Source of the DNA: Guptibacillus hwajinpoensis
GTDB taxonomy: Bacteria > Bacillota > Bacilli > Bacillales > Bacillaceae_O
Direction: 5' to 3'
Assembly (NCBI GenBank): GCA_016841765.1
Contig: JAENYN010000005.1
Span: 56,062-120,061 of the forward strand
Length of the DNA stretch: 64,000 nt
Part shown: positions 1 through 64,000 of the stretch, piece by piece
Numbering within the stretch: the first letter of the stretch is position 1
Layout: every line of letters starts with the position of its first letter
Made by a program: the position numbers and the translations under genes
The notes under the pieces: generated by a model
Told to the model about the DNA's origin: nothing
The model's input: only the letters and a program-made list of their open reading frames with translations
Database searches by the model: none

Positions 1-261
1 ATGAAGGACGCCGCCCATGCCCGGTATCCCGAAATACGCTTCAAGGTGGCGGTGATGGTTCCAGGCAAAAGTTCCGACCCTGTCGCCGCGCCCGACGCCG
101 AGTTTTTCAAGTGCACTTGCAAGAGCCCTGGTCCGGCGCCCGATTTCCGCGTAGGTCATTTCTGTCTTTCCGGCTGACGTGCGGCTGATCACTTTCTTGT
201 CTGAAAAGAACTTTTCCGCATGTTCCATCATCATCGGCAGCAGCAGTGGTGTATTCATCAT
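1..261 (-). CDS. AMP-dependent acyl-CoA ligase, N-terminal part only (runs off window)
   Basis: This is the first ~87 codons of a leftward acyl-CoA synthetase, whose rest lies outside the window. The translation begins MMNTPLLLPMMMEHAEKFF and contains the N-terminal ANL-superfamily elements MTYAEIGRR, RALASALEKLGVGRGDRVGTFAWN and the HLEAYFGIPGMGGVLH segment. Family members activate a carboxylic acid with ATP and CoA. The start was chosen because an AAGGAGG sequence lies 10 nt upstream and because the ATG overlaps the TGA of the preceding racemase-like gene (ATGA, 258-261), a sign of translational coupling. It is the fourth gene of the operon and the second ligase in it. Its substrate cannot be read from this fragment. 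Confidence 0.85.
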   Translation of the reverse strand, partial: MMNTPLLLPMMMEHAEKFFSDKKVISRTSAGKTEMTYAEIGRRTRALASALEKLGVGRGDRVGTFAWNHHRHLEAYFGIPGMGGVLH

Positions 262-1397
262 ATCTTTTCATCCTCCTTTATTTTCATGCTGGATAACGTG
301 CCAAATACTTCTTCTGTATGTTCACCAAGGCCCGGAGCCGGCCCCCGGTCTCCAGCCGGCCTCCCAAAGCCGGTTGCCGTCAGGACAGCTCCCCCGCTCT
401 TCCTTCTTACAAGCCTTCTTTCTTTCAGCAATGGATGGACTGATGCCTCACCGGGTTCAAGGACAGGCGTCAGGCAGCAATCCACCGTTTCACCAAACTT
501 CCGCCATTGTTCCATCGTTTTCGATTGAAAGAAAGATTGGATAGCGGCATACACCGGATTGCTTGGATCAGCCGGTGTAAAATGGGCTGATAGCCATTCT
601 TCTTTTCCGGCAGCTTCACAAAAATTGCGCCAGAATTTTGGTTCGAGGGCGGCCAGGCTTACAAACCGCCCATCCTCCGTTTCATATAAATGGTAGGAAA
701 CAATCCGGCCGTTCAGCGGTTCAATCCCCGTTTCAATCCCTGATTCTGCACTTATGGTGTAATGATGGCTTAAAAATGCCGCCATCGCATCGAGCAGCGA
801 AAGATCGATATAAAAGCCTTCACCTGTTCGCTCCCTTTTGAACAGTGCGGCAGTGATCGCTTCACTTGCCGCCATTCCGCCTGCCATATCTGCAAGCGTG
901 ACCGTCGGATGCACCGGCCTGCCGCTGCTATCCTTGAATTGGGAAAGCATCCCGCTTACCGCCATGTAATTCAAATCATGGCTGCCGAGTCTGCTATAAT
1001 CCCAATCCTGTCCATATCCGCTCATTGAACAGTAAATGAGATTGTGCCTCGCTTTTTTCACACTCTCATAATCCAACCCGAGCCTGCGCATAACCCCGGG
1101 CCGAAAGCTTTCGATCACCACATCCGAAGTTTTGATGAGATTCAGGATCCGGCTGCGTTCATCTTTATCTTTCAGATTTACAGCCACACTTTTCTTGCCG
1201 GCATTGTTCAGCTTGAATACTGGATTATTTCCACCGTTCCCTCCGCCGACGCCGCGGGCAAGATCACCGGCGGGAGATTCCACCTTGATGACTTCCGCCC
1301 CCATATCGGCAAGCCGCAAGCTTGCGGATGGCCCGGGGAGATACTGGGAAAAGTCAAGAACCCGGATTCCTTCAAGCATTTGAGAACCTGCTCCCAT
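258..1397 (-). CDS. CaiB/BaiF family III CoA-transferase fold, alpha-methylacyl-CoA racemase-like
   Basis: About 379 residues, the usual size for this family. The N-terminus has LEGIRVLDFSQYLPGP and the aspartate-centred DMGAEVIKVE typical of family III CoA-transferases. Two segments point to the racemase branch: SHDLNYMAVSGML and TVTLADMAGG. They place His140 and Asp170 exactly 30 residues apart, the spacing of the catalytic His126/Asp156 pair of mycobacterial alpha-methylacyl-CoA racemase (family knowledge). Racemases interconvert 2R- and 2S-methylacyl-CoA so that dehydrogenases can act. The ATG at 1397 lies 2 nt past the dehydrogenase stop; an in-frame ATG at 1379 (MLEGIRV) is an equally possible start. 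The gene overlaps the next one by 4 bp. A true CoA-transferase remains possible. Confidence 0.82.
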   Translation of the reverse strand: MGAGSQMLEGIRVLDFSQYLPGPSASLRLADMGAEVIKVESPAGDLARGVGGGNGGNNPVFKLNNAGKKSVAVNLKDKDERSRILNLIKTSDVVIESFRPGVMRRLGLDYESVKKARHNLIYCSMSGYGQDWDYSRLGSHDLNYMAVSGMLSQFKDSSGRPVHPTVTLADMAGGMAASEAITAALFKRERTGEGFYIDLSLLDAMAAFLSHHYTISAESGIETGIEPLNGRIVSYHLYETEDGRFVSLAALEPKFWRNFCEAAGKEEWLSAHFTPADPSNPVYAAIQSFFQSKTMEQWRKFGETVDCCLTPVLEPGEASVHPLLKERRLVRRKSGGAVLTATGFGRPAGDRGPAPGLGEHTEEVFGTLSSMKIKEDEKI

Positions 1398-1399
1398 TT

Positions 1400-2545
1400 T
1401 TACAGCCCCATCCGCTTTGCGATTATGGACTTCATAATTTCGTTGGATCCTGCGTAGATGGCAGAGACCGGAATATCGCGGTACCTTCTGGCAATCTCGT
1501 ATTCTTCCATATACCCGTAACCGCCATGGAGCTGCATGCCTTCTGCGGCGGTGCGCTTCGCCATTTCGGTTGTCCACCATTTTGCCATCGACACTTGTGA
1601 AACGATGTCCTCGTTTTTCATATGGCGGGTGATCAAATCATCAATGAAGGTCCTGCCAATTTCGATTTCCGTGGCCATTTCAGCAAGGCGGAATTGTACC
1701 GTCTGCAACTTGCTGATTGGCTGGCCGAACGCTTTTCTTGTTTTTACATAGTCAAGGGTCTGTTTCATCATTTCCTCGGCCGCCACCTGTGCTGCAATCG
1801 CGACAACAAGGCGTTCCTGCTGCAGTTTTTCCATCAAATAATAAAACCCTTTGCCCTCTTCACCGATCAAGTTTCCCTTCGGCACCTTCGCATCCTCAAA
1901 AATAAGCTCGGCTGTATCCTGGGCATGAAGGCCGACTTTTTCCAGCTTGCGGCCGCGGGAAAAACCCGGTGTATCGCGTTCAATTGCAATCAGGCTCATT
2001 CCTTTATGGGGAGGATTCGCCTTCGGGTCCGTTTTTACGACCACCACGACAAGATCGGAGTGGATGCCGTTGGTGATGAATGTCTTTTCGCCATTTACAA
2101 TGTAATGATCGCCTTCAGCAATCGCTGTTGTCCTGATACCGGCAAGATCCGAACCGGCTCCCGGTTCGGTCATTGCTATGGCTGTGATCATCTCACCGCT
2201 GATGAATTTTGGCAGCCAGCGCTGTTTTTGCTCTTCCGTCCCGTAGTCAGCGATGTATGGTGCCACAATATCATTATGGAGGCCGATGCCAACGAGGCTT
2301 GAACCGATTTTTTCAAATTCTTCGTTTAAAATGGCCGAATAGCCGAAATCTGCTTCAAATCCCCCATATTTTTCATCGACCCATGGGCACAGAAATCCGT
2401 TTTCACCCATTTTGGCCCAGAGCGACCGCGGGATGATTCCGTCTTTTTCCCATTGGTCATAGTAGGGGCGGGCTTCTTTATCAAGAAACTTTCTGACGGC
2501 TTCCCGGAATATGCTGTGTTCCTCTTTTATATAAGCTGCTGTCAT
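1400..2545 (-). CDS. Acyl-CoA dehydrogenase, long-chain (LCAD) type
   Basis: 381 residues, full length for a soluble flavoprotein acyl-CoA dehydrogenase that introduces the alpha-beta double bond in beta-oxidation. AMTEPGAGSDLAGI (about residues 124-137) and the FITNG element are the FAD/substrate-binding signatures. The glutamate that short- and medium-chain enzymes carry after the tyrosine near the C-terminus is absent: the segment reads IYAGSNEIM. Instead the motif ERLVVAIAAQVAAEEMM puts Glu257 where long-chain and isovaleryl-type enzymes carry their catalytic base. That subgroup accepts branched substrates. GGAGG precedes the ATG by 10 nt. It lies 33 bp downstream of the ligase and 2 bp from the racemase-like gene, so co-transcription is likely. 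Confidence 0.93.
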   Translation of the reverse strand: MTAAYIKEEHSIFREAVRKFLDKEARPYYDQWEKDGIIPRSLWAKMGENGFLCPWVDEKYGGFEADFGYSAILNEEFEKIGSSLVGIGLHNDIVAPYIADYGTEEQKQRWLPKFISGEMITAIAMTEPGAGSDLAGIRTTAIAEGDHYIVNGEKTFITNGIHSDLVVVVVKTDPKANPPHKGMSLIAIERDTPGFSRGRKLEKVGLHAQDTAELIFEDAKVPKGNLIGEEGKGFYYLMEKLQQERLVVAIAAQVAAEEMMKQTLDYVKTRKAFGQPISKLQTVQFRLAEMATEIEIGRTFIDDLITRHMKNEDIVSQVSMAKWWTTEMAKRTAAEGMQLHGGYGYMEEYEIARRYRDIPVSAIYAGSNEIMKSIIAKRMGL

Positions 2546-2578
2546 GTGTGCTTCCTCCGTTTCTGTATCGTCCTCGTT

Positions 2579-4153
2579 TTAAGCCGTAGGATCGGCCTGT
2601 TTTTCCTCAAACTGTTTCCTCAACAGGAATTTCTGGATCTTACCGCTCGCATTTCGCGGCAATTCTTCTACGAAATAGTACGCCCGCGGCCGTTTATAGT
2701 CAGCCAGATGGTCACTGTTTTTACAATAGGCATCCAACTCTTCTTCTGTCAGGGTTTCATCTTTCTTCACGACGACTGCGGCAACCCGCTCGCCCCACTT
2801 TTCATCCGGCTCGCCAAGAACGGCGACATCAAGAATCCCTTCATGGGCGTGCAGCAAGTCTTCCACTTCCCGTGGATATACGTTTTCGCCTCCACTGATA
2901 ATCATGTCGTCGACTCTGTCAGCCACATACAAATATCCGTCCTCGTCCAAGAAACCGAGATCGCTTGAATGGTACCAGCCTTTATACAGCGCTTTTTCCG
3001 TCGCCTCTTCCCTGTTATAGTATCCGGCCATCATGCAAGGGCCCTTGATGATGATTTCGCCCACTTCACCAGGCGGCAACATATCATCCGGTTCCGACGG
3101 GCCGTTTTCATTCGGCCGCACCACCCGGATTTCATGATTGTAGGCGGCTTTGCCGGCTGAACCGGCTTTCGTGATTTGCTCGTTCTCGGCCAAAAATGTG
3201 ACGGCAGGCCCCATCTCCGTCTGTCCATATGCCTGAATCAGGTCAATGCCAAGGCGCTCCCGCACCGCTTTTACAAGGACAGGGGCCATTGGCGCTGCTC
3301 CATATAGCCCGATACGGAGGGAATCAAGCTTAACGTTTCCAAGATCTTCCTGAAGAAGCATGTTCCACATCGTCGGAGCCGCGAAAAAGGTTGTAACTTT
3401 CTCCTCCTCAATCGCGCGAAGCACCTGTTTCGGTTCAAAATGGTGGATGATTATATTGCTGCCGCCGGTATGAACACGCGGGAGGAACGCACAATGAAGC
3501 TCGGCACAGTGGAACATCGGGGCGGTGACAAGCCCGGTATCCTGATCCGACAATTTGATTACCGCAGCACAGATCAAGCTCATTTCCACCATATCACGGT
3601 GGCGATGAAGCACTCCTTTAGGCCGGCCGGTTGTCCCGCTTGTATACATGATGGCATACATGTCATCCTCGCTTACGTCGACAGCCGGTTCGTCAGCAGA
3701 AGCCCGGTTCATTTTTTCATAATAGTTTTCCGCATATTCAGGTGTGTCTTCATTGATATACCAGAATGCCGTATCCGGATGCTGTTCATAAACGGTTTTC
3801 ACCTGGTCAGCAAGTGCTTTTTCAAATAAAAACACCCTGGGCTTGGCGTCCCTGAGAATATAATCGATTTCCTGGGCTTTGAGCCGGAAATTGATCGGAT
3901 TCAGCACCGCGCCGATTTTGGCGCTGGCGAAAAAAACGGTAGCCAGCTCACTCGAGTTGAACAGAAACGTCGAAATCCTGTCCCCTTTTTTCACCCCGGC
4001 TTCCATAAGGGCATTTGCAAGGCGATGGACATCATCCCGCCATTCTTCGTACGTCCACCGTTTATTCAGCGTCTTGTCCACCAGTGCTTCCTTTTTCGGG
4101 AACTTCAGAACCGTCTGGTCAAAAATTGTTCCGATTGTCGGATGAAAAGCCAT
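2579..4153 (-). CDS. Long-chain fatty-acid-CoA ligase (AMP-binding, FadD-like)
   Basis: 524 residues. It activates fatty acids to acyl-CoA through an acyl-adenylate. The ATP/AMP signature YTSGTTGRPKG is at residues 170-180, YGQTEMGP and GWYHSSDLGF (motif II) follow, and NASGKIQKFLLR near the C-terminus carries the catalytic lysine of the mobile domain. AAGGGGATTGA precedes the ATG. It is the first gene of a four-gene leftward operon (ligase, dehydrogenase, racemase-like, second ligase), with a sigma-A promoter and a cre-like element upstream. Chain length and branching preference cannot be deduced. Confidence 0.93.
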   Translation of the reverse strand: MAFHPTIGTIFDQTVLKFPKKEALVDKTLNKRWTYEEWRDDVHRLANALMEAGVKKGDRISTFLFNSSELATVFFASAKIGAVLNPINFRLKAQEIDYILRDAKPRVFLFEKALADQVKTVYEQHPDTAFWYINEDTPEYAENYYEKMNRASADEPAVDVSEDDMYAIMYTSGTTGRPKGVLHRHRDMVEMSLICAAVIKLSDQDTGLVTAPMFHCAELHCAFLPRVHTGGSNIIIHHFEPKQVLRAIEEEKVTTFFAAPTMWNMLLQEDLGNVKLDSLRIGLYGAAPMAPVLVKAVRERLGIDLIQAYGQTEMGPAVTFLAENEQITKAGSAGKAAYNHEIRVVRPNENGPSEPDDMLPPGEVGEIIIKGPCMMAGYYNREEATEKALYKGWYHSSDLGFLDEDGYLYVADRVDDMIISGGENVYPREVEDLLHAHEGILDVAVLGEPDEKWGERVAAVVVKKDETLTEEELDAYCKNSDHLADYKRPRAYYFVEELPRNASGKIQKFLLRKQFEEKQADPTA

Positions 4154-4217
4154 TCAATCCCCTTCCTCTCTTTTTGATTACTGTCTTTATCCGGCTTTGC
4201 TTTTCATTTCTCTTCAT

Positions 4218-4231
4218 CGAAAGCGTTTACA
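4218..4231 (-). promoter_or_regulatory. cre-like CcpA site in the fatty-acid operon leader
   Basis: The + strand reads cgaaagcgtttaca, matching the catabolite-responsive element consensus TGNAANCGNTNNCA at every defined base except the first. It lies downstream of the predicted -10 (4258-4263), between promoter and first start codon, where CcpA blocks elongation in other bacilli. Repression of fatty-acid oxidation by good carbon sources is inferred from this. Confidence 0.6.
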
Positions 4232-4257
4232 AAAACAAAACCGGCAGTCCTTCTTTT

Positions 4258-4287
4258 ATTATAATTTTCTTAATTATCTAATAACAA
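4258..4287 (-). promoter_or_regulatory. Sigma-A promoter of the fatty-acid operon
   Basis: On the minus strand TTGTTA (4282-4287) and a perfect TATAAT (4258-4263) are separated by 18 bp. The predicted start falls near 4250, about 100 nt upstream of the first ligase gene. No clear FadR-type TGAATGA palindrome was seen. Confidence 0.6.
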
Positions 4288-4381
4288 CACTTTTTCAAAA
4301 AAACTGCCAGATAATTGTTGCCTTTACAGAGAAAATCTTTTGAAAGTTCACATTTCCTCAACAGAATAAGGGTTTCCGCAA

Positions 4382-4390
4382 TGCTATAAT
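4382..4390 (+). promoter_or_regulatory. Extended -10 promoter of the putative structured RNA
   Basis: TGCTATAAT is a perfect -10 hexamer with the TGn extension. No good -35 lies at 17 bp, which extended -10 promoters tolerate. The predicted start is near 4397, ten bases before the first paired segment of the RNA. Confidence 0.5.
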
Positions 4391-4396
4391 GTAGGT

Positions 4397-4765
4397 GAAA
4401 TAATATAACAGCTGCAGAGACTCAGCCATCCTGGTTGGTTCCGTTCGAAAAACGAAGTACCAATCGGTGATCTTTTTTCCAGAAAGATATGAAGCAATGC
4501 ATGTAGGATGCATGACTGCTCTGATGGAGAGTCCACTAAATGATACAGGGGGGTTGTCTCGTTTCCAGGCTTCTGAAAATAGAGAATTTTGCTTTACCCG
4601 CCCCATCTGTTCGCAGCGGAAGCAACACACACGAGATCCTCGTGCTTTTAAGGCCAGGTTGCCTGGTATGGCATGCCTGCCAATCATTAAAAAATCGAGT
4701 GTCCTGTGGCATGGTTGGGTCCCTGGAGCTGTTAGCGAAAACCGGCATGAGTGCCGGTTTTTTCT
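4397..4765 (+). ncRNA. Unidentified structured RNA, about 330-370 nt
   Basis: The gap between two divergent operons holds no convincing protein but strong RNA-like pairing. A long closing helix joins 4407-4413 (AACAGCT) with 4727-4733, CAG 4415-4417 with CTG 4723-4725, and the 11 bases of 4419-4429 with 4711-4721. Inside are hairpins at 4434-4462, 4493-4520 (10 bp with a three-base bulge), 4630-4644 (CACGAG/CTCGTG) and 4654-4666 (CCAGG/CCTGG). An extended -10 promoter precedes it and an intrinsic terminator follows at once. I could not match it to RNase P RNA, tmRNA, SRP RNA, T-box or the common riboswitch cores. A cis-acting role on the next gene is unlikely because the terminator intervenes. 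Confidence 0.55.
4738..4764 (+). terminator. Intrinsic terminator of the structured RNA
   Basis: AAAACCGGCA, a four-base loop and TGCCGGTTTTTT form a GC stem followed by six T on the + strand. It begins 5 nt after the closing helix. Confidence 0.8.
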
Positions 4766-4968
4766 GTGCAACAAAAAGGAAATAGAACCTCGTTTTCCGG
4801 GCAGATCTGCATCCGTGCAGGATGTTCCCTCGTCCCCTGCCGTTACCGGCATCCCATCCCAGGCACTGAATGCGATCGTGCACACACAGCCGCTGAATTG
4901 CAATATTTTCCCTTTTATCTTCCATATCATGTTAATCTGAAAACAGTATCAAGAAAGGGGAAATGATA

Positions 4969-5352
4969 ATGACAAGTCCAATCAAAAATCAGGCCGGTGC
5001 TGTTTTCATTCATGTATCTGACATGAAACGCGCCATCGGCTTTTACAGCAAGCTACTGGGCCTGCCCATCCTTGAGGCAGCACATGAAGGCAACATATAT
5101 GACCTGCCGGTGCAGAGCGGTACCCAAATCATCCTCGATAGCCATCATAGAAAAGCCCCTTCCAATGATAATCTGCCGCTGCTGTTTTTTGACACTGATG
5201 ATCTTCAGGCTTCTTACGCCTTTATTGTCAGTGAAGGAATCGAAGTTGCAGGTGAGATTGAAATCCATGACGATATTTCATTTTTCACATTCCGGGATCC
5301 GGACGGAAATGTCTTGATGGTGTGTGAAGATAAACGGAAAACCGTTTCTTGA
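4969..5352 (+). CDS. VOC (glyoxalase/bleomycin-resistance fold) family protein
   Basis: 127 residues, a single-module vicinal-oxygen-chelate protein. The opening GAVFIHVSDMKRAIGFYSKLLGLP and the closing FTFRDPDGNVLMVCE are the two characteristic beta-alpha-beta-beta-beta ends, with His and Glu positions that bind a metal in family enzymes. The ATG at 4969 was preferred over one at 4963 because AAAGGGG ends 8 nt before it and only 2 nt before the other. It stands alone between the RNA terminator and recQ. The substrate is unknown. Relatives include dioxygenases, glyoxalase-like and antibiotic-binding proteins. Confidence 0.85.
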   Translation: MTSPIKNQAGAVFIHVSDMKRAIGFYSKLLGLPILEAAHEGNIYDLPVQSGTQIILDSHHRKAPSNDNLPLLFFDTDDLQASYAFIVSEGIEVAGEIEIHDDISFFTFRDPDGNVLMVCEDKRKTVS

Positions 5353-5465
5353 TTCACATGTATGTGCATCTTCACAAGAATGGCTTTTATTTTTTCTTTT
5401 TCTACCCCTTCCCTGCCCGAATTTGTTACGATTAAAAAAGCAAATGCAGCAAAAGGATGGGAAAT

Positions 5466-7613
5466 ATGCTTACGAAAGCAAAACAAGTGCTTGAACAATA
5501 TTTTGGATATACTTCATTCCGGCCGGGACAGGAGAAGGCGGTAGGGCATGCCCTGAACAACGAAAATACACTGGCCGTCATGCCGACGGGCGGCGGAAAA
5601 TCGCTGTGCTACCAGATTCCAGGACTCGTGAAGGATGGTACGGCTGTCATCATTTCACCACTTATCTCGCTGATGAAAGACCAGGTCGATGCCTTAACGG
5701 CCGCCGGCGTGGAAGCGACTTTCATCAATAGTTCACTGAGTTTCACCGAACAGCAAGAACGGCTGCAAGAATTGCAGGCTGGCCTTTATAAGTTTGTGTA
5801 TGTCGCACCGGAACGGTTTGAATCACAGGATTTCATCCACGCAGTCAGGAATCTCCCTCTTTCGTTGATCGCCTTCGATGAAGCACATTGTATTTCACAG
5901 TGGGGACATGACTTCCGGCCAAGCTATCGATCTATCGTACCCAATTTAAAACAGCTTCCGAATCTGCCGGTCCTTATGGCTCTTACGGCCACTGCCACTG
6001 ATGAAGTGATTGCTGATATCCAATCACTGCTGGATATTGATGCAGATGACATCGTGAACACCGGGTTTGCAAGAGAAAATCTCCATTTCCAAATCGTCAA
6101 AGGGGTGACAAAGCCGGATTTCCTGCTTGATCAAGTGGAAAAAAGGCCGGGCGAATCGGGAATCATTTATACGCCGACCCGCAAAGTGACGGACCAGGTG
6201 TACAAAATGCTTGCAGACAAAGGCATAAATGCGGCCCGTTATCATGCCGGAATGTCTGAAAACGCCCGAAAAGAAGCGCAGTCTGCCTTCATTCAGGATG
6301 AGGCTGCCGTCATGGTGGCCACCAACGCATTCGGTATGGGAATCGATAAAAGCAACGTCCGCTTTGTCATCCATTATGCGCTGCCGATGAATATCGAGTC
6401 CTACTATCAGGAAGCGGGGCGCGCCGGACGGGACGGCGAACCGAGCGAGTGCATCCTGCTGTTTGCTGCAAAGGACATCCAGCTGCAGAAATTTTTGATT
6501 GAGCGGTCCTTCATGGACGAGACTAAAAAGCGCCAGGAATATAAAAAGCTTCAGGATATGGCAAGTTATTGCCACACGAACCGGTGCCTGCAGCGTTATA
6601 TCCTCGATTATTTCGGCGATGAAGCCGGGGCCGAAGCATGCGGGCGCTGCAGCAACTGCCTCGGAAGCGAACAACGGGCCGACATGACCCTTGAAGCCCA
6701 GATGGTGTTATCGTGCGTGGCCCGGATGGGGGAACGGTTCGGCGCTTCCATGACGGCAAAAGTGCTGAAAGGTTCGAAAAGCCAGAAAGTCATTGACTTC
6801 AATTTTAACCGGCTGTCAACATATGGTCTTCTCTCGCAGTATACCGAGAAGGAAATCATGAACTTGATCAATTACCTTGCCGCTGACGGATACTTGCAAA
6901 CGGAGGACGCAAAGTTTCCGACCTTGAAGCTGACCCCGCTCGCTGGTGAAGTGCTGAAAGGGAATGAAGCCGTCTATGTCCAGGCGTTACCGAAAGCGGC
7001 AGCTGTAAAAGATGACTATCACTCCGGATTGTTTGAAGCACTACGTGTGCTGCGGAAATCGATTGCCGGTGAAAAAGGGGTGCCGCCCTATGTCATCTTT
7101 TCAGATGCAAGCCTGAAGGAAATGGCACGTTTCATTCCGGAAACAAAAGAAGAGATGCTGAGGATAAAAGGTGTTGGAGAAAAGAAGTTTGACCAATACG
7201 GTGAAGTGTTTTTAGAAGGGATCGATCGTTATCTTGATGAACATGGCCCGCTCGAAAAACAGGCTCCCTCTCCTTCCCCTTCTGGTGCAGAAATCCAAAA
7301 GAAGACGGAAGATGACAGCCGTCCAAGCCATATGATTTCCTATGAGATGTTTTGTGCCGGCAGCAGCACAAAGGAAATCGCCAAAGAACGCGGCCTTACC
7401 GCACAAACCGTTGAAAACCACTTATTCAAAGCCGTGAAGGAAGGCAATGAACTCGATTGGAACTTATTTTTCAACAGCGACACGGAAGCACTCATTCTTC
7501 AGGAACACAGCCAGCTGGATGAGAAGAAGCTTAAGCCGCTTAAAGACCGGCTGCCGGATGAGATCAGTTACTCCGAAATCAAAGCTGTTCTTGTCAAACA
7601 TGATTTAATGTAA
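5466..7613 (+). CDS. recQ: ATP-dependent DNA helicase RecQ
   Basis: 715 residues. This 3'-5' helicase acts in recombination and replication-fork repair. Walker A TGGGKS is at 41-46 and the DEAH box at 138-141, within AFDEAHCISQWGHDF. The second RecA lobe contains ATNAFGMGIDKSNVRFVIHY and the QEAGRAGRDG motif VI. A zinc-binding RQC region with CHTNRC and CGRCSNC follows, then an HRDC domain (about 510-590). The C-terminus carries a further helix-turn-helix segment (MISYEMFCAGSSTKEIAKERGLT), making it longer than the basic RecQ. The ATG at 5466 has AAAGGA 8 nt upstream, which the in-frame ATG at 5457 lacks. It is monocistronic and ends at a convergent terminator. Confidence 0.96.
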   Translation: MLTKAKQVLEQYFGYTSFRPGQEKAVGHALNNENTLAVMPTGGGKSLCYQIPGLVKDGTAVIISPLISLMKDQVDALTAAGVEATFINSSLSFTEQQERLQELQAGLYKFVYVAPERFESQDFIHAVRNLPLSLIAFDEAHCISQWGHDFRPSYRSIVPNLKQLPNLPVLMALTATATDEVIADIQSLLDIDADDIVNTGFARENLHFQIVKGVTKPDFLLDQVEKRPGESGIIYTPTRKVTDQVYKMLADKGINAARYHAGMSENARKEAQSAFIQDEAAVMVATNAFGMGIDKSNVRFVIHYALPMNIESYYQEAGRAGRDGEPSECILLFAAKDIQLQKFLIERSFMDETKKRQEYKKLQDMASYCHTNRCLQRYILDYFGDEAGAEACGRCSNCLGSEQRADMTLEAQMVLSCVARMGERFGASMTAKVLKGSKSQKVIDFNFNRLSTYGLLSQYTEKEIMNLINYLAADGYLQTEDAKFPTLKLTPLAGEVLKGNEAVYVQALPKAAAVKDDYHSGLFEALRVLRKSIAGEKGVPPYVIFSDASLKEMARFIPETKEEMLRIKGVGEKKFDQYGEVFLEGIDRYLDEHGPLEKQAPSPSPSGAEIQKKTEDDSRPSHMISYEMFCAGSSTKEIAKERGLTAQTVENHLFKAVKEGNELDWNLFFNSDTEALILQEHSQLDEKKLKPLKDRLPDEISYSEIKAVLVKHDLM

Positions 7614-7723
7614 CCATCCGGGACAGCCGACTGATGAGCCTGCAGGCGAGAGACAGAGGCATAATTTCCTTTATCTATAATCAGAATCAGCCACTTCTCC
7701 GGGAATCTTCCTTTCTAAAAGCA

Positions 7724-7752
7724 GAAAAGACCCCCGGCATTTTGCCGGGGAT
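7724..7752. terminator. Convergent terminator between recQ and yeeN
   Basis: CCCCCGGC, loop ATTTT, GCCGGGG. The T-rich side is best on the minus strand (TCTTTTC), serving yeeN; the + side is weaker. Confidence 0.75.
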
Positions 7753-7772
7753 CTTCATTCTTATTCTGCAAA

Positions 7773-8492
7773 TCATTCACCTGAATCAACGTTGTGGTAC
7801 ACCTGCTGAACATCTTCCAAGTCTTCAAGAACATCAATCAGTTTTTCAAACTGTTCCTGGCTGTCTTCCGGAAGCGTGACGTCACTTTGGGCAAGCATTG
7901 TCAGTTCCGCAACGGAGAACTCGGTGATGCCGGCATTTTTGAACGCTTCCTGTACGGCATGGAATTGATCCGGTTCAGCATAAACGATGACATTGCCGTC
8001 TTCCTCAAAAACATCCCGGACATCAATGTCTGCCTCCATGAGCAGTTCAAGCACTTCATCCTCTGATTTCCCTTCAACCCCGATGACCGCCGTTGCATCA
8101 AACATGTAAGAGACCGAACCATTCACACCCAGGTTGCCGCCGTTTTTACTGAAAGCGGCCCGCACTTCTGCTGCTGTCCGGTTCACATTGTTTGTCAGTG
8201 TATCCACAATCACCATGGCGCCGTTAGGACCAAAGCCTTCATAGCGCAATTCATCATAGTTCTCTTCCGCGCCGCCCTTCGCCTTTTCAATAGCGCGTTC
8301 AATGATGTTTTTCGGAACATTATACGTTTTCGCCCGCTCAAGGACGACCTTCAAGGCCTGGTTGAGTTCCGGGTCCGGTTCTCCCTGCTTGGCCGCAACG
8401 TAAATCTCCCGGCCGAACCTGGCATATATGCGGCTCGTATTCTTATCCTTCGCCGCTTTTTTCTCCTTGATATTATTCCATTTCCGTCCCAT
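7773..8492 (-). CDS. yeeN: YebC/PmpR-family protein (YeeN type)
   Basis: 239 residues, full length for the YebC family. It starts [18 protein letters not shown], the form of the Bacillus YeeN subfamily rather than the AGHSKW form of YrbC. The conserved [19 protein letters not shown] and [18 protein letters not shown] segments are intact. Family members bind DNA as regulators or help translation at difficult sequences; which applies here is not visible. A GTG three codons upstream is in frame, but the ATG at 8492 matches the family start. The Shine-Dalgarno sequence is weak. It is transcribed alone, convergent with recQ. Confidence 0.92.
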
Positions 8493-8748
8493 AAAGAACA
8501 CTCGCTTTCACTTCGAAGCCTGTTTGCTTCTAAATTGTATTGGCTGCTTCCATTCCCTTGCGGCAGGAACAGACCAGGTAATTATCAACCTTTAAATTAT
8601 AGCATAAATCGAGATTCGGCTGTTGGCGCCGGACAGGCAATCAACTTTATTTCAGCACTATTTCTGGTAAAATTATAAATTTTTTCAATACCAGGATGAT
8701 GACCTTGTCTGCGACTTCATATGCAAGGCAACTAAATTAGAAAAACAA

Positions 8749-9408
8749 TCAACAGCAATAATCATAGGGATGTAGTGGTGGCTCGGCAGGATAAAGCCAC
8801 TTCGGTCCGTGGACTGGGTCCCGCCAGTGCCAGGCCCCAAGTGCTGCAGCACATGCATCAATGGAATGGCTTTCTTGCTCGATAACTGGAGGAAGCCCTG
8901 CATGCATTTCCTTTTCAAACAATTTCCGGACCACGTTTCTCGCCGACGGGTCTTTTTTATAGGACAGCACGGAGGGAATATCAGGAGCTTCAAGCCTTGA
9001 ACCGATGATTGCCCCCGGATGGACTTCAACAATGGAAATAGGATGGGCAGATTGCAAACCGGCAATCTCCCGGGTCAGCCTGATGCCGCGCAGCGTAAGA
9101 TAGACCATCCGATTCATCGTAGGAGGCATGATTGAACTTGACTTCATCCCGTGTTTGACGATGTATTGCCTGAGAGACCGGTCACCGGGCCTGTCTCCTC
9201 CCCCATCCTGATAGGATAACGGTGCATCAATTCCAATGACGACTTCATCTTGGTGACTCTGGCCGGCTATTTCGGCTAGAATCGCATTATCGCCAAACCC
9301 GCCATCACATTTTTCAAATTTTAACCCGTTTCCTTGTTTTTCAAAAACAGCCAAAAATGTATCTTGATGGTTTTTGGGGCCAGACAAATCGATCCCGATT
9401 ACTTTCAT
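8749..9408 (-). CDS. DUF429 family protein (predicted RNase H-like nuclease)
   Basis: 219 residues. It opens MKVIGIDLSGPKNHQDTFLAVFE, continues with EVVIGIDAPLSYQ, and ends with SHSIDACAAALGAWHW. The three acidic sites (IDLSG, IDAPL, DA near the C-terminus) fit the RNase H-like active site predicted for DUF429. AAGGAGCG precedes the ATG at long spacing. It is monocistronic, with about 250 bp of apparently empty sequence on each side. No biological role is established and none is suggested by the neighbours. Confidence 0.85.
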   Translation of the reverse strand: MKVIGIDLSGPKNHQDTFLAVFEKQGNGLKFEKCDGGFGDNAILAEIAGQSHQDEVVIGIDAPLSYQDGGGDRPGDRSLRQYIVKHGMKSSSIMPPTMNRMVYLTLRGIRLTREIAGLQSAHPISIVEVHPGAIIGSRLEAPDIPSVLSYKKDPSARNVVRKLFEKEMHAGLPPVIEQESHSIDACAAALGAWHWRDPVHGPKWLYPAEPPLHPYDYCC

Positions 9409-9665
9409 TGAAAAAACGCTCCTTTTCCTTCACAAACTGAATTTCTCTCTAATCATCAATGAAGATGATGAGTCTCTTTGTTTCCAAAAACTATTTTCAC
9501 CTTATGTCTATTTGACTGCCTTACATTTCTTAACTTCGAGCCTTGCTTAACTGAATCCTTGTGACCGACACACAGACTAAAAGATCCAAAATTTTTTAAT
9601 TATTGTAAATTTCTTGTTATGATAAAGAATGATTTTAGTTCCCAGTATCAGAGGAGGGATAATAT

Positions 9666-10526
9666 ATGAATGCCCATCTGCGGCTGCTTGGCAACATGAT
9701 ATTACAGAATCAGCGAGAAATTGCAGCGGACGTACACGAACACCGGCTAACGGAAGAACCGGTCGCTCCAGATAAAAAACAGAAGTTTAAAGAAATCGAA
9801 TCGGAAATTCTATACATCAGGGAAAACTTCATCAGCCTATTCGGTGAAGCATTACTTGATTGCGGGGATTCGGACAAGGCCGAGCAAAAAATCCGCGAGT
9901 GGGGCGAAAAGAACGGAAAATACTTTTTCAATCTCTCCATCCCGCTAAACGAAGCCCTGAAAGATGCAAGTTTCTATCGGAAATACATATGGAAAGCGAT
10001 TCAAAAGGAAGCAGAGAAGAACGACATGCCGGCTTCAACAATTTTCGAGACCATTCAAGTTGTCGCCCCGCTGCTCGATAAGGCAGTTTATTACTTCAGC
10101 CTCAATTATGTGGATGCTCTGCAAGCATCCCTTGAAAAAGCCCGGTCTGCCTTCCTGGAACTATCTGTGCCGGTTGTACCGCTCGAGCCGGACGTCGGGA
10201 TATTGCCGCTTATCGGCGACATCGATGAGGAAAGGGCCTATTTGCTGATGGAGGAAACCTTGAAGCAAGCTGAAAAATTGAGGCTCAGATATCTTGTGAT
10301 GGATGTATCCGGTGTGCACACTGTCGATACCCATGCGGCAGATCAACTGTTCAATGTCGTAAAAACATTAGCATTGATCGGTGTGAAAACCGTCATAACC
10401 GGCATTCGACCTGAACTAGCCAGCACTATGGTTTCACTCGGCCATAACTTTGAAAACCTTACAATGCTGGGCAGCCTGCATAAAGCCTTGAATGAAATCC
10501 GGTCAATGAAAAGCAGCTTCGTTTAA
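9666..10526 (+). CDS. RsbR-type stressosome co-antagonist with C-terminal STAS domain
   Basis: 286 residues. The first ~155 form an alpha-helical N-terminal domain of the non-haem globin type found in RsbR paralogues; the C-terminal ~125 form a STAS domain. The STAS segment LVMDVSGVHTVDTHAADQL aligns with the RsbR/RsbS phospho-acceptor loop, and the Ser/Thr are present. Such proteins assemble with RsbS into stressosomes, which release RsbT to activate sigma-B under stress. Which stress this paralogue senses is not readable. GGAGGG lies 7 nt before the ATG. It is monocistronic and ends at a strong terminator. No rsbS, rsbT or sigB genes are in the window, as expected for a satellite paralogue. 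Confidence 0.88.
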   Translation: MNAHLRLLGNMILQNQREIAADVHEHRLTEEPVAPDKKQKFKEIESEILYIRENFISLFGEALLDCGDSDKAEQKIREWGEKNGKYFFNLSIPLNEALKDASFYRKYIWKAIQKEAEKNDMPASTIFETIQVVAPLLDKAVYYFSLNYVDALQASLEKARSAFLELSVPVVPLEPDVGILPLIGDIDEERAYLLMEETLKQAEKLRLRYLVMDVSGVHTVDTHAADQLFNVVKTLALIGVKTVITGIRPELASTMVSLGHNFENLTMLGSLHKALNEIRSMKSSFV

Positions 10527-10663
10527 GTGTTAACAGTTTAAGCACAATGGCGATTGTCATTCTGCCTCGCCATCCTTTTGGCGTTAGTTTGCCGCCAGTT
10601 CGGTTCGGGCAGTTGATTGATAGCACACAATCCCGGTTTTTCCTTATTACCCAAAGCATAAAG

Positions 10664-10697
10664 AAGCGTATGGTGCTGACGCACCATACGCTTTTTT
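10664..10697 (+). terminator. Terminator after the RsbR paralogue
   Basis: AAGCGTATGGTGC, loop TGAC, GCACCATACGC then TTTTTT. The stem is 13 bp and perfect. It lies just beyond the end of the convergent hemZ and may serve both genes. Confidence 0.85.
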
Positions 10698-10715
10698 CAT
10701 ACAGCCTTCTTTTTC

Positions 10716-12227
10716 TCAAACTTTTGTCCGTAATTCAAATATGTCTTCCAGTATAGCAATTTTATCCTCTGTATACTTTTCATATGCCATATTGTAAACT
10801 TTCGGCTCTTTCGGGTTGGCCTGGCGCGTGATTTTGCCGGTTTCCGGATGAACGAATTTGCTGGAAGCCCCGCAGCCGAGACCGATAATTGTCTGAACCT
10901 CTTCCATAATGAGGATATTATAAATGCTTTCCCGGCCCGGAAGCGCATAGCCGACATTTTCAAGATTGCCGAGAATGTTTTTCTGGCGGTAAAGATAGTA
11001 AGGGGCATAGCCTTTCGCTTCCGTCCAATCGGCGGCAAGCTCCATCATTTTTCCGATCTCTTCACGGCCGGCCACTTTATATTTTTCCTTGTTCCTTGTC
11101 ATTTCGGAAGCCCGTTTGAAAGACAAGGTGTGGACAGTGAGCGACTCCGGCATCAGTTTCTCCGTCTCATTCAGCGTATAGGTGAATTCCGACACCTCTT
11201 CCCTCGGAAGGCCAATAATTAAATCCATGTTAATATTGTTCATGCCATTTGTCCGGGCCAGATGGAATTTTTCAATCGTTTCTTCCACGGTATGATGGCG
11301 GCCGATCGCTTTGAGCGTTTCCTGAATATAGGACTGCGGATTGATGCTGATCCGGTCAATATTCCATTTTCGGAGCACCGCAAGCTTCTCTTCGGTGATG
11401 GTATCTGGCCGTCCTGCTTCGACGGTTACCTCACGGACCTTTTCTACATGTGGAAATGAACGATACATCTCTTTATATAAAAGATCCATTTCTTCTGCTG
11501 AAATGCTTGTCGGTGTTCCGCCGCCAAAGTAGATGGTCGTCACATTTATCCCATGTTCCGTAAGCCAGCGGCCGATTTCTTTCATTTCATAGTGAAGGCC
11601 GCCAAGGAAGGAATGGACCGACCCCTGCTTGCCCTGGATGGCATAAGCCGGAAACGTGCAATAGGCGCATTTGGTTGGGCAAAACGGAATGCCGATATAT
11701 ATACTGACTTCGTTTTTCAAGTCATGAAGATCAGGCAGCACGGCAAGCTGACGGTCGACAATCCGCTGCATCAGTTCCACCTTTTCTTCGCTGATCAAAT
11801 AATTATTCTTAAGCGAACGATGGGCATGTTCAGTTGTTTCCCCGGCCATCAGCTTTTTATGGAGAAGCTTCGTCGGACGGACACCTGTCAGCGTCCCCCA
11901 CGGCTGATCGATTCCGGTCCAGTCTTGCAGAACACTTAAAAAGACGTAGTTGACGGCGTGCTTTAGGCTCTTTTTGCCTTGATCAGCAGATTCCTCAGCC
12001 TCGGGACGATATTCAAATTCCTTCGTGAATGGGCGTTCGTTCCCTTTCACAGCAAGGCTGCCGGCAACATGGACAGCATTCCCTTCGGTAACATCCACCG
12101 TAAAATCTGCTTTTGCATCTGGCGCATCTTCGAATGTAAGGACTGCATTTTCAAAAAACAGCCCGGCAATATGAGTAAGATTATAGTGAAACTGCTGTTC
12201 ATCAAGGCCGATTACTTTTATTATCAA
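10716..12227 (-). CDS. hemZ: Oxygen-independent coproporphyrinogen III dehydrogenase-type radical SAM protein HemZ
   Basis: 503 residues. The radical-SAM cluster motif is Cys183-Cys187-Cys190 (FCPTKCAYCTF), followed by FGGGTPTSI and the GLPREEVSEF region. The long N-terminal extension of about 170 residues is typical of Bacillus HemZ rather than HemN. The family converts coproporphyrinogen III to protoporphyrinogen IX without oxygen or acts as a related haem-pathway protein. The start is TTG at 12227, with AAGGGTG 7 nt upstream. In B. subtilis hemZ is beside yhaX, as here. The 226-bp gap before it contains only the yhaX terminator. Confidence 0.93.
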   Translation of the reverse strand: MIIKVIGLDEQQFHYNLTHIAGLFFENAVLTFEDAPDAKADFTVDVTEGNAVHVAGSLAVKGNERPFTKEFEYRPEAEESADQGKKSLKHAVNYVFLSVLQDWTGIDQPWGTLTGVRPTKLLHKKLMAGETTEHAHRSLKNNYLISEEKVELMQRIVDRQLAVLPDLHDLKNEVSIYIGIPFCPTKCAYCTFPAYAIQGKQGSVHSFLGGLHYEMKEIGRWLTEHGINVTTIYFGGGTPTSISAEEMDLLYKEMYRSFPHVEKVREVTVEAGRPDTITEEKLAVLRKWNIDRISINPQSYIQETLKAIGRHHTVEETIEKFHLARTNGMNNINMDLIIGLPREEVSEFTYTLNETEKLMPESLTVHTLSFKRASEMTRNKEKYKVAGREEIGKMMELAADWTEAKGYAPYYLYRQKNILGNLENVGYALPGRESIYNILIMEEVQTIIGLGCGASSKFVHPETGKITRQANPKEPKVYNMAYEKYTEDKIAILEDIFELRTKV

Positions 12228-12398
12228 AATGGTTCACCCTTTTTATAATCTGTTTCTGCGCCTCTGCCCCGAGGGGCATAAAACTGCTTATAGTGTACAT
12301 AACATTGCCTGTCCGGTCAATGTGGAGAAAGGGAAATGAGTTGCGGCTCTGCAGCCCTGCAGCAGCCACTCTTGTCCATGTCCTTCATCTGGAAATTG

Positions 12399-12425
12399 AA
12401 AGCCCGGCAAAATGCCGGGCTTCTT
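12399..12425 (-). terminator. Terminator of yhaX
   Basis: GCCCGGC, loop AAAAT or ATTTT, GCCGGGC. On the minus strand it is followed by TTTCAATTT, 30 bp beyond the yhaX stop. Confidence 0.65.
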
Positions 12426-12453
12426 CGCTCACAAAGCGGACAAACCGCTTTCT

Positions 12454-13317
12454 TTATAAATTGAATTTCTCCTTTACTTTCTTCAGCTGGAACTGTTTTC
12501 GGAACAATTCTTTCACCAAATATGAAACACCGTGCTGATTGTTCGATCTCGTCACCCAATCAGCCGCCTTTTTGACGGCTGCCGGAGCGTTCCCCATTGC
12601 GACGCCAAGGCCTGCCATTTCTATCATGCCCCTGTCGTCTTCCGCATCTCCGATCACGACCATTTCAGCAGGTGAGATGCCAAGATGTTCGCCCAAAAGC
12701 CGCATACCTTTTTCTTTTGAAACACCAGCCTGCACAACACTGATCCGGCCATCCGCTTTTACAATGACATCGATTCCTTTCAATTCTTCCTGAAGTGTAG
12801 AGGCAATCCGTTCCTGTTCCCTGTAACTGCTCGGGTAGATGTCAATATTGGGGACAGATACCGGTTCATCGATGAGCTTATCACTCAGTGTCTCGACAAA
12901 TTGCATCGGATAAAAGAGTGGATCGGTCGCATTCATGGCTGTCCTGGCAATCATATTGCTGCTCGTTCTCATTTTGTTGCTCATGGAAAAACGTTCATGG
13001 ACAAGGCGTGTATGGCAATCGAAATGTTCGAGAATGCTCACCAGACTGTATACAAAATTCTCGGTGAGCCTTTCATCCACAATCGGGTCTTTCATATCGT
13101 CACTGACAAACGCACCTTGATGTGTCACAAGATACCCGTCGATCTTCAAGGCACGCGCCACTTTCCGTGCAGATGAAAAGTGCCGGCCAGTAACCAGTGT
13201 CACATACACCCCTTTATCCTTAGCGAACTGGACCGCCTGTTTCGTATCCCTGTCCAGCCGGCCGTTCGACTTGAGCACCGTCCCATCAATATTCAAAGCA
13301 AGCAATCGATATACCAT
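12454..13317 (-). CDS. yhaX: Cof-type HAD-superfamily protein YhaX
   Basis: 287 residues. The fold is that of Cof/IIB HAD phosphatases: VTLVTGRHFSSARKVA (motif II region), a cap domain, KEKGMRLLGEHLGI, and motif IV VVIGDAEDDRGMIEMAG near the C-terminus. Motif I is altered. The family reads DxDGT, but this protein has Asn9-Ile-Asp11-Gly-Thr, so the nucleophilic aspartate is missing. It may be catalytically dead, or may have become a binding or regulatory protein. GGGGGAAGGCAAC precedes the ATG. The position beside hemZ matches B. subtilis. Homologues are expressed during sporulation (family knowledge); I saw no clear sporulation promoter here. Confidence 0.88.
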   Translation of the reverse strand: MVYRLLALNIDGTVLKSNGRLDRDTKQAVQFAKDKGVYVTLVTGRHFSSARKVARALKIDGYLVTHQGAFVSDDMKDPIVDERLTENFVYSLVSILEHFDCHTRLVHERFSMSNKMRTSSNMIARTAMNATDPLFYPMQFVETLSDKLIDEPVSVPNIDIYPSSYREQERIASTLQEELKGIDVIVKADGRISVVQAGVSKEKGMRLLGEHLGISPAEMVVIGDAEDDRGMIEMAGLGVAMGNAPAAVKKAADWVTRSNNQHGVSYLVKELFRKQFQLKKVKEKFNL

Positions 13318-13406
13318 GTTGCCTTCCCCCTTCTCAGCTGTCGCATTCTGCTACTAGCTTATGTGCACATGCCCAAAATTAGAACAGGCCGTACCTTCGC
13401 GTTTGG

Positions 13407-13440
13407 ATTGGAATGCCTGGCAATTGCCAGGCATTCCAAT
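13407..13440. repeat. 34-bp perfect palindrome, short member of a dispersed family
   Basis: The sequence is a perfect inverted repeat with core TGCCTGGCAATTGCCAGGCA. It shares that core with elements at 49836-49876 and 57643-57677 but lacks their central CTCGCAATTGC. It lies between the yhaX start and the yheA terminator. Confidence 0.85.
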
Positions 13441-13484
13441 TGGGGTACCCTAAACTGATACAGGGACGTGCATTCGCAAAAAGG

Positions 13485-13519
13485 CTCAAAAAAACCTCCC
13501 GCCTTATCGGCGGGAGGTG
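13485..13519 (-). terminator. Terminator of yheA
   Basis: CCTCCCGCC, loop TTATC, GGCGGGAGG. On the minus strand seven T follow the 9-bp stem. Confidence 0.85.
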
Positions 13520-13527
13520 CATACTGC

Positions 13528-13899
13528 TTATTGCTGCTCGCTTTGTTCGTTTTCTTCACCAGTTCCGTACAGGTCTTCAAGCGGCTTCATGATGATTTTG
13601 TTGATGTCGTTAAGAAGCATGCTGACACGCTGCTCAGCTTCCATCAGCTTGTTGATTTCTTCGTGCTGCTGCACAAGCTGGACCGTTTGCTGGGCCTGTG
13701 CCACTTCCTCTTCAGTGATTTCTTCACCGCGCATTTGCTTTTCCTGAAGGGTAAGCTGGATATTGCGGAAGTTATCAAACATGCGCTTAGTCACTTCATC
13801 GCTGTTTATCTTATCATAAACCTCTTTTAGTTGTTTGAAATCTTCGCTGTTTCGAATCTCTTTTTCCAGATCATACGCTGCATCGTACATATTAGCCAA
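13528..13899 (-). CDS. yheA: YlbF/YmcA-family protein YheA (UPF0342)
   Basis: 123 residues, almost entirely helical, with coiled-coil spacing through the middle (RNIQLTLQEKQMRGEEITEEEV). MYDAAYDLEKEIRNSEDFKQLK is the family's N-terminal helix pair. YlbF and YmcA take part in RNA-processing and competence/biofilm control; YheA itself has no established function. The start is TTG at 13899, with AAGGAGG 7 nt upstream. Its own strong terminator follows and a 480-bp repeat-bearing gap precedes it. Confidence 0.9.
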   Translation of the reverse strand: MANMYDAAYDLEKEIRNSEDFKQLKEVYDKINSDEVTKRMFDNFRNIQLTLQEKQMRGEEITEEEVAQAQQTVQLVQQHEEINKLMEAEQRVSMLLNDINKIIMKPLEDLYGTGEENEQSEQQ

Positions 13900-14382
13900 T
13901 GTTATTCCTCCTTGTTCTTTCAGCTCCGGGCTGAATCAATCATTCTTCACAACTATAACAAACTGAGAGCAGAAATCAAATCAAGCCCCTTGTTGAAAAA
14001 GTTTGTTTTAAAATTATCTTCTTTAACCCTCTTTAACGGAATTCTGGTCCGCTCCCACCATAGGAAGAAGTTCAGCATCCGTTCATGTTTCGCTTCGGCC
14101 GCACTAGGTGTCTACTTTACCGCGGGGGCTCTTAAGTGATCATCTTGTTAACAGGTGAGCTGAATGTTGGTTCACTGCGAGTTGTCGGTGCGGGAGTACC
14201 CTTCAGTGCCTATATTCTTCTCCTTTTCCTGATCATAGGGCGCTGAATGACCGTTCAGTGCATGTACTGGCACTTTTCCTGGAATTACAGGCACTGAATC
14301 CTGATTCAGTACCCATATTGGCGCTCTTCCTGAACCTCAGTTGCCCCGCAGCCAAAAACGCATCCTGATCCAGAGCGCCAAA
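13900..14382. repeat. Intergenic gap with 51-52 bp palindromic repeats
   Basis: Three units begin with TTCAGT at 14202, 14254 and 14305, spacings of 52 and 51 bp. Each holds an inverted pair of the type TTCAGTGC ... GCRCTGAAT around a CTYTTCCTG centre. A partial unit lies near 14171. The unit resembles the array at 53241-53420 (shared TATATTGG and TTACAGGCAC). The rest of the gap shows no gene. Confidence 0.75.
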
Positions 14383-15522
14383 TCACCCTAGCAAAATCAC
14401 CGCAATCCCCTGCACCGCTCCGATAATACCGCCAAGCACAGCGCCAAGAACGGTGATCAGCTTGAATTCCCTTCTGGAAATGGAAAGAACCATCTGTTCA
14501 AGGTGCTCAACCGGAAACGACTCCACCTGTTCCCTCACGACATCGGCAAGATGGAGCTTTTTCATCAGGCGTTCCAGTTCAACTGCGACAAAATCGCCGG
14601 CAAATGCAAGCATTTTCGGAACCCATGTCTCAATGACAAGCTGGCGGTACGGCGATGCAAGGTCTTTGATCGGAACCGATAACAGCTTCCCAAGCTCTAC
14701 CTGTTCAGTAACCGTTTGCTGAAGAAAAGCCATGATTTTTTCATCTCCGCCCGCTTTTTCAGCTACTGTATGGACTTTCAGCTCCTTGACCGTTCCCCAT
14801 TCCTTTTCAAGCAGGTTCTGAAGCGTGTTTTTCGTGCGGTCCTGGCTCAGCAGCTTGATAAGCTCAGGCTGGACTTTCCCTGTGAGGTTTTCGCTCCCCA
14901 TGAACATCTGAACCATATTCATGAGCGTGCCTCTGCTTTCAAAGAAATCATCGACCATCCGGCTGATGACCTTCTTTCCTTCGTCTCCGCTGAAATATTC
15001 CTTTATTTTGCCGATGATTAGATCGGTTATGACAGGAATCGTTTCATCGGTCCGGTCTTTCCAGGCTTCAGGCAATACATTTTCCAGCTTGCGGTTCCCG
15101 TTTGCGCCCATCCATTTTTGATAGCGTTCCTCCACAATTGACCGCAGCTTCTCTTCTCCACGAAACGAAGCATCAGTCGTGCCGAGCGCCGCCATCGATT
15201 CCTCAATCGTTTTGTCTGAATCCATTACCCTTCGCATTTCATCTTTTGCCCATTGTTCAACCTCGTAGCGAAATCCTTTATCGAGGAACTTTTTCCGTAT
15301 TCCTTCAGGCGTAAGCAAATATTCGACCACCATCCTGCCGAGCTGCTTAGCCAGTTCCTCGCGCCGTTTCGGAATCAACCCCGGGGTAAACGGCAGCCGC
15401 CTGTCAAACAAATAAACCGCGTTATAGGGCCTGAATAGCATTTTAATGGCCAGGGAGTTAGTCACTCCCCCGATTGCCGCACCAACTGCAATCATGCCCA
15501 AAATGATGATTATTTCAGTCAT
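14383..15522 (-). CDS. yheB: DUF445 membrane protein YheB
   Basis: 379 residues. A membrane segment at the N-terminus (IIIILGMIAVGAAIGGVTN) is followed by the conserved AIKMLFRPY and FTPGLIPKRREELA. A second hydrophobic segment ends the protein (LITVLGAVLGGIIGAVQGI). The long middle is soluble and helical. The function of DUF445 proteins is unknown. The ATG at 15522 was chosen because AGGTGG lies 9 nt upstream and the family starts here. It is divergent from the yheC/yheD operon, as in other bacilli. Confidence 0.9.
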   Translation of the reverse strand: MTEIIIILGMIAVGAAIGGVTNSLAIKMLFRPYNAVYLFDRRLPFTPGLIPKRREELAKQLGRMVVEYLLTPEGIRKKFLDKGFRYEVEQWAKDEMRRVMDSDKTIEESMAALGTTDASFRGEEKLRSIVEERYQKWMGANGNRKLENVLPEAWKDRTDETIPVITDLIIGKIKEYFSGDEGKKVISRMVDDFFESRGTLMNMVQMFMGSENLTGKVQPELIKLLSQDRTKNTLQNLLEKEWGTVKELKVHTVAEKAGGDEKIMAFLQQTVTEQVELGKLLSVPIKDLASPYRQLVIETWVPKMLAFAGDFVAVELERLMKKLHLADVVREQVESFPVEHLEQMVLSISRREFKLITVLGAVLGGIIGAVQGIAVILLG

Positions 15523-15703
15523 GTAAATCAACCACCTATTCTTCCTGAATAAAACGAATCGCCGCAATTCAGCCGGATCGGCTAAATTGTTCCGATTGCA
15601 ATCTATTATAAGCAATATTCTTAATAACTGCCTGACACAGCAATCACAGGGGAAGAATTCCCTCCTGCCCGGTATCCTTTCCGCATAGGCAGGCGCGGAC
15701 ATT

Positions 15704-15732
15704 CACACTGTGTCATCCGCCCACATAGTATA
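15704..15732 (+). promoter_or_regulatory. Sigma-K-type promoter of the YheC/YheD operon
   Basis: CACA at 15704-15707, a 16-bp gap, and CATAGTATA at 15724-15732 fit the mother-cell sigma-K consensus (mACm, 16 bp, CATAnnnTA) at all defined bases. It lies 55 bp before the first ATG-grasp-family start codon. Late sporulation expression is inferred. Confidence 0.6.
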
Positions 15733-15787
15733 CGATATCACAACGCACCTATCCAGTATTAACCATCATAAAAGAGGGATTGTCCTT

Positions 15788-17149
15788 ATGGTCACCGTTG
15801 TTCATGCGCAATATATTAAAAAGGAACCGGGCGCTTTTCCCGCAGAAAATCAACTTCTTCTGACAGAATCATTGGCAAAGCGGCTTAAGCTTTCCGGCCA
15901 GCCGGCCGTTCATCTTAAGGCCGGTGATGTAACCGCAGCAGCAGCGCCCGCCATCATGGATGGAGAAGGCTACCTTTTCTCTGTCAGCCCAGGCCTTCAA
16001 AACGTTTTAAGACTGCCGGATGAAACATTTAATATTCGGGTCCATTATTCGTCAGCTGAAAACATGTTCAAAATCGGCCCCTTCATTGCTATTCTTGCCG
16101 ACAAAACGTATCCGGGTGCAGACCCGCCCTGCGGAAAACTTTCAGCTTACTACGAAGAACTGTCCGAATATGCCCAACACCAGCACCTTGGCATGTATAT
16201 CTTTTCCCCGGAAAACTGGGATGTTAAGCAAATGAACGGAATGGTTTACCTGGGAGGCAGTTGGAAACAGGCGGCAGTGCCGGTGCCTGATATTGTCCAT
16301 AACCGCGTCAGTTCCCGCCGGTTCGAGCAGACAGAAGCATTCGGAAAAATCCGGGAGCACTGCATTGCACAAAGCATCCCGTTTTTCAATCACCAGTTCT
16401 TAAATAAGTGGCATGTGAAAGAAATGCTCGATAATTGTCCGGAAATCGGCCCGTATCTTCCCGAGACAGTCCTCCTCAACAGCAAATCGGTTTTAAGGAA
16501 CATGATTTTGAAACATGAAAGGGTCTACCTCAAACCGATTCACGGCAGCCAGGGCAGGGACATTTTCATGGTGTTTATCGCCGAAGAAGGGTTTGTCCTC
16601 CATAGCACCAGAACCGCAACAGCTGCCAGAGTCTTTCAAACAGTTGAAGAGTTGTTTGATGAAATCGTACCTGTTATCAGAAAAGAAAGATACCTTGCAC
16701 AAGAAGGACTCTCGTTGATATCCCGCAACAACAGCCCGCTTGATTTCCGGTTCCTTTGCCATCAAATATCGGCCGGAAAATGGATTATCACCTCGGAAAC
16801 CGCACGCCTTTCTTCGCCCGGCCACTTTGTCTCCAACATCGCCATGGGCGGCAGCCTGGTGAAGCCAATGGAAGTCTTAAAGGAAGTATTCGGAATAACA
16901 CGCGGTAAAGAAATCCTGCTTGCTATGAGGGAAATTGCCGTCAATACAGCAGCAGCCGTCAGCAGTGAGGCAGATGGCACATATGCTGAACTCGGGCTTG
17001 ATATTGCAGCAGATACAAATGGAAAACCGTGGATCATCGAAGTGAATACCAAGCCTTCCAAAGACATGTCCGCCACCCCCTCCAGCAAGAACACGCGACC
17101 TTCTGCAAGGGCTATCATCGACATCAGCCGGGGTATGGCAACTGTATAA
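15788..17149 (+). CDS. YheC/YheD-family ATP-grasp protein, paralogue 1
   Basis: 453 residues. The ~100-residue N-terminal beta-rich domain includes VHYSSAENMFKIGPFIAIL. The linker motif is DIVHNRVSSRRFEQ. The ATP-grasp domain has VYLKPIHGSQGRD, where the glycine loop ends RD instead of the KG of its neighbours, and the metal-binding end GLDIAADTNGKPWIIEVNTKP. ATP-grasp enzymes join a carboxylate to an amine or thiol through acyl phosphate; no substrate is known for YheC/YheD. An AGAGGG sequence lies 9 nt before the ATG. It is first of four tandem paralogues and, with paralogue 4, seems additional to the B. subtilis yheC-yheD pair. The changed glycine loop could lower activity. Confidence 0.88.
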   Translation: MVTVVHAQYIKKEPGAFPAENQLLLTESLAKRLKLSGQPAVHLKAGDVTAAAAPAIMDGEGYLFSVSPGLQNVLRLPDETFNIRVHYSSAENMFKIGPFIAILADKTYPGADPPCGKLSAYYEELSEYAQHQHLGMYIFSPENWDVKQMNGMVYLGGSWKQAAVPVPDIVHNRVSSRRFEQTEAFGKIREHCIAQSIPFFNHQFLNKWHVKEMLDNCPEIGPYLPETVLLNSKSVLRNMILKHERVYLKPIHGSQGRDIFMVFIAEEGFVLHSTRTATAARVFQTVEELFDEIVPVIRKERYLAQEGLSLISRNNSPLDFRFLCHQISAGKWIITSETARLSSPGHFVSNIAMGGSLVKPMEVLKEVFGITRGKEILLAMREIAVNTAAAVSSEADGTYAELGLDIAADTNGKPWIIEVNTKPSKDMSATPSSKNTRPSARAIIDISRGMATV

Positions 17150-17204
17150 ACGAATCAGTGGATAGTCGGTACAATTGTTACGTCTTACAAAAGGAGGAAT
17201 CCCA

Positions 17205-18293
17205 TTGCGATTCGGTTTTTTATCGCTAGCTGAAGATCACGAGTCTCAATACGCCGCACAATTAGCCAGGCGGAGCAGGGACTTCGGTTTGGACTTTATT
17301 AAATTCACACCGTTTTCAATCGATCCGAAAACGGAATTGGCAGAGGGGCTTGTTTTCGATACAGCGAAAGGCGGATGGACAAAAGCCGTCCACCCTCTTC
17401 CGGAAATCATTTACGATCGCTGTTTTTATGGGATAACAGGCAGTTCGCCTGGAGACGGCAAAGCGATCGTTTCATGGCTCAAGCAAAGAGGAGACAGCCA
17501 TTTTATCGGAAACGGCCTGCCGGATAAGCTGAAAGTTGCGGCTATTATCAGCGCAGACAGCACACTGAAACACTATCTGCCGGAAACACACTCCGCCAGT
17601 TCGCCAGAAACGGTCATCGACTATATTGAAGCCAGGGGAAAAGTAATCTTGAAGCCTGCGGCTGGATCACAGGGCAAAGGCATTATCGTCATTGAAAAAG
17701 AGAAAGCATCATATATATGGTATGTCCAATCCAACAACATGCTGAAAACAACTGCCGTCACCGCTGATACGCTAAAAGCCTGGCTGAGACTCACGCTGGA
17801 TCGTGAGCAGTACTTGCTGCAGCCTTACTTACAGCTGATCGATCATGATGAACGGCCTTTTGATATCAGGATTCTTTTGCAAAAAGATGAAAACGGCGGC
17901 TGGGTGGAACGGGGGATCGGCGTACGCCGCGGACGTCCGGGAACAATCCTTTCAAACCTTCATGCAGGTGCTGCCCCTGTCTGTTATACGGACTGGACCG
18001 GACAGCTTTCAAAGCTTCAGGCAAGGATTGTCGAGGATGAAATTTTGACGATAACCGAACGCATTCCCGCTGTTCTCGAAAAAGCTTTCCCATCTTTATT
18101 CGAGCTGGGGATCGATCTTGGTGTGGCCCGCAACGGCAGTGTGTGGATTCTTGATATCAATTCAAAACCCGGCCACCAGTTAATCAGGTCCCTTTACCCT
18201 TCAAAAACCGACGGCCTGTACCGGGCACCGCTTGCCTATGCCGCCGGCCTCATTCGAAAAGGAGTGATCCAACGTGAGGAAAATCGTTTATGA
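17205..18293 (+). CDS. yheC: YheC/YheD-family ATP-grasp protein, YheC-like
   Basis: 362 residues, matching B. subtilis YheC in length and lacking most of the N-terminal domain of the other three paralogues. It opens RFGFLSLAEDHESQYA, followed by EIIYDRCFYG. The ATP-grasp core is VILKPAAGSQGKGIIVIE, a complete glycine loop, and GIDLGVARNGSVWILDINSKPG, with Asp and Asn for magnesium. The start is TTG at 17205: AAGGAGG sits 7 nt upstream and the alternative start at 17175 would bury that sequence. Its 3' end overlaps the next gene by 20 bp, so the genes are coupled. Homologues are described as spore-coat associated (family knowledge). Confidence 0.88.
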   Translation: MRFGFLSLAEDHESQYAAQLARRSRDFGLDFIKFTPFSIDPKTELAEGLVFDTAKGGWTKAVHPLPEIIYDRCFYGITGSSPGDGKAIVSWLKQRGDSHFIGNGLPDKLKVAAIISADSTLKHYLPETHSASSPETVIDYIEARGKVILKPAAGSQGKGIIVIEKEKASYIWYVQSNNMLKTTAVTADTLKAWLRLTLDREQYLLQPYLQLIDHDERPFDIRILLQKDENGGWVERGIGVRRGRPGTILSNLHAGAAPVCYTDWTGQLSKLQARIVEDEILTITERIPAVLEKAFPSLFELGIDLGVARNGSVWILDINSKPGHQLIRSLYPSKTDGLYRAPLAYAAGLIRKGVIQREENRL

Positions 18294-19641
18294 AATTCGC
18301 CAAACCTCAGATGACAGTGCATCCATCTTTGTTCCGGAAGATTTTTTCCCTTCTGTAGAAGGATGCACGTCCATTGCATTTGGACTTGCGGTACTACCCT
18401 GTACAATAAAAGCAGCGAAGCATCTGGACCGAACGGTGGAAATGTCTGCTTCCCTGTTCAGGGAACTCGGTATTCCCGCTGAAGGGCCGCTGCACTTGAT
18501 AGAGCATGACAATACACTGCATCTCGGACCGCTCGTCGGCATTTTCACCGCAGGGTTCACAGGTCAGAACCTGCGGCCGGCCGGTGAACGATCCTTCTTC
18601 TTTGCCCGGCTGCTGACTGCTGCAGGAACGGTTCATGCTCATGCTTTCATTTTCGGCAAGCACCATATCGACTGGGAACACGAAACCATAAAGGGGTACT
18701 TTTATACATCGGACGGCTGGGAACAAAAAACGGTTCCTTTCCCGCATGTGATTTATGACCGGCTCCCCAACCGCCGGACAGAAAGCCTGGACGAATTCCA
18801 GGAACTGCGCCGCCGCCTTCAGCTCGATTATTCGATTCCATGGTACAACCCGGGATTCTTTGATAAATGGACCATTCATGAAATTTTCGGCAAATACCCG
18901 AAAAGTGCCATCATGATTCCGACCGCTGTCAAAAGTCCGACAGCACAAGAGATCCAGGAATTGATCGACCGCTATGGCCAGGTCTATATCAAGCCAATCA
19001 ACGGTAGTCTGGGGAAGGGTGTCGTCCAGTTGATAAAGGACCAGGACGGAACATCTTACTATGCCCGGTTTCGCAGCGGCGGGAAAAATCGCCTGCGCCG
19101 CTATCCGTCCCTGGGCCAGCTGTTGCAGAGCATTTACCCCGATGAAAATTTTAATAGCCTGATGATTCAGCAAGGGATCATCCTGAAGCGGACGCAGGGG
19201 CAAAAGTACGACTTCAGAGTCCATACGAATAAAAACGAAGACGGACAATGGCAGGTAACCGGGATTGCCGCCAAACTTGCCGGCCCCGGGAGCCTGACCA
19301 CCCATCTCAGCAGCGGCGGTAAAGTTTTCACGCTGGAAGAGTTGTACATTGATGCGGCCGAACGGCGAAAAATCGAACGTACCATTTCTGAAGCCGTATT
19401 GCTTCTCAGTTCACTTCTCGACAGGCACTTGAAAGGGAACCTGGGTGAAGTCGGCTTTGATATCGGCATCGACAAAGAAAACAGGCTCTGGGTGTTTGAA
19501 GCCAACTCAAAGCCCGGACGGTCGATCTTTTATCACCCGGGCCTGAAGGAGTCGGAAATCCTGACGCGAAAGCTGCCGATCTCCTACGGCCTATACCTGG
19601 CCGAGAAAAACATCAAGTCCGGAAGACGGCTGAAAACATGA
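18274..19641 (+). CDS. yheD: YheC/YheD-family ATP-grasp protein, YheD-like
   Basis: 455 residues, matching B. subtilis YheD in length. The N-terminal domain contains HLGPLVGIFTAGF, and the joining motif is HVIYDRLPNRRTES. The ATP-grasp core VYIKPINGSLGKGVVQL and the end GFDIGIDKENRLWVFEANSKPGRS keep all expected nucleotide and metal ligands. The start is GTG at 18274, with AAGGAG upstream, inside the end of the previous gene. The stop overlaps the next ATG by 4 bp. Late-sporulation mother-cell expression is likely through the operon promoter. The ligase substrate is unknown. Confidence 0.9.
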   Translation: MRKIVYEIRQTSDDSASIFVPEDFFPSVEGCTSIAFGLAVLPCTIKAAKHLDRTVEMSASLFRELGIPAEGPLHLIEHDNTLHLGPLVGIFTAGFTGQNLRPAGERSFFFARLLTAAGTVHAHAFIFGKHHIDWEHETIKGYFYTSDGWEQKTVPFPHVIYDRLPNRRTESLDEFQELRRRLQLDYSIPWYNPGFFDKWTIHEIFGKYPKSAIMIPTAVKSPTAQEIQELIDRYGQVYIKPINGSLGKGVVQLIKDQDGTSYYARFRSGGKNRLRRYPSLGQLLQSIYPDENFNSLMIQQGIILKRTQGQKYDFRVHTNKNEDGQWQVTGIAAKLAGPGSLTTHLSSGGKVFTLEELYIDAAERRKIERTISEAVLLLSSLLDRHLKGNLGEVGFDIGIDKENRLWVFEANSKPGRSIFYHPGLKESEILTRKLPISYGLYLAEKNIKSGRRLKT

Positions 19642-20858
19642 TCATTTATTACGACCAGGCTTCTTCGACCTGGACCTGCCGTGGTGAGGGGAAAATCTGC
19701 ATCTTCGGAAAAAACGGAAGCATCAGCTCGCGGAAAAGCCCGGAATCGGCGGTGGCTTTTCCGGTACGAATGAATGAAAACCGGGCCGGGCCGCTTGTCG
19801 GGATTGCGGCATCTCCCGGTAAAAGGGCACGCTTTAAAGGGAACGTTGAATTTTTCGAGGACATCCAGCGGACACTGTTTAAAAAAGGCGGGATATCCTT
19901 TGTCTTTTCCCCGGCAGACTTCAACGGCGGACAGCTGGAGGGAGCCGTCTTTCTCCCTGTTGAAAACAGGTGGTCGACAGCCGTCTTTCCCTGCCCCGAT
20001 GTCATCTATAACCGGATTCCCGAACGCCGGTATGAACGCGGTGCAGCGGCGCAAACCTTCTTCTCCAGACTCCGGGAACTGAAAATCCCATATTTCAACG
20101 GCAACTTTTTCAATAAATGGGAAGCACTGAATGCTCTTCAGCATCATCCCGATATAAAAGTCCATATTCCCGAGACTGCCTCATTTGATGATGAATCAAT
20201 ATGGCGGGATCTTTTGGCTCGATACGGCACAGTTTTCATAAAACCGATCGACGGCTGTAAAGGCAAGGGAATTACAAAGCTTGAAAATAGGGACGGATCC
20301 CTGCTTCTCAGACAACAGAAAGAGCCTGCGGTTAAGTGTGAAGAAGAGACTTTGATAAACATGTTCAAAAAGAAACAATATCTTGTCCAGGCTGCTATCC
20401 AACTGCCGCTTTTTGAAGGAAGCCCTTATGATTTCAGGATTCTTTGCCATAAACATAACCAAACCTGGTCTGTCAGCGGTGTCGGCGTACGACAGGCCGG
20501 TGAACATGCGGTGACGACGCATGTTCCTCAAGGCGGAAAAATCCTTGACATAGATGAAGTTCCAATTCATCCCGACATCCGGGAGTTTAAACGGATCCTT
20601 CCTGAAATCGGAAAAACACTTGAGCAATTGGCGGGACCTTTATATGAATTTTCCGTCGATGCCGGCGTGTCCCCGGAAGGCCGCCTGGCTATTTTTGAGG
20701 CAAATGCCAAGCCGATGCGCTTTGATGAACCTGCAATCCGCAGCACCCACTTTGAAGCACTAACCGATCTCTTCATGGAGCTCGCTGATTTTCAGGAAGG
20801 AATCAGCAGGGGCCGTACAGAAATATTGGTACAGCCTGAAAAAATAATCGATGTATAA
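19638..20858 (+). CDS. YheC/YheD-family ATP-grasp protein, paralogue 4
   Basis: 406 residues, about 50 shorter than YheD in its N-terminal domain but retaining GPLVGIAASPG and DVIYNRIPERRYE. The glycine loop reads FIKPIDGCKGKGITKLE, with Cys in place of the usual Ser. The metal site SVDAGVSPEGRLAIFEANAKP is present. It starts at an ATGA overlap with yheD, and yheE follows 22 bp downstream, so it belongs to the operon. Each of the four copies differs at the glycine loop and N-terminus, which suggests divergence toward different substrates rather than dosage. Confidence 0.87.
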   Translation: MIIYYDQASSTWTCRGEGKICIFGKNGSISSRKSPESAVAFPVRMNENRAGPLVGIAASPGKRARFKGNVEFFEDIQRTLFKKGGISFVFSPADFNGGQLEGAVFLPVENRWSTAVFPCPDVIYNRIPERRYERGAAAQTFFSRLRELKIPYFNGNFFNKWEALNALQHHPDIKVHIPETASFDDESIWRDLLARYGTVFIKPIDGCKGKGITKLENRDGSLLLRQQKEPAVKCEEETLINMFKKKQYLVQAAIQLPLFEGSPYDFRILCHKHNQTWSVSGVGVRQAGEHAVTTHVPQGGKILDIDEVPIHPDIREFKRILPEIGKTLEQLAGPLYEFSVDAGVSPEGRLAIFEANAKPMRFDEPAIRSTHFEALTDLFMELADFQEGISRGRTEILVQPEKIIDV

Positions 20859-20879
20859 CAGGATGCAGGAGGGACACCA

Positions 20880-21092
20880 ATGATTTCACACTTCCAATAC
20901 AAACCGAAAAACCCAAAACTCCAAATGGGCGGCTGGACCTTTTCTTTCTTTCATAAAGGTATACGGTACCAGGGAACATACGAAAAGAATGGGGAAATCC
21001 GCTGGGACGGAGAGGCGCCTCCGGGAGAAGATGAAAAAACACTGAAGTCACATGTACACGAATTGATGCTTTATCATGTCTATGAAGACTGA
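20880..21092 (+). CDS. yheE: Small protein YheE (DUF5342)
   Basis: 70 residues, beginning MISHFQYKPKNPKLQMGGWTFSF and ending in an acidic ELMLYHVYED. AGGAGG precedes the ATG by 6 nt. Its position at the end of the yheC/yheD operon matches B. subtilis. It has no membrane segment or signal peptide. The pattern of aromatic residues suggests a small beta fold. Function is unknown; co-transcription suggests a partner or substrate of the ATP-grasp proteins, which is only an inference. Confidence 0.85.
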   Translation: MISHFQYKPKNPKLQMGGWTFSFFHKGIRYQGTYEKNGEIRWDGEAPPGEDEKTLKSHVHELMLYHVYED

Positions 21093-21175
21093 TCCGGCTT
21101 CTGCTTTATCTGGAAATATTTACGTCCGTTAATTCCGGGCCTCCCGGCTTATCCTATACACAAGGGGTGAAGGAT

Positions 21176-21358
21176 ATGAAACGGACAAAGCCCGACTCAT
21201 TGCACGAAGGCAGGGATAAAATGTTTATGGATGTCGACCGGATGATTAATGAAGGCCTTGCAGGCGGTACTGTCATCCAGCGGGATCGGGAGCAAATTGA
21301 AGAAGCTCGTGACCTTGTTGAGGAAGATCCGCCAAATCATAACGGTCCCGGCCGTTGA
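21176..21358 (+). CDS. Small hydrophilic protein of unknown function
   Basis: 60 residues, strongly charged, with MFMDVDRMINEGLAGGTV in the middle and EEARDLVEEDPP near the end. The ATG at 21176 has AAGGGGTG 6 nt upstream; a GTG at 21167 is in frame but overlaps that ribosome site. It lies 84 bp after yheE and may be read through from that operon or expressed separately. The sequence resembles small proteins widespread in bacilli, but I cannot assign a family. Confidence 0.7.
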   Translation: MKRTKPDSLHEGRDKMFMDVDRMINEGLAGGTVIQRDREQIEEARDLVEEDPPNHNGPGR

Positions 21359-21471
21359 CACCGACGCCATTAAAGCCGCCGGCTGAAAGTCTTCACATGA
21401 AGAAAGAGGCGCAGTTGTTTCCCTTATCCAGTACCACTGTGCCGAAGTGCTTCATTTTAAGCTTTCCTACG

Positions 21472-21505
21472 AAAAAAAGCCTTAATCGCTGTGATTAAGG
21501 CTTTT
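21472..21505. terminator. Bidirectional terminator
   Basis: AAAAAGCCTTAATC, loop GCTGT, GATTAAGGCTTTT. It serves the yhe operon on the + strand and the CsoR/CstR-type gene on the minus strand. Confidence 0.8.
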
Positions 21506-21517
21506 CCTTTTTCGTGC

Positions 21518-21778
21518 CTATCGACTTTTGACAATCATTTGCACTGCTTCTTGAATGACATCTTCAGCACTTTCACCAAGATCATCCTGTTGGCGGATGC
21601 ATGTTTCAAGGTTTTTCGCCACTACGTATCCGATTGCGCGATCTATCGCTGAACGTGCAGCGGTCAGCTGCATAATAACATCTTTACATTCTTTATCTTC
21701 TTCCATCATGCGCAGTATTCCGCGCACCTGGCCTTCTATCCTTTTTAGGCGGTTTTTCATATCTTGAGGATATTCCAT
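21518..21778 (-). CDS. CsoR-family repressor, CstR-like (persulfide-sensing type)
   Basis: 86 residues, the all-helical DUF156/CsoR fold: MKNRLKRIEGQVRGILRMMEEDKECKDVIMQLTAARSAID. CsoR copper sensors use Cys, His and Cys. Here the positions are Cys31, Asn56 and Cys60, so the histidine is replaced and only the two cysteines remain. Cys31 and Cys60 are the residues that staphylococcal CstR uses to sense persulfides. The ATG at 21778 has AAGGGAGA 8 nt upstream; the longer frame to 21847 lacks a ribosome site. No sulfurtransferase, rhodanese or exporter gene lies beside it, so its targets are elsewhere. A metal sensor with unusual ligands is the alternative. Confidence 0.85.
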   Translation of the reverse strand: MEYPQDMKNRLKRIEGQVRGILRMMEEDKECKDVIMQLTAARSAIDRAIGYVVAKNLETCIRQQDDLGESAEDVIQEAVQMIVKSR

Positions 21779-22080
21779 GCCGCAACTCTCCCTTCGGTTC
21801 AATATGGAACGGATAACTGTAACGCGTACGTTAATTTGTGAATACATTCACATTCTTTCTACAGTTTCAGTATAGTCCAAAACCATCATTACGTATTTGC
21901 TATTATTGACAACTTTATGTTTTTTACTATCCGATAAAAAGTGTGAAGATTTTATAAAGAATGTGTTTTATTCATTATATTATACTTGGGGGCGTTTCGT
22001 AAAACCTCTTCTTTTCATTTTAGGAGGATTTTACCGAACCTGATATACTGAAGATGACTTCCGAAAGAAAGGATTTTACT

Positions 22081-22992
22081 ATGCTGGAACAGTTAAAACT
22101 GCTTTTTAAAAGCCTAATCATCCTGAATAAAGATACTTCTGCCCTCAAAGACGGATACCAGTGGTTCAAATTGAAAGACGGAACAGTGGCAGGCATCCAT
22201 GAAAATGAACTGACCGGTAAAGATGAAGCACTGTTGACATTGATGCTCACCCCCTATGAGCCGGAGCTTGCGGCACTGAGTGAGAAACAGAAATTATGGC
22301 ATGATGTGCTGTTCAAGGCCCGTGCCCCGCACAGCTATGAGAAACTGTCGGAACTTGCCGAGATGCCTTTCCAGCTTGTCCATATAGCGCTGAATGCCCC
22401 GCCTTCCGACCAGATTCTTTTTCAAGAGGCGATCCAGAGCCTGTTCCCGCTGCCGGTTACGCTTCTATGGGAGAACCCCCAACTTGGGGTCATCATTATC
22501 GAACGTTCAAACCTTCATAAGGAGCCTTATCTCTTTAACGAAGTGACCCAGACATTGATGAGTGATTTTTACATCCGCCTCTCCCTTTTCATCGGCAGTG
22601 CGGCAAATCGGCTGGAAGAAGCTTCGACCCGTTATTTCCGGGAGCAATCCGCTTTCCGCCTAATGCAGCAGGGTTTTCCCGGCCAGGATGTATACTTTAT
22701 CCATGAAGCCCTGCCATTTTTAGTTATGAAACAAGCCGGCGAGGATGTTAAACTCGGGTTCCGCGAACTGATTTTAAGTGCGGTCGAAGATGATGAGAAT
22801 TTGCTTGATACGGTAAAAGCTTATCTTGAAGCAAACATGAATCTTTCTCTTACAGCAAAAAACCAGTTCATGCACCGGAACACCGTCCAATACCGGCTCG
22901 ATAAGTTCATGGAGAAAACCGGAATCGATTTGAAAGAATTCAGCGGTGCCGTCACCACTTATCTTGCATTATTAATTGAAACCCATGACTGA
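22081..22992 (+). CDS. yxkF: PucR-type transcriptional regulator YxkF
   Basis: 303 residues. The C-terminal ~60 form a PucR-type helix-turn-helix: TVKAYLEANMNLSLTAKNQFMHRNTVQYRLDKF. The N-terminal two thirds match no ligand domain I can name. AAAGGA lies 7 nt before the ATG at 22081, preferred over the ATG at 22054. The gene precedes msmX with a terminator between them, the same arrangement as yxkF-msmX in B. subtilis. Control of the shared sugar-transport ATPase is a reasonable inference but is not shown by the sequence. Confidence 0.83.
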   Translation: MLEQLKLLFKSLIILNKDTSALKDGYQWFKLKDGTVAGIHENELTGKDEALLTLMLTPYEPELAALSEKQKLWHDVLFKARAPHSYEKLSELAEMPFQLVHIALNAPPSDQILFQEAIQSLFPLPVTLLWENPQLGVIIIERSNLHKEPYLFNEVTQTLMSDFYIRLSLFIGSAANRLEEASTRYFREQSAFRLMQQGFPGQDVYFIHEALPFLVMKQAGEDVKLGFRELILSAVEDDENLLDTVKAYLEANMNLSLTAKNQFMHRNTVQYRLDKFMEKTGIDLKEFSGAVTTYLALLIETHD

Positions 22993-23025
22993 GCCCGGGA
23001 CTTTTTCCAGCCCGGGTTTTTGTTT
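22991..23025 (+). terminator. Terminator of yxkF
   Basis: GCCCGGG, a ten-base loop and GCCCGGG followed by TTTTTG, directly after the stop codon. Confidence 0.75.
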
Positions 23026-23142
23026 GTATAATATGCTTAATCTTTTAAGACGTCTTTGTGCACTTCACACATTTACGAAAGGGCTTTCAAAAGTTAGACT
23101 GGCCTTAGAAGCAAATCAAACTTAATTCCGGGAGGCACTAAC

Positions 23143-24240
23143 ATGGCTGAACTCAAACTTGACCATATTTATAAAGTGTATGACAAAGACGTAACCGCCG
23201 TAGAAGATTTCAACCTTCATATTCAGGACAAGGAATTCATTGTATTTGTCGGACCTTCAGGCTGCGGTAAGTCAACGACGCTGCGAATGATCGCCGGCCT
23301 CGAGGAAATCTCTGACGGTGACTTTTATATCGACGAAAAGCGCATGAATGATGTCGCTCCTAAAGACCGCGACATTGCAATGGTTTTCCAGAACTATGCT
23401 CTTTATCCGCATATGAACGTGTATGACAACATGGCGTTCGGTTTGAAACTCCGTAAATTCCCTAAAGATGAGATCGACCGCCGCGTGAAGGATGCAGCCC
23501 GCATTCTTGGGCTGGAAGAATACCTTGACCGGAAACCGAAAGCCCTATCCGGCGGGCAGCGGCAGCGTGTTGCACTCGGACGCGCCATCGTCCGTGATGC
23601 GAAAGTTTTCTTGATGGACGAACCCCTTTCCAATCTCGATGCAAAACTTCGTGTCCAGATGCGCGCTGAAATCATCAAACTCCATAAACGTCTTGATACG
23701 ACAACGATTTATGTAACCCATGACCAGACGGAAGCGATGACAATGGCAACACGACTTGTCGTCATGAAAGACGGAATCATCCAGCAGGTCGGCTCCCCTA
23801 AGGACGTTTATGAATTGCCAGAGAATGTGTTTGTCGGCGGCTTCATCGGCTCTCCGGCCATGAACTTCCTGTCCGGAACAGTCAAAGACGGCTTTTTCCA
23901 GATGGAAAACGTGAAAGTTGAAATCCCTGAAGGAAAAATGAAGCTTCTCCGTAAAGGAAACTATGTGAATAAAGAGGTCATCCTCGGCGTCAGGCCTGAA
24001 GACTTCCATGATGAACCTGTTTTCATTGAAGCTTCTGCCGGGACAAAAGTGAATGCCCATATCGATGTGGCTGAATTGATGGGTGCGGAGACATTCCTGT
24101 ACTCAACAATTGAAAACCAGGATTTCGTCGCCCGAATCGACTCCCGCACCGACATCCAGAGCGGGGACACAATCGAACTTGCCCTTGACATGAACAAAGC
24201 CCACTTCTTTGATGCCGAAACAGAAGAACGCATCCGTTGA
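23143..24240 (+). CDS. msmX: Multiple-sugar ABC transporter ATPase MsmX
   Basis: 365 residues. It energises several carbohydrate ABC importers by ATP hydrolysis at the inner face of the membrane. Walker [10 protein letters not shown] is at 37-45, the Q-loop [10 protein letters not shown] follows, the signature [14 protein letters not shown] is near 134, and Walker B is [12 protein letters not shown]. The C-terminal ~130 residues form the TOBE/MOI regulatory domain of the MalK/UgpC group. GGGAGG precedes the ATG. There are no permease or binding-protein genes nearby, as expected of a shared ATPase. It ends at a long hairpin terminator. Confidence 0.95.
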
Positions 24241-24292
24241 TAGGCTGTCATAGTACCCATTAACTGAACCCTTTGTAACAAAATATAACTAA

Positions 24293-24348
24293 CAAGAAGA
24301 ACAGCGGCCTAATGGTGACATTAATGGCTGGCTGTTCTTCTTTTTTTG
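24293..24348 (+). terminator. Terminator of msmX
   Basis: AGAAGAACAGC pairs with GCTGTTCTTCT, with an inner CCTAATG/CATTAATGG stem, followed by seven T. Repeat copy A begins 4 bp later. Confidence 0.8.
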
Positions 24349-24351
24349 ATT

Positions 24352-24487
24352 GGCTGTGTTAAAGCTCAATGTCGATTTTTTTACTAGTTGATTGGAGTGG
24401 AAGGTGCCAGACTCCAGCGGGAGTAGCGCCCGCCCCGCGGAAAGCGAGCCCTTGCAGCGGAAATCAACACTAGCGTTTAACAGAGCC
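24352..24487 (+). repeat. MITE-like repeat, copy A
   Basis: Imperfect terminal inverted repeats of about 25 bp: GGCTGTGTTAAAGCTCAATG at the left, and the right end reads AGGCTCTGTTAAACGCTAGT in reverse complement. Inside are TTGATTGGAGTGGAAGG and the GC-rich CGCCCGCCCCGCGGAAAGCG. It lacks the middle segment present in copy B. It has no coding capacity. Confidence 0.8.
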
Positions 24488-24698
24488 TTTTGATAAAAAA
24501 TAATGGAATTGAATCTGAACCTCCCCGTTAATCCTTCTTATAATAACTTTTCTGCGGGAAAGATTGCAGAAGAAGAAAACATCAGAGATTTTCGATAACA
24601 GAGAGTCATCTCATTATAAGAACACTGGGCTTGATTGCTTTATTTTATCCAAACCACGGTTGAATTAAATAAAGCCGGGAATTCTTACTACGAGCCAG

Positions 24699-24824
24699 TT
24701 GATTGAAGCGGAAGGGGCTCGACTCCAGCGGGAGTAGCGGGACAGCTGAGACCCCGCACGAGCGCAGCGATGAGGAGGCTCAGCGCCCGCCCCGCGGAAA
24801 GCGAGCCCCTGCAGCGGAAATCAA
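24699..24824 (+). repeat. MITE-like repeat, copy B (core with middle segment, no outer ends)
   Basis: It runs from TTGATTGAAGCGGAAGGGGC to GCAGCGGAAATCAA and includes the GGGACAGCTGAGACCCCGCA segment missing from copy A. The outer GGCTGTGTTAAA ends are absent. Copies A and B fill most of the 700-bp gap between msmX and the zinc-ribbon gene; the remainder shows no gene. Confidence 0.8.
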
Positions 24825-24943
24825 TTCCCTGTTCTAAAGTGCTATTTTGATGAATTGATTAAGAATACTTACTCCATTAAAGTGGGCAACAATGGAAGAA
24901 TACATTTTCCTTTCAACCAGACCTCTTCTCCATGGACCATTTC

Positions 24944-25201
24944 TTACCGAATGATTTCATTAATAAGCCGTGTTTCTTTCTTACCGCATGCAAGACAATA
25001 AAAAAGATGGGGACATTGATGGGCTTTGCGGTCATCCGGATATCCATCCACCAGTTTCATGTCTTCAATTTCCTGATAAGCGCTATAATCATCGAAATAA
25101 TCCATCACTTTTCCTTCATCTTGCATTTTCCGGCTGCACTCCGGGCATTCAACATCATTGAGCTCATCATCCAGCCGGTTGCAAAGCGGACAAATATACA
25201 T
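24944..25201 (-). CDS. Small zinc-ribbon-like protein
   Basis: 85 residues with three Cys pairs: CPLC at 4-7, CPEC near 19 and CLACGK near 70, with HQCPHLFYC between. The first two pairs are spaced like a zinc ribbon. The rest is acidic. GGAAGGG lies 9 nt upstream of the ATG. It has no operon partner; the SASP gene lies upstream with its own signals. Function unknown. Small treble-clef or ribbon proteins of this size in bacilli are often uncharacterised. Confidence 0.75.
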   Translation of the reverse strand: MYICPLCNRLDDELNDVECPECSRKMQDEGKVMDYFDDYSAYQEIEDMKLVDGYPDDRKAHQCPHLFYCLACGKKETRLINEIIR

Positions 25202-25326
25202 AGCATTCTTCCCTTCCGCTTTCTGCTTTTATTTTTCCTTACCTTTTTTATGTATCAGAAAAACCTTGCATAAATTGGAAAGGAGACAGATCTTCATCTG
25301 CCTCCCTTTAAAGCCATGTTATTTAA

Positions 25327-25536
25327 TTACTGTTGCTGGTATCCACCCATTTGCTGCTGGGCCATAGATACTAAACGCTTGGTGATTTCTCCACCAACTG
25401 AACCGTTAGCACGGGAAGTTGTTTCAGCGCCAAGGTTTACACCGAACTCAGAAGCGATTTCATACTTCATTTGATCGATAGCACGCTCGGCTCCTGGTAC
25501 TAGAAGTTGGTTGCTTGAACCGTTGTTGTTAGCCAT
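25327..25536 (-). CDS. Alpha/beta-type small acid-soluble spore protein (SASP)
   Basis: 69 residues. It coats spore DNA and protects it from UV and hydrolysis. The two family signatures are present: [33 protein letters not shown] and the GPR protease site region around EIASEFG. The glutamine-rich tail ([12 protein letters not shown]) is typical. AGGAGGTGAT precedes the ATG at 25536; the longer frame to 25590 is not used. A sigma-G-like promoter lies just upstream. Which member of the multigene SASP family it is cannot be decided. Confidence 0.96.
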
Positions 25537-25559
25537 TTGTATCACCTCCTGTGTAATCA

Positions 25560-25589
25560 TATTGTGTGAAAAACAGATAAGGTTATACA
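25560..25589 (-). promoter_or_regulatory. Sigma-G-like promoter of the SASP gene
   Basis: On the minus strand TGTATA (25584-25589) and CACAATA (25560-25566) are 17 bp apart, close to the forespore consensus TGAATA and CATACTA. The product type makes a forespore promoter expected. Confidence 0.5.
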
Positions 25590-25720
25590 TGAAATTAAAA
25601 TGGTAAATTATGTAGGTTTTTCGATTGTTGCTTTCGCGAACTTCCCTTGCTCGCGCAGCTCCATATCACTGGTCACCATTAAATGCAATAAGCCATGCCG
25701 CTTTTTAAAGCAAAGAAACC

Positions 25721-25754
25721 AAAAAACTGGAGCCGCCCGGGCTCCAGTTTTTTT
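25721..25754. terminator. Terminator of fumC
   Basis: AAAAAACTGGAGC, loop CGCCCG, GCTCCAGTTTTTTT. Both strands end in a run of T or A; it lies 3 bp past the fumC stop. Confidence 0.85.
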
Positions 25755-25756
25755 GG

Positions 25757-27145
25757 TTATTCTTTCGGGCCTGTCATTTCTTCCGGCCTTACAATCTCAT
25801 CAAATTGTTCTTCGGTCAGCAAGCCGGTTTTTAAGGCGGCTTCTTTCAATGTCAGTTTCTCTTGATGCGCAAGCTTGGCTATTTTGGCCGCATTTTCATA
25901 ACCAATATGCGGGTTCAGTGCCGTCACAAGCATAAGTGACTGGCTGACATACTCATCAATTTTTTCCTTGTTCGGTTCAATGCCGACTGCACACTTGTCA
26001 TTGAAAGAAATCATGGCATCGGCCAGCAATTTCGCCGACTGCAGGAAGTTATAGATAATGACCGGTTTAAATACGTTTAATTCAAAGTTGCCCTGAGAAG
26101 CGGCAAATCCGATTGTTGCATCATTTCCCATCACCTGGGCAGCAACCATTGTCAGTGCCTCGCTCTGGGTCGGATTTACTTTTCCAGGCATGATCGAGCT
26201 GCCAGGCTCATTAGCAGGAATATTGATTTCGCCGATACCGCAGCGCGGGCCGCTTGCGAGCCAGCGGACGTCGTTCGCAATTTTCATCAAGTCAGCAGCC
26301 AGCCCTTTAAGCGCTCCGTGAGTATGTACAAGCTCATCATGGCTTGTAAGGGCGTGAAACTTATTAGGCGCTGAATTGAATTTATATCCTGATATGCCGC
26401 TGATTTCTTCAGCCACCATGTTTCCGAATTCAGGGTGTGCGTTAATGCCTGTCCCGACAGCTGTCCCACCGATGGCCAGGTCACGGACGTAATTGATGCT
26501 GTCCTTCAGCATTGACTCCGTTTTTTCGAGCATTCGGTGCCAGCCGCTCACTTCCTGCCCTAATGTGAGTGGTGTGGCATCCTGAAGGTGGGTCCGGCCA
26601 ATTTTTATGATATCGTCAAATTCCTTCATTTGCTTTGCAAATGTTTCTTTTAAGCTGTTCAGAGCCGGCAAAACTTGCTCTTCCACAATCGTGACAGCTG
26701 CAATATGCATGGCAGTCGGGAATGTGTCGTTTGAACTCTGTGATTTGTTGACATCGTCATTCGGATGGACTTTGCTGTCTGAACCCAGTTCCTGTAAAAT
26801 GCTGTTGGCCCGGTTGGCGATGACTTCATTCATATTCATATTGGATTGGGTTCCGCTGCCTGTCTGCCAGACAACGAGCGGGAAATGGTCATTCAGCTTG
26901 CCGCTGATCACTTCATCGGCAGCCTGGACAATTGCCTTCCCTTTATCTTCTTCAAGTTTACCCAGCTTCATGTTGGCAAGGGCGGCACTTTTTTTCAGAA
27001 CCGCAAACGCCCTGACGATTTCAAGGGGCATCTTTTCCCAGCCGATCCGGAAGTTTTCGCTGCTCCGCTGTGTCTGCGCTCCCCACAGTTTATCTGCAGG
27101 AACTTTGATTTCCCCTAGTGTATCCCGTTCAACTCTATACTCCAT
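25757..27145 (-). CDS. fumC: Class II fumarate hydratase FumC
   Basis: 462 residues. It interconverts fumarate and L-malate in the citric acid cycle as a cytosolic homotetramer. The superfamily signature [16 protein letters not shown] is present (around residue 317), as are [29 protein letters not shown] and the catalytic His region HGALKGLA. Aspartase is the closest alternative, but the length and signature context favour fumarase. GGGGG lies 9 nt before the ATG. It is monocistronic. Confidence 0.96.
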
Positions 27146-27489
27146 TCGATACTTCCCCCTTTAGAACATGATCTTGTATTGTATTCGAGAAAAATCGGCT
27201 GAACCCTTCCGTAAAGGCTGTAAAATTTGTCGATTTCCTTGGTCCTTCCAAAATAAAATTCACCTGTTCGTGAAGCTATAGTCAGTAAATCGCTAAAAAA
27301 AGGAGATAACTGAAGCTTTATTGTGATGGTCGCGTTTCCATTAATGCTTTTACGGCATTGGTAATATCTTGTTGAACCTGTATAATTCACTCTTGTTGTA
27401 TTGCACGGTCACAATTTTGCCAAAATGTTTTTCTTATATAAAAGAAACTCGAACGTTTAAAGAGGATTATGATAGATGGAGGGAATCTT
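27146..27489. other. Intergenic gap between fumC and the SulP gene
   Basis: A 344-bp divergent gap. I see only the two ribosome sites and AT-rich stretches. No convincing gene, repeat or well-formed promoter pair could be supported. Confidence 0.5.
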
Positions 27490-28941
27490 ATGAAGATATC
27501 GGGTTTAATGAACGATGGTTTCGGAAATGTCAGGACCGATATTCTTGCAGGCATGACCGTTGCCCTCGCCCTCATTCCTGAAGCGATTGCGTTCGCCATC
27601 ATCGCCGGTGTCGATCCGATGGTCGGTCTTTATGCCTCATTCAGTATCGCGGTGATCATCGCTTTCACCGGTGGAAGACCCGGAATGATTTCCGCCGCAA
27701 CAGGTGCAATGGCACTTGTCATGGTGTCACTTGTTGCCGATCATGGGGTTGAATATTTGCTCGCGGCAACTGTACTTACCGGAATCATTCAGGTGCTGCT
27801 TGGGTTTTTAAAGGTTGGACGATTCATAACATTCATTCCGCAGCCGGTTATCATCGGTTTCGTGAATGCACTCGCCATTTTGATTTTCACTTCCCAGCTT
27901 ACCCATTTCAAAGGGGCATCGTGGATTATGTATACGATGGTCGCGGGAACACTCGCCATTATTTATTTATTGCCGAGAATCACAAAGGCTGTTCCTTCTC
28001 CACTCGTGGCCATCATCTTAATGACAGGCGCAGCCATGTTCTTTCATCTTGATCTCCGGACGGTTGGTGATATGGGCACGATTACCCGCGAACTGCCGAT
28101 GTTCCATCTTCCGCAGGTTCCGCTTTCGCTCGAAACGCTGCAGATCATTTTACCTTATTCGCTTACACTTGCAACCGTTGGTATTCTTGAATCCCTGCTG
28201 ACTGCAACCATTGTGGATGAAATGACGGATACGAAAAGCAGCAAAAACCGTGAAGTAAAAGGACAGGGCGTCGCCAACTTTGTAACAGGTTTTTTCGGCG
28301 GCATGGCAGGCTGTGCAATGATCGGCCAATCCGTCATCAATGTGAAGTCGGGCGGCCGCGGACGATTGTCTGCCTTTGTCGCAGGTACTTTTCTATTATT
28401 TTTGATTATGGTGCTTGGTCATGTAGTCGTTCAGATTCCAATGGCTGCCCTTGTCGGCGTCATGATCATGGTATCGATCGGAACGTTCGATTGGCAATCA
28501 CTGAAAGGCCTGAATCGGATCCCGGTAAGTGATGCTTCTGTCATGGTGGCAACAGTCGCCATTGTCGTTTATACACACGACCTTGCGAAAGGTGTTCTTG
28601 CCGGTGTAATCTTAAGCGCCGTGACGTTCGGATGGAAAATGGCTAAAATCAAAACAAATACACGCCTGGATGCAAACGGAGTTAAATTCTATACCGTTTC
28701 GGGACAGCTCTTCTTCGGGACAATGAATTACTTTGTCGATTTGTTCAATGTAAAAGATGATCCAGAAATGATTGTGATCGATTTCAGTCATTCACACGTC
28801 TGGGATCAATCTGCCGTTACCGCCATTGCAAAAGTGGTCTATAAATATCAGCAGGCGAACAAACGCATTTCCATTATCGGCTTAAACGAAGAGAGCCAGT
28901 CGATTATCGACCAAATTGGGTTAAACCCTTCCGGCCACTGA
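27490..28941 (+). CDS. SulP-family anion permease with STAS domain
   Basis: 483 residues. The N-terminal ~390 form the SulP transport domain with the signature [34 protein letters not shown] and [18 protein letters not shown]. The C-terminal ~90 ([20 protein letters not shown] ... [18 protein letters not shown]) form a cytoplasmic STAS domain. Family members move sulfate, bicarbonate, dicarboxylates or other anions; the substrate is not deducible. GGAGGG lies before the ATG at 27490. A universal stress protein gene converges from the other side. No carbonic anhydrase gene is adjacent. Confidence 0.9.
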
Positions 28942-28949
28942 CGTGAACG

Positions 28950-28993
28950 TAAAAACGCGGACTGCATACAACAATGCGATCCGCGTTTTTTTA
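28950..28993. terminator. Terminator after the SulP gene
   Basis: AAAACGCGGA and TCCGCGTTTTTTT with an inner GCAT/ATGC pair. It also serves the convergent stress-protein gene. Confidence 0.8.
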
Positions 28994-28997
28994 TAAA

Positions 28998-29423
28998 TCA
29001 CTTCACGATCATGACGGGACAGTGGGCCTCATGTGCAACGGCATGACTGACACTGCCGAGCAGGACTTCACCGATTGTATTCAGCCCCCTGCTGCCGACA
29101 ATGATCAAATCCATGCTGTTTTCCCGTGCTATCTTTACAATTTCCTCTGCCGGTTCTCCTACAGCTGTTTGTATATCATAATCGATACCCTCAGCACGCA
29201 AAATTTCCAGTGTGCCGGCTAGTTTTTCCCTTGCCTGCTCTTCAAGTAAAGCTTTAACATTAAAGTTGGTTTCGAGTAATCGGTGTTTGGCCGGCATCTG
29301 TGCCGATACATGCAATATTGTCAGACGTGCATCAGCAAGTTCTTTCACAAGGTGAACAGCCTTTTGGGCGGCCCGTTCAGCGTGCCTGGAGCCATCCGAT
29401 GACAATAGTAGCCTCTGGAACAT
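28998..29423 (-). CDS. Universal stress protein (UspA family)
   Basis: 141 residues, a single Usp domain. The ATP-binding motif is GSRGLNTIGEVLLGSVSHAVAHEAHCPVMIV, fitting G-2x-G-9x-G(S/T), and Asp10 in LLSSDGS is the adenine-side residue. AGGAGG precedes the ATG by 4-5 nt. A sigma-A-like promoter lies upstream. SulP and Usp genes are neighbours in many bacteria, where Usp proteins may modulate transport; here they converge, so any link is indirect. Confidence 0.92.
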   Translation of the reverse strand: MFQRLLLSSDGSRHAERAAQKAVHLVKELADARLTILHVSAQMPAKHRLLETNFNVKALLEEQAREKLAGTLEILRAEGIDYDIQTAVGEPAEEIVKIARENSMDLIIVGSRGLNTIGEVLLGSVSHAVAHEAHCPVMIVK

Positions 29424-29452
29424 GGTGCCTCCTAATGAAATTGTTTTCTTTA

Positions 29453-29481
29453 ACTATGCTATGTGAAAAGCAAGTCGTCAA
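29453..29481 (-). promoter_or_regulatory. Sigma-A promoter of the universal stress protein gene
   Basis: On the minus strand TTGACG (29476-29481) is 17 bp from CATAGT (29453-29458). The predicted start is about 20 nt before the ribosome site. Confidence 0.5.
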
Positions 29482-29529
29482 GACAGGAATGACATCTCCC
29501 TAACATGTCCCTTGGGTATATATGTGGAT

Positions 29530-32202
29530 TTATCCTTCCTCTTTAGCACCTTTTTTGTCTTTCCCCTTCTTTTCTTTTTTGTCTTTCTCCTTCTTCTCTT
29601 TTACATTATCATCTGATTTCTTTTTCCCGTTATCTTTTTTCTTGGTTTCCTTTTTTTCTTCTTTTTGGGTATTTTGTTTTGTGGGGGAGGAGTCTGCAGT
29701 ATTTTTGCCGTCTTTCTTTTTATTTTTGGTGGAGGATGAGGCGACAGTGCCGCTGCCTTCATCGGCAGCGGCACTTGAACCGTCATCTGTTTGAGTTGAG
29801 CTTCCGTCTCCTGATGAACCGGAAGAGGAATCATCTGTTTGATCTGTGCTTCCGTCTCCTGAAGAGCCAGATGAGGAATCATCGGTTCCTTCCTCTGTCT
29901 GGCCTTCCGTGTTCTGCTCGTCTTGCTGCTCACCATCAGTACTTTGCCCATCATCGGAATTTTCTTGTTCTTCTTTCTTCTTTTCTTCATCTTTTTTCTT
30001 TTGTTCCTCTTCAGCTTTCTTTTTCTCTTCTTCTTTTTTCTTTTTCTCTTCTTCTTTCTTCTTTTCTTCCTCTTTTTTCTTTTGTTCCTGTTCTTTCTTA
30101 TCAGCTTCCTCCTGCTTTTTCTCTTTATCGTCTTCATCGTTTTTGCTGGCTGCAGGTGAGAAGTGCTCTGTCGGTTCCGTACCTTTTATGAATAATTCAT
30201 CTGTTTTTCGATCTGACGGTGTATGGCCTGAAGCAAGTTCGCCTGTCTTCTTATCAAGCGTCACTTCTACAACTGAAGCAGGCATTTTGAAATCAGCAGG
30301 CTTCTGGTCTTTTGATATTTCCGACATGACGACTTTGAAAAGGGCCTTTGAATAATCATCCTTGTCATCCGTCAAATAGGTTTCTTTTGTTGTTTTATCA
30401 TATCCGGTCCAGACAGCTGCTGTATATTCTGTCGTATATCCGGCAAACCACGCATCGGAAGACCCATCAAGATTGGCATCCTGCAGCTCCGGAGGAAGGC
30501 TGGTGGTACCTGTTTTCCCTGCTACAGCAAGGCCCGGAATGTTGGCACTCGCCCCTGTTCCTTCCTGAATGACCGTTTTCAGCATATCCGTGATCATATA
30601 TGCGGCCGCTTTACTCATCGCTTTTTTGGGTTCGGCTTTAAAGGATTGTTCCTTTCCATCCGGTGTGACGACCTTGCGGACAGTCCGCGGTTTGTTATAT
30701 ATCCCTTCATTTCCGAAGGCTGCATAGGCACCGGCAAGCTGCATTGGCGAAATGCCTTTTCCAAATCCGCCGATTGCGTGGGAAGGGTACGCATTCTCCA
30801 GGTTGATTCCAAGATTGCCGGCAAATTCCTTTGCCTTGTCAGCCCCCACTTCCTGGAATGCTAGGATTGCCGGAATATTGTAAGACCATTGCAGGGCAGT
30901 CCGCATTGACACTTCACCATGATATTCGTCATCCCAGTTTTTGAATGTATGGTCTTTCACCTTTAACTCTTCATCTTCAAACTGTTTAAATGTCGACCAT
31001 TTTTCATTCTCGATTCCAGGCCCGTAATCAAGAATCGGCTTGATTGTCGAACCGGGCTGGCGCTTAAGCTGTGTTGCATAATTGAAACCCCGTTGCGTGC
31101 GGTCTTCCGCTTTATCACGGTTTCCTCCTATTGCCCGGATCTCTCCGGTCTTTGTATCCAGCAGCACAAGGCCTGCTTTTAGCTTTTCGTCAGGAAACTT
31201 GATTTCTTCCCCGCTTGTCAGCACATTTTCAACAGTCGTCTGTGCTTTCGGATCGAGCGTCGTATAAATTTTCAGTCCGCCGTTGAACAACTCGGATGTC
31301 GTATATCCCTCCGCTTTCAGCTCATGGATCACCTGGTCGATGAACGCCCCATATTTCGGTTCATCTTTTTTCGTGCTCAACGTTTCCTTTACAGGAACAG
31401 AAACTGCTTCCTTATATTCTTCTTCATTTATGAATCCATGTTTATTCATCAGGGAAAGGACGATATTCCGCCTTTCCTCCGCCTTCTCCGGGTGTAAAAA
31501 CGGGTTATATCCGGACGGGCGCTGCGGCAGGCCGGCAAGCAGTGCCGCTTCTGGAAGCGTCAATTCATCAAGGGTTTTATCAAAATAAACATCCGCAGCT
31601 GCAGCGACGCCATAAGCACCGTTGCCGAGATAAATCTTATTCAGGTACATTTCGAGAATCTCATCTTTTGAATACTTTTCCTCAAACTTAACGGCAAGAT
31701 ATGCTTCCTGCACTTTGCGCTTTAACGTTTTTTCCGTGCTCAGGAATGAGTTTTTTACAACCTGCTGTGTGATTGTGCTTGCTCCCTCTGAACCGTACCC
31801 ATCTTTAAAGTTCGCCACCACCGCTCCAGCGATCCGTTTCAGGTCAATTCCGTTGTGCTCCCGAAACCTTACATCTTCAACCGCGATGAAGGAATTCTGG
31901 ACAAGCTTCGGTATATCCTCGATTTTGGCAAGCTCCCTGTGCTCTTTCCCTGATAAATCAATAATTTCATTATCATTCATATCATAAATACTGGATGACT
32001 GCGACATGCTTAATTGTTCAGGGTCAAGCTCAGGCGCATCCTTGATGAATGCATAGCTTGTATACCCGCCTGCACCGAGCCCGAGAACCGCGACAATCAG
32101 CAGCGCGATAAACATTTTGAAAAGGATGTTTCCTGCTCTCTCCATCGGTGTCCGGCTGGCTGCCTTCTCCTTGCGCTCTATTCGGCTGTTCTTTTTTCTC
32201 AT
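29530..32202 (-). CDS. Class A penicillin-binding protein (PBP1A type) with long low-complexity tail
   Basis: 890 residues. It polymerises and cross-links peptidoglycan. A cytoplasmic basic stretch precedes one membrane helix (29-50). The glycosyltransferase domain has EDVRFREHNG (Glu109) and GASTITQQ. The transpeptidase has STIK with Ser385, SYN at 440 and KTG at 563. From about residue 687 a ~200-residue tail follows: first Lys/Glu-rich, then two tandem DDSSSGSSGDGS-type repeats, then Lys-rich again to the C-terminus. The ATG at 32202 has GGGGAG 8 nt upstream; the frame to 32229 has no ribosome site. No recU gene is adjacent, unlike B. subtilis ponA, so I give no symbol. Confidence 0.93.
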   Translation of the reverse strand: MRKKNSRIERKEKAASRTPMERAGNILFKMFIALLIVAVLGLGAGGYTSYAFIKDAPELDPEQLSMSQSSSIYDMNDNEIIDLSGKEHRELAKIEDIPKLVQNSFIAVEDVRFREHNGIDLKRIAGAVVANFKDGYGSEGASTITQQVVKNSFLSTEKTLKRKVQEAYLAVKFEEKYSKDEILEMYLNKIYLGNGAYGVAAAADVYFDKTLDELTLPEAALLAGLPQRPSGYNPFLHPEKAEERRNIVLSLMNKHGFINEEEYKEAVSVPVKETLSTKKDEPKYGAFIDQVIHELKAEGYTTSELFNGGLKIYTTLDPKAQTTVENVLTSGEEIKFPDEKLKAGLVLLDTKTGEIRAIGGNRDKAEDRTQRGFNYATQLKRQPGSTIKPILDYGPGIENEKWSTFKQFEDEELKVKDHTFKNWDDEYHGEVSMRTALQWSYNIPAILAFQEVGADKAKEFAGNLGINLENAYPSHAIGGFGKGISPMQLAGAYAAFGNEGIYNKPRTVRKVVTPDGKEQSFKAEPKKAMSKAAAYMITDMLKTVIQEGTGASANIPGLAVAGKTGTTSLPPELQDANLDGSSDAWFAGYTTEYTAAVWTGYDKTTKETYLTDDKDDYSKALFKVVMSEISKDQKPADFKMPASVVEVTLDKKTGELASGHTPSDRKTDELFIKGTEPTEHFSPAASKNDEDDKEKKQEEADKKEQEQKKKEEEKKKEEEKKKKEEEKKKAEEEQKKKDEEKKKEEQENSDDGQSTDGEQQDEQNTEGQTEEGTDDSSSGSSGDGSTDQTDDSSSGSSGDGSSTQTDDGSSAAADEGSGTVASSSTKNKKKDGKNTADSSPTKQNTQKEEKKETKKKDNGKKKSDDNVKEKKEKDKKEKKGKDKKGAKEEG

Positions 32203-32422
32203 CGCATCTTCTCCCCTTTTGATTTTCATCTGTACAAAAACTAACAGTTATGTACAACAAAATAAGTGCTTAACACGCTTATACCCCGTCTTAAGCCCTG
32301 TAAAACACACGTAATAAACGCCTGCCATTTTTTACAATTTATTTTCTTTTTTTTCACAAATCCTGTTTATTTCGATGAAAATCGGGAATTTGATGTGTAC
32401 AAAGCAAAAGGAGGAGTCGGAG

Positions 32423-32638
32423 ATGAATAAACCTTACAAACTCTTATATATGCTCGACCGCAGAAAAGGGATCCAGCTTCATGTGAAAGATCAGAAAGAA
32501 GATGTCATCCGTGTGATTTACCTTGATCCGGAATCCTACGAACCGAAAAACAAAGAACATTGCCCCGATAGTCTCCATGAATTTCTGAAGAATAAAAAAC
32601 ATACAATTGCAAAAGAAGAATTGAAAGCTGCTCAATAA
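32423..32638 (+). CDS. Small hypothetical protein
   Basis: 71 residues: MNKPYKLLYMLDRRKGIQLH, then an acidic-basic mixture and a lysine-rich end. GGAGG lies 8 nt before the ATG at 32423; the in-frame ATG at 32375 has none. There is no signal peptide. It is divergent from the penicillin-binding protein gene and ends in two successive hairpin terminators. I do not recognise the family. Confidence 0.7.
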   Translation: MNKPYKLLYMLDRRKGIQLHVKDQKEDVIRVIYLDPESYEPKNKEHCPDSLHEFLKNKKHTIAKEELKAAQ

Positions 32639-32678
32639 CGTACTTATTATCTTTTTATTAAAATCTGCAAAGTCATCC

Positions 32679-32757
32679 GACAGCTGCCGGGAAACGGCAG
32701 CTGTCTTTCATTATGCCAATCCAAAAAAACTGCCGACCAGTTGTCGGCAGTTTTTTC
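32679..32757 (+). terminator. Two consecutive terminator hairpins
   Basis: The first is CAGCTGCCG, GGAAA, CGGCAGCTG (about 32680-32702). The second is AAAAACTGCCGAC, CAGTT, GTCGGCAGTTTTTT (32725-32757). Only the second has a clear T run. The rest of the gap to 33010 holds no gene. Confidence 0.7.
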
Positions 32758-33010
32758 TTTGTACACGTGCGTTTTAACAAATCACAACTTTTTCAAGAAC
32801 AGTGCATCCGCTCCGGGCAATTCCCTTTTTTGTTAAAGTTGTTAGGTTCCAGGGTGATGATGTTGGCTGAATTGGAGAGGGCTGAGGGCAGCCGGCGGTG
32901 TGCCGGCATTTGAGCCGGGTTGCGATGTCGAGGCATACATTCTTGCCAGCCAGTGGTGCAATTCCCCCGCTCTCATGGTATAACTGTTTTATCGAAGGAG
33001 CTGAGCCAGA

Positions 33011-33541
33011 ATGAACAAGCGCAAAGTGGAAGTCGTCCCGTTTCAGCAAAGCTGGAAAGCTGGCTATCTGCAGGTAGCCGAACGTTTAAAAACCATTCTC
33101 GGCGATGAGGTTCTGAGTGTCCATCACATCGGCAGCACCTCCATTCCAGGAATGAGCGCCAAACCGATTCTCGATCTTCTGATTGTAGTCCGGAACATTG
33201 AAAAAATAGATGGGCATAACGGACAAATGAAGGCTTCCGGCTATGATGCATACGGTGAAAACGGCATTCCCGGCCGCCGGTTTTTCGTCAAAGAAAGAGA
33301 CGGGGCAAGAATAAGCCATGTCCATATTTTTGCTGCAGAACACCCTGAAATCCGCCGCCATCTCCTTTTCTGTGACTATCTTTCAGCCCACCCTGAGGAA
33401 GCAGCAGAATATGCAAGGCTCAAAGAAAACCTTGCCAGCCGGTTTCCTGATGATATTGACCGTTATATCGAAGGAAAACATGACTTCATCCAGGAAATTG
33501 ACCGAAAAGCGTCTGAATGGATAAAGACAATTGGCCGATAG
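33011..33541 (+). CDS. GrpB-family (UPF0157) nucleotidyltransferase-like protein
   Basis: 176 residues. The family signature VHHIGSTSIPGMSAKPILDLLIVV is at about 38-61, giving the GS and DxD-like positions of a minimal nucleotidyltransferase fold. RFFVKERDGARISHVHIF and RDYLSAHPEEAAEYARLKENLA-type segments follow. Some members occur fused to CoaE. The enzymatic role is not established. GAAGGAG lies before the ATG. It is monocistronic, ending at a strong terminator shared with the convergent M42 gene. Confidence 0.88.
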   Translation: MNKRKVEVVPFQQSWKAGYLQVAERLKTILGDEVLSVHHIGSTSIPGMSAKPILDLLIVVRNIEKIDGHNGQMKASGYDAYGENGIPGRRFFVKERDGARISHVHIFAAEHPEIRRHLLFCDYLSAHPEEAAEYARLKENLASRFPDDIDRYIEGKHDFIQEIDRKASEWIKTIGR

Positions 33542-33599
33542 GAGAAGACAGAGACGTAATTCCCCATTCTATATTCTTAAAATTGGCATCCGCGATATG

Positions 33600-33639
33600 G
33601 CAAAAGAGGCAGAGGGCTGCTGACCCTCTGCCTCTTTTG
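33600..33639. terminator. Convergent terminator
   Basis: AAAAGAGGCAGAGGG, loop CTGCTGA, CCCTCTGCCTCTTTT: a 15-bp stem with T or A runs on both sides. Confidence 0.85.
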
Positions 33640-33644
33640 AAAAA

Positions 33645-34694
33645 TCAATCTTCAAGCGGATTCAAGCTTTCATTTCCGGTCATGTTTTTAATCCAGGCGG
33701 CTAAAAGATTGATCTCATCCTCAATATCTTTAATGCTAGCCGTTTCCACCGGCGAATGCATATAGCGGAGCGGCAGCGAAACAAGTGCGACCGGCACCCC
33801 TTTCCCTGTCAGGCGCAGCTTGTCGGCATCCGTTCCCGTAGCACGCGGCGTTAATTCATATTGCACATTTATATCAAGATCTTTGGCTGTTTTTTCAAGC
33901 ATCCTGTTCATCTTGATATTGATCGGCGCCCCTTTTGCAAGAACAGGCCCGCGATGCAGCTTAACATCACCGTGTTTGCTTCTGTTCACACCCGGATAGT
34001 CAGTTGCGAATGTCACATCACAGGCAACAGCCATGTCAGGCTCGAGACCGGCACCGGCAAAATAAGCGCCACCCATATTTGTTTCTTCATTCACGGTGCT
34101 GACCGCATACACCCCGACTTTCGGGCGGTCATCAGCAAGGCGCTTTAACACCTCAGCGACAATGAATGCGCCCGTCCGGTTATCAAGGCCCCTGCCGCTT
34201 ACCGTATCATTGAGCAGAAACTCCGCCCCTCTCTTATAAACAGCGAGATCGCCGATTTGGACCGTTTTTTCAATCGTCTCCCGGTCCCCGGCCCCGCAAT
34301 CTATGTATAAATCATCAAACTCCAGCTTCTCCTTCACCCCGCCATGATGCTCGGCATTTGCGCCAATCACCCCGGTCAGGCGGCCGTTATACCCGAGAAT
34401 CTCCACCTTCATTCCAACTGCTATCTTAGGGCTGATTCCCCCAACCTTCTCCACATAAATAAATCCGTCTTCATCAATCCGCTTCACCATGAACCCGATT
34501 TCATCCGAATGGCCCGCAAGCAGCACCTTGACCGGCGCATCCGGATTCAACACTCCAATCACATTTCCGGCATTATCAGACCTCACTTCATCGGCAACCG
34601 GCTTCACATACTCCATCCATTTCTTCTGGATCTCCATTTCCATCCCCGATGGAGACGGTGTCTCGAGAAGCTCTTTCAAAAATTCCTTATTCAT
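33645..34694 (-). CDS. M42-family metallopeptidase (glutamyl aminopeptidase/endoglucanase-like)
   Basis: 349 residues. Cytosolic aminopeptidases of this family form large tetrahedral assemblies with two metals per subunit. Metal and catalytic segments are VLLAGHSDEIGFMV (His and Asp), GRGLDNRTGAF, VSTVNEETNMGGAYF (Glu pair), VACDVTFATDYPG and the late RYMHSPVETAS (His). The ATG at 34694 is 9 nt from GGAGG; the ATG at 34703 is too close. It is monocistronic. Substrate preference (glutamyl, leucyl or other) is not readable. Confidence 0.93.
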   Translation of the reverse strand: MNKEFLKELLETPSPSGMEMEIQKKWMEYVKPVADEVRSDNAGNVIGVLNPDAPVKVLLAGHSDEIGFMVKRIDEDGFIYVEKVGGISPKIAVGMKVEILGYNGRLTGVIGANAEHHGGVKEKLEFDDLYIDCGAGDRETIEKTVQIGDLAVYKRGAEFLLNDTVSGRGLDNRTGAFIVAEVLKRLADDRPKVGVYAVSTVNEETNMGGAYFAGAGLEPDMAVACDVTFATDYPGVNRSKHGDVKLHRGPVLAKGAPINIKMNRMLEKTAKDLDINVQYELTPRATGTDADKLRLTGKGVPVALVSLPLRYMHSPVETASIKDIEDEINLLAAWIKNMTGNESLNPLED

Positions 34695-34802
34695 CACTTT
34701 CATCCTCCTTCTATGTAACCGATAAGTAGACAGTAGCTGATTTTGGGGGGAAATGCCAGTGGTGTGGGTTATTTAGGGGGTTTGATAACTTTATTGTATT
34801 TA

Positions 34803-35798
34803 CTATTCTTTATCAATAACTTCAAAAATTCGCAATTGGTGTGATCTGTTTCTGTAGCTTCCCGAAGAAGTTAAATTAAGGGAGGACAACAACTTTTGAG
34901 AAACAGATATGGAAGGGAGATGAAGAAATTTTCGCAGATTTTTGTTAGTGATTGTTGTATCCACTAACAGATAGTAGTCATTAAGAGCCTGTAAATGGGC
35001 GTTTTTAGAGACAGTATTGCAGTTAGCGCATTTCCAGTTTCCCCATTCCCAAAACATCGGGATGGCAGAACATGCCGGGCAGTGAACCCCCGTTATAATT
35101 TCCAGGTGGTTAATGTTGAATTGCTTAAGGTAATCCGGGATAGAAGGTGCATCTTTTTTAATAATGATACGGGTTATTTTTCTCATTTCTTTTTCTGTAA
35201 GTTTTTCACAACAAGAACTGCTATTTAGTTTATTCAGTTTTTCAGGAAGCGTAGCGGATCGAATGACTTTTTGAAAAATTTCTTTGTTATGAGGCAAAGT
35301 TTTTAAAATTGACGCTGGATTGCTGATTACAACAAATGAATAAATTGGCACTTGTTCAATTTTGTGCTGCATTAACCATGTTCTAAGGTTTAGTTCTTGC
35401 TGCCTTACTTGTATAAGCGGATCGGAAAAAGCCTCTTCTTTGTCATCTTTTGTACGGATCAGTTGTTGGAACAATTGATCAAAGAAGAGTGTTCCAGCAA
35501 TATTCTTCACCTCAAGAATCACGAAATGTTTTTTGGTCATCAACAAAGTATCCAATTGAAAATATACATTCCTCTTATATTCCAGCCTTATGTCATGAAG
35601 AATTATATACTCATCGCTTGGCAAAGATTTTAAGTAATAGTCAATTGATTGTTCTCCCCGATATCCTGCCATGTTTCTAGCCAACTCAGCCTCGATTGCG
35701 CTCATTGAAGGATGGCCTGGATTTATTCTTTTTATCAAAGATTCAAGTTTTTTAATTTTAAGCGGTATTTTTCTTTCTTTTCTTATCAGTAAGGTCAC
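34803..35798 (-). CDS. NERD-domain protein (nuclease-related) with C-terminal zinc ribbon
   Basis: 331 residues. The NERD domain covers roughly 45-150: GYRGEQSIDYYLKSLPSDEYIILHDI, FQLDTLLMTKKHFVILEVKN, where the D-xn-ExK pattern is the nuclease-like core. Near the C-terminus are CPACSAIPMFWEWGNWKCANC, a zinc-ribbon pair. Function is unknown, though NERD is linked to DNA processing. The start is GTG at 35798 with AAGGA upstream. Its base composition is clearly AT-richer than the flanking genes, a hint of separate origin. An AT-rich promoter (35853-35882) and a 21-bp repeat array lie upstream. Confidence 0.87.
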   Translation of the reverse strand: MTLLIRKERKIPLKIKKLESLIKRINPGHPSMSAIEAELARNMAGYRGEQSIDYYLKSLPSDEYIILHDIRLEYKRNVYFQLDTLLMTKKHFVILEVKNIAGTLFFDQLFQQLIRTKDDKEEAFSDPLIQVRQQELNLRTWLMQHKIEQVPIYSFVVISNPASILKTLPHNKEIFQKVIRSATLPEKLNKLNSSSCCEKLTEKEMRKITRIIIKKDAPSIPDYLKQFNINHLEIITGVHCPACSAIPMFWEWGNWKCANCNTVSKNAHLQALNDYYLLVDTTITNKNLRKFLHLPSISVSQKLLSSLNLTSSGSYRNRSHQLRIFEVIDKE

Positions 35799-35852
35799 CT
35801 CATCCTTAACAAAGTTCTTTTCGTATACCTAATTATCATTTATGGACGAAAT

Positions 35853-35882
35853 ATTATCCATTAATTTCAACTAAAATTACAA
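35853..35882 (-). promoter_or_regulatory. Candidate sigma-A promoter of the NERD gene
   Basis: On the minus strand TTGTAA (35877-35882), 18 bp, GATAAT (35853-35858). The start codon is 55 nt downstream. In an AT-rich stretch chance matches are common. Confidence 0.4.
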
Positions 35883-35944
35883 TTTTTTATAAAAACTTAC
35901 AAAATTCAAGAGCAAATCATCCATATTCATTAGCCATTATTATC

Positions 35945-36040
35945 TTACTGTCCAAATGCGAAGGTTTACTGTCCAATTTTCTTATTTTACTGTCCAATTT
36001 CAAGAGTTTACTGTCCAATTTTGGCACTTTACTGTCCAAA
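35945..36040. repeat. Five-copy direct repeat with exact 21-bp spacing
   Basis: The word TTACTGTCCAA occurs five times; its A-C-T-G starts at 35947, 35968, 35989, 36010 and 36031, always 21 bp apart. The intervening ten bases vary. It lies between the NERD promoter and the symporter terminator. Confidence 0.9.
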
Positions 36041-36066
36041 TCATAAAAACACCTCCAAAAACCAAA

Positions 36067-36090
36067 AAACCCCCGCATTCCGCGGGGGCT
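36067..36090 (-). terminator. Terminator of the dicarboxylate symporter gene
   Basis: CCCCCGC, ATTCC, GCGGGGG. On the minus strand six T follow. Confidence 0.8.
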
Positions 36091-36104
36091 CTGAACAAAT
36101 CATA

Positions 36105-37334
36105 TTAAAGTGAAACCGTCTCCTGTACAACCTCAGGCTCGCTTCCTTCCGAACGTGCGACAACGACAGCACATGCGGCGTCACCGGTGATGTTAACCGC
36201 TGTTCTTGTCATATCAAGAAGGCGGTCAACCCCAAGCACGATACCGATCGCTTCCACCGGCAGGCCGACGGATTGAAGGACCATGGCGAGCATGATCAGG
36301 CCTACGCCCGGAACACCAGCTGTACCGATGCTGGCAAGTGTGGCGGTCAATACCACTGTCAAAATTTCAGTAAGACCGAGCCCCTGGCCATACATCTGGG
36401 CGATGAAAACGGTAGCTGCGCCCTGCATGATGCCTGTGCCGTCCATGTTGATCGTGGCGCCGAGCGGCTGGACGAATCCGCTGATCGGTTTAGGAACTCT
36501 CAAGTTTTTCTGGGCCGTGTCCATCGATACCGGCAAAGTCGCTGAACTGCTGGATGTACTGAAGGCAACGGCCATCGCCGGGAAGAATCCTTTAATGAAT
36601 TGGAACGGATTCATTTTGCCGAGGAAGTAGACGGCGGATCCGTACACAACAGTCAGTTGGATAAATAAGGCTAAAACAACTACCAGGAAATACATGATCA
36701 TGGCCTGCAGCGCTTCCATCCCCTGGTCGCCGATCGCTGTAGCGATAAGGGCGAAAGCACCATACGGAGCAAGTTTCATGATTGCCGTAACAAGATACAT
36801 CAGAATGTCATTGGCCTGCTCAACGAGATTGTAGATGGTTTCTGTCCTTTTCCGAAGACGGGCAAGTCCGAAACCGAGAATGATGGCAAAAGAGATGACC
36901 TGCAGCATATTGCCTTCCACCATCGCCTGAATCGGGTTGGTCGGAATAATATTCAGCAATGTTTCACCGACAGGCGGCGCTTCTTCTGCTTCAAATTCAG
37001 CTCCTCCAGTGGCTTCAATTCCGACACCCGGCTCCATTACTGTAGCAAGGCTGATGGAAATGACGAGTGCCAGAGAAGTGGTGATCAAGAAAAATAAGAG
37101 CGTTTTCAATCCGATTCGGCCAAGTTTTTTCGGATCGCTGATTCCTGCTGTACCTAGAATCAATGAGGCAAGGACAATTGGAACAACAAGCATTTTAATC
37201 AAGTTGAGGAAAATGGTACCTACCGGCCCGAGGATATATGTATTTACGACTTCATATCCCCCGACACTTGACAAAATGAGTCCGACTATTATACCCAGAC
37301 CCATACCGATTAATATCTTTTTTGTTAACGACAT
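36105..37334 (-). CDS. Dicarboxylate/amino acid:cation symporter (DAACS family)
   Basis: 409 residues with the eight-helix GltP fold. Serine-rich hairpin AFSTSSSSATLPVS and GATINMDGTGIMQG in TM7 are the substrate and sodium/proton sites of glutamate transporters. GTAGVPGVGLIML and DRLLDMTRTAVNITGDAACAVVVAR in TM8 are conserved. A negatively charged loop (GGAEFEAEEAPPVGE) lies in the TM3-TM4 region. It imports glutamate, aspartate or C4-dicarboxylates; which cannot be told. GGAGG is 11 nt before the ATG. It is monocistronic. Confidence 0.93.
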   Translation of the reverse strand: MSLTKKILIGMGLGIIVGLILSSVGGYEVVNTYILGPVGTIFLNLIKMLVVPIVLASLILGTAGISDPKKLGRIGLKTLLFFLITTSLALVISISLATVMEPGVGIEATGGAEFEAEEAPPVGETLLNIIPTNPIQAMVEGNMLQVISFAIILGFGLARLRKRTETIYNLVEQANDILMYLVTAIMKLAPYGAFALIATAIGDQGMEALQAMIMYFLVVVLALFIQLTVVYGSAVYFLGKMNPFQFIKGFFPAMAVAFSTSSSSATLPVSMDTAQKNLRVPKPISGFVQPLGATINMDGTGIMQGAATVFIAQMYGQGLGLTEILTVVLTATLASIGTAGVPGVGLIMLAMVLQSVGLPVEAIGIVLGVDRLLDMTRTAVNITGDAACAVVVARSEGSEPEVVQETVSL

Positions 37335-37462
37335 GTCAGCGTGCTCCTCCCTTATATGCTAAATAAATTTTTATAACCATTTTATTATTGCAGAGATAAA
37401 GGAACCCTGGTAACTTCCAGAGTCCCCACTTGATTGATTCGCTGCTGCTTCACTTTTTATGT

Positions 37463-39487
37463 CTATACTGCTTCGTCTTCTGACTTGCCTTTTTGCAGCT
37501 GATACATCTGATAATAACGGCCGCGGATATTCATCAAGTCTTCATGGCTGCCTTTTTCCACAATCCGCCCGTGATCAAGCACAATAATCTGGTCGGCATT
37601 TTTTATCGTGGACAGCCGGTGGGCGATGATGAATGTCGTCCGGCCTTTCTTCAAGACTTCAAGAGCCTCTTGGATGACGGACTCGGTTTCCGTATCGATG
37701 CTTGCGGTTGCTTCATCGAGAATCAGGATGGCGGGATCAAACGCAAGTGCTCTTGCGAACGAAATGAGCTGCCTCTGTCCTGCTGACAACGTGCTCCCTT
37801 TTTCAAGAACCGGTTCATCGTATCCATCCGGCAGCTGGTTGATAAAGTCATCGGCGCCGACTGCCCGCAATGCGCGTTCAACTTTATCCCTTGTGATATC
37901 CGGATCATCCAGGCTGACATTTGAAGCGATTGTGCCGGCAAACAGGAATGGATCCTGAAGGACGATTCCCATATGCTTGCGAAGCGACTGCTTCGGCATT
38001 TCAAGAATGTCAGTGCCGTCTATTAAGATGCGGCCCTTCTGGTAATCATAAAACCTGAAAAGCAGGTTCATGATCGAGCTTTTTCCGGAACCGGTGTGGC
38101 CGACAAGTGCAACGGTTTCTCCTTGTTTCGCCTCAAACGAAATATTCTTCAGGACATACTCTTCATCTTTGTAGGCAAATGAAACATCGTCAAAAATGAC
38201 ATGGCCGTTGTAGCGAGGAAGCTGGCTGCTACCTACATCTATACCCTCTTCATCAAGCAAGTTAAACACCCTTTCAGAGGAAACAATTGCCTGTTCAAGT
38301 TGGGCGAGTTGATTGACCAGTCCTGTCACAGGTTCAAACAGCCGGTTCAAATAATCGACAAATGCATACAGGACACCCAGTGATACGGCCCCGGATGCAG
38401 AAATGCTCGCTCCGCCAAAATACCAGATTAAAGCGATGAATGCAAGGTTTCTGAGAACATTGACCAGGTTGTGGGAGGTCATCGCATTTAAATTCAAAAG
38501 CTTATTCTCATAGCGGAAGTAATCTTCATTCATCACCTCAAATTCGGCTTTCGTCTCCTTCTGCCGGCGGAACGACTGGATAATTCTCATCCCCTGGATG
38601 GATTCATTCACAGACGCATTAATATCACTCAGCCTCGAACGGATCACATGGTTATATTTTGAGGCGTATTTGCGATACACCTTTATCCAGATCAATAAGA
38701 TCGGCACCAATACAAGCGTGATGGCGGCAAGCGTCTTATTGAGTAAAAACAGGGCAATGAAAATTCCGGTCATATAAATGATACTTGAAAAAAAGGTGGC
38801 CAACACCTTCACATACAATTCGCGGATCGCTTCGGTATCGTTTGTGATACGGGAGACCACTTTTCCGGCGGGTCTCTGGTCAAAATAACGGATCGGGAGC
38901 CGATGGATTTGCCTGTAAACGTCGCGGCGCATTTTCTGGATGATCCGATTTGCCGACGTTTGCAGCATGAATGACTGGCCGTATTGGAAAAAAGCTGCGA
39001 TAACCAGAAGGCCGAAGTATGCTGAAAGCAGCCAAATGATCGGCTTGATTTCCGGCATATAAAAGGTCAACAAATCATCCGCTGCCAGTTTTTCAGCTTG
39101 ATAGCTGGAACGGGCTTCCCCTTTTTCGATTGTCAACATGCCGTTTTTGAATGTCCGCTCCCCGTCAAACTCAATTGCGCCTTCAATAAATACATATTGA
39201 CTTCCCGCCTGGAGTATACGGGCTTCACTGCCTTTTTCTTCCCCTGTACTGAAATTGTCTTCCCGTTTATACCATGTTCCGTTATACTCAACAGCATCAT
39301 CCCCGGGTTCCGATTCATACCATGAATACTCAATTCCGAGTATGTGGCGGTCGATGATCGTCTTTGCGATGAACGGCCCGGTCAGTTCCGCGGCAACCGC
39401 AATTGAAAGCATCAGCAGCCCAAGGATGATCGTCTTTTTAAAATGCAACGCGTAGTCAAAGAGTCTTCTGCCCGTTTTTTTCCTCAT
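37463..39487 (-). CDS. bmrD: Heterodimeric multidrug ABC exporter subunit BmrD
   Basis: 674 residues, matching B. subtilis BmrD (YheH) in length. Membrane domain first, with the long extracellular insertion between TM1 and TM2 (about 55-125) that marks this subunit, then the ATPase. Walker A GHTGSGKSSIM, Q-loop VLQDPFLFAGT and Walker B ILILDEATASID with the catalytic Glu are canonical; the signature is slightly changed to LSAGQRQL. It pairs with BmrC: the start overlaps the bmrC stop by 4 bp. Drug efflux across the membrane is the known role. Expression is probably controlled by the leader upstream of bmrC. Confidence 0.94.
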   Translation of the reverse strand: MRKKTGRRLFDYALHFKKTIILGLLMLSIAVAAELTGPFIAKTIIDRHILGIEYSWYESEPGDDAVEYNGTWYKREDNFSTGEEKGSEARILQAGSQYVFIEGAIEFDGERTFKNGMLTIEKGEARSSYQAEKLAADDLLTFYMPEIKPIIWLLSAYFGLLVIAAFFQYGQSFMLQTSANRIIQKMRRDVYRQIHRLPIRYFDQRPAGKVVSRITNDTEAIRELYVKVLATFFSSIIYMTGIFIALFLLNKTLAAITLVLVPILLIWIKVYRKYASKYNHVIRSRLSDINASVNESIQGMRIIQSFRRQKETKAEFEVMNEDYFRYENKLLNLNAMTSHNLVNVLRNLAFIALIWYFGGASISASGAVSLGVLYAFVDYLNRLFEPVTGLVNQLAQLEQAIVSSERVFNLLDEEGIDVGSSQLPRYNGHVIFDDVSFAYKDEEYVLKNISFEAKQGETVALVGHTGSGKSSIMNLLFRFYDYQKGRILIDGTDILEMPKQSLRKHMGIVLQDPFLFAGTIASNVSLDDPDITRDKVERALRAVGADDFINQLPDGYDEPVLEKGSTLSAGQRQLISFARALAFDPAILILDEATASIDTETESVIQEALEVLKKGRTTFIIAHRLSTIKNADQIIVLDHGRIVEKGSHEDLMNIRGRYYQMYQLQKGKSEDEAV

Positions 39488-41244
39488 AACGCCACCCCCT
39501 TTTCGCTCAGGCTTTCTTCAAGCTGCTGCCGGTCGACCTGCTCCTTATACCAGCCTTCACAGCGGAGCAATTCCCCATGGGGTCCCTCTTCAATGATACG
39601 CCCGTTTTCAAGGACAACAATCCAGTCGGCATGTTCAACCGCCGACAGCCGGTGTGTGGAAATAATCGTCGTCTTGCCGGCCCGCTCCTCCCGGATATGG
39701 CTGATGATTTTCGCTTCCGTTTTGGCATCGACAGCCGATAAAGCATCATCAAGAATAAGGATTTCCGGGTCGGCAATCAGGGCACGCGCAATGGAAATCC
39801 GCTGCTTTTGACCGCCGGAAAGGGCGACGCCTTTTTCACCGACAAGCGTTTCAAGTCCTTCCGGCAGTGAATCAATGTCCTTTGCAAAGTCTGCCATTTC
39901 CAGGACATGGTGTATTTCTTCATCCGAACATCCGGTTTTGCCGAAACGGATATTTTCTTTCACCGTTTTTGAAAATAAAATTTGTTCTTGCGGCACATAG
40001 CCGATCCAGCCCTGGATTGATTCCAGCGGAATTTTTTCAAGATGAATTCCGTTTATGAGAATGTTTCCAGACCCTGAAGGATATTCACGCAGCAGCTGTT
40101 TGATCAGTGTCGTCTTCCCGCTGCCGGTTTTGCCGACAATGCCAAGCGTTTGCCCTTTGTGTATCTCAAAGGAGACTTCTTCCAAATTTCTAACAGTGGA
40201 AGAAGGATACTGGAATGTGACATGTTCAAATGTGATTGACCGGGGTTTATCGATATGGACCGGGTTCGGGTCGTCTTCAACATCCGCTTTGTATGCCAGC
40301 GTACTGTTGACCCTGTCCAGTGATGCATTCCCCCGCTGCATGACATTGATCAGCTCGCCGATGGCGAACATCGGCCAGATCAGCATGCCAAGGTACACAT
40401 TAAATGAAACGAGCTCGCCAAGCGTAATCGAGTTATGGAAAACCATATAAGCCCCGTACCCGATGCCGATCAAGTAACTGATGCCGACAAGCACCTTGAT
40501 CGTCGGTTCAAACAGAGCATCCACCCTGGCGACGGCAATGTTTTTGTCATATACATCTTCAGTCATTTCTTTAAAATGCTTCTGGTCTGCCTCTTCCTGC
40601 ACATACGCGCGGATCGAACGGATGCCCGCAATACTTTCCAGCACCTGGTCATTCATATCACCAAAAGCATCCTGGGCTCTTGTGAAACGTTCATGGATGA
40701 CTTTTCCATAACGGTTCATGGCAAACGCCATCAACGGCAGCGGCAGCATAGCCGCAAACGTGAGCTTCCAGCTAATGAAAAAACCCATCATGAAGACAAT
40801 CACCATCATGAAAATACTTGAATCCACGAGCGTCAAAATACCGAATCCGGCAGTGAGAGAGATGGCCTTCAAATCGTTGGTTGCCCGTGCCATCAGGTCA
40901 CCCGTACGGTTTCTCTCGTAAAATGTCGGTGTCATCTTTAGCAGGTGACCCATAAAACGGGACCTCATAATCCGCTCGATGAGAAAGGCCCCGCCGAACA
41001 GCTGATACATCCATACATAGGTAAGCAAGTAACCTGCTGTCATCAACCCTCCCAGGATCAGGACATACTCAACAATCCGGTCACCTGTCATATTGCCGAT
41101 ATGAATATCATCGATGGCCTTTCCGATCATTCTAGGCGGGATGACATCAATAATACTTGCTGCAATCAAGAAGGAAACTGCAATCGTATACCGTTTCCAA
41201 TATTGTTTAAAAAACCAGCTTAATTTCCATAATACAGAAAACAA
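39484..41244 (-). CDS. bmrC: Heterodimeric multidrug ABC exporter subunit BmrC
   Basis: 586 residues, the size of B. subtilis BmrC (YheI). Six-helix membrane domain followed by the ATPase: GIVGKTGSGKTTLIKQLL, the Q-loop YVPQEQILFS, the signature LSGGQKQRISIARA and Walker B ILILDDALSAVD. The residue after the Walker B Asp is Asp rather than the catalytic Glu, so this subunit contributes the degenerate site while BmrD supplies the active one, as in other heterodimeric exporters. The start is TTG at 41244 with AGGAG 10 nt upstream. It lies behind two leader peptides and two terminators and is coupled to bmrD. Confidence 0.94.
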   Translation of the reverse strand: MFSVLWKLSWFFKQYWKRYTIAVSFLIAASIIDVIPPRMIGKAIDDIHIGNMTGDRIVEYVLILGGLMTAGYLLTYVWMYQLFGGAFLIERIMRSRFMGHLLKMTPTFYERNRTGDLMARATNDLKAISLTAGFGILTLVDSSIFMMVIVFMMGFFISWKLTFAAMLPLPLMAFAMNRYGKVIHERFTRAQDAFGDMNDQVLESIAGIRSIRAYVQEEADQKHFKEMTEDVYDKNIAVARVDALFEPTIKVLVGISYLIGIGYGAYMVFHNSITLGELVSFNVYLGMLIWPMFAIGELINVMQRGNASLDRVNSTLAYKADVEDDPNPVHIDKPRSITFEHVTFQYPSSTVRNLEEVSFEIHKGQTLGIVGKTGSGKTTLIKQLLREYPSGSGNILINGIHLEKIPLESIQGWIGYVPQEQILFSKTVKENIRFGKTGCSDEEIHHVLEMADFAKDIDSLPEGLETLVGEKGVALSGGQKQRISIARALIADPEILILDDALSAVDAKTEAKIISHIREERAGKTTIISTHRLSAVEHADWIVVLENGRIIEEGPHGELLRCEGWYKEQVDRQQLEESLSEKGVAL

Positions 41245-41274
41245 AACTTATCCACTCCTCTCTATTCATTTCAA

Positions 41275-41331
41275 CTAGCCGCCTTCTGTATCTCCTTCAA
41301 GCTTCGTCTGAACAAAAACAAGATCACACAT
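41275..41331 (-). CDS. Second leader peptide of bmrCD (18 codons)
   Basis: The minus strand reads MCDLVFVQTKLEGDTEGG and stop. GGAGG lies 7 nt before the ATG. It begins after the second attenuator hairpin and ends 30 nt before the bmrC start, close enough to couple translation. It has no known counterpart that I can name. Peptide production is not proven; the good ribosome site is the main support. Confidence 0.5.
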   Translation of the reverse strand: MCDLVFVQTKLEGDTEGG

Positions 41332-41381
41332 TAAACTTCCTCCTTCTGGATTATTATTTAAGGCATGTAGAGCCTAAAAAT

Positions 41382-41417
41382 AAAAAAAGGCACACCGCTG
41401 CAAATGGCGGCATGCCT
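41382..41417 (-). terminator. Attenuator terminator T2 in the bmrCD leader
   Basis: On the minus strand AGGCATGCCGC and GCGGTGTGCCT pair around an eight-base loop, followed by seven T. It lies between the two leader peptides. Confidence 0.75.
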
Positions 41418-41430
41418 CTTTTCAAACAAT

Positions 41431-41475
41431 AAAAAAGCACACGTCAACCCGCGGATCAGTCCGCGTGACCTGTGT
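41431..41475 (-). terminator. Attenuator terminator T1 in the bmrCD leader
   Basis: Paired segments CACAC/GTGTG, GTCA/TGAC and CGCGG/CCGCG form a long stem with small mismatches, followed by CTTTTTT on the minus strand. It begins about 40 nt after the stop of the first leader peptide. Confidence 0.8.
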
Positions 41476-41511
41476 GTATCCCAGTTTACCGTTATGAAGC
41501 AGATTGCAGAT

Positions 41512-41604
41512 TTAACTTCTTCTGAGCCTGCTCTCGTACAAGGAGTTCACGCGGATGTTCTTCATATTGAATTGATTTTCCGATTTACCTTCAAAACGAA
41601 TCAT
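41512..41604 (-). CDS. First leader peptide of bmrCD (30 codons), BmrB-like position
   Basis: The minus strand reads MIRFEGKSENQFNMKNIR and continues VNSLYESRLRRS before TAA. GGAAGGAGG precedes the ATG by 9 nt. A sigma-A promoter is 40 nt upstream and terminator T1 follows. In B. subtilis a leader ORF, bmrB, controls bmrCD by ribosome-dependent attenuation; this peptide is in the same place but shorter. Stalling by translation inhibitors as the signal is inferred. The basic end (ESRLRRS) could be the stalling region. Confidence 0.65.
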   Translation of the reverse strand: MIRFEGKSENQFNMKNIRVNSLYESRLRRS

Positions 41605-41645
41605 CTGCGTCATCCTCCTTCCGAATTTTTTGTAATTTCTAAAAT

Positions 41646-41675
41646 ATTTTACCACTTATCCTTCGAGAGCGTCAA
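41646..41675 (-). promoter_or_regulatory. Sigma-A promoter of the bmrCD leader
   Basis: On the minus strand TTGACG (41670-41675), 18 bp, TAAAAT (41646-41651), each five of six consensus bases. The start falls just ahead of the first leader peptide's ribosome site. Confidence 0.65.
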
Positions 41676-41749
41676 GGTTAACTTTGCAGCACTTTCTCTA
41701 AAAAAATGACAATTTTACACAGGTTTCGGAACCTTGTATTGGTGAAACG

Positions 41750-41893
41750 AAAGAAAGACTCAGCGCCCGTCCCGCGGCAAAGAAGACACTGTGAGGACGA
41801 CCGAAGGGAAGCAGGAACAGATGTCGCACTTGTGCCTCTGGTGAAAGCGAGCCCTTGCAGCGTAAATCAACACGACGTTTAACAGACCCTTAA
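41750..41893 (+). repeat. MITE-like repeat, copy D (right part only)
   Basis: It begins in the GACTCAGCGCCCGTCCCGCGG portion and carries the inner insert AAGAAGACACTGTGAG ... GTCGCACTTGTGCC also found in copy C. It ends CGTTTAACAGACCC. The left terminal part is missing. Confidence 0.75.
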
Positions 41894-41918
41894 CTAAAGA
41901 CTCGCAGTGCATTTTCGC

Positions 41919-41967
41919 CAGTGCCCGTAAGCATGCGTCAAGAGGCTTGCGGGCACTGGTTTTTCTT
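41919..41967 (+). terminator. Orphan terminator-like hairpin upstream of modA
   Basis: AGTGCCCGTAAGC and GCTTGCGGGCACT pair around a 12-base loop, followed by GGTTTTTC. A second hairpin, AAATGCC/GGCATTT with a CTTTTT tail, lies at about 42054-42100. No gene on this strand precedes them in the 600-bp gap. Confidence 0.55.
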
Positions 41968-42238
41968 GTTAATATGCGCGCTTTTTCACTCTCAAACTTA
42001 CCATGCGATTACCGCATTCCCCTTTTGCTGCAGGCATTGAATATAGCGAGAAAATGCCGGCCATCACCAGGAGAATTCCATCGGGCATTTCTTTTTCCCT
42101 TTTCCACTTTCATTTATCCAAAGACAATGTCATTAACCGATTTTTCAAGAAACTTTTATGACACCCGCACATTTTCTCGAAATATGTCCGCTTAATCCGT
42201 TATAATTGGTTTTGTTAACAAAAAACGGGGTGAACGAT

Positions 42239-43030
42239 ATGTTGCGTGGAACTGCATTTTTAATGACTCTCGCTGCAGTTGTCCTTATGTTCGCAGGCGG
42301 ATGCAGCAGCACAGATGAACAAGGCGAACAAAACAAAAATATTAAACTGACCATTTCTGCAGCTGCCAGCTTGAATGATGCACTACAGGAAATTAAACAT
42401 AACTTTGAGCAAACGAATGAAAATATCACGATTTTATATAACTTTGGCGGTTCGGGCACACTTCAAAAACAAATTGAACAGGGGGCTCCTGCTGATCTGT
42501 TCCTTTCGGCTTCAGCCGACAAGTTCTCCAAGTTGGATGAAAAAGGATTAATTGACGGGAAACATAAGGGTATCATGGTAAGCAACAGGCTTGTCCTGAT
42601 TAAGCCTAAAAACGCCAGTCTGGAGATCCGCTCCCTTGATGATCTGGCTCAGGAAGAAGTCAGCCACCTGGCCATCGGTATCCCGGAATCAGTGCCTGCC
42701 GGCAATTACGCAAAGGAGACCCTTGAACATGCAGGCCTCTGGAATCGGCTGGAAGAAAAACTGGTGCTCGGCAAAGACGTCCGCCAGGTCCTTTCCTATG
42801 TCGAAACCGGCAATGTGGAGGCCGGTTTTGTCTATGAAAGTGATGCATCCATATCAGGTAAAGTAGAGAAGGTCCTGACTGTTGAAGAAGAGTATCATTC
42901 CAATATCGAATATCCTGCCGGAGTGCTGAAAGATACTGAGCATCCCGAGCAGGCAATCCAATTTTTCGAGTATCTGCTTTCTGATGAAGCAGCTGAAATC
43001 TTTAAGAAATACGGATTCACGGTTAAGTGA
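42239..43030 (+). CDS. modA: Molybdate ABC transporter substrate-binding lipoprotein ModA
   Basis: 263 residues. A lipoprotein signal (LAAVVLMFAGGC, lipidated Cys22) precedes the binding protein. KLTISAAASLNDALQEI, FNFGGSGTLQKQIEQGAPADLFLSAS-type segments and the GIPESVPAGNYAKETLE region are the molybdate-pocket motifs of the ModA family (the third has the Gly-Asn-Tyr pattern). GGGGTG lies 6 nt before the ATG at 42239. modB follows after 13 bp. Molybdate or tungstate import for molybdenum-cofactor enzymes is the family role. No modC follows. Confidence 0.93.
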   Translation: MLRGTAFLMTLAAVVLMFAGGCSSTDEQGEQNKNIKLTISAAASLNDALQEIKHNFEQTNENITILYNFGGSGTLQKQIEQGAPADLFLSASADKFSKLDEKGLIDGKHKGIMVSNRLVLIKPKNASLEIRSLDDLAQEEVSHLAIGIPESVPAGNYAKETLEHAGLWNRLEEKLVLGKDVRQVLSYVETGNVEAGFVYESDASISGKVEKVLTVEEEYHSNIEYPAGVLKDTEHPEQAIQFFEYLLSDEAAEIFKKYGFTVK

Positions 43031-43043
43031 TGAGGGGTAAATG

Positions 43044-43694
43044 ATGATGACTTTCTGGGAACCGATTCTGCTGTCACTGCGTACAGCTTTATTTGCCAGC
43101 CTGTTCATTATCGTCCTGGGCATTCTGGCAGGGCGGCTGATGAGCGGCCGAAACTTCAAAGGAAAAATAATCATAGAGACACTATTTATGCTGCCGCTGG
43201 TACTGCCTCCCTCTGTTGTAGGTTTCTTCTTGATTGTCATTTTCGGAAGAAACAGTTTTGCCGGGCGGATGATTGAGACGATTTTCGGACAACCGGTTAT
43301 TTTCACCTGGTGGGCAGCAGTTATTGCAGCTACAGTTGTCGCGTTTCCGCTCATGTATCAGTCGGCAAAGACAGGATTTTCGTCGGTTGAAAACCATATT
43401 GAAGATGCTGCAAGGGTTGATGGTGCCGGAGAGTGGAAGGTTTTTTTACTCGTCACAATCCCTCTTTCCGTCAAAGCCCTGCTGTCCGGCAGCATTCTTA
43501 GCTTTACGAGGGCGCTGGGTGAATTCGGGGCCACCCTTATGTTTGCCGGGAATATCCCCGGCAAGACACAGACACTTCCAACAGCCATATATGTAGCAAT
43601 CGATACCGGAAATATGGCACTCGCCTGGATGTGGGTGATCGCCACTGTTATCATCTCATTCCTGATGCTGATCAGCACCTATTTGATCAAGTAA
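43044..43694 (+). CDS. modB: Molybdate ABC transporter permease ModB
   Basis: 216 residues with five predicted membrane helices. The ABC-permease cytoplasmic loop EDAARVDGAGEWKVFLLVTIPLSVKALLSGSILSFTRALGEFGATLM carries the EAA motif, and the FGATLMFAGNIPGKTQTLPTAIY end is typical of ModB. Three consecutive ATG codons (43041, 43044, 43047) follow GAGGGG; the middle one has the best spacing, but this is a judgement. It forms an operon with modA. There is no ATPase gene in the operon; a GNAT gene follows with its own ribosome site. Confidence 0.92.
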   Translation: MMTFWEPILLSLRTALFASLFIIVLGILAGRLMSGRNFKGKIIIETLFMLPLVLPPSVVGFFLIVIFGRNSFAGRMIETIFGQPVIFTWWAAVIAATVVAFPLMYQSAKTGFSSVENHIEDAARVDGAGEWKVFLLVTIPLSVKALLSGSILSFTRALGEFGATLMFAGNIPGKTQTLPTAIYVAIDTGNMALAWMWVIATVIISFLMLISTYLIK

Positions 43695-43765
43695 AGCGCC
43701 AGCGAATTTTCACTTTTAATATCCGCTCATATGATACACTATTGGCAAAAAAGGGGAATGGGAAG

Positions 43766-44617
43766 ATGGAAATCAGGAAATTGACCGCAGTAGATATCGA
43801 AGCCTTAGAAAATATGGAAACCGGCATAAATGACGACTATGTTGTCCGTATCTTTCCACGCATCGCTGAAGCACAAAGCCACGAGTTATTTGGCCTGTTT
43901 GAAAATGGAAGCATGGTGGTGATAGCAGGTGTGACATACTTCGAAAACCGCTATGCTGTGCTAGGACGGCTCCGAACCGACCGCCGCCATTTGCAAAAAG
44001 GCTACGCCACAATGCTCTTGCATGCAATCACTGAAAAACTGGCCAAAAATGAGGACATCCAATGGATCGGGGCGGCAACCAACACCAACAATCCGGCTGC
44101 CGTAAAAGTCCTTCAAAAGCTGGGCCTCCATCTGTACAGTGCCTTTCATTCCGTCACGATTAATCCCGCCTCAGCATCGTTTTTAACAGGAGATGGCACC
44201 GCGGCATGGGAGGAAGTCATAGAACTAAAAGAAAAACGGTATATACTTGAACATCTGCCTCCTGAGCAAAATGAATTACAGCTCTTCCCATATGAATGCT
44301 ATTATCCGCTGCCATATGAACCGCAACATCTCAGTGACGAGTATTTGGCAAAGTGCCTTTTTTATAAAAAAGACAGCCGATTTGCGGTTATCATGCCTGA
44401 TGAAAAAGCCGAACCTTACTTCCAGGTCAAATATTTTCAGCAAGACCTCTTCCAACAACAGGGGCTGTGGAACTTGATTATCCCTTTGGCTGAAGCTAAC
44501 AGAAGGAAGGTCTGGCTTGACCTGCCGCCAGATACGTTCAGGAACATGCCCGAACCCGGCCGGTTCGATATCCAGGATCAGTGGGGACTGTTTGGACGCT
44601 GGGTAAAGTCTGAATAA
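43766..44617 (+). CDS. GNAT-family N-acetyltransferase
   Basis: 283 residues. The N-terminal ~140 form a GNAT domain: AVLGRLRTDRRHLQKGYATMLLHAITEKLA contains the acetyl-CoA pyrophosphate loop (R-x-x-K-G-x-A), followed by NNPAAVKVLQKLGL. The C-terminal half, with several paired aromatic and proline residues (PYECYYPLPYEPQHL), resembles no domain I can name. AAAGGGG and GGGAAG precede the ATG at 43766. It sits 70 bp behind modB but with its own promoter-like space. The acyl acceptor is unknown. Confidence 0.87.
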   Translation: MEIRKLTAVDIEALENMETGINDDYVVRIFPRIAEAQSHELFGLFENGSMVVIAGVTYFENRYAVLGRLRTDRRHLQKGYATMLLHAITEKLAKNEDIQWIGAATNTNNPAAVKVLQKLGLHLYSAFHSVTINPASASFLTGDGTAAWEEVIELKEKRYILEHLPPEQNELQLFPYECYYPLPYEPQHLSDEYLAKCLFYKKDSRFAVIMPDEKAEPYFQVKYFQQDLFQQQGLWNLIIPLAEANRRKVWLDLPPDTFRNMPEPGRFDIQDQWGLFGRWVKSE

Positions 44618-44624
44618 GAAGATG

Positions 44625-44900
44625 TTGGGACATAACGAAATAAGTCATGCTTAGAGACGAACAATATTTATTCAACTTCATATTGTTTACTAATAATCAG
44701 GTAAGCTGAAAAAACAAGTTCGTTCCATTGCGCTGCAGACACTCGCTTTCCACTCGTTATTAAAAATCGTATGCAAAATCAAAAAATTTATTGAAGAGAG
44801 TAAATAAAGACCCGAACGGTCAGGGGAAAGATTCATTGAAATCTTACCTAACCGTTCGGGTTTATCATTAGCTGAAATACTGATGTCCCAGCCTCTTTTC
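44625..44900. repeat. TGTTGGGACAT-ended element, about 275 bp
   Basis: The left end carries GATGTTGGGACAT and the right end, in reverse complement, GAGGCTGGGACATCA. Inside lie CATTGCGCTGCAGACACTCGC, a fragment of the kind scattered in Bacillus genomes, and a long hairpin at 44812-44863 (ACCCGAACGGT with ACCGTTCGGGT plus an inner AAGATT/AATCTT). There is no credible coding sequence. It resembles a non-autonomous mobile element. Confidence 0.6.
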
Positions 44901-44910
44901 ACAGTCGTTT

Positions 44911-45066
44911 TCATTTCCCAAGTTGATGCTGATATTCTCTTTCAAGCTCTGTCAGGGTCATTTCATCGAGCGGCTGCCCGTCTGTTTTCACTTCATTCTT
45001 TTTCGACAATTGTTTGATGAGAAACGTTTTTTTAATCCGTATTGCTCTGCGCAATTTATTTTCCAT
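44911..45066 (-). CDS. FbpA-like small basic protein (Fur-regulated basic protein family)
   Basis: 51 residues: MENKLRRAIRIKKTFLIKQL, then SKKNEVKTDGQPLDEMTLTELEREYQHQLGK. The opening LRxAI..KK..LI..L helix and the closing LTELEREY match the FbpA family pattern. GAGGTG lies 6 nt before the ATG. In B. subtilis such proteins help carry out iron-sparing under Fur control. I found no clear Fur box in the 250 bp upstream, so iron regulation here is unproven. It ends directly at the repeat element at 44625-44900. Confidence 0.65.
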   Translation of the reverse strand: MENKLRRAIRIKKTFLIKQLSKKNEVKTDGQPLDEMTLTELEREYQHQLGK

Positions 45067-45459
45067 ATATAACACCTCAATTCACTGGGATATCTGTTGT
45101 CCGATTTGCCTCTCTGTTCTATATAACCAGCAGGCTACTTAGTTAAACGCTTACATTATTTTTAGCGATACTTTTTTTATTTGCTTAATCAATCTGTTTT
45201 TTTCCTTAAATTACTATTTCAGTCTACTTTACCCTGGATTATATTCGGTGTCAATGGATTTTGTGAAATTTTACACATTCCTTTACAATGTAATAGGCAT
45301 GTCAAAAAATTAAAAGGATAAAACACCTTAAAAACTTTCCGACACTCCTCACCAACACATGTATACCCGATTGTGCGGATTTAAACCATAAGAAAAAGGC
45401 CCTGTCAGTTTTATGGACAAAGACCTTCCGTTTTGTATTCTTTATTATTTTGATTTTCA

Positions 45460-46047
45460 TTACCGTGTCGCCGCGGTAACCCATGTAGGCGGCATATCAA
45501 AATTCAGCATCATCTCAATGAAATGCTCGACAAGATCCCCGTCAAACTGTTTCCAGCTGCAGCGGCGCAATTCCTCAATCGCCTTGGCATACGATAGACC
45601 CGGAAGACCGTAATTTTTCCTCTCCACAGTCATGGCATCGAACGCATCACAAATGGCAATCATTCTTCCCTGGTAAGAAATTTCATCGCCCTTCAGCCGC
45701 TGCGGGTACCCCCTGCCGTCCCATCGCTCATGGTGATGGAGTACAAAAGCAGCAGACCGTACATTGCCGAGCTGTTCTTTTATCGTCGTATATCCGATTT
45801 GGGAATGGCTTTGCACAATTAAAAATTCAGTCTCGTTAAGACTGCCCTGCTTATACAGGATGTGATCGGAGATGGCTGTTTTACCGATGTCATGAAGTAA
45901 TGAAGCCACCCGGATATCTTCGTCATAACAATTAAGCTGTTCAGCAAAAGTGGACACAAGGTACATGACTCTGAGGGAATGATATTTCAACCTCTCCATG
46001 GCCCTGTTATCCTGGGAAATTTGCTGAAACAGTTGTTCAGCCTCCAT
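45460..46047 (-). CDS. HD-GYP domain protein
   Basis: 195 residues, essentially one HD-GYP domain. LLHDIGKTAISDHILYK gives the HD pair, HHERWDGRGYPQRLKGDEI the HD-GYP signature HHExxDGxGYP, and RMIAICDAFDAMT the last conserved Asp. Such domains hydrolyse cyclic di-GMP or related dinucleotides. AAAGGGG lies 9 nt before the ATG at 46047. There is no sensory domain attached, so a partner protein may set its activity. It is monocistronic. Confidence 0.88.
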   Translation of the reverse strand: MEAEQLFQQISQDNRAMERLKYHSLRVMYLVSTFAEQLNCYDEDIRVASLLHDIGKTAISDHILYKQGSLNETEFLIVQSHSQIGYTTIKEQLGNVRSAAFVLHHHERWDGRGYPQRLKGDEISYQGRMIAICDAFDAMTVERKNYGLPGLSYAKAIEELRRCSWKQFDGDLVEHFIEMMLNFDMPPTWVTAATR

Positions 46048-46242
46048 GCGCTGATCCCCTTTCCAACCGATTTGCACGTATAAACTTTACCACAAAGGTC
46101 TGAATTATCAAAACATTCTCAGCTTTATTAAAAGAAATGTGAAAAAATACCTAACAGGAAGACTCAGATGAAACGCCTATTATGTTCCCCTCTCCCAAAA
46201 ACCGGTAATGAAACATATAAACAGGTGAAAGGAGAGATCATT

Positions 46243-46542
46243 GTGGCTGAATATGAACTGAAAGATGTTGTAATGGAGAAAAGCGGAGAATCAATCCAAT
46301 TTGCACATGGCACGTTACTGAAAAATGAATTGGACGGAAAAGAGCACGTTGATGTCGTCTTGCGGAATGTGCCGCGTGAAGAAATCTTCACTCATCATAT
46401 GAATGATAATGAGACAGTCAACGTGAATTTGACAAGCTTTGCAGGAGAAGAGTTCAGCAAAGAGCTGGAAGTCACTTCAGTGAACAGCACAAATCCGAAC
46501 GATAACCTTGTCCAACTTGAAAGCAAAGAAAGTCACCTGTAA
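46243..46542 (+). CDS. Small hypothetical protein
   Basis: 99 residues, acidic, with no signal peptide or membrane helix. A beta-rich pattern (ELKDVVMEKSGESIQFAHGTLL, EHVDVVLRNVPREEIF, ETVNVNLTSFAGEEF) suggests a small barrel. The start is GTG at 46243 with AAAGGAGA upstream; the ATG at 46168 is in frame but has no ribosome site. It is followed at once by the 100-bp repeat R1. No family recognised. Confidence 0.68.
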   Translation: MAEYELKDVVMEKSGESIQFAHGTLLKNELDGKEHVDVVLRNVPREEIFTHHMNDNETVNVNLTSFAGEEFSKELEVTSVNSTNPNDNLVQLESKESHL

Positions 46543-46556
46543 GGACGAACGCGCAA

Positions 46557-46656
46557 GGCGCCCGCTTAGCGGCGTACGCATAAGCGGGGGTACCCGCAGG
46601 AAGGTGATCTTTCCTTCCGGAAGGGATCACCGCTTATGACGATAGCCGCTGTCGCC
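46557..46656 (+). repeat. 100-bp repeat R1, left of spoVR
   Basis: It starts GGCGCCCGCTTAGCGGCG and ends GATAGCCGCTGTCGCC. Nested inverted pairs occur inside: GCGGC/GCCGC, CATAAGCGG/CCGCTTATG, GGAAGG/CCTTCC. A copy with about four differences lies at 48389-48488 in the same orientation. The rest of the 330-bp gap shows no gene. Confidence 0.9.
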
Positions 46657-46870
46657 TATCCTTCTGGCTTTTTATCCACAAGCAAAATTTTTTTTAATTT
46701 CTTAACAGGTAAAAGCTGCACGTGAATGGTGCGGCTTTTATATACCCTATTAATGATCACTCACAGTTTCAAAAGCTAGGATTTGCTCATTCAAGTCTTT
46801 TTTCACAAAAAATATTGAAAAAGGCCCCCGCTTGCTTACTACGGGAGCCTGGTGGTTCGTATGTTAGAGC

Positions 46871-48283
46871 TTATAAATATTTCCGATGCATCGCTCGGCC
46901 ATTGTATGAAAAAAGCACGTCTTTATTTTCGACCACGGTTTCAAGATGGACCGGCCGCCCCCAGAGTTGATGAATATACGGAAGCACCTTTTCAAGATAT
47001 TTCAAGTCCAGCTCAATTCCTTCATAGCCGTGTTTCAAATACAATTCGCCATTTTTTAAATAATCGCCGTCAGTCACCGAGATGAAAGGGAAACCGCCGT
47101 TGACTCTCATGCTGATCAGCTGATCCCGCACTTCTTTCCATTCTTTATCGACGACTTTATAATCCTTCCCCTGTTTCTGGAATAAGTACATATCTTCTCG
47201 GAGGACCAGGTCTTTTGTTAAGTAGTTCCTGATGAAGGAACTATCTGATTCGATTTCGCGCACTTCAAAAATCTTTTCGCGCCCAGACCCTGGCTTCACC
47301 CCATTCTTTTTCATTTCTTCCGTCGGATTGTTATAGCGTTCTTCAATGTCTTCAAACATTTTAATGCCGAGGTAATAAGGGTTTATCTGAGTTTTGGAAG
47401 GCTGGACAACACCTGCATTCAGCTTCGCAAATTCTATTGATTCCCCCGAGGTCAGGTCCATCTCCCTGAGAATCCGGGCATGCCAGTAGGAAGCCCAGCC
47501 CTCATTCATGATTTTCGTTTCAAGCTGCGGCCAGAAATAAAGCATCTCTTCCCTCATCATTGTAAGAATGTCGCGCTGCCAGTCCTCCAATTCCCTGCTG
47601 TGTTGTTCAATGAATAGCAGGAGATCTTTTTCAGGACGCGACGGAAACTTTTTGGTTTTCTTGCGCGATTTCGGTTCTTCTGCAGGTTTGTTATCCAATT
47701 TCCATAAATCATCATAATCCGTTTTCTTTTTCACTTCCCGTTCAGGGGACTCTTCATCCAGCTTCCAACCCAGCTTCGGCCGGACAAGTGATGGGTCGAT
47801 ATGCTCCTGGATCGCCAAAATTGCATCAAGAAACAGCTCCACTTCTTCTTTCCCGTGCTCATGCTCATAATGTTTAATCCGGTCGGCGGTTGCCGACATG
47901 CTTTCGACCATATCCTGTTTTGTGTTGGAAAAACGGATATTATTTTTGAAAAAATCGCTGTGGGCAAGTACATGGGCCACAATCAACTTATTTTGGATCA
48001 GGCTGTTTGTATCGAGCAAGAATGCATAGCAAGGGTCGGAATTAATAACCAGTTCATATATTTTACTCAAACCAAGGTCATATTGAAGCTTCATTTTGTG
48101 AAATTGTTTTCCAAAACTCCAATGGGAAAAACGGGTTGGCATCCCATACGCACCGAATGTATAGATAATTTCAGCAGGACAAATTTCATAACGCATCGGG
48201 TAAAAATCAAGCCCAAATCCGCTTGCAATTTCTGTTATTTCCTCTATCGCATGGTTCAGCGTTTTATGTTCATCAGTCATCAT
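46871..48283 (-). CDS. spoVR: Stage V sporulation protein SpoVR
   Basis: 470 residues, full length. The family segments [88 protein letters not shown] and [20 protein letters not shown] are intact. SpoVR is needed for normal spore cortex in B. subtilis; its biochemical activity is not defined. GGGGAG lies 7 nt before the first of two adjacent ATG codons. It is monocistronic and flanked on both sides by copies of the same 100-bp repeat. I saw no well-formed sigma-E promoter, though the upstream region is AT-rich. Confidence 0.95.
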
Positions 48284-48388
48284 TTCACATCTCCCCTTTG
48301 AATCCCTTTCTAAATGTTTATGTATCAGATGGTAAAATGATGTAAGCTACGTCATACCGGCCAACTTCAGGTGACTGCCAGAACAAAA

Positions 48389-48488
48389 GGCGCCCGCTTA
48401 GCGGCGTACGCATAAGCGGGGGTACCCGGAGGAAGGTGATCTTTCCTTCCGTAGGGGATCACCGCTTATGACGATAGCCGCTGGCGCC
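48389..48488 (+). repeat. 100-bp repeat R2, right of spoVR
   Basis: It is a direct copy of R1. It begins GGCGCCCGCTTAGCGGCG and ends GCCGCTGGCGCC, so here the outer ends are a perfect GGCGCC pair. It occupies most of the 300-bp gap between spoVR and the lipoprotein gene. Confidence 0.9.
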
Positions 48489-48554
48489 AAGAGCTGGATG
48501 ACTCCCTTCCCGTTTTTTATGCACAACGCAAAAATTTTATAATTTCCTTAACAA

Positions 48555-48589
48555 TAAGAAAAACGGTGCCTTTACAGCACCGTTTTCTT
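48555..48589 (-). terminator. Terminator of the Asn-rich lipoprotein gene
   Basis: On the minus strand AAGAAAACGGTGC and GCACCGTTTTTCTT pair around TGTAAAG-type loop bases. Confidence 0.75.
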
Positions 48590-48590
48590 A

Positions 48591-48917
48591 TTAGTCGTTA
48601 TTGCGATTAAGGTTGCCGTCACGATAATCATTGATGTTTCGGATACGGTTATCGTTATTCATTCCATTCCTGTCTTCATTCGGCTCTTCACCAATGTCAG
48701 GTTCCTGGTTGTCATAATCAATAACACCATCGTTCGTGTCAATCCAGTTATCGTCGTTCATATTACGCTGATTGTTGTTAACGTCGTTATAACGGACGTT
48801 CTCATAACGCATGTTTTCTGTATCATCATTGTTGTCATTGCCGCCAGCCATGTTACATGCACCAAGCACACCAAATGACAAAGCAAACGCAGTTAAAGAC
48901 ATAAACCATTTTTTCAT
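48591..48917 (-). CDS. Asparagine-rich lipoprotein of unknown function
   Basis: 108 residues. A type II signal peptide MKKWFMSLTAFALSFGVLGAC places the lipidated Cys at 21. The mature part is very rich in Asn and Asp, with MRYENVRYNDVNNNQRNMND and RIRNINDYRDGNLN. GGAGG precedes the ATG by 9 nt. Small Asn-rich lipoproteins are common in spores and germinants, but this resemblance is in composition only. Monocistronic. Confidence 0.78.
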   Translation of the reverse strand: MKKWFMSLTAFALSFGVLGACNMAGGNDNNDDTENMRYENVRYNDVNNNQRNMNDDNWIDTNDGVIDYDNQEPDIGEEPNEDRNGMNNDNRIRNINDYRDGNLNRNND

Positions 48918-49119
48918 TTTGTTTGACCTCCATTTTGTAGTGGTTTATCAGTTGTTAATATGTCCTGTTTCGCCGATTTGCATGAAGAAAATTTATGATA
49001 AGTATCAGCCAGGCCATCCACATCTTGTCATTTCTTGCATGAATGACTGTGGCTTGTTGTCACAAACTAAATTTGTGCGGAAATATCCGTACAAAAAGGG
49101 GTTGAACGGAGGGATTAGA

Positions 49120-49431
49120 TTGAACGTTCTAAACAGAAATCGTTTAAGGAAAAATGCGAATGGCCTGTTGGGGATGGTGACCGGACGGCGCCGGAGACGG
49201 AACCGCAATCGGAATATGCTCTTTTCGATGCTTGCTGTCGGTGCAGGGGTCGGCTCTGCTGTGTATGGGATGAGACGGACAAATGGTCTTAATCTTAACT
49301 TCGGCCGGGACATGACCGAACGTTCCACCAAAAACAACAGCCAGGTGGAAGAGATGATTGATGAGGTCTCTAACACCGATTCAAGCCGTGATGCCATGAA
49401 TATGGTTAGAGGCAGCCTCCAGAACATTTAG
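49120..49431 (+). CDS. Small basic membrane-associated protein
   Basis: 103 residues. An Arg-rich start (VTGRRRRRNRNRN) is followed by one hydrophobic segment (MLFSMLAVGAGVGSAVYGM) and an acidic-polar tail (QVEEMIDEVSNTDSSRDAMNMV). It resembles the DUF3918-type small proteins of bacilli in layout, a tentative link. The start is TTG at 49120, with GGAGGG 6 nt upstream; longer in-frame starts to 48811 have no ribosome site. It ends at a clear terminator. Confidence 0.68.
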   Translation: MNVLNRNRLRKNANGLLGMVTGRRRRRNRNRNMLFSMLAVGAGVGSAVYGMRRTNGLNLNFGRDMTERSTKNNSQVEEMIDEVSNTDSSRDAMNMVRGSLQNI

Positions 49432-49465
49432 TGCTGTTCCTTGGCATCCGCTTACGCAAGGCATT

Positions 49466-49500
49466 AAAAGCACCGATCGCATCGATCGGTGCTTCCTTTT
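49466..49500 (+). terminator. Terminator of the 49120 gene
   Basis: AAAGCACCGATCG, CAT, CGATCGGTGC then TTCCTTTTG. Confidence 0.75.
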
Positions 49501-49664
49501 GTTTATGTTTTTTTCAACTGCCTTACACAAGTCAAAACACCTGAATAAGGATGGAGTTCCATCGGAAGACCGCCTGCTCCAGCCTGCTTACCCTTTGATC
49601 AAACACTCGAAATTAACGAAGACTCCCGCGCGAAAAAATCATCTTAATGACGCAGAGCATCTTA

Positions 49665-49817
49665 TTAATCGTGATTCTGCGGATTCTTTAAACTCGACTT
49701 GCTTCCTCGTTTCGAGTTATACTCTGTCCCCTTATTATTATCCCCTGCTCCAGCCTTCCCATGCCGCTCTGGAGCACTCTGATTGCTGCTGCCGTAAGAT
49801 CTGTACCTGTTTGTCAT
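49665..49817 (-). CDS. Small hydrophilic protein
   Basis: 50 residues, rich in Ser, Asn, Gly and Lys: MTNRYRSYGSSNQSAPERHG and onward. AAGGAGG lies 8 nt before the ATG at 49817. The composition recalls small spore proteins, but no family pattern is certain. The palindrome at 49836-49876 lies directly upstream. Confidence 0.62.
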   Translation of the reverse strand: MTNRYRSYGSSNQSAPERHGKAGAGDNNKGTEYNSKRGSKSSLKNPQNHD

Positions 49818-49835
49818 GATGATTGCCTCCTTAAT

Positions 49836-49876
49836 GAAAATGCCTGGCAATTGCCTCGCAATTGCCAGGCATTTTC
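49836..49876. repeat. Palindromic element with CTC centre (family copy 2)
   Basis: Nineteen-base arms GAAAATGCCTGGCAATTGC and their exact complement flank CTC. The core is shared with 57643-57677, where one pair is swapped from T/A to A/T. It lies downstream of the minus-strand gene at 49939 and could act as its terminator. Confidence 0.85.
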
Positions 49877-49938
49877 AGTTCATGTTTTTTAGTCTTCACT
49901 TCCAAATTTGTAACATTGCACAGGTTTCATGACTTTTC

Positions 49939-50157
49939 CTACGTGTCATACAGGCCGTTTTTGTCTATTTCTTCAAGAAATCCGTCGATCAGTCCGTCGA
50001 TTTGTTCTCCTGTCGGGGACTGTTGCTTGTACATGGAAAACGGAATTTCCCGCACGAAACTGCCGTCTTTTGTATTTGTGACATGAACCGCACCCCGCTG
50101 CTGCATGACGCTGTATTCGACTTCAAACATGAATCCGTTCCGTTCGATTGCTCCCAT
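49939..50157 (-). CDS. Small conserved-looking protein of unknown function
   Basis: 72 residues: MGAIERNGFMFEVEYSVMQQ, then beta-strand-like RGAVHVTNTKDGSFVREIPF and an acidic helix EQIDGLIDGFLEEIDKNGL. GGGAGG lies before the ATG at 50157; the frame to 50214 lacks one. It is divergent from yhdB. I cannot name a family. Confidence 0.68.
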   Translation of the reverse strand: MGAIERNGFMFEVEYSVMQQRGAVHVTNTKDGSFVREIPFSMYKQQSPTGEQIDGLIDGFLEEIDKNGLYDT

Positions 50158-50293
50158 CGAAAAACCTCCCGACCTGCTGTTATACCTTACAACTTCTTTT
50201 GATAAAACCAACATTTACACGCCGTTTCCAGGCTTAAAAAAGCCCTGATTCCATACAATAAAGGTACTCCCTTACAGAAAGGGGATGCGACGC

Positions 50294-50542
50294 TTGAATA
50301 CAGCCGACTATGATAAAGCGCTGTTTTTTATTACCTGTTCACTGTGGGACGATCTTCTTGTTCTGATGGTGAGGACGAAAGATGACATGCTGTCGAAACG
50401 GATTGAGCATTTCCTTCATGCCTATACTTTCGCAGGTGACCTTGACATCATTGAACAAAAGCATCGTTCCCTTTATCAGTACGTCAATAATGCTTTATTG
50501 GCGTCTGACACTTCGGGAACATTCGAAGTAACTTTGACGTAG
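50294..50542 (+). CDS. yhdB: Small protein YhdB
   Basis: 82 residues, helical: NTADYDKALFFITCSLWDDLLVLMVRTKDDMLSKRIEHFLHAY. The pattern agrees with B. subtilis YhdB as I recall it, and the neighbourhood (yhcZ, spoVR) fits. The start is TTG at 50294 with AAAGGGG 9 nt upstream; the ATG at 50285 touches that ribosome site. It ends before a strong terminator. Function unknown. Confidence 0.72.
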   Translation: MNTADYDKALFFITCSLWDDLLVLMVRTKDDMLSKRIEHFLHAYTFAGDLDIIEQKHRSLYQYVNNALLASDTSGTFEVTLT

Positions 50543-50600
50543 CAACTGTTACGACTTACCAAAAACACAACCCTGACCCGGTTTGATGTCTTTGACGTTA

Positions 50601-50637
50601 AAAAAGAAGGAGGTTGTTTCCTCCTTCTTATTTTTTG
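50601..50637 (+). terminator. Terminator between yhdB and yhcZ
   Basis: AAGAAGGAGG, TTGTTT-type loop, CCTCCTTCTT then ATTTTTTG on the + strand. Confidence 0.8.
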
Positions 50638-50704
50638 TATTCATTTGTCATTCATACATATTTTTAGTGCTGTTCACAAAAATTTTAAATAGATGAAGGT
50701 TTTT

Positions 50705-51373
50705 TCACGATTCAGACTGCTCACTTGTTTGCGCATCGCATGCAAGCCCATTTTTAACCGCATAAAGTGCCGCCTGGGTTCTGTCAGCAACCTCAAGTTT
50801 TGATAAAATGTTGGAAACATGCGTTTTTACCGTTTTCTCGGTGATCACAAGAGTTGAGGCAATTTCTTTATTGCTTTTTCCCGCCGCAATTTCACATAGA
50901 ACTTCTTTTTCACGGCGGGTTAATTCTTCGTGCAATTTGGTGCTGCGGCTTTCACCAGAGGACAAATGGGACATGACATGCGCCGTCACTTTTGGATGCA
51001 GCTGGCTTTCACCGCTGACGACGGCCCGGATTGCTGCAGCCAATTCATCCGGCTGGACATCTTTCAGCTGATAACCAGAAGCACCTGCTTTTATTGCCGG
51101 AATGACATGATCCTGATCCGAATAACTGCTTAGAATCAAAATATGGATGTGGCGATTTTTCTCTTTTATTTTCCGGGCAGCTTCGGCACCATCCATAACG
51201 GGCATCGATAAATCCATCAACACGACATCAGGGTTAAGTTCAAGGGCTTTATCGACTGCTTCCCTGCCGTTCAGCGCTTCCCCGATCACTTCTATATCTT
51301 TCTGGGTTTTCAGGAAAAAAATGAGCCCCCGTCTGACAACGTGATGATCGTCAGCAATCAAAACTCTAATCAT
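50705..51373 (-). CDS. yhcZ: NarL/LuxR-type response regulator YhcZ
   Basis: 222 residues. The receiver domain carries the acidic pair [10 protein letters not shown], phospho-acceptor Asp in [15 protein letters not shown], and Lys in [13 protein letters not shown]. The C-terminal LuxR helix-turn-helix is [42 protein letters not shown]. The ATG at 51373 overlaps the end of yhcY by 8 bp, so kinase and regulator are coupled. Homologues respond to redox or oxygen status in related firmicutes. Confidence 0.93.
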
Positions 51374-52832
51374 CCCCTGCTCCTCCCTTCTCATGGAAAA
51401 TAGCTGTTATCTTTGTGCCGGCATCCGGTTTACTTTCGATCGCAAGACACCCGCCTGCCAGGGCGGCACGTTCTTTCATGCTTTTAATGCCGACAGAGTC
51501 ATGAGGGGAATCGGCAGCCATTTGGAATCCTCTGCCGCTGTCTTTCACTTCAAGTGCAACCGCTTGATTTTCATGGGTAATGCTGAGTGATGCCTTTGAT
51601 GTGCCGGCGTGTTTTTTGATATTATTCAATGCTTCCTGTCCGATCCGCCAAATCGCTTCTTCTAATTCATGTGACAATGCCGCAACTCCATTTATTTCAA
51701 GCGCAAGCTCGATGCCGAGCAAGTCAGCATACTGGGAAAATGAGGCCGCCAGCCCTTTTTCAAGTCCAAGCGGACGCAGCTGCCAGATCAGTGCCCTCAT
51801 TTCTTTTTGGGCCTCAGTGGACAATTGCAGGACATAGTCCAGGGTCCCTTTGAGCTCGTCATCATCAGTCATTTCGTATGCACCACGAAGCGTCAATGTT
51901 ACGGAAAACAACAACTGGTTGACTGAATCATGCAAATCACGGGCAAGCCTGTTTCTCTCCTGCAGCACGGTCACTTCCCGTTGCTTTTTTTCAATTCGCA
52001 CATTCTCGAATGTGATTCCGATATGCCGGGCAATCTGGTCGATGACCTCCTCTTCATGAGGATTCAACTCATTTTGATATACAGAAAGTTCACCTGTTGT
52101 CTTGCCCGTTTTGATGCCTGCCTTATAAACAGGAAGAGCTGCTGTCTTGCCTGCTGCTGCTCTGTCTCCATTACAGGAAATTACCGTTCCCGTCCACTGG
52201 AAAATATCCAACATGTGCAAACACGTTTTTTCGAGGAGATTTTCTGCAGACCGGTCGGAATTCAAAAAAGAACTGTTTTCACCGACTTTCTGGAACAATT
52301 CTGCTCGTTTTTGCTGGTGATGGTACAGCTTCATTCTTTTCACTGCAGTACCGATCTGGAGCGAAACAGCCTCAAGCAGCGCTAACTCCTCTGTTGTAAA
52401 ACGAGTTTTGCCGGGGGCTGCGACATTCAAAAGTCCGAATTTTTCCTCTCCGGCCCTTATCGGCACAGTCGCATGATGGGTGATTCCTGCTGTGTCACCG
52501 ATCTGCCCGGCAATTGCATCTTCTATCCGTTTGCACTCAATAATATTGACTGCTTCATTCAACCGTCCGCCGTTATACTTATCCAAACACCAGCACGCGC
52601 CTTTGCACATAAGCTCATTGCGATTTTGTTCCAGAGCAGGCGGCAGCGAAGCATCTGCAGCAAGCTGAAAAGAACCGTCTTCCTCAATCAAAAAAATCCA
52701 GCCCGTCGAAAGCCCGGTAACATGAAGAAGCTCGATCAAGACCGTCCGCAGCATCTCCTCCAAATTTTCTCCCCTGTTCAGCGTTTCAGCTATGGCTTTT
52801 AACGTCTCAAATTCTTCGAGCCGCTTTTTCAC
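51366..52832 (-). CDS. yhcY: GAF-domain sensor histidine kinase YhcY
   Basis: 488 residues, no membrane segment. An N-terminal GAF domain contains a cysteine set Cys76, Cys80, Cys82 and Cys100 (MCKGACWC ... IIEC), like the Fe-S-binding GAF of staphylococcal AirS. A second GAF-like region follows, then the HisKA_3 helix ERNRLARDLHDSVNQLLFS with phospho-His301, and a HATPase_c domain (EAIWRIGQEALNNIKKH, VALEVKDSGRGF). It is the first gene of the yhcY-yhcZ two-component operon. Oxygen or redox sensing through a cluster is inferred. Confidence 0.92.
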   Translation of the reverse strand: MKKRLEEFETLKAIAETLNRGENLEEMLRTVLIELLHVTGLSTGWIFLIEEDGSFQLAADASLPPALEQNRNELMCKGACWCLDKYNGGRLNEAVNIIECKRIEDAIAGQIGDTAGITHHATVPIRAGEEKFGLLNVAAPGKTRFTTEELALLEAVSLQIGTAVKRMKLYHHQQKRAELFQKVGENSSFLNSDRSAENLLEKTCLHMLDIFQWTGTVISCNGDRAAAGKTAALPVYKAGIKTGKTTGELSVYQNELNPHEEEVIDQIARHIGITFENVRIEKKQREVTVLQERNRLARDLHDSVNQLLFSVTLTLRGAYEMTDDDELKGTLDYVLQLSTEAQKEMRALIWQLRPLGLEKGLAASFSQYADLLGIELALEINGVAALSHELEEAIWRIGQEALNNIKKHAGTSKASLSITHENQAVALEVKDSGRGFQMAADSPHDSVGIKSMKERAALAGGCLAIESKPDAGTKITAIFHEKGGAGDD

Positions 52833-53456
52833 TTCCTACTCAACTCCCCTTATAACTCCCTACTTCCAATGTAATAAAAACAGGCCGCCTTTAGCTCAGG
52901 CACCAGCCTTAAAATCACTTCCTACTTTAGTATGAAAGTTTGTTAATACAAAAAATCAGCCGCGGTCCCATCATGGAAAGCTAGAAAAAAGAGAAGCAGG
53001 ATCTCCTGCTTTAACTCAATCAGGGTCCAGGTACAGGAGAAAGACGTTTTGTGACGCCTATGCTTTTTGCTCCTCTTTTCCAGAATAAATCGGTGATTAT
53101 AATCTGACGCCTTCCGGGGCTTGTGTTTTTCTATGTATCACAACATTCCTTTATTCTTTTTTCGCTGTTATCCAGTTCATATCCTTTTTTAAAACTTATT
53201 GGGAAATGAAGCGGGGTTACGCGCCTTTGCGGAAATAGGATTCAGTGTCTTAACAGGGAAAACTTTCTGCCGTGCCTATATTGGTGTGGCTCCTCCCTTT
53301 ATAAGCACGCATACCTTCCTCCCGTGCCTGTAATTTCTGCTCTTTTCCATTTACAGGCACGGAAAAAGAAGTGCCGTGCAAACACACCCACTGAATGTAC
53401 GTTCAATGCCTGTAATGCAGGTCTTCCTCTTCCACATAATTTAGACACGGGACGAC
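52833..53456. repeat. Intergenic gap with 52-bp repeat array
   Basis: CCGTGC words begin at 53270, 53322 and 53374, exactly 52 bp apart. Each starts a partly palindromic unit such as CCGTGCCTGTAATTTC ... TTTACAGGCACGG. TTCAGTG at 53241 and CAATGCC at 53404 look like diverged half units. It belongs with the array at 14202-14350. The rest of the 620-bp gap shows no gene or clear promoter. Confidence 0.75.
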
Positions 53457-54023
53457 TCAGTTCTCTCTCGCTTTAAAATGGTCAATCAATTCCTTCCTTG
53501 ATGTGGTGACGGCAACAGCACCCGCTTCAAGGGCCTGGCTCACTTCTTCAGCGGTGCGGATAAAGCCGCCGGCAAAAATGGGAATTCCCGTTTTCCCGGA
53601 TACTTCCTGTATGATATGCGGCATGAGCCCCGGCAGAACTTCAATGAAATCCGGTTTCGTCCGTTCAATCAGCTTATAGCTTGTCTGCAAAGCGGTTGAA
53701 TCGAGCAAAAACATCCGCTGGATGGCAAGCACGCCTTTTTGTTTCGCCTTCAGGATGACTGCTGCTCTCGTCGAAATTAATCCTGCCGGCTTGATTTCCT
53801 GGATCATGTATTCTGCTGCATGTTCATCATTTTTCAAGCCGTGAATCAAGTCGGCATGAAGAATAAGTTTTTTCCGATGGCGGGCCGCTTCCCTGGCAAT
53901 GCCCTTCAGCTGGCCGATGTGGCTCTCAAGAAGAACAATGTAAGTGTAAGGGCTGTCCAGTGTCCTTTCAAAGTCCTTCATCTTTTTAATGGCCGGCAGG
54001 ATAATCTGTCCGTCGATTGGCAT
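53457..54023 (-). CDS. glpP: Glycerol-3-phosphate responsive antiterminator GlpP
   Basis: 188 residues. GlpP is an RNA-binding antiterminator that, with glycerol-3-phosphate, lets transcription pass the glpD and glpFK leader terminators. GQIILPAIKKMKDFER, ILHADLIHGLKNDEHAAEYM, FIEVLPGLMPHIIQEV and IPIFAGGFIRTAEEV are its conserved segments, in a TIM-barrel-like fold. AAAGGA lies 8 nt before the ATG at 54023. In B. subtilis glpP precedes glpF and glpK; here yhcY lies downstream after the repeat gap, and no glpF, glpK or glpD gene is in the window. It therefore acts on targets elsewhere. Confidence 0.94.
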   Translation of the reverse strand: MPIDGQIILPAIKKMKDFERTLDSPYTYIVLLESHIGQLKGIAREAARHRKKLILHADLIHGLKNDEHAAEYMIQEIKPAGLISTRAAVILKAKQKGVLAIQRMFLLDSTALQTSYKLIERTKPDFIEVLPGLMPHIIQEVSGKTGIPIFAGGFIRTAEEVSQALEAGAVAVTTSRKELIDHFKAREN

Positions 54024-54075
54024 GAACATTCTCCTTTCGTTATATGTGTTGGCATCTTAAAACAGCTGATACCGT

Positions 54076-54101
54076 GAAAAAGCACCGGAGTCCCGGTGCT
54101 T
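54076..54101 (-). terminator. Terminator of yhcX
   Basis: On the minus strand GCACCGGG, ACT, CCGGTGC then TTTTTCA, just past the yhcX stop. Confidence 0.75.
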
Positions 54102-54108
54102 GCTGGCA

Positions 54109-55647
54109 TCACTTTTTATGGTATTTCACTTCGAATAAGTCATGGCGGCGGTCATTCAGATGCCGGACTGTCCCGGATTTTCGCTGCCGCCTTAACACTT
54201 CAAGGTCGACATCGCCGACAACGACTGTTTCAATGTTCGGGTTGCACTCAGCCACAATGCCGTCACGTGCGAATTCAAAATCGGAAGGGGTGAAAATGCC
54301 CGACTGGGCGTACTGGATATCCATGTTTTCCACCTCGGAAAGATTGCCAACCGTACCGGCTATGACCGTGTATACTTGATTTTCCACCGCTCTGGCCTGG
54401 GCGCAATAGCGGACCCGCAAGTATCCCTGGCGGTCATCCGTGCAAAATGGAACAAAGATGATATTGGCCCCTTTGTCGGTCGCAATCCGTGCCATCTCGG
54501 GAAATTCGATGTCGTAACAGATCTGGATTGCAATTTTGCCGCAATCTGTGTCAAACACACGGACTTCATTGCCTTCGCTGACCCCCCACCACCGTTTTTC
54601 ATTCGGTGTCACGTGAATTTTATATTGCTTTTCAATCGAGCCGTCCCGGCGGAAGAGATAAGCAATATTATAAATTTTTTCGTCCTCTTCCACAAAGTGG
54701 GAGCCGCCGATGATATTCACGTTGTATTTGACAGCAAGCTCTGTGAACATGTTGATATAGTCCTCTGTATAGGTGGTCAGTTTTCTAATCGCTCTGCTCG
54801 GATGTTTTTCATCAAGGAACGACATCAGCTGGGTTGTGAAAATTTCCGGGAATACTGCAAAATCCGCACCGAAGTCAGCTGCCACATCCACATAGTACTC
54901 AACCTGGCGGGCAAAATCATCCCAGGAATCAATTTTCTTCATCATATATTGGATGACCATTACCCTGACCGGGAATGAAGTTTTAAAATGGCGGCGCGTT
55001 TTCGTGCGGTAATCAATGTTATTCCATTCCATAAGCGTCGCGTAACGGCGCGATGCTTTATCATCAGGCAAATAATTCGGATTGATTCTCATTACATTGA
55101 ACCCATTCATCAACTGAAAGGACAGGACCGGATCGTAAATGTTGCGGTCAATGACCTTCTCCACATACTCGCGCGGGGTCATTTCTTTTTCATATTTATA
55201 ATAATTCGGAATCCTTCCGCCGATTACGATGCTTTTCAAGTTCATCCTTCTGGCGAGGTCCTTGCGCGCCTCATAAAGCCGGCGCCCGATGTTCATGCCC
55301 CTGTATTCAGGATGCACCATCACCTCAATGCCATAAAGATTATAGCCGTCGGGATCATGGTTCGTAATATAACCTTCATCCGTAATCTCGTCCCACGTAT
55401 GGCGGTCGTCATATTCATCAAAATTGACGACTAGACTCGAACAGGAGCCGATGATTTCCCCTTCGAATTCAACGCAAAATTGGCCTTCAGGAAACGTTTC
55501 GATATGGCTTTCCAGATGCTCCCGCTTCCACGGTTCCATGCCGGGAAAACAAACCTTTTGCAGTTCGAGAATTTCATCAATATCGCCTATTTGTATGTTT
55601 CGAACAATTATGCTCTTTTCAAATTTTGAAAGATCAAGCTTTGACAT
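54109..55647 (-). CDS. yhcX: GNAT-nitrilase fusion protein YhcX
   Basis: 512 residues. The first ~210 form a GNAT domain (NIQIGDIDEILELQKVCFPGMEP, VMVHPEYRGMNIGRRLYEARKDLARR). The C-terminal ~290 form a carbon-nitrogen hydrolase: FAVFPEIFTTQ (Glu), NEKRWWGVSEG (Lys region) and IAIQICYDIEFPE with the catalytic Cys. The pair suggests acylation and amide hydrolysis of one substrate, which is not known. AAAGGA precedes the ATG at 55647; the frame to 55689 is not needed. Synteny with yhcW and glpP fits B. subtilis. Confidence 0.92.
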   Translation of the reverse strand: MSKLDLSKFEKSIIVRNIQIGDIDEILELQKVCFPGMEPWKREHLESHIETFPEGQFCVEFEGEIIGSCSSLVVNFDEYDDRHTWDEITDEGYITNHDPDGYNLYGIEVMVHPEYRGMNIGRRLYEARKDLARRMNLKSIVIGGRIPNYYKYEKEMTPREYVEKVIDRNIYDPVLSFQLMNGFNVMRINPNYLPDDKASRRYATLMEWNNIDYRTKTRRHFKTSFPVRVMVIQYMMKKIDSWDDFARQVEYYVDVAADFGADFAVFPEIFTTQLMSFLDEKHPSRAIRKLTTYTEDYINMFTELAVKYNVNIIGGSHFVEEDEKIYNIAYLFRRDGSIEKQYKIHVTPNEKRWWGVSEGNEVRVFDTDCGKIAIQICYDIEFPEMARIATDKGANIIFVPFCTDDRQGYLRVRYCAQARAVENQVYTVIAGTVGNLSEVENMDIQYAQSGIFTPSDFEFARDGIVAECNPNIETVVVGDVDLEVLRRQRKSGTVRHLNDRRHDLFEVKYHKK

Positions 55648-55754
55648 TTTTCCCAATCCTTTCATGATCCCGCACCTGCTGTCCGGCAAGGGGGACAGGC
55701 ATCTGCCGTAAACCTGCTCTGTATGTACACACTTGATAAATACCCTTTAATTTA

Positions 55755-55768
55755 CATGTTGTAACATG
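55755..55768. promoter_or_regulatory. Palindrome upstream of yhcX
   Basis: CATGTTGTAACATG has six-base arms around GT. It lies about 110 bp before the yhcX start and could be an operator. No regulator is suggested by context. Confidence 0.3.
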
Positions 55769-55926
55769 AAGAATCCTCAATTTACACTTGGAAGCGATTA
55801 TCCGTTTACTGGTCAGTCGGCATATAATTTACAGCCTTTTCTTGTTTTCCATTGACACAGGTGTTAGGCACCCGGCCTTTTTTTAAAAAAGGTGATATAT
55901 CACGGATTCACGCCTGTTTTCCAGAC

Positions 55927-56589
55927 TCACTGGCCTGTCAGCCTATTGATCAGCACGGCCAGTTCCAATTCAGCCATGGAATCGAGCCGGTCATCAATAT
56001 CATCGTCAAACTCAAGATGTTTCGTGACCGTGTTCGGTACGACAACACAGTACATCCCTGCCTTTTTTGCAGCCGCCGCTCCATTGGCCGAATCTTCAAA
56101 TGCGAGGGCTTCTGCCGGCTTGACGCCAAGGCACTTTGCCGCCTCAAGGTACAATGACGGATCCGGCTTGACATGTTCCACATCGTCAGCGGTTTTGATG
56201 CAGTCGAACCTGTCATGCAAATCGAGATTTTTCAAATGGGAGGATACCCAGTCATAATGCGAACTTGATGCCAGTCCGACTTTCAGCCCAAGATCCCTTG
56301 CACCATCAATATAATTTTCAACGCCCGGGAGCGGGCCTTCATGTTTAATTCTTTCTTTAAAGCGGGATTGCCTCTCTTTTTTCAATTTTTCCGTGTCGAG
56401 CTTCCTCCCGATCTGTTCTTCCAAATGAGCGAGTGGATCGAACCCGGCATTGGTTCCGATCACCTTGCCCCAGACGGACATCGAAAGCTCGGAACCATGC
56501 TCCTTAAAAATTTCTTGAAGAACATCGTATTCATGAGTCTCAGTATCAAAAATCAGGCCGTCAAAATCAAATACAACCGCTTTTATCAT
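55927..56589 (-). CDS. yhcW: HAD-superfamily phosphatase YhcW (beta-phosphoglucomutase type)
   Basis: 220 residues. Motif I VVFDFDGLIFDTETHE has both aspartates, motif II is GLASSSHYDWV, motif III Lys lies in VKPDPSLYLEAAKCLGV, and motif IV is ALAFEDSANGAAAAKKAG. The helical cap between I and II is the type found in beta-phosphoglucomutase and sugar-phosphate phosphatases. AAGGTGG precedes the ATG at 56589. It is the unaltered counterpart of YhaX, whose motif I is broken. The substrate is not known. Confidence 0.92.
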   Translation of the reverse strand: MIKAVVFDFDGLIFDTETHEYDVLQEIFKEHGSELSMSVWGKVIGTNAGFDPLAHLEEQIGRKLDTEKLKKERQSRFKERIKHEGPLPGVENYIDGARDLGLKVGLASSSHYDWVSSHLKNLDLHDRFDCIKTADDVEHVKPDPSLYLEAAKCLGVKPAEALAFEDSANGAAAAKKAGMYCVVVPNTVTKHLEFDDDIDDRLDSMAELELAVLINRLTGQ

Positions 56590-57075
56590 TTTTTCCACCT
56601 TATTCGTAAAAGATTTATGAACATGCAAGCTTTGGAAGTGCTCGTTTCACGCCATATAAACAAATATTCACGCGCAAATGAGCCAGTTTCGCGCCGATAA
56701 TCTAATATGATTTCAGGCAATATACTTTTTAACGCCATAAATCATCCGTTTCATGCCAAATTCACCAGTATTCTTGCCGAATTCAGCTGGTTTCACGCCA
56801 TACAGGGGCTGTTTCACGCCAAACGCGGCCTTCACTACTCCAAACCGCTCCCACATAGAAAACCTGCAGCTGCTTGCTCGGGCAATGGATACATGGCAAG
56901 TCAGGCGTGCCTCTGTCTGACATTTCCCCAACACACTGCCTTTTCCCGTTTATACACACTTTATTATTCCACAGTCAAAAAAATATTGTCCACCATTTCG
57001 AGTTTTGAATCATCCTTTGCCCTGAAATGACAGGAAAGGAAGCATCCAATGCGGATGCTTCCTTCAGAAAAAGGG
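56590..57075. repeat. Intergenic gap with ~9 units of a 21-bp-spaced repeat
   Basis: The word TTTCACGCCA and variants recur with the C of TTC at 56648, 56669, 56690, then (after an irregular stretch) 56731, 56752, 56773, 56794 and 56815. Within each block the spacing is 21 bp. The array runs 56644-56821. The remaining sequence to 57034 shows no gene. Confidence 0.85.
57036..57064 (-). terminator. Terminator of yhcV
   Basis: GGAAGCATCC, AATGC, GGATGCTTCC. It lies 12 bp beyond the yhcV stop on the minus strand. Confidence 0.75.
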
Positions 57076-57549
57076 TTATTGAAACTGCTGTCCATTTGTT
57101 TGCCCGGATTGTGCAGGCTTGCTTTGCGAATTTGTCGGTATTGAAATACTTGAAAGCGCCTCTTCAGCCTCATCCTGGAATGGCTGATTCACAGCCAGGT
57201 CACCGAGGGCAACCATGCCGACAATGCGGTTGTTTTCGACAACCGGCAGGCGGCGGATCTGGTTTTGGGACATCAGCTGGGCAGCCTGATCGATATCCAT
57301 TTCCGGTGTTGCCGATACAACCTGTGAAGTCATAATCTGTGAAACCGGGACATTTGTGTCCTTCCCTTCAGCTGTTGAGCGGGTTGTGATATCACGGTCT
57401 GTAATGATTCCCAGGATCTGTCCATTTTGGACAACCGGCAGTGAACCGATATTGTATTGACTCATTAAAGCTGCAGCTTCCTTGATGGACTGGTCCGGTG
57501 TAACCGACGCAACGTCTTTGGACATCATTTCTCGTATTGTGCTTCTCAT
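57076..57549 (-). CDS. yhcV: CBS-domain pair protein YhcV
   Basis: 157 residues. Two CBS modules: about 1-60 (MMSKDVASVTPDQSIKEAAALMSQYNIGSLPVV) and 65-125 (IMTSQVVSATPEMDIDQAAQLMSQNQIRRLPVV). Each ends with a GIITDRDI or GMVALGDL strand. CBS pairs bind adenosine nucleotides. A Gln- and Ser-rich tail of about 30 residues follows. Two ATG codons (57552, 57549) follow GGGGAG; the second has better spacing. Monocistronic. It fits yhcV by position and domain make-up. Confidence 0.9.
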   Translation of the reverse strand: MRSTIREMMSKDVASVTPDQSIKEAAALMSQYNIGSLPVVQNGQILGIITDRDITTRSTAEGKDTNVPVSQIMTSQVVSATPEMDIDQAAQLMSQNQIRRLPVVENNRIVGMVALGDLAVNQPFQDEAEEALSSISIPTNSQSKPAQSGQTNGQQFQ

Positions 57550-57642
57550 CATCAACTCCCCTTTCAGCAGTATTATGTTCGAACAGCCAACTGATTATAG
57601 GGAGAAAAATTTGTAAGTCGCGCGGGAAATAGTTTACATAAT

Positions 57643-57677
57643 AATGCCAGGCAATTGCCTCGCAATTGCCTGGCATT
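57643..57677. repeat. Palindromic element with CTC centre (family copy 3)
   Basis: Sixteen-base arms AATGCCAGGCAATTGC and complement around CTC. It lies 9 bp after the stop of the TetR gene and may end its transcript. Confidence 0.85.
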
Positions 57678-57685
57678 TAAGTTTT

Positions 57686-58597
57686 TCATTCTTGATTACT
57701 GTTTTGCAGCTGCCGCAAAAGAGGGATAAAAGGTTCCCAGCAGGCCGACAGTTCGGGGATTCCGGATGAGACGATGGTAAGGAGGTGCTGTTGGATTTCG
57801 ACAAAATCCTTGTCCGTCAAGTTGCCCCTCAACCCTTCCTCGAGCCCGGCTGCAGCAGTCGAAAGCCGTTGCTTCATATCTGGCAAAAGATCAAGCTTCT
57901 CAATTTTTTCAGCAAGTTTTTCCGCAAGATCGCGGGCCTGCTGCAGCTCAGTCTGTTCTCCGAAAGGGTTCACATCCAGGAAATCCTTCACCGTGTCCGT
58001 GCTGAGAATGATGTCCGAATCCTCCATCAGGCCGAGTGCCATACTATTGAAACGGTTCACAATGAAAGCAGACAGCCGATGAATATCAAATGTTTGCCGG
58101 TCGAAAATAATGAAACCGACATATTCCTTCAGGATCCCGTTCAGAAGCGCTGCGCCATCATAGGCATGGCTTCGCATCTTTTCGCCGTATATGCGGATGA
58201 TATGCTCAGCGTACCAGTTAATGGAATCACTTCTGGTTTTCAGCAAAAAGGCGCTGATTTCATCATTGATGGGAAAAGCCTGTTCTCTCATTTGCATCTG
58301 GATAAATTCACGGAAACGCATCAGTTCTTTCAGCTGCATTTCGACTTTCAAGCGAAGCTGTTCCAAAGGCTCCAATCCCGATTTTTCCACCGCTTTTAAA
58401 ATGTTGCCTCTCATCAAGTTATAATAATACTGGTAAACAGACAAAAGCAGGTCTTCTTTAGATGAGAAGTAATTATAAAGCGATCCTTTCGCTATTCCGC
58501 ATTTGTCAGCTACTTCCTGCATGGAGGTGGCATGGTAGCCATTTTGGGCAAACAGCTTCATTGCCGTATTGATCACAAGCTGTTTTTTTTCATTCAT
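57686..58597 (-). CDS. yerO: TetR-family regulator of the efflux pump (YerO-like)
   Basis: 303 residues, long for TetR. The N-terminal helix-turn-helix is AMKLFAQNGYHATSMQEVADKCGIAKGSLYNYFSSKEDLLL. The large C-terminal part is helical and would bind a ligand. It follows swrC by 84 bp on the same strand, so regulator and pump are probably co-transcribed and autoregulated. Two ATGAC/GTCAT palindromes upstream of swrC are its likely operators. B. subtilis YerO regulates SwrC (YerP); the gene order differs, so the symbol is given on homology of the pair. Confidence 0.87.
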   Translation of the reverse strand: MNEKKQLVINTAMKLFAQNGYHATSMQEVADKCGIAKGSLYNYFSSKEDLLLSVYQYYYNLMRGNILKAVEKSGLEPLEQLRLKVEMQLKELMRFREFIQMQMREQAFPINDEISAFLLKTRSDSINWYAEHIIRIYGEKMRSHAYDGAALLNGILKEYVGFIIFDRQTFDIHRLSAFIVNRFNSMALGLMEDSDIILSTDTVKDFLDVNPFGEQTELQQARDLAEKLAEKIEKLDLLPDMKQRLSTAAAGLEEGLRGNLTDKDFVEIQQHLLTIVSSGIPELSACWEPFIPLLRQLQNSNQE

Positions 58598-58681
58598 GCC
58601 AGCGACCGCTCCTTTTCATCGGTTAATGTAAAGAGACCGGCTAATACATGGACCAAACCTGACTGCAGTAGTAAATTCCCT

Positions 58682-61600
58682 CTATTCATCCCGTTCTTCA
58701 TCCTGGTCGCTCCCATGGCGGCGGCCCTTTTTTAAGGAATAAACAAGATCTTCGAGCATGTCGACCATTTCTTCCCGCGTATACGCACGGTCGGAAACAG
58801 GATAATTGTTCATATCTTCATCATGCCTGGCTGCTTCATCGCTGCCGGCCCTGTCTTCCCGTTCATCAAGCAAATAGGCCGGGATCAATTGTCCATCCGG
58901 TGTAACATACTTTTTATTCATTCGCCTCGTCTGTTTATCAAAGTAGCTGTAAACCACCGGGATGACAAACAGGGTCAGGAAGGTGCTTGAGATCAAACCG
59001 CCGATTACTGTAATGCCCATCGGCTGCTGCATTTCCGTTCCTTCCCCAAGCCCAATGGCAAGTGGGATCAAACCAAGAATCGTCGTCAGGGCTGTCATCA
59101 AAACCGGGCGTGTCCGGTCCTTAACCGAAACAACGATCGCATCATATGTTTTAAGCCCATCCCGCTTTTTCTGGTTGATATAGTCGACAATGACTATCGC
59201 ATTATTTACGACGATGCCCGCAAGTACTATCAAGCCGATTGCAACTGTCACGCCTACTGGTGTTTGGGTTGCCGTCAGGCCAATCGACACGCCGATGACA
59301 ATCAGCGGTACAGTGAACATGATGACAAACGGATACTTCAGCGATTCGAATTGAGCCGCCATAACTAAATACACGAGAACAATCGCTAAAATGAATGCCT
59401 TGCCGAGATCCTGTATGGAAGACTCCATCAGTTCGCGATCCCCTGTGTAAGTAATTTCCGTTTCCTCAGGCAAATCAAGATCTTCAATCTTTTCATCCAC
59501 CTGCTTGGAAATGTCGCCAAGCGATGAATCAGCTGTATACTTCACATTGAATTGGACAGCTTTCTCCTGGTCGATCCTGTTGATGGATACAGGCCCTTTT
59601 CCTGTTTCAATTGATGCCACTTCATCCAGGGCTATATAAGAGCCATCGGATTTCTTGATTTGAATGTCCTTCAATTTATCCGTGTTTTCTGTAATTTCCG
59701 GCGGATAGCTGACTGTCACGTCCAGGATTTCATTATTATCCATTGTCATACGGGAAGCTGTTGTTCCGCGCGTCACATTATTGACGACCATTGCAACCTG
59801 TGCGGGTGCGAGGCCGTTTTCAAATGCTTTGTCCTTATCCACTGTAATCTGGACTTCATCGACAGTATCCACTTCATCGTTCGATACTTCTCTGACGCCG
59901 TCAATTCCTTTGATTGATTCTGTTAAATCCGAGACTGTATTTTTCAGCCTGTTTTCATCAGTATCCCTCACATGGAATACAAGCGTGTTCGGTGATGTTC
60001 CGGTTGATGACTGGAGGTTGAAATTAACTTCTGCATCTCCAGCGGCATTTCTTACATCTTTTTCAAGTTCATCGGCATATTCGGCTGTGGACAATTCCCG
60101 CTTGTCAACACCGACCATTTTTACGTAAATTTCCGCCTTGCTTGACGAACCGGTACCGGTAAATGAATCATTTTGTGTAGTGCCGACAAGGCTTACGTAC
60201 TCGGATATTTCGTCTTTTCCATCCAGTACATCTTCAATTGCTGAAATCGTACTGTCCGTTTCCTCAAGGGATGTTCCATTTTCCTCAGTGACGGTAATCG
60301 TGAAAAAGCCTTCGTCGACTGTAGGCAGAAATTGGGTCCCTACGGTGTACACACCGTATCCGCCGCCAAGAAGGAGCAATAAGGTAATAAAAAGAACGGT
60401 AAAACGATGCTTCAGGGCCCATTTTATCCCTGAGTCTAGTGACTTCATAAACGTACTTTTCTGCCTTTTTTCCTCGAGGTTTTCATCTGGTGCTTTCAGC
60501 CATCGGCTTGCCAGCATCGGAACAACCGTGAGTGCCACCACCAGCGATGCGAATAAGCTGAATGCGATAGTGAGCGCGAATTCCTTGAACAGATTCCCAA
60601 TAATGCCGGTAATGAACACAACCGGCAGGAAAACAGCAACCGTCGTTAATGTTGATGCTGTAATGGCCCCGCTTACTTCAGCAGCGCCTTCACCTGCCGC
60701 AGTTTTGGGATCCTTTCCCATCGACAGATGCCGGTATATATTTTCTATGACCACGATCGCATTATCGACAAGCATGCCGATACCCAGCGCCAGGCCGCCA
60801 AGCGTCATGATATTGAGCGTGAAATCGGCAAAGTACATTAGGACAAAGGTGACAATGACCGAATACGGGATGGCAACGCCGATAATAATCGGGCTTTTCA
60901 AATTGCGCAGGAACAAGAAAAGGATAATCATTGCAAATGCGCCACCAAGTACCAGAGCTTGCCCCATGCTTCCGATTGCCTCTTCCACAAAATCACCCTG
61001 GTCGAACAGGACCGCCGCTTCCACTTCTTCGTATTTTTCTTTCTCCAGAAGGTCGTCGAGCCGGTTCTGGAACGCTTCTGATACTTCAGCTGTGTTTGCA
61101 TCTGTCTGCTGCAAAACACTCAATAATACAGATGGCTCCTGGTTGGTCCTGGTGAGAACGTCAGAATCAACAGGTTCAACTTTCACTGTGCTGATATCCT
61201 GGAGCTTCACCTTTTCGCCATTTGCCGGATTGGCCGCCACATTGATGTTCTTCAGCGTATCTACAGAATCCAGGGTTGACAGCACCCGTGTTGTCAATTC
61301 TTTCGAACCGCTTTTCACCGTGTCTCCCGGCATGGATACGTCATTGGCCTGAATCATGTCCTTCACGTCTGCCTGTGACAGACCATACTTCGTCATTTCA
61401 TCCTGATCAAGAAGGACTTTCACTTCTTTCACAGTAAGTCCGGACATATCGACACTTGCCACGCCTTCGACTTTCGTCAGTTCCTGTTCGAGCTCTTCGG
61501 CAAGATTATCAAGTTCTTCCGAATTGCTTCCGGCAGTCAGTGATAGCTGGATGATCGGGAACTGGGACGGATCGAACTTCATAAAACGGGGGTTTTTCAC

Positions 61601-61960
61601 ATCATCAGGGAGATTTGCCTGATCGACCCTGCTTTGGATGTCTGTTTCCAAATCCTTTATGGTTGTACTCCAACTGAACTCCATAACCGTCAAGCTTGCG
61701 CCTTCCTGTGAAGTTGAGGTCATCCGTTTCAACCCGGGAAGCGTCGATAACTGATCTTCGAGCGGTTTTGTGACCTCCTCAACCACTTCCTGAGGATTGG
61801 CTCCCGGATAATTTGCAACAACAACACCTACAGGAGGATTTAATTCAGGAATTAATTTAAGAGGGATATTCGATAACGAAACTCCGCCCAAAATGATAAC
61901 AAGGACCATTGTTACCAGAGTAAAAACCGGACGGCGAATCGAAAACTTACTGATTTTCAT
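58682..61960 (-). CDS. swrC: RND-family efflux transporter SwrC
   Basis: 1092 residues, the length of HAE1-type RND pumps. An N-terminal helix (PVFTLVTMVLVIILGGVSLS), two large extracytoplasmic loops with repeated EEVTKPLEDQLSTLPG- and DLGKAF-type elements, and TM4 with GMLVDNAIVVIENIYRH (the proton-relay Asp pair) are present. The second half repeats this with VNNAIVIVDYINQKK. In B. subtilis SwrC (YerP) gives surfactin self-resistance and swarming. GGGG lies 7 nt before the ATG. The C-terminal ~60 residues are charged and specific to firmicute homologues. The upstream palindromes suggest repression by the adjacent TetR protein. Confidence 0.94.
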   Translation of the reverse strand: MKISKFSIRRPVFTLVTMVLVIILGGVSLSNIPLKLIPELNPPVGVVVANYPGANPQEVVEEVTKPLEDQLSTLPGLKRMTSTSQEGASLTVMEFSWSTTIKDLETDIQSRVDQANLPDDVKNPRFMKFDPSQFPIIQLSLTAGSNSEELDNLAEELEQELTKVEGVASVDMSGLTVKEVKVLLDQDEMTKYGLSQADVKDMIQANDVSMPGDTVKSGSKELTTRVLSTLDSVDTLKNINVAANPANGEKVKLQDISTVKVEPVDSDVLTRTNQEPSVLLSVLQQTDANTAEVSEAFQNRLDDLLEKEKYEEVEAAVLFDQGDFVEEAIGSMGQALVLGGAFAMIILFLFLRNLKSPIIIGVAIPYSVIVTFVLMYFADFTLNIMTLGGLALGIGMLVDNAIVVIENIYRHLSMGKDPKTAAGEGAAEVSGAITASTLTTVAVFLPVVFITGIIGNLFKEFALTIAFSLFASLVVALTVVPMLASRWLKAPDENLEEKRQKSTFMKSLDSGIKWALKHRFTVLFITLLLLLGGGYGVYTVGTQFLPTVDEGFFTITVTEENGTSLEETDSTISAIEDVLDGKDEISEYVSLVGTTQNDSFTGTGSSSKAEIYVKMVGVDKRELSTAEYADELEKDVRNAAGDAEVNFNLQSSTGTSPNTLVFHVRDTDENRLKNTVSDLTESIKGIDGVREVSNDEVDTVDEVQITVDKDKAFENGLAPAQVAMVVNNVTRGTTASRMTMDNNEILDVTVSYPPEITENTDKLKDIQIKKSDGSYIALDEVASIETGKGPVSINRIDQEKAVQFNVKYTADSSLGDISKQVDEKIEDLDLPEETEITYTGDRELMESSIQDLGKAFILAIVLVYLVMAAQFESLKYPFVIMFTVPLIVIGVSIGLTATQTPVGVTVAIGLIVLAGIVVNNAIVIVDYINQKKRDGLKTYDAIVVSVKDRTRPVLMTALTTILGLIPLAIGLGEGTEMQQPMGITVIGGLISSTFLTLFVIPVVYSYFDKQTRRMNKKYVTPDGQLIPAYLLDEREDRAGSDEAARHDEDMNNYPVSDRAYTREEMVDMLEDLVYSLKKGRRHGSDQDEERDE

Positions 61961-61997
61961 ACTTTTTCCCCTTTCAATAATTTACAATTTACCGTAT

Positions 61998-62013
61998 ATG
62001 ACTAAGCGGTCAT
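61998..62013. promoter_or_regulatory. Candidate TetR operator O2 upstream of swrC
   Basis: ATGACTAAGCGGTCAT shares the outer ATGAC ... GTCAT halves with O1. It lies 38 bp before the swrC start codon. Confidence 0.55.
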
Positions 62014-62100
62014 TCAACCCTGCAAGGCCGATCAGGCCCCCAAAAGCTTAACCCTTGATACATAAGGATTTTTCAACCTAAACGTTCTACCGAAAACCCA

Positions 62101-62116
62101 ATGACCAATTGGTCAT
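62101..62116. promoter_or_regulatory. Candidate TetR operator O1 upstream of swrC
   Basis: ATGACCAATTGGTCAT is a perfect 16-bp palindrome, 141 bp before swrC and inside the divergent region with the glsB gene. Confidence 0.65.
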
Positions 62117-62187
62117 CACTGTTCTACTATACCCAAACGGAAGCAAGACATCAAGTTATTCACTTCCCGTTATTTGTAAAAAAACAT

Positions 62188-62213
62188 GTTTGCGCCTGGC
62201 GAATGGCGGATAT
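62188..62213 (+). promoter_or_regulatory. Sigma-B-like promoter of the GlsB-family gene
   Basis: GTTTGC (62188-62193), 14 bp, GGATAT (62208-62213), against the consensus GTTTAA and GGGTAT. It lies 35 bp before the start codon. Confidence 0.5.
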
Positions 62214-62247
62214 ACAAAAAACAAATTCGAAAGGAGGTATAAACAAC

Positions 62248-62502
62248 ATGCTTTCATTTATTTGGGCTCTAATCATCGGAGGTATTATCGGCTGGTTAGC
62301 CGGATTAATTGTAGGACGTGATCTACCAGGAGGTATCATCGGGAATATCGTTGCCGGTTTTATAGGTGCATGGCTCGGTGACCTGATTCTGGGCAGCTGG
62401 GGTCCGACAGTCGGAGGCTTTGCGATTGTACCTGCCCTGATTGGTGCGATTGTGTTGATTCTGATTGTAAGTGCAGTTATGAAAGCTGCCGCAAAAGCAT
62501 AA
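62248..62502 (+). CDS. GlsB/YeaQ/YmgE-family small membrane protein
   Basis: 84 residues, three hydrophobic segments rich in Gly: FIWALIIGGIIGWLAGLIVG, GGIIGNIVAGFIGAWLGDLIL, and IVPALIGAIVLILIVSAVM. This is the transglycosylase-associated/GlsB fold. The homologue YwzA in B. subtilis is a sigma-B-dependent stress protein, and a sigma-B-like promoter is present here. GGAGG precedes the ATG by 10 nt; the long frame to 62101 is not used. The biochemical role is unknown. It ends at a strong terminator. Confidence 0.88.
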   Translation: MLSFIWALIIGGIIGWLAGLIVGRDLPGGIIGNIVAGFIGAWLGDLILGSWGPTVGGFAIVPALIGAIVLILIVSAVMKAAAKA

Positions 62503-62530
62503 CAGCGAATATGATTTCGATTTGATAGAT

Positions 62531-62562
62531 AAAAAACGGCGCCAAACGGCGCCGTTTTTTAT
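62531..62562 (+). terminator. Terminator of the GlsB-family gene
   Basis: AAACGGCGC, CAAA, GCGCCGTTT then TTTATT. Repeat copy C begins 6 bp later. Confidence 0.85.
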
Positions 62563-62568
62563 TATCAA

Positions 62569-62853
62569 GGCTGTGTTAAAGCTCAATGTTGGTTTTTTTA
62601 CTATTTGATTGGAGTGGAAGGTGAAAGACTCCTCGAAAATAAAAATCATTTTTCGTCGTGCGGTGCCTATTGTTTATTCAATGTCCTGCAGGACTAGCTG
62701 GACAGCTTAGACCGCGCAGGAGCATCAGCGACGAGGGAGGCTCAGCGCCCGCCCCGCGGCAAAGAAGACACTGTGAGTGCGACCGAAAGGAAGCAGGAAC
62801 AGATGTCGCACTTGTGCCTGCAACGAAAATCAACACTACCGTTTAACAGGATC
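62569..62853 (+). repeat. MITE-like repeat, copy C (longest)
   Basis: It begins GGCTGTGTTAAAGCTCAATG, as copy A does, and ends ACACTACCGTTTAACAGGAT. The middle holds the CTGGACAGCTTAGACCGCGC and AAGAAGACACTGTGAG segments plus an unrelated insertion near 62630-62690. The rest of the gap to 63062 contains no gene that I can support. Confidence 0.8.
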
Positions 62854-63062
62854 ATTATCAAAAACAGTGTTGTTTCACGAACGGATGGCCAAGACCATAA
62901 GTGAGTTGCTCATCTGCTGGCATGCGGCACCTGGATTGACCCTGAAATAATAAAAAACGGATGGATCATTGTGCCTAAAACCGAGGACCTGAACCAGCAC
63001 TCCACCGCCCTTTTTGACGAGCCGTTTCAACAATCGAATTAAGCCGCTGAGCCTTACGGGAA

Positions 63063-63088
63063 GTTTAAAAGAGTGAATTCAAGGGGAT
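63063..63088 (+). promoter_or_regulatory. Sigma-B-like promoter of the DUF948 gene
   Basis: GTTTAA (63063-63068, perfect), 14 bp, GGGGAT (63083-63088). The start codon is 38 nt downstream. Confidence 0.55.
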
Positions 63089-63125
63089 ATGTATATCAAC
63101 AAAACATCGAAGGAGTGAAAAACAC

Positions 63126-63587
63126 ATGGAATGGTTAGGATATTTAGCGGCTCTTATCGCTGCTCTGGCATTTGCCGGTCTTGTTGTATATCTAGTTAAA
63201 GTACTTAAACAAGCAGAAAAAACACTTGAAAATGTGGCAGAAGTGACAGAAGGCCTTGATCAGCAGATTAATGGCATTACAACCGAGGCAACCGTCTTGC
63301 TTCATAAAACGAACAAACTTGCTGATGGCATCGAAGAACAGGCGCAGCGCTTGACTCCTGTAGCCGAATCCATTGAAAAAGTGGGCGATGCACTGGAGAC
63401 AGTCAATCATTCAATTGAAGAAGTCAGCGAAACGGTATCAAACAAAACAACTTCCAACAAAAGAACGATTGCCAAAGCGCTTGAATGGGGAAGTGCCGGA
63501 ATGTCCATGTATAAACGATACAAGAATGAGTTCGGTAAAAACAAACAGCGCAATCTGCCGAAAGCTTATCAGCCAATTAATGAGTAA
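63126..63587 (+). CDS. DUF948-domain protein (YtxG-like general stress protein)
   Basis: 153 residues. One N-terminal membrane helix (YLAALIAALAFAGLVVYLVKVL) is followed by a long coiled-coil (QAEKTLENVAEVTEGLDQQI ... VGDALETVNHSIEEVSETV), the DUF948 layout, and a basic tail. YtxG of B. subtilis has this fold and is stress-induced; the sigma-B-like promoter here agrees. AAGGAG precedes the ATG by 10 nt. It is not followed by ytxH or ytxJ genes; a terminator comes next. Confidence 0.87.
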   Translation: MEWLGYLAALIAALAFAGLVVYLVKVLKQAEKTLENVAEVTEGLDQQINGITTEATVLLHKTNKLADGIEEQAQRLTPVAESIEKVGDALETVNHSIEEVSETVSNKTTSNKRTIAKALEWGSAGMSMYKRYKNEFGKNKQRNLPKAYQPINE

Positions 63588-63599
63588 AGTTTCGCATAT

Positions 63600-63641
63600 A
63601 AAACCGCTCCTTAGGCAACGCGTCCGGGTGCGGTTTTTTGA
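63600..63641 (+). terminator. Terminator of the DUF948 gene
   Basis: AAACCGC and GCGGTTTTTTG enclose a loop of about 25 bases with partial pairing. Confidence 0.6.
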
Positions 63642-63743
63642 ACGCAAAATATGAAATACACGCTAATTACAAGGCCAAGTCGTATATGATTTGGCCTTTC
63701 ATTATGGATCAACAACAGCTAATATTGTGATCTGTCCAGTCGG

Positions 63744-63885
63744 TTGATTTGCTGCAGGGGCTCGCTTTGCAGCGGGCGGAGAGAAGCCCCGCGGTAAAAA
63801 AGAACCGTGAGCACAACCGGAAGGGAGCCGGAATGGAAATCGAACTTGGGCCCTGGTGAAGCGAATGCCTGCTACGGAAAGGAAT
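63744..63885 (-). repeat. MITE-like repeat, copy E (diverged, inverted)
   Basis: TTGATTTGCTGCAGGGGCTC is the reverse complement of the right end of copy B. It continues with diverged forms of the AAGAA ... GTGAG and GGAAGGGAGC segments seen in copies C and D. Past it, to the window end, I see nothing. Confidence 0.65.
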
Positions 63886-64000
63886 GGACTCTATATATCA
63901 CTCCTGCCAAATTCCATAAGACATTAAAAAAAACGCTCAAAAAAATGAACTGCTCCCTGTCAAGTAGACAGTGGAAATAATAAAAAGTAGTCTAAGCGGC

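Follow-up and report, generated by a model that had tools for sequence, protein, structure and literature searches.

A family of predicted structured RNAs in Bacilli with a long closing helix and a variable interior

The window that we analyzed is a stretch of 64,000 nucleotides from Guptibacillus hwajinpoensis (contig JAENYN010000005.1). Near its beginning, a minus-strand acyl-CoA ligase-like gene (start codon at 4153) and a downstream glyoxalase-like gene that starts at 4963 (both named by eye) are the neighbors of a predicted RNA of about 330 nt, with a predicted transcript of about 367 nt. The copy at 4397-4763 comes with an extended -10 element, a helix that closes it, structure in its interior, and a terminator. 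Across 4382-4763, a 24-nt arm pairs with a second arm that lies about 280 nt downstream, and there are several internal helices. An earlier note on this DNA had placed the extended -10 element, the AACAGCT and 11-base blocks of the helix, and the terminator, and all of these coordinates are correct on the sequence. The features of the locus are:

4346..4370, plus strand: conserved upstream promoter segment (GTTCACATTTCCTCAACAG...), which resembles the tandem YCACA-type site found upstream of other copies, although its second half-site is degenerate in this one
4382..4390, plus strand: extended -10 promoter TGC-TATAAT, read from the sequence, without a -35 hexamer; predicted start near 4397
4406..4429, plus strand: 5' strand of the closing helix, P1 (sequence, MFE, and covariation over 66 distinct P1 pairs)
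4433-4439 with 4459-4465, plus strand: P2 hairpin (pairing read from the sequence)
4434..4443, plus strand: 5' strand of P3, GUUGGUUCCG, which in the window MFE structure pairs with 4617-4626 with one mismatch
4438-4442, plus strand: GUUCC motif in P2, aligned in 39 chosen 5' ends, of which a few deviate
4466..4616, plus strand: variable domain, whose sequence and length differ between clades
4617..4631, plus strand: 3' strand of P3, CGGAAGCAAC, then the ACACA linker (4627-4631)
4632..4710, plus strand: 3' domain up to P1, which P4 would close
4711..4734, plus strand: 3' strand of P1, ATGGTTGGGTCCCTGGAGCTGTTA (sequence, MFE, and covariation)
4738..4763, plus strand: intrinsic terminator hairpin and T run (sequence and MFE), 96% identical over 25 nt in the sister species G001

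In the window, 22 of the 25 positions of P1 pair. The outer part, AACAGCT at 4407-4413, pairs with AGCTGTT at 4727-4733, and the inner part, the conserved core GACTCAGCCAT at 4419-4429, pairs with ATGGTTGGGTC at 4711-4721, with two G-U pairs; between these blocks, 4415-4417 form three extra pairs with 4723-4725, and there are two mismatches. The MFE of the RNA (4397-4765) is -136.3 kcal/mol; 100 dinucleotide shuffles give -105.8 (sd 5.2), so that z = -5.9, and not one of them folds as well. The opposite strand likewise folds well (z = -4.4), so fold energy by itself does not decide the strand. A pattern scanner that was run over the window listed neither the promoter (4382-4390), because it has no -35 hexamer, nor the terminator (4738-4763), because the T run is part of its stem. 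Upstream of the minus-strand acyl-CoA operon, we take GAAAGCGTTTACA at 4219-4231 to be a cre-like site (from its motif), and this site probably serves that operon and not the RNA. Elsewhere in the window, there are four successive ATP-grasp-like frames (15710-20858), which by eye we presume to resemble the spore proteins YheC/YheD.

G001 is a same-genus relative, and no further species of the genus turned up in the analysis. The RNA is 88.2% identical between the window and G001 (over 340 nt), and the flanks are 63.8% identical over 80 nt upstream and 46.8% identical over 190 nt downstream. The segment at 4346-4370 is nearly identical in G001 while the remaining upstream flank diverges. Both genomes have a second copy of the RNA: one of 753 nt in the window's genome (G000:C5:94543, in L179), and one of 755 nt in G001 (C29:49443, in L180).

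BLAST with the window copy alone against 61 genomes matched only its own genome, G001, and, over a stretch of 54 nt, G007. The copy in G007 led to the Halobacillus family (f7), in which 24 of 44 genomes match and 21 were verified by pairing. (The f7 genomes that we dropped are G092 and G093, with a terminator match only, and G080, which is cut by contig ends.) When a degenerate pattern for the 3' arm was searched for in a named genome collection, it matched 40 stretches, across the six genera of Bacilli named below along with chance matches; ten of the 40, from unrelated bacteria, were rejected as chance because they had no good 5' partner. Starting from a Mesobacillus copy, BLAST matched 67 of 397 genomes of the order at E ≤ 0.01, not all of which are true. 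With a model of the 5' part (R2), at the same E ≤ 0.01, 74 of the 397 genomes matched; they fall into 33 of 135 genera, and 64 of the 74 were verified by P1 pairing. R2 genomes that lie outside the verified set and are unexamined are G043, G144, G178, G252, G290, G302, G315, and G349; G052 and G072 were left out of this set, yet P1 is visible in them. With a model of the 3'-terminal 119 nt (R1), which did less well than R2, just three families came up in the 397 genomes, since each clade has its own sequence in the interior of the 3' part. In family f47, 76 of 151 genomes match by model score at E ≤ 1e-4, and ten of the 76 are verified. A scan of the class matched 6 of 398 genomes at E ≤ 1e-3, of which five are verified: three were already known and two, verified by pairing, belong to a second order (f64), while G731 is unverified. 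As for the batches of loci, 24 were verified in one batch of 30 (L138, from G141, was verified later with a looser motif), and a batch of 34 was verified throughout (L190 is the same as L112 and was counted once).

The 97 copies of the verified set are those that we gathered, not all that exist; they come from 80 genomes or species, which span 19 GTDB-style families and, within Bacilli, at least two orders. Copies inside a clade are kin, so that their counts are not independent events. The genera include Halobacillus, Thalassobacillus, Pontibacillus, Alkalicoccus, Neobacillus, and Mesobacillus. Genomes in this set have one to three copies, and the copies measure 256-1001 nt from P1 to P1 (median 429, 97 copies). 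The copies in L071 and L073 from Pontibacillus (952 and 1001 nt) have the same ends as copies of 256-450 nt, and we attribute their length to large insertions in the periphery. Two genomes of Halobacillus litoralis have three copies each within about 2.4 kb (L036 6550-8920 and L037 6530-8860); every copy in these clusters has a promoter of its own, and by the rule that we used, a terminator follows two of the three copies per cluster. The genes beside the copies differ between families, and we saw no gene that consistently adjoins the RNA (flanks were judged by eye). With one Halobacillus copy as the query, there were no matches in phage and plasmid collections, and three patterns had no matches in viral contigs. 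We are close to certain that this RNA family exists.

Comparison of the copies shows that P1 brings the two ends of the RNA together and that its strands have changed in concert over the family. Across the 97 copies, 22-25 of its 25 positions pair. For the analysis of covariation we used 93 copies, which is the set before four copies from f64 joined; these have 66 distinct pairs of arms, in which 1565 of the 1650 cells of P1 are paired (94.8%). The covariation that the earlier note looked to in the closing helix is strong: 15 of the 25 pairs change on both sides, in 171 cells. If the arms are slid relative to each other, then pairing is 26-45% and there are at most 30 cells with two-sided changes, and in 1000 shuffles there are at most 68 such cells, versus 171 in the real data. 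(In a control with random 25-mers, the real elements were left unmasked, so its few values of at least 22 may include true copies.) At position -10, for instance, A-U, U-A, C-G, and G-C are used 16, 16, 16, and 9 times. The inner pairs hardly vary across the family, and the inner core (CUCA(A/G)CCAU / AUGGUUG(A/G)GUC-type) is family-defining. Within f7, the ends are nearly invariant, including the promoter, a 25-bp helix (TAAACAACTTAGGTGGCTCAACCAT / ATGGTTGGGTCACCTAAGTTGTTTA), and the terminator. A consensus fold of 17 copies from f7 recovers P1, P3, and P4; two-sided change is confined to 4 of 57 pairs, as the ends are almost constant within this family.

Position -3 of P1 is unpaired in 35 of the 66 distinct pairs, mostly as A-C, inside an otherwise paired helix, and this mismatch may be a recognition feature. 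On the transcribed strand, G-U cells outnumber A-C cells by 193 to 55 in the 93 copies, and by 139 to 46 over the 66 distinct P1 pairs, although this bias leans on few sites: positions -1 and +1 account for 84 of the 139 G-U cells, and the kept mismatch at position -3 accounts for 29 of the 46 A-C cells. An excess of G-U over A-C is the sign expected of an RNA from this strand. We also note that the 3' strand of P1 may resemble the 3' end of 16S rRNA; a search for 16S rRNA in the window's assembly found none.

Beyond P1, the shared core has P2, a hairpin with GUUCC in its loop region, and P3, a long-range helix that begins in that loop; the window copy carries P2 with its GUUCC, the P3 partner CGGAA, and the ACACA linker. 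The 5' strand of P3 overlaps P2, so P2 and P3 would form a pseudoknot or be alternatives. P3 is 10-12 bp long in the copies from f7 and f36 that were tested; in copies from f14, f17, f21, f30, f32, and f41, it is 10-11 bp long, has another sequence, and lies 158-176 nt from the 3' end. In many single copies, including the window's, the run length of P3 is not above that in shuffled sequence, so P3 rests on comparison, with clades that use different sequences. (In this test, G084, G087, and G241 were left out, as they do not have the motif regex, and the best runs in G136 and G139a were elsewhere.) By eye, most of the 19 families have a motif of the CGGAAC-NNACACA type; f7 and f36 have a GGAAACGAAUUC-type sequence in its place.

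P4 is supported across families. Its 3' strand abuts P1, and in most families its 5' strand follows the linker. The mean pairing of P4 in 50 chosen representatives is 5.44, versus at most 4.44 in 5000 permutations; judged by eye, the motif finder landed at a wrong place in some eleven of the 50 (for example, ALK, G036, and MES), which lowers the value from its true level. The candidate for P4 in the window (4627-4634 with 4695-4702) has one mismatch and is not kept in G001. The hypervariable middle of the RNA may explain why alignment-based pipelines missed the family.

A TGn-extended -10 element precedes 79 of the 97 copies, versus 14.3 when the same rule is applied to shuffled upstream sequence (the picker rewards TG, hence this control). 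A terminator-like hairpin follows 85 of the 97 copies, versus 2 of 97 in shuffled sequence; by the rule that we used, 12 of the 97 are without one. A tandem site, YACA-N7-YACA, lies upstream of 28 of the 97 copies, many of which are related, versus 0.5 in shuffles. It occurs mostly at one spacing (other spacers give 0-2), and the window copy does not match the strict pattern. From its sequence, the tandem site looks like one for the OmpR family, and we take ResD to be a candidate regulator; a literature search for a ResD consensus found none. A reading of the upstream site as cre (for CcpA) was dropped because what is conserved there is an 11-bp repeat in tandem.

Searching the window against Rfam 15, which covered RNase P, tmRNA, SRP, 6S, OLE, ROOL, GOLLD, riboswitches, and ribozymes, gave no families at the gathering threshold. 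In 60 further locus entries there were three matches, none of them on the RNA: 5S and LSU rRNA in L186, and BsrG in L130. The latter, a BsrG-type toxin-antitoxin RNA (RF01412, L130 2008-2255, plus strand), is near, but outside, the copy from G114. In permissive scans of three copies, all matches were far below threshold, and the best (E = 0.092) was to cow-rumen-4 on the opposite strand. The locus is also not the sole RNase P RNA of the genome, as a type B RNase P RNA (RF00011) is above the cut-off at G000:C16:73273-73664 (326.7 bits). We found no literature on this RNA family, although a supplementary file may list it. That no known class reaches threshold at the RNA agrees with the earlier note, which had proposed a stand-alone non-coding RNA, possibly of a new class; the Rfam search, the covariation, and the tests of reading frames described below all support that proposal.

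We propose, with somewhat more confidence than doubt, that this is a gene for a stand-alone structured RNA that would act in trans, likely as the scaffold of an RNA-protein complex. The scaffold role on its own is a guess from anatomy, and we hold it tentatively, at a little under an even chance. The combination of a long-range conserved core, a variable periphery, and closed ends suggests an RNA that acts as a physical particle, and a role in cis is unlikely because the flanking genes vary between families. Transcription would start at the extended -10 element, and a response regulator of the OmpR type, on the tandem upstream site, may raise it. In the folded RNA, P1 and P4 would stack and the loop of P2 would dock on P3. 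The linker, together with the almost constant inner half of P1, would be recognized by a conserved host protein, and the variable domain, at roughly 100 to 850 nt, would add clade-specific contacts.

The main rival is a regulator that base-pairs in trans: P1 would guard the ends, and exposed loops would pair with mRNAs. Long regulatory RNAs of this sort, such as RNAIII and RsaC, are found in Gram-positive bacteria. The RNA has its own promoter, in some copies the tandem upstream site, and in most its own terminator; some genomes have multiple copies; and a hypervariable interior with a conserved GUUCC hairpin would also fit. However, the best-conserved parts are paired (inner P1, P3, and P4) and are not loops, and in many clades GUUCC has a partner inside the RNA, so we consider such a regulator unlikely. 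The RNA might instead be a ribozyme or bind a small molecule, with P1-P2-P3-P4 as the active core and the variable domain as periphery, much as RNase P and group I introns have an active core with a periphery. The conserved core does include long-range helices and an ACACA-type linker, and the periphery does range from short to very long, but no Rfam model, those of ribozymes included, reaches threshold, and we think that catalysis or ligand binding is distinctly less probable than regulation by base pairing.

Could the locus be something other than an RNA gene? The arms of P1 are inverted repeats, there are clusters of two or three copies, and a few copies are near transposase-like genes (by eye), as would be expected if this were an inverted repeat at the DNA level or a small mobile element. 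But the differences between the arms favor G-U over A-C, as in an RNA of one strand; the promoter and the terminator are outside the arms, yet stay with them; the partners in P4 co-vary; and copies within one genome differ in their interiors. This makes a DNA-level element very improbable. A MITE in particular was rejected, as its arms should be free of strand bias (we found 139:46) and its flanks should be unrelated right up to the arms (the promoter, outside them, is conserved). We give the least credence of all to the idea that the region encodes a protein or a small peptide. There are open frames of 157, 81, and 190 amino acids at the RNA, the last of them antisense, and although the ATG of the 81-codon frame is missing in G001, the frame is open from there on. 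Several stops break both the 157-amino-acid frame and the 190-amino-acid antisense frame in G001, so the long frames whose conservation the earlier note had raised as a check are not kept in this same-genus relative. Neither the length nor the sequence of the interior is conserved between clades.

Returning to the structured RNA that acts in trans, the chances seem about even that the family is a new class, in which a pseudoknotted core (P1, P2/P3, the ACACA linker, and P4) is constant across Bacilli, the periphery takes up about 100-850 nt, each genome has 1-3 copies, a response regulator switches them, and the RNA is either part of an RNA-protein machine or a ribozyme. Half of the f47 genomes (76 of 151, by model score) and 74 of 397 genomes of the order match, and no Rfam 15 model does so at threshold. 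Because the family is defined by two end motifs, the P3/linker motif, and the P4 test, it can be searched for and tested straight away. Relative to the earlier view of a single locus, our analysis adds the family, a core with P3 and P4, a second copy in the same genome, and a spread across the Bacilli.

To our knowledge, there are few large structured RNAs that stand alone and have a conserved core, and OLE, ROOL, GOLLD, and raiA make up the usual list. Those that have been studied so far have unusual biology. OLE RNA is described as a large stand-alone structured RNA from Gram-positive extremophilic bacteria, whose function is poorly understood (PMC12286853, PMC9723947). The new family is similar in being large, stand-alone, structured, and present in Gram-positive extremophilic bacteria, but it differs in that no copy that we scanned has an Rfam match, its length is variable, and its core is different. 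One of these papers also describes ROOL and GOLLD as large ornate RNAs of bacteria and phage, without known function (PMC12286853). Our RNAs are likewise large, ornate, and bacterial, but they have no Rfam match, and both our patterns for viral contigs and our single phage search came up empty. Two papers present the raiA motif RNA, or ModT, as a widespread structured RNA of Bacillota (PMC11706538, PMC12286853), with a raiA construct of 205 nt (PMC11706538). The new family is also structured and spread widely in Bacillota, but it has no Rfam match, and its copies are 256-1001 nt long, versus 205 nt for that construct. Another paper lists Bacillaceae-1 RNA (RF01690) as an RNA motif for Bacillaceae (PMC2864571). 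It resembles the new family in coming from Bacillaceae, but it is an Rfam family by accession, and the RNA in the window has no match to RF01690. RNase P RNA has ends that are closed by P1, a long-range core, and a variable periphery. Although RNase P RNA has no match at our locus and the genome's proper type B copy is elsewhere, the new family shares all three of these traits with it.
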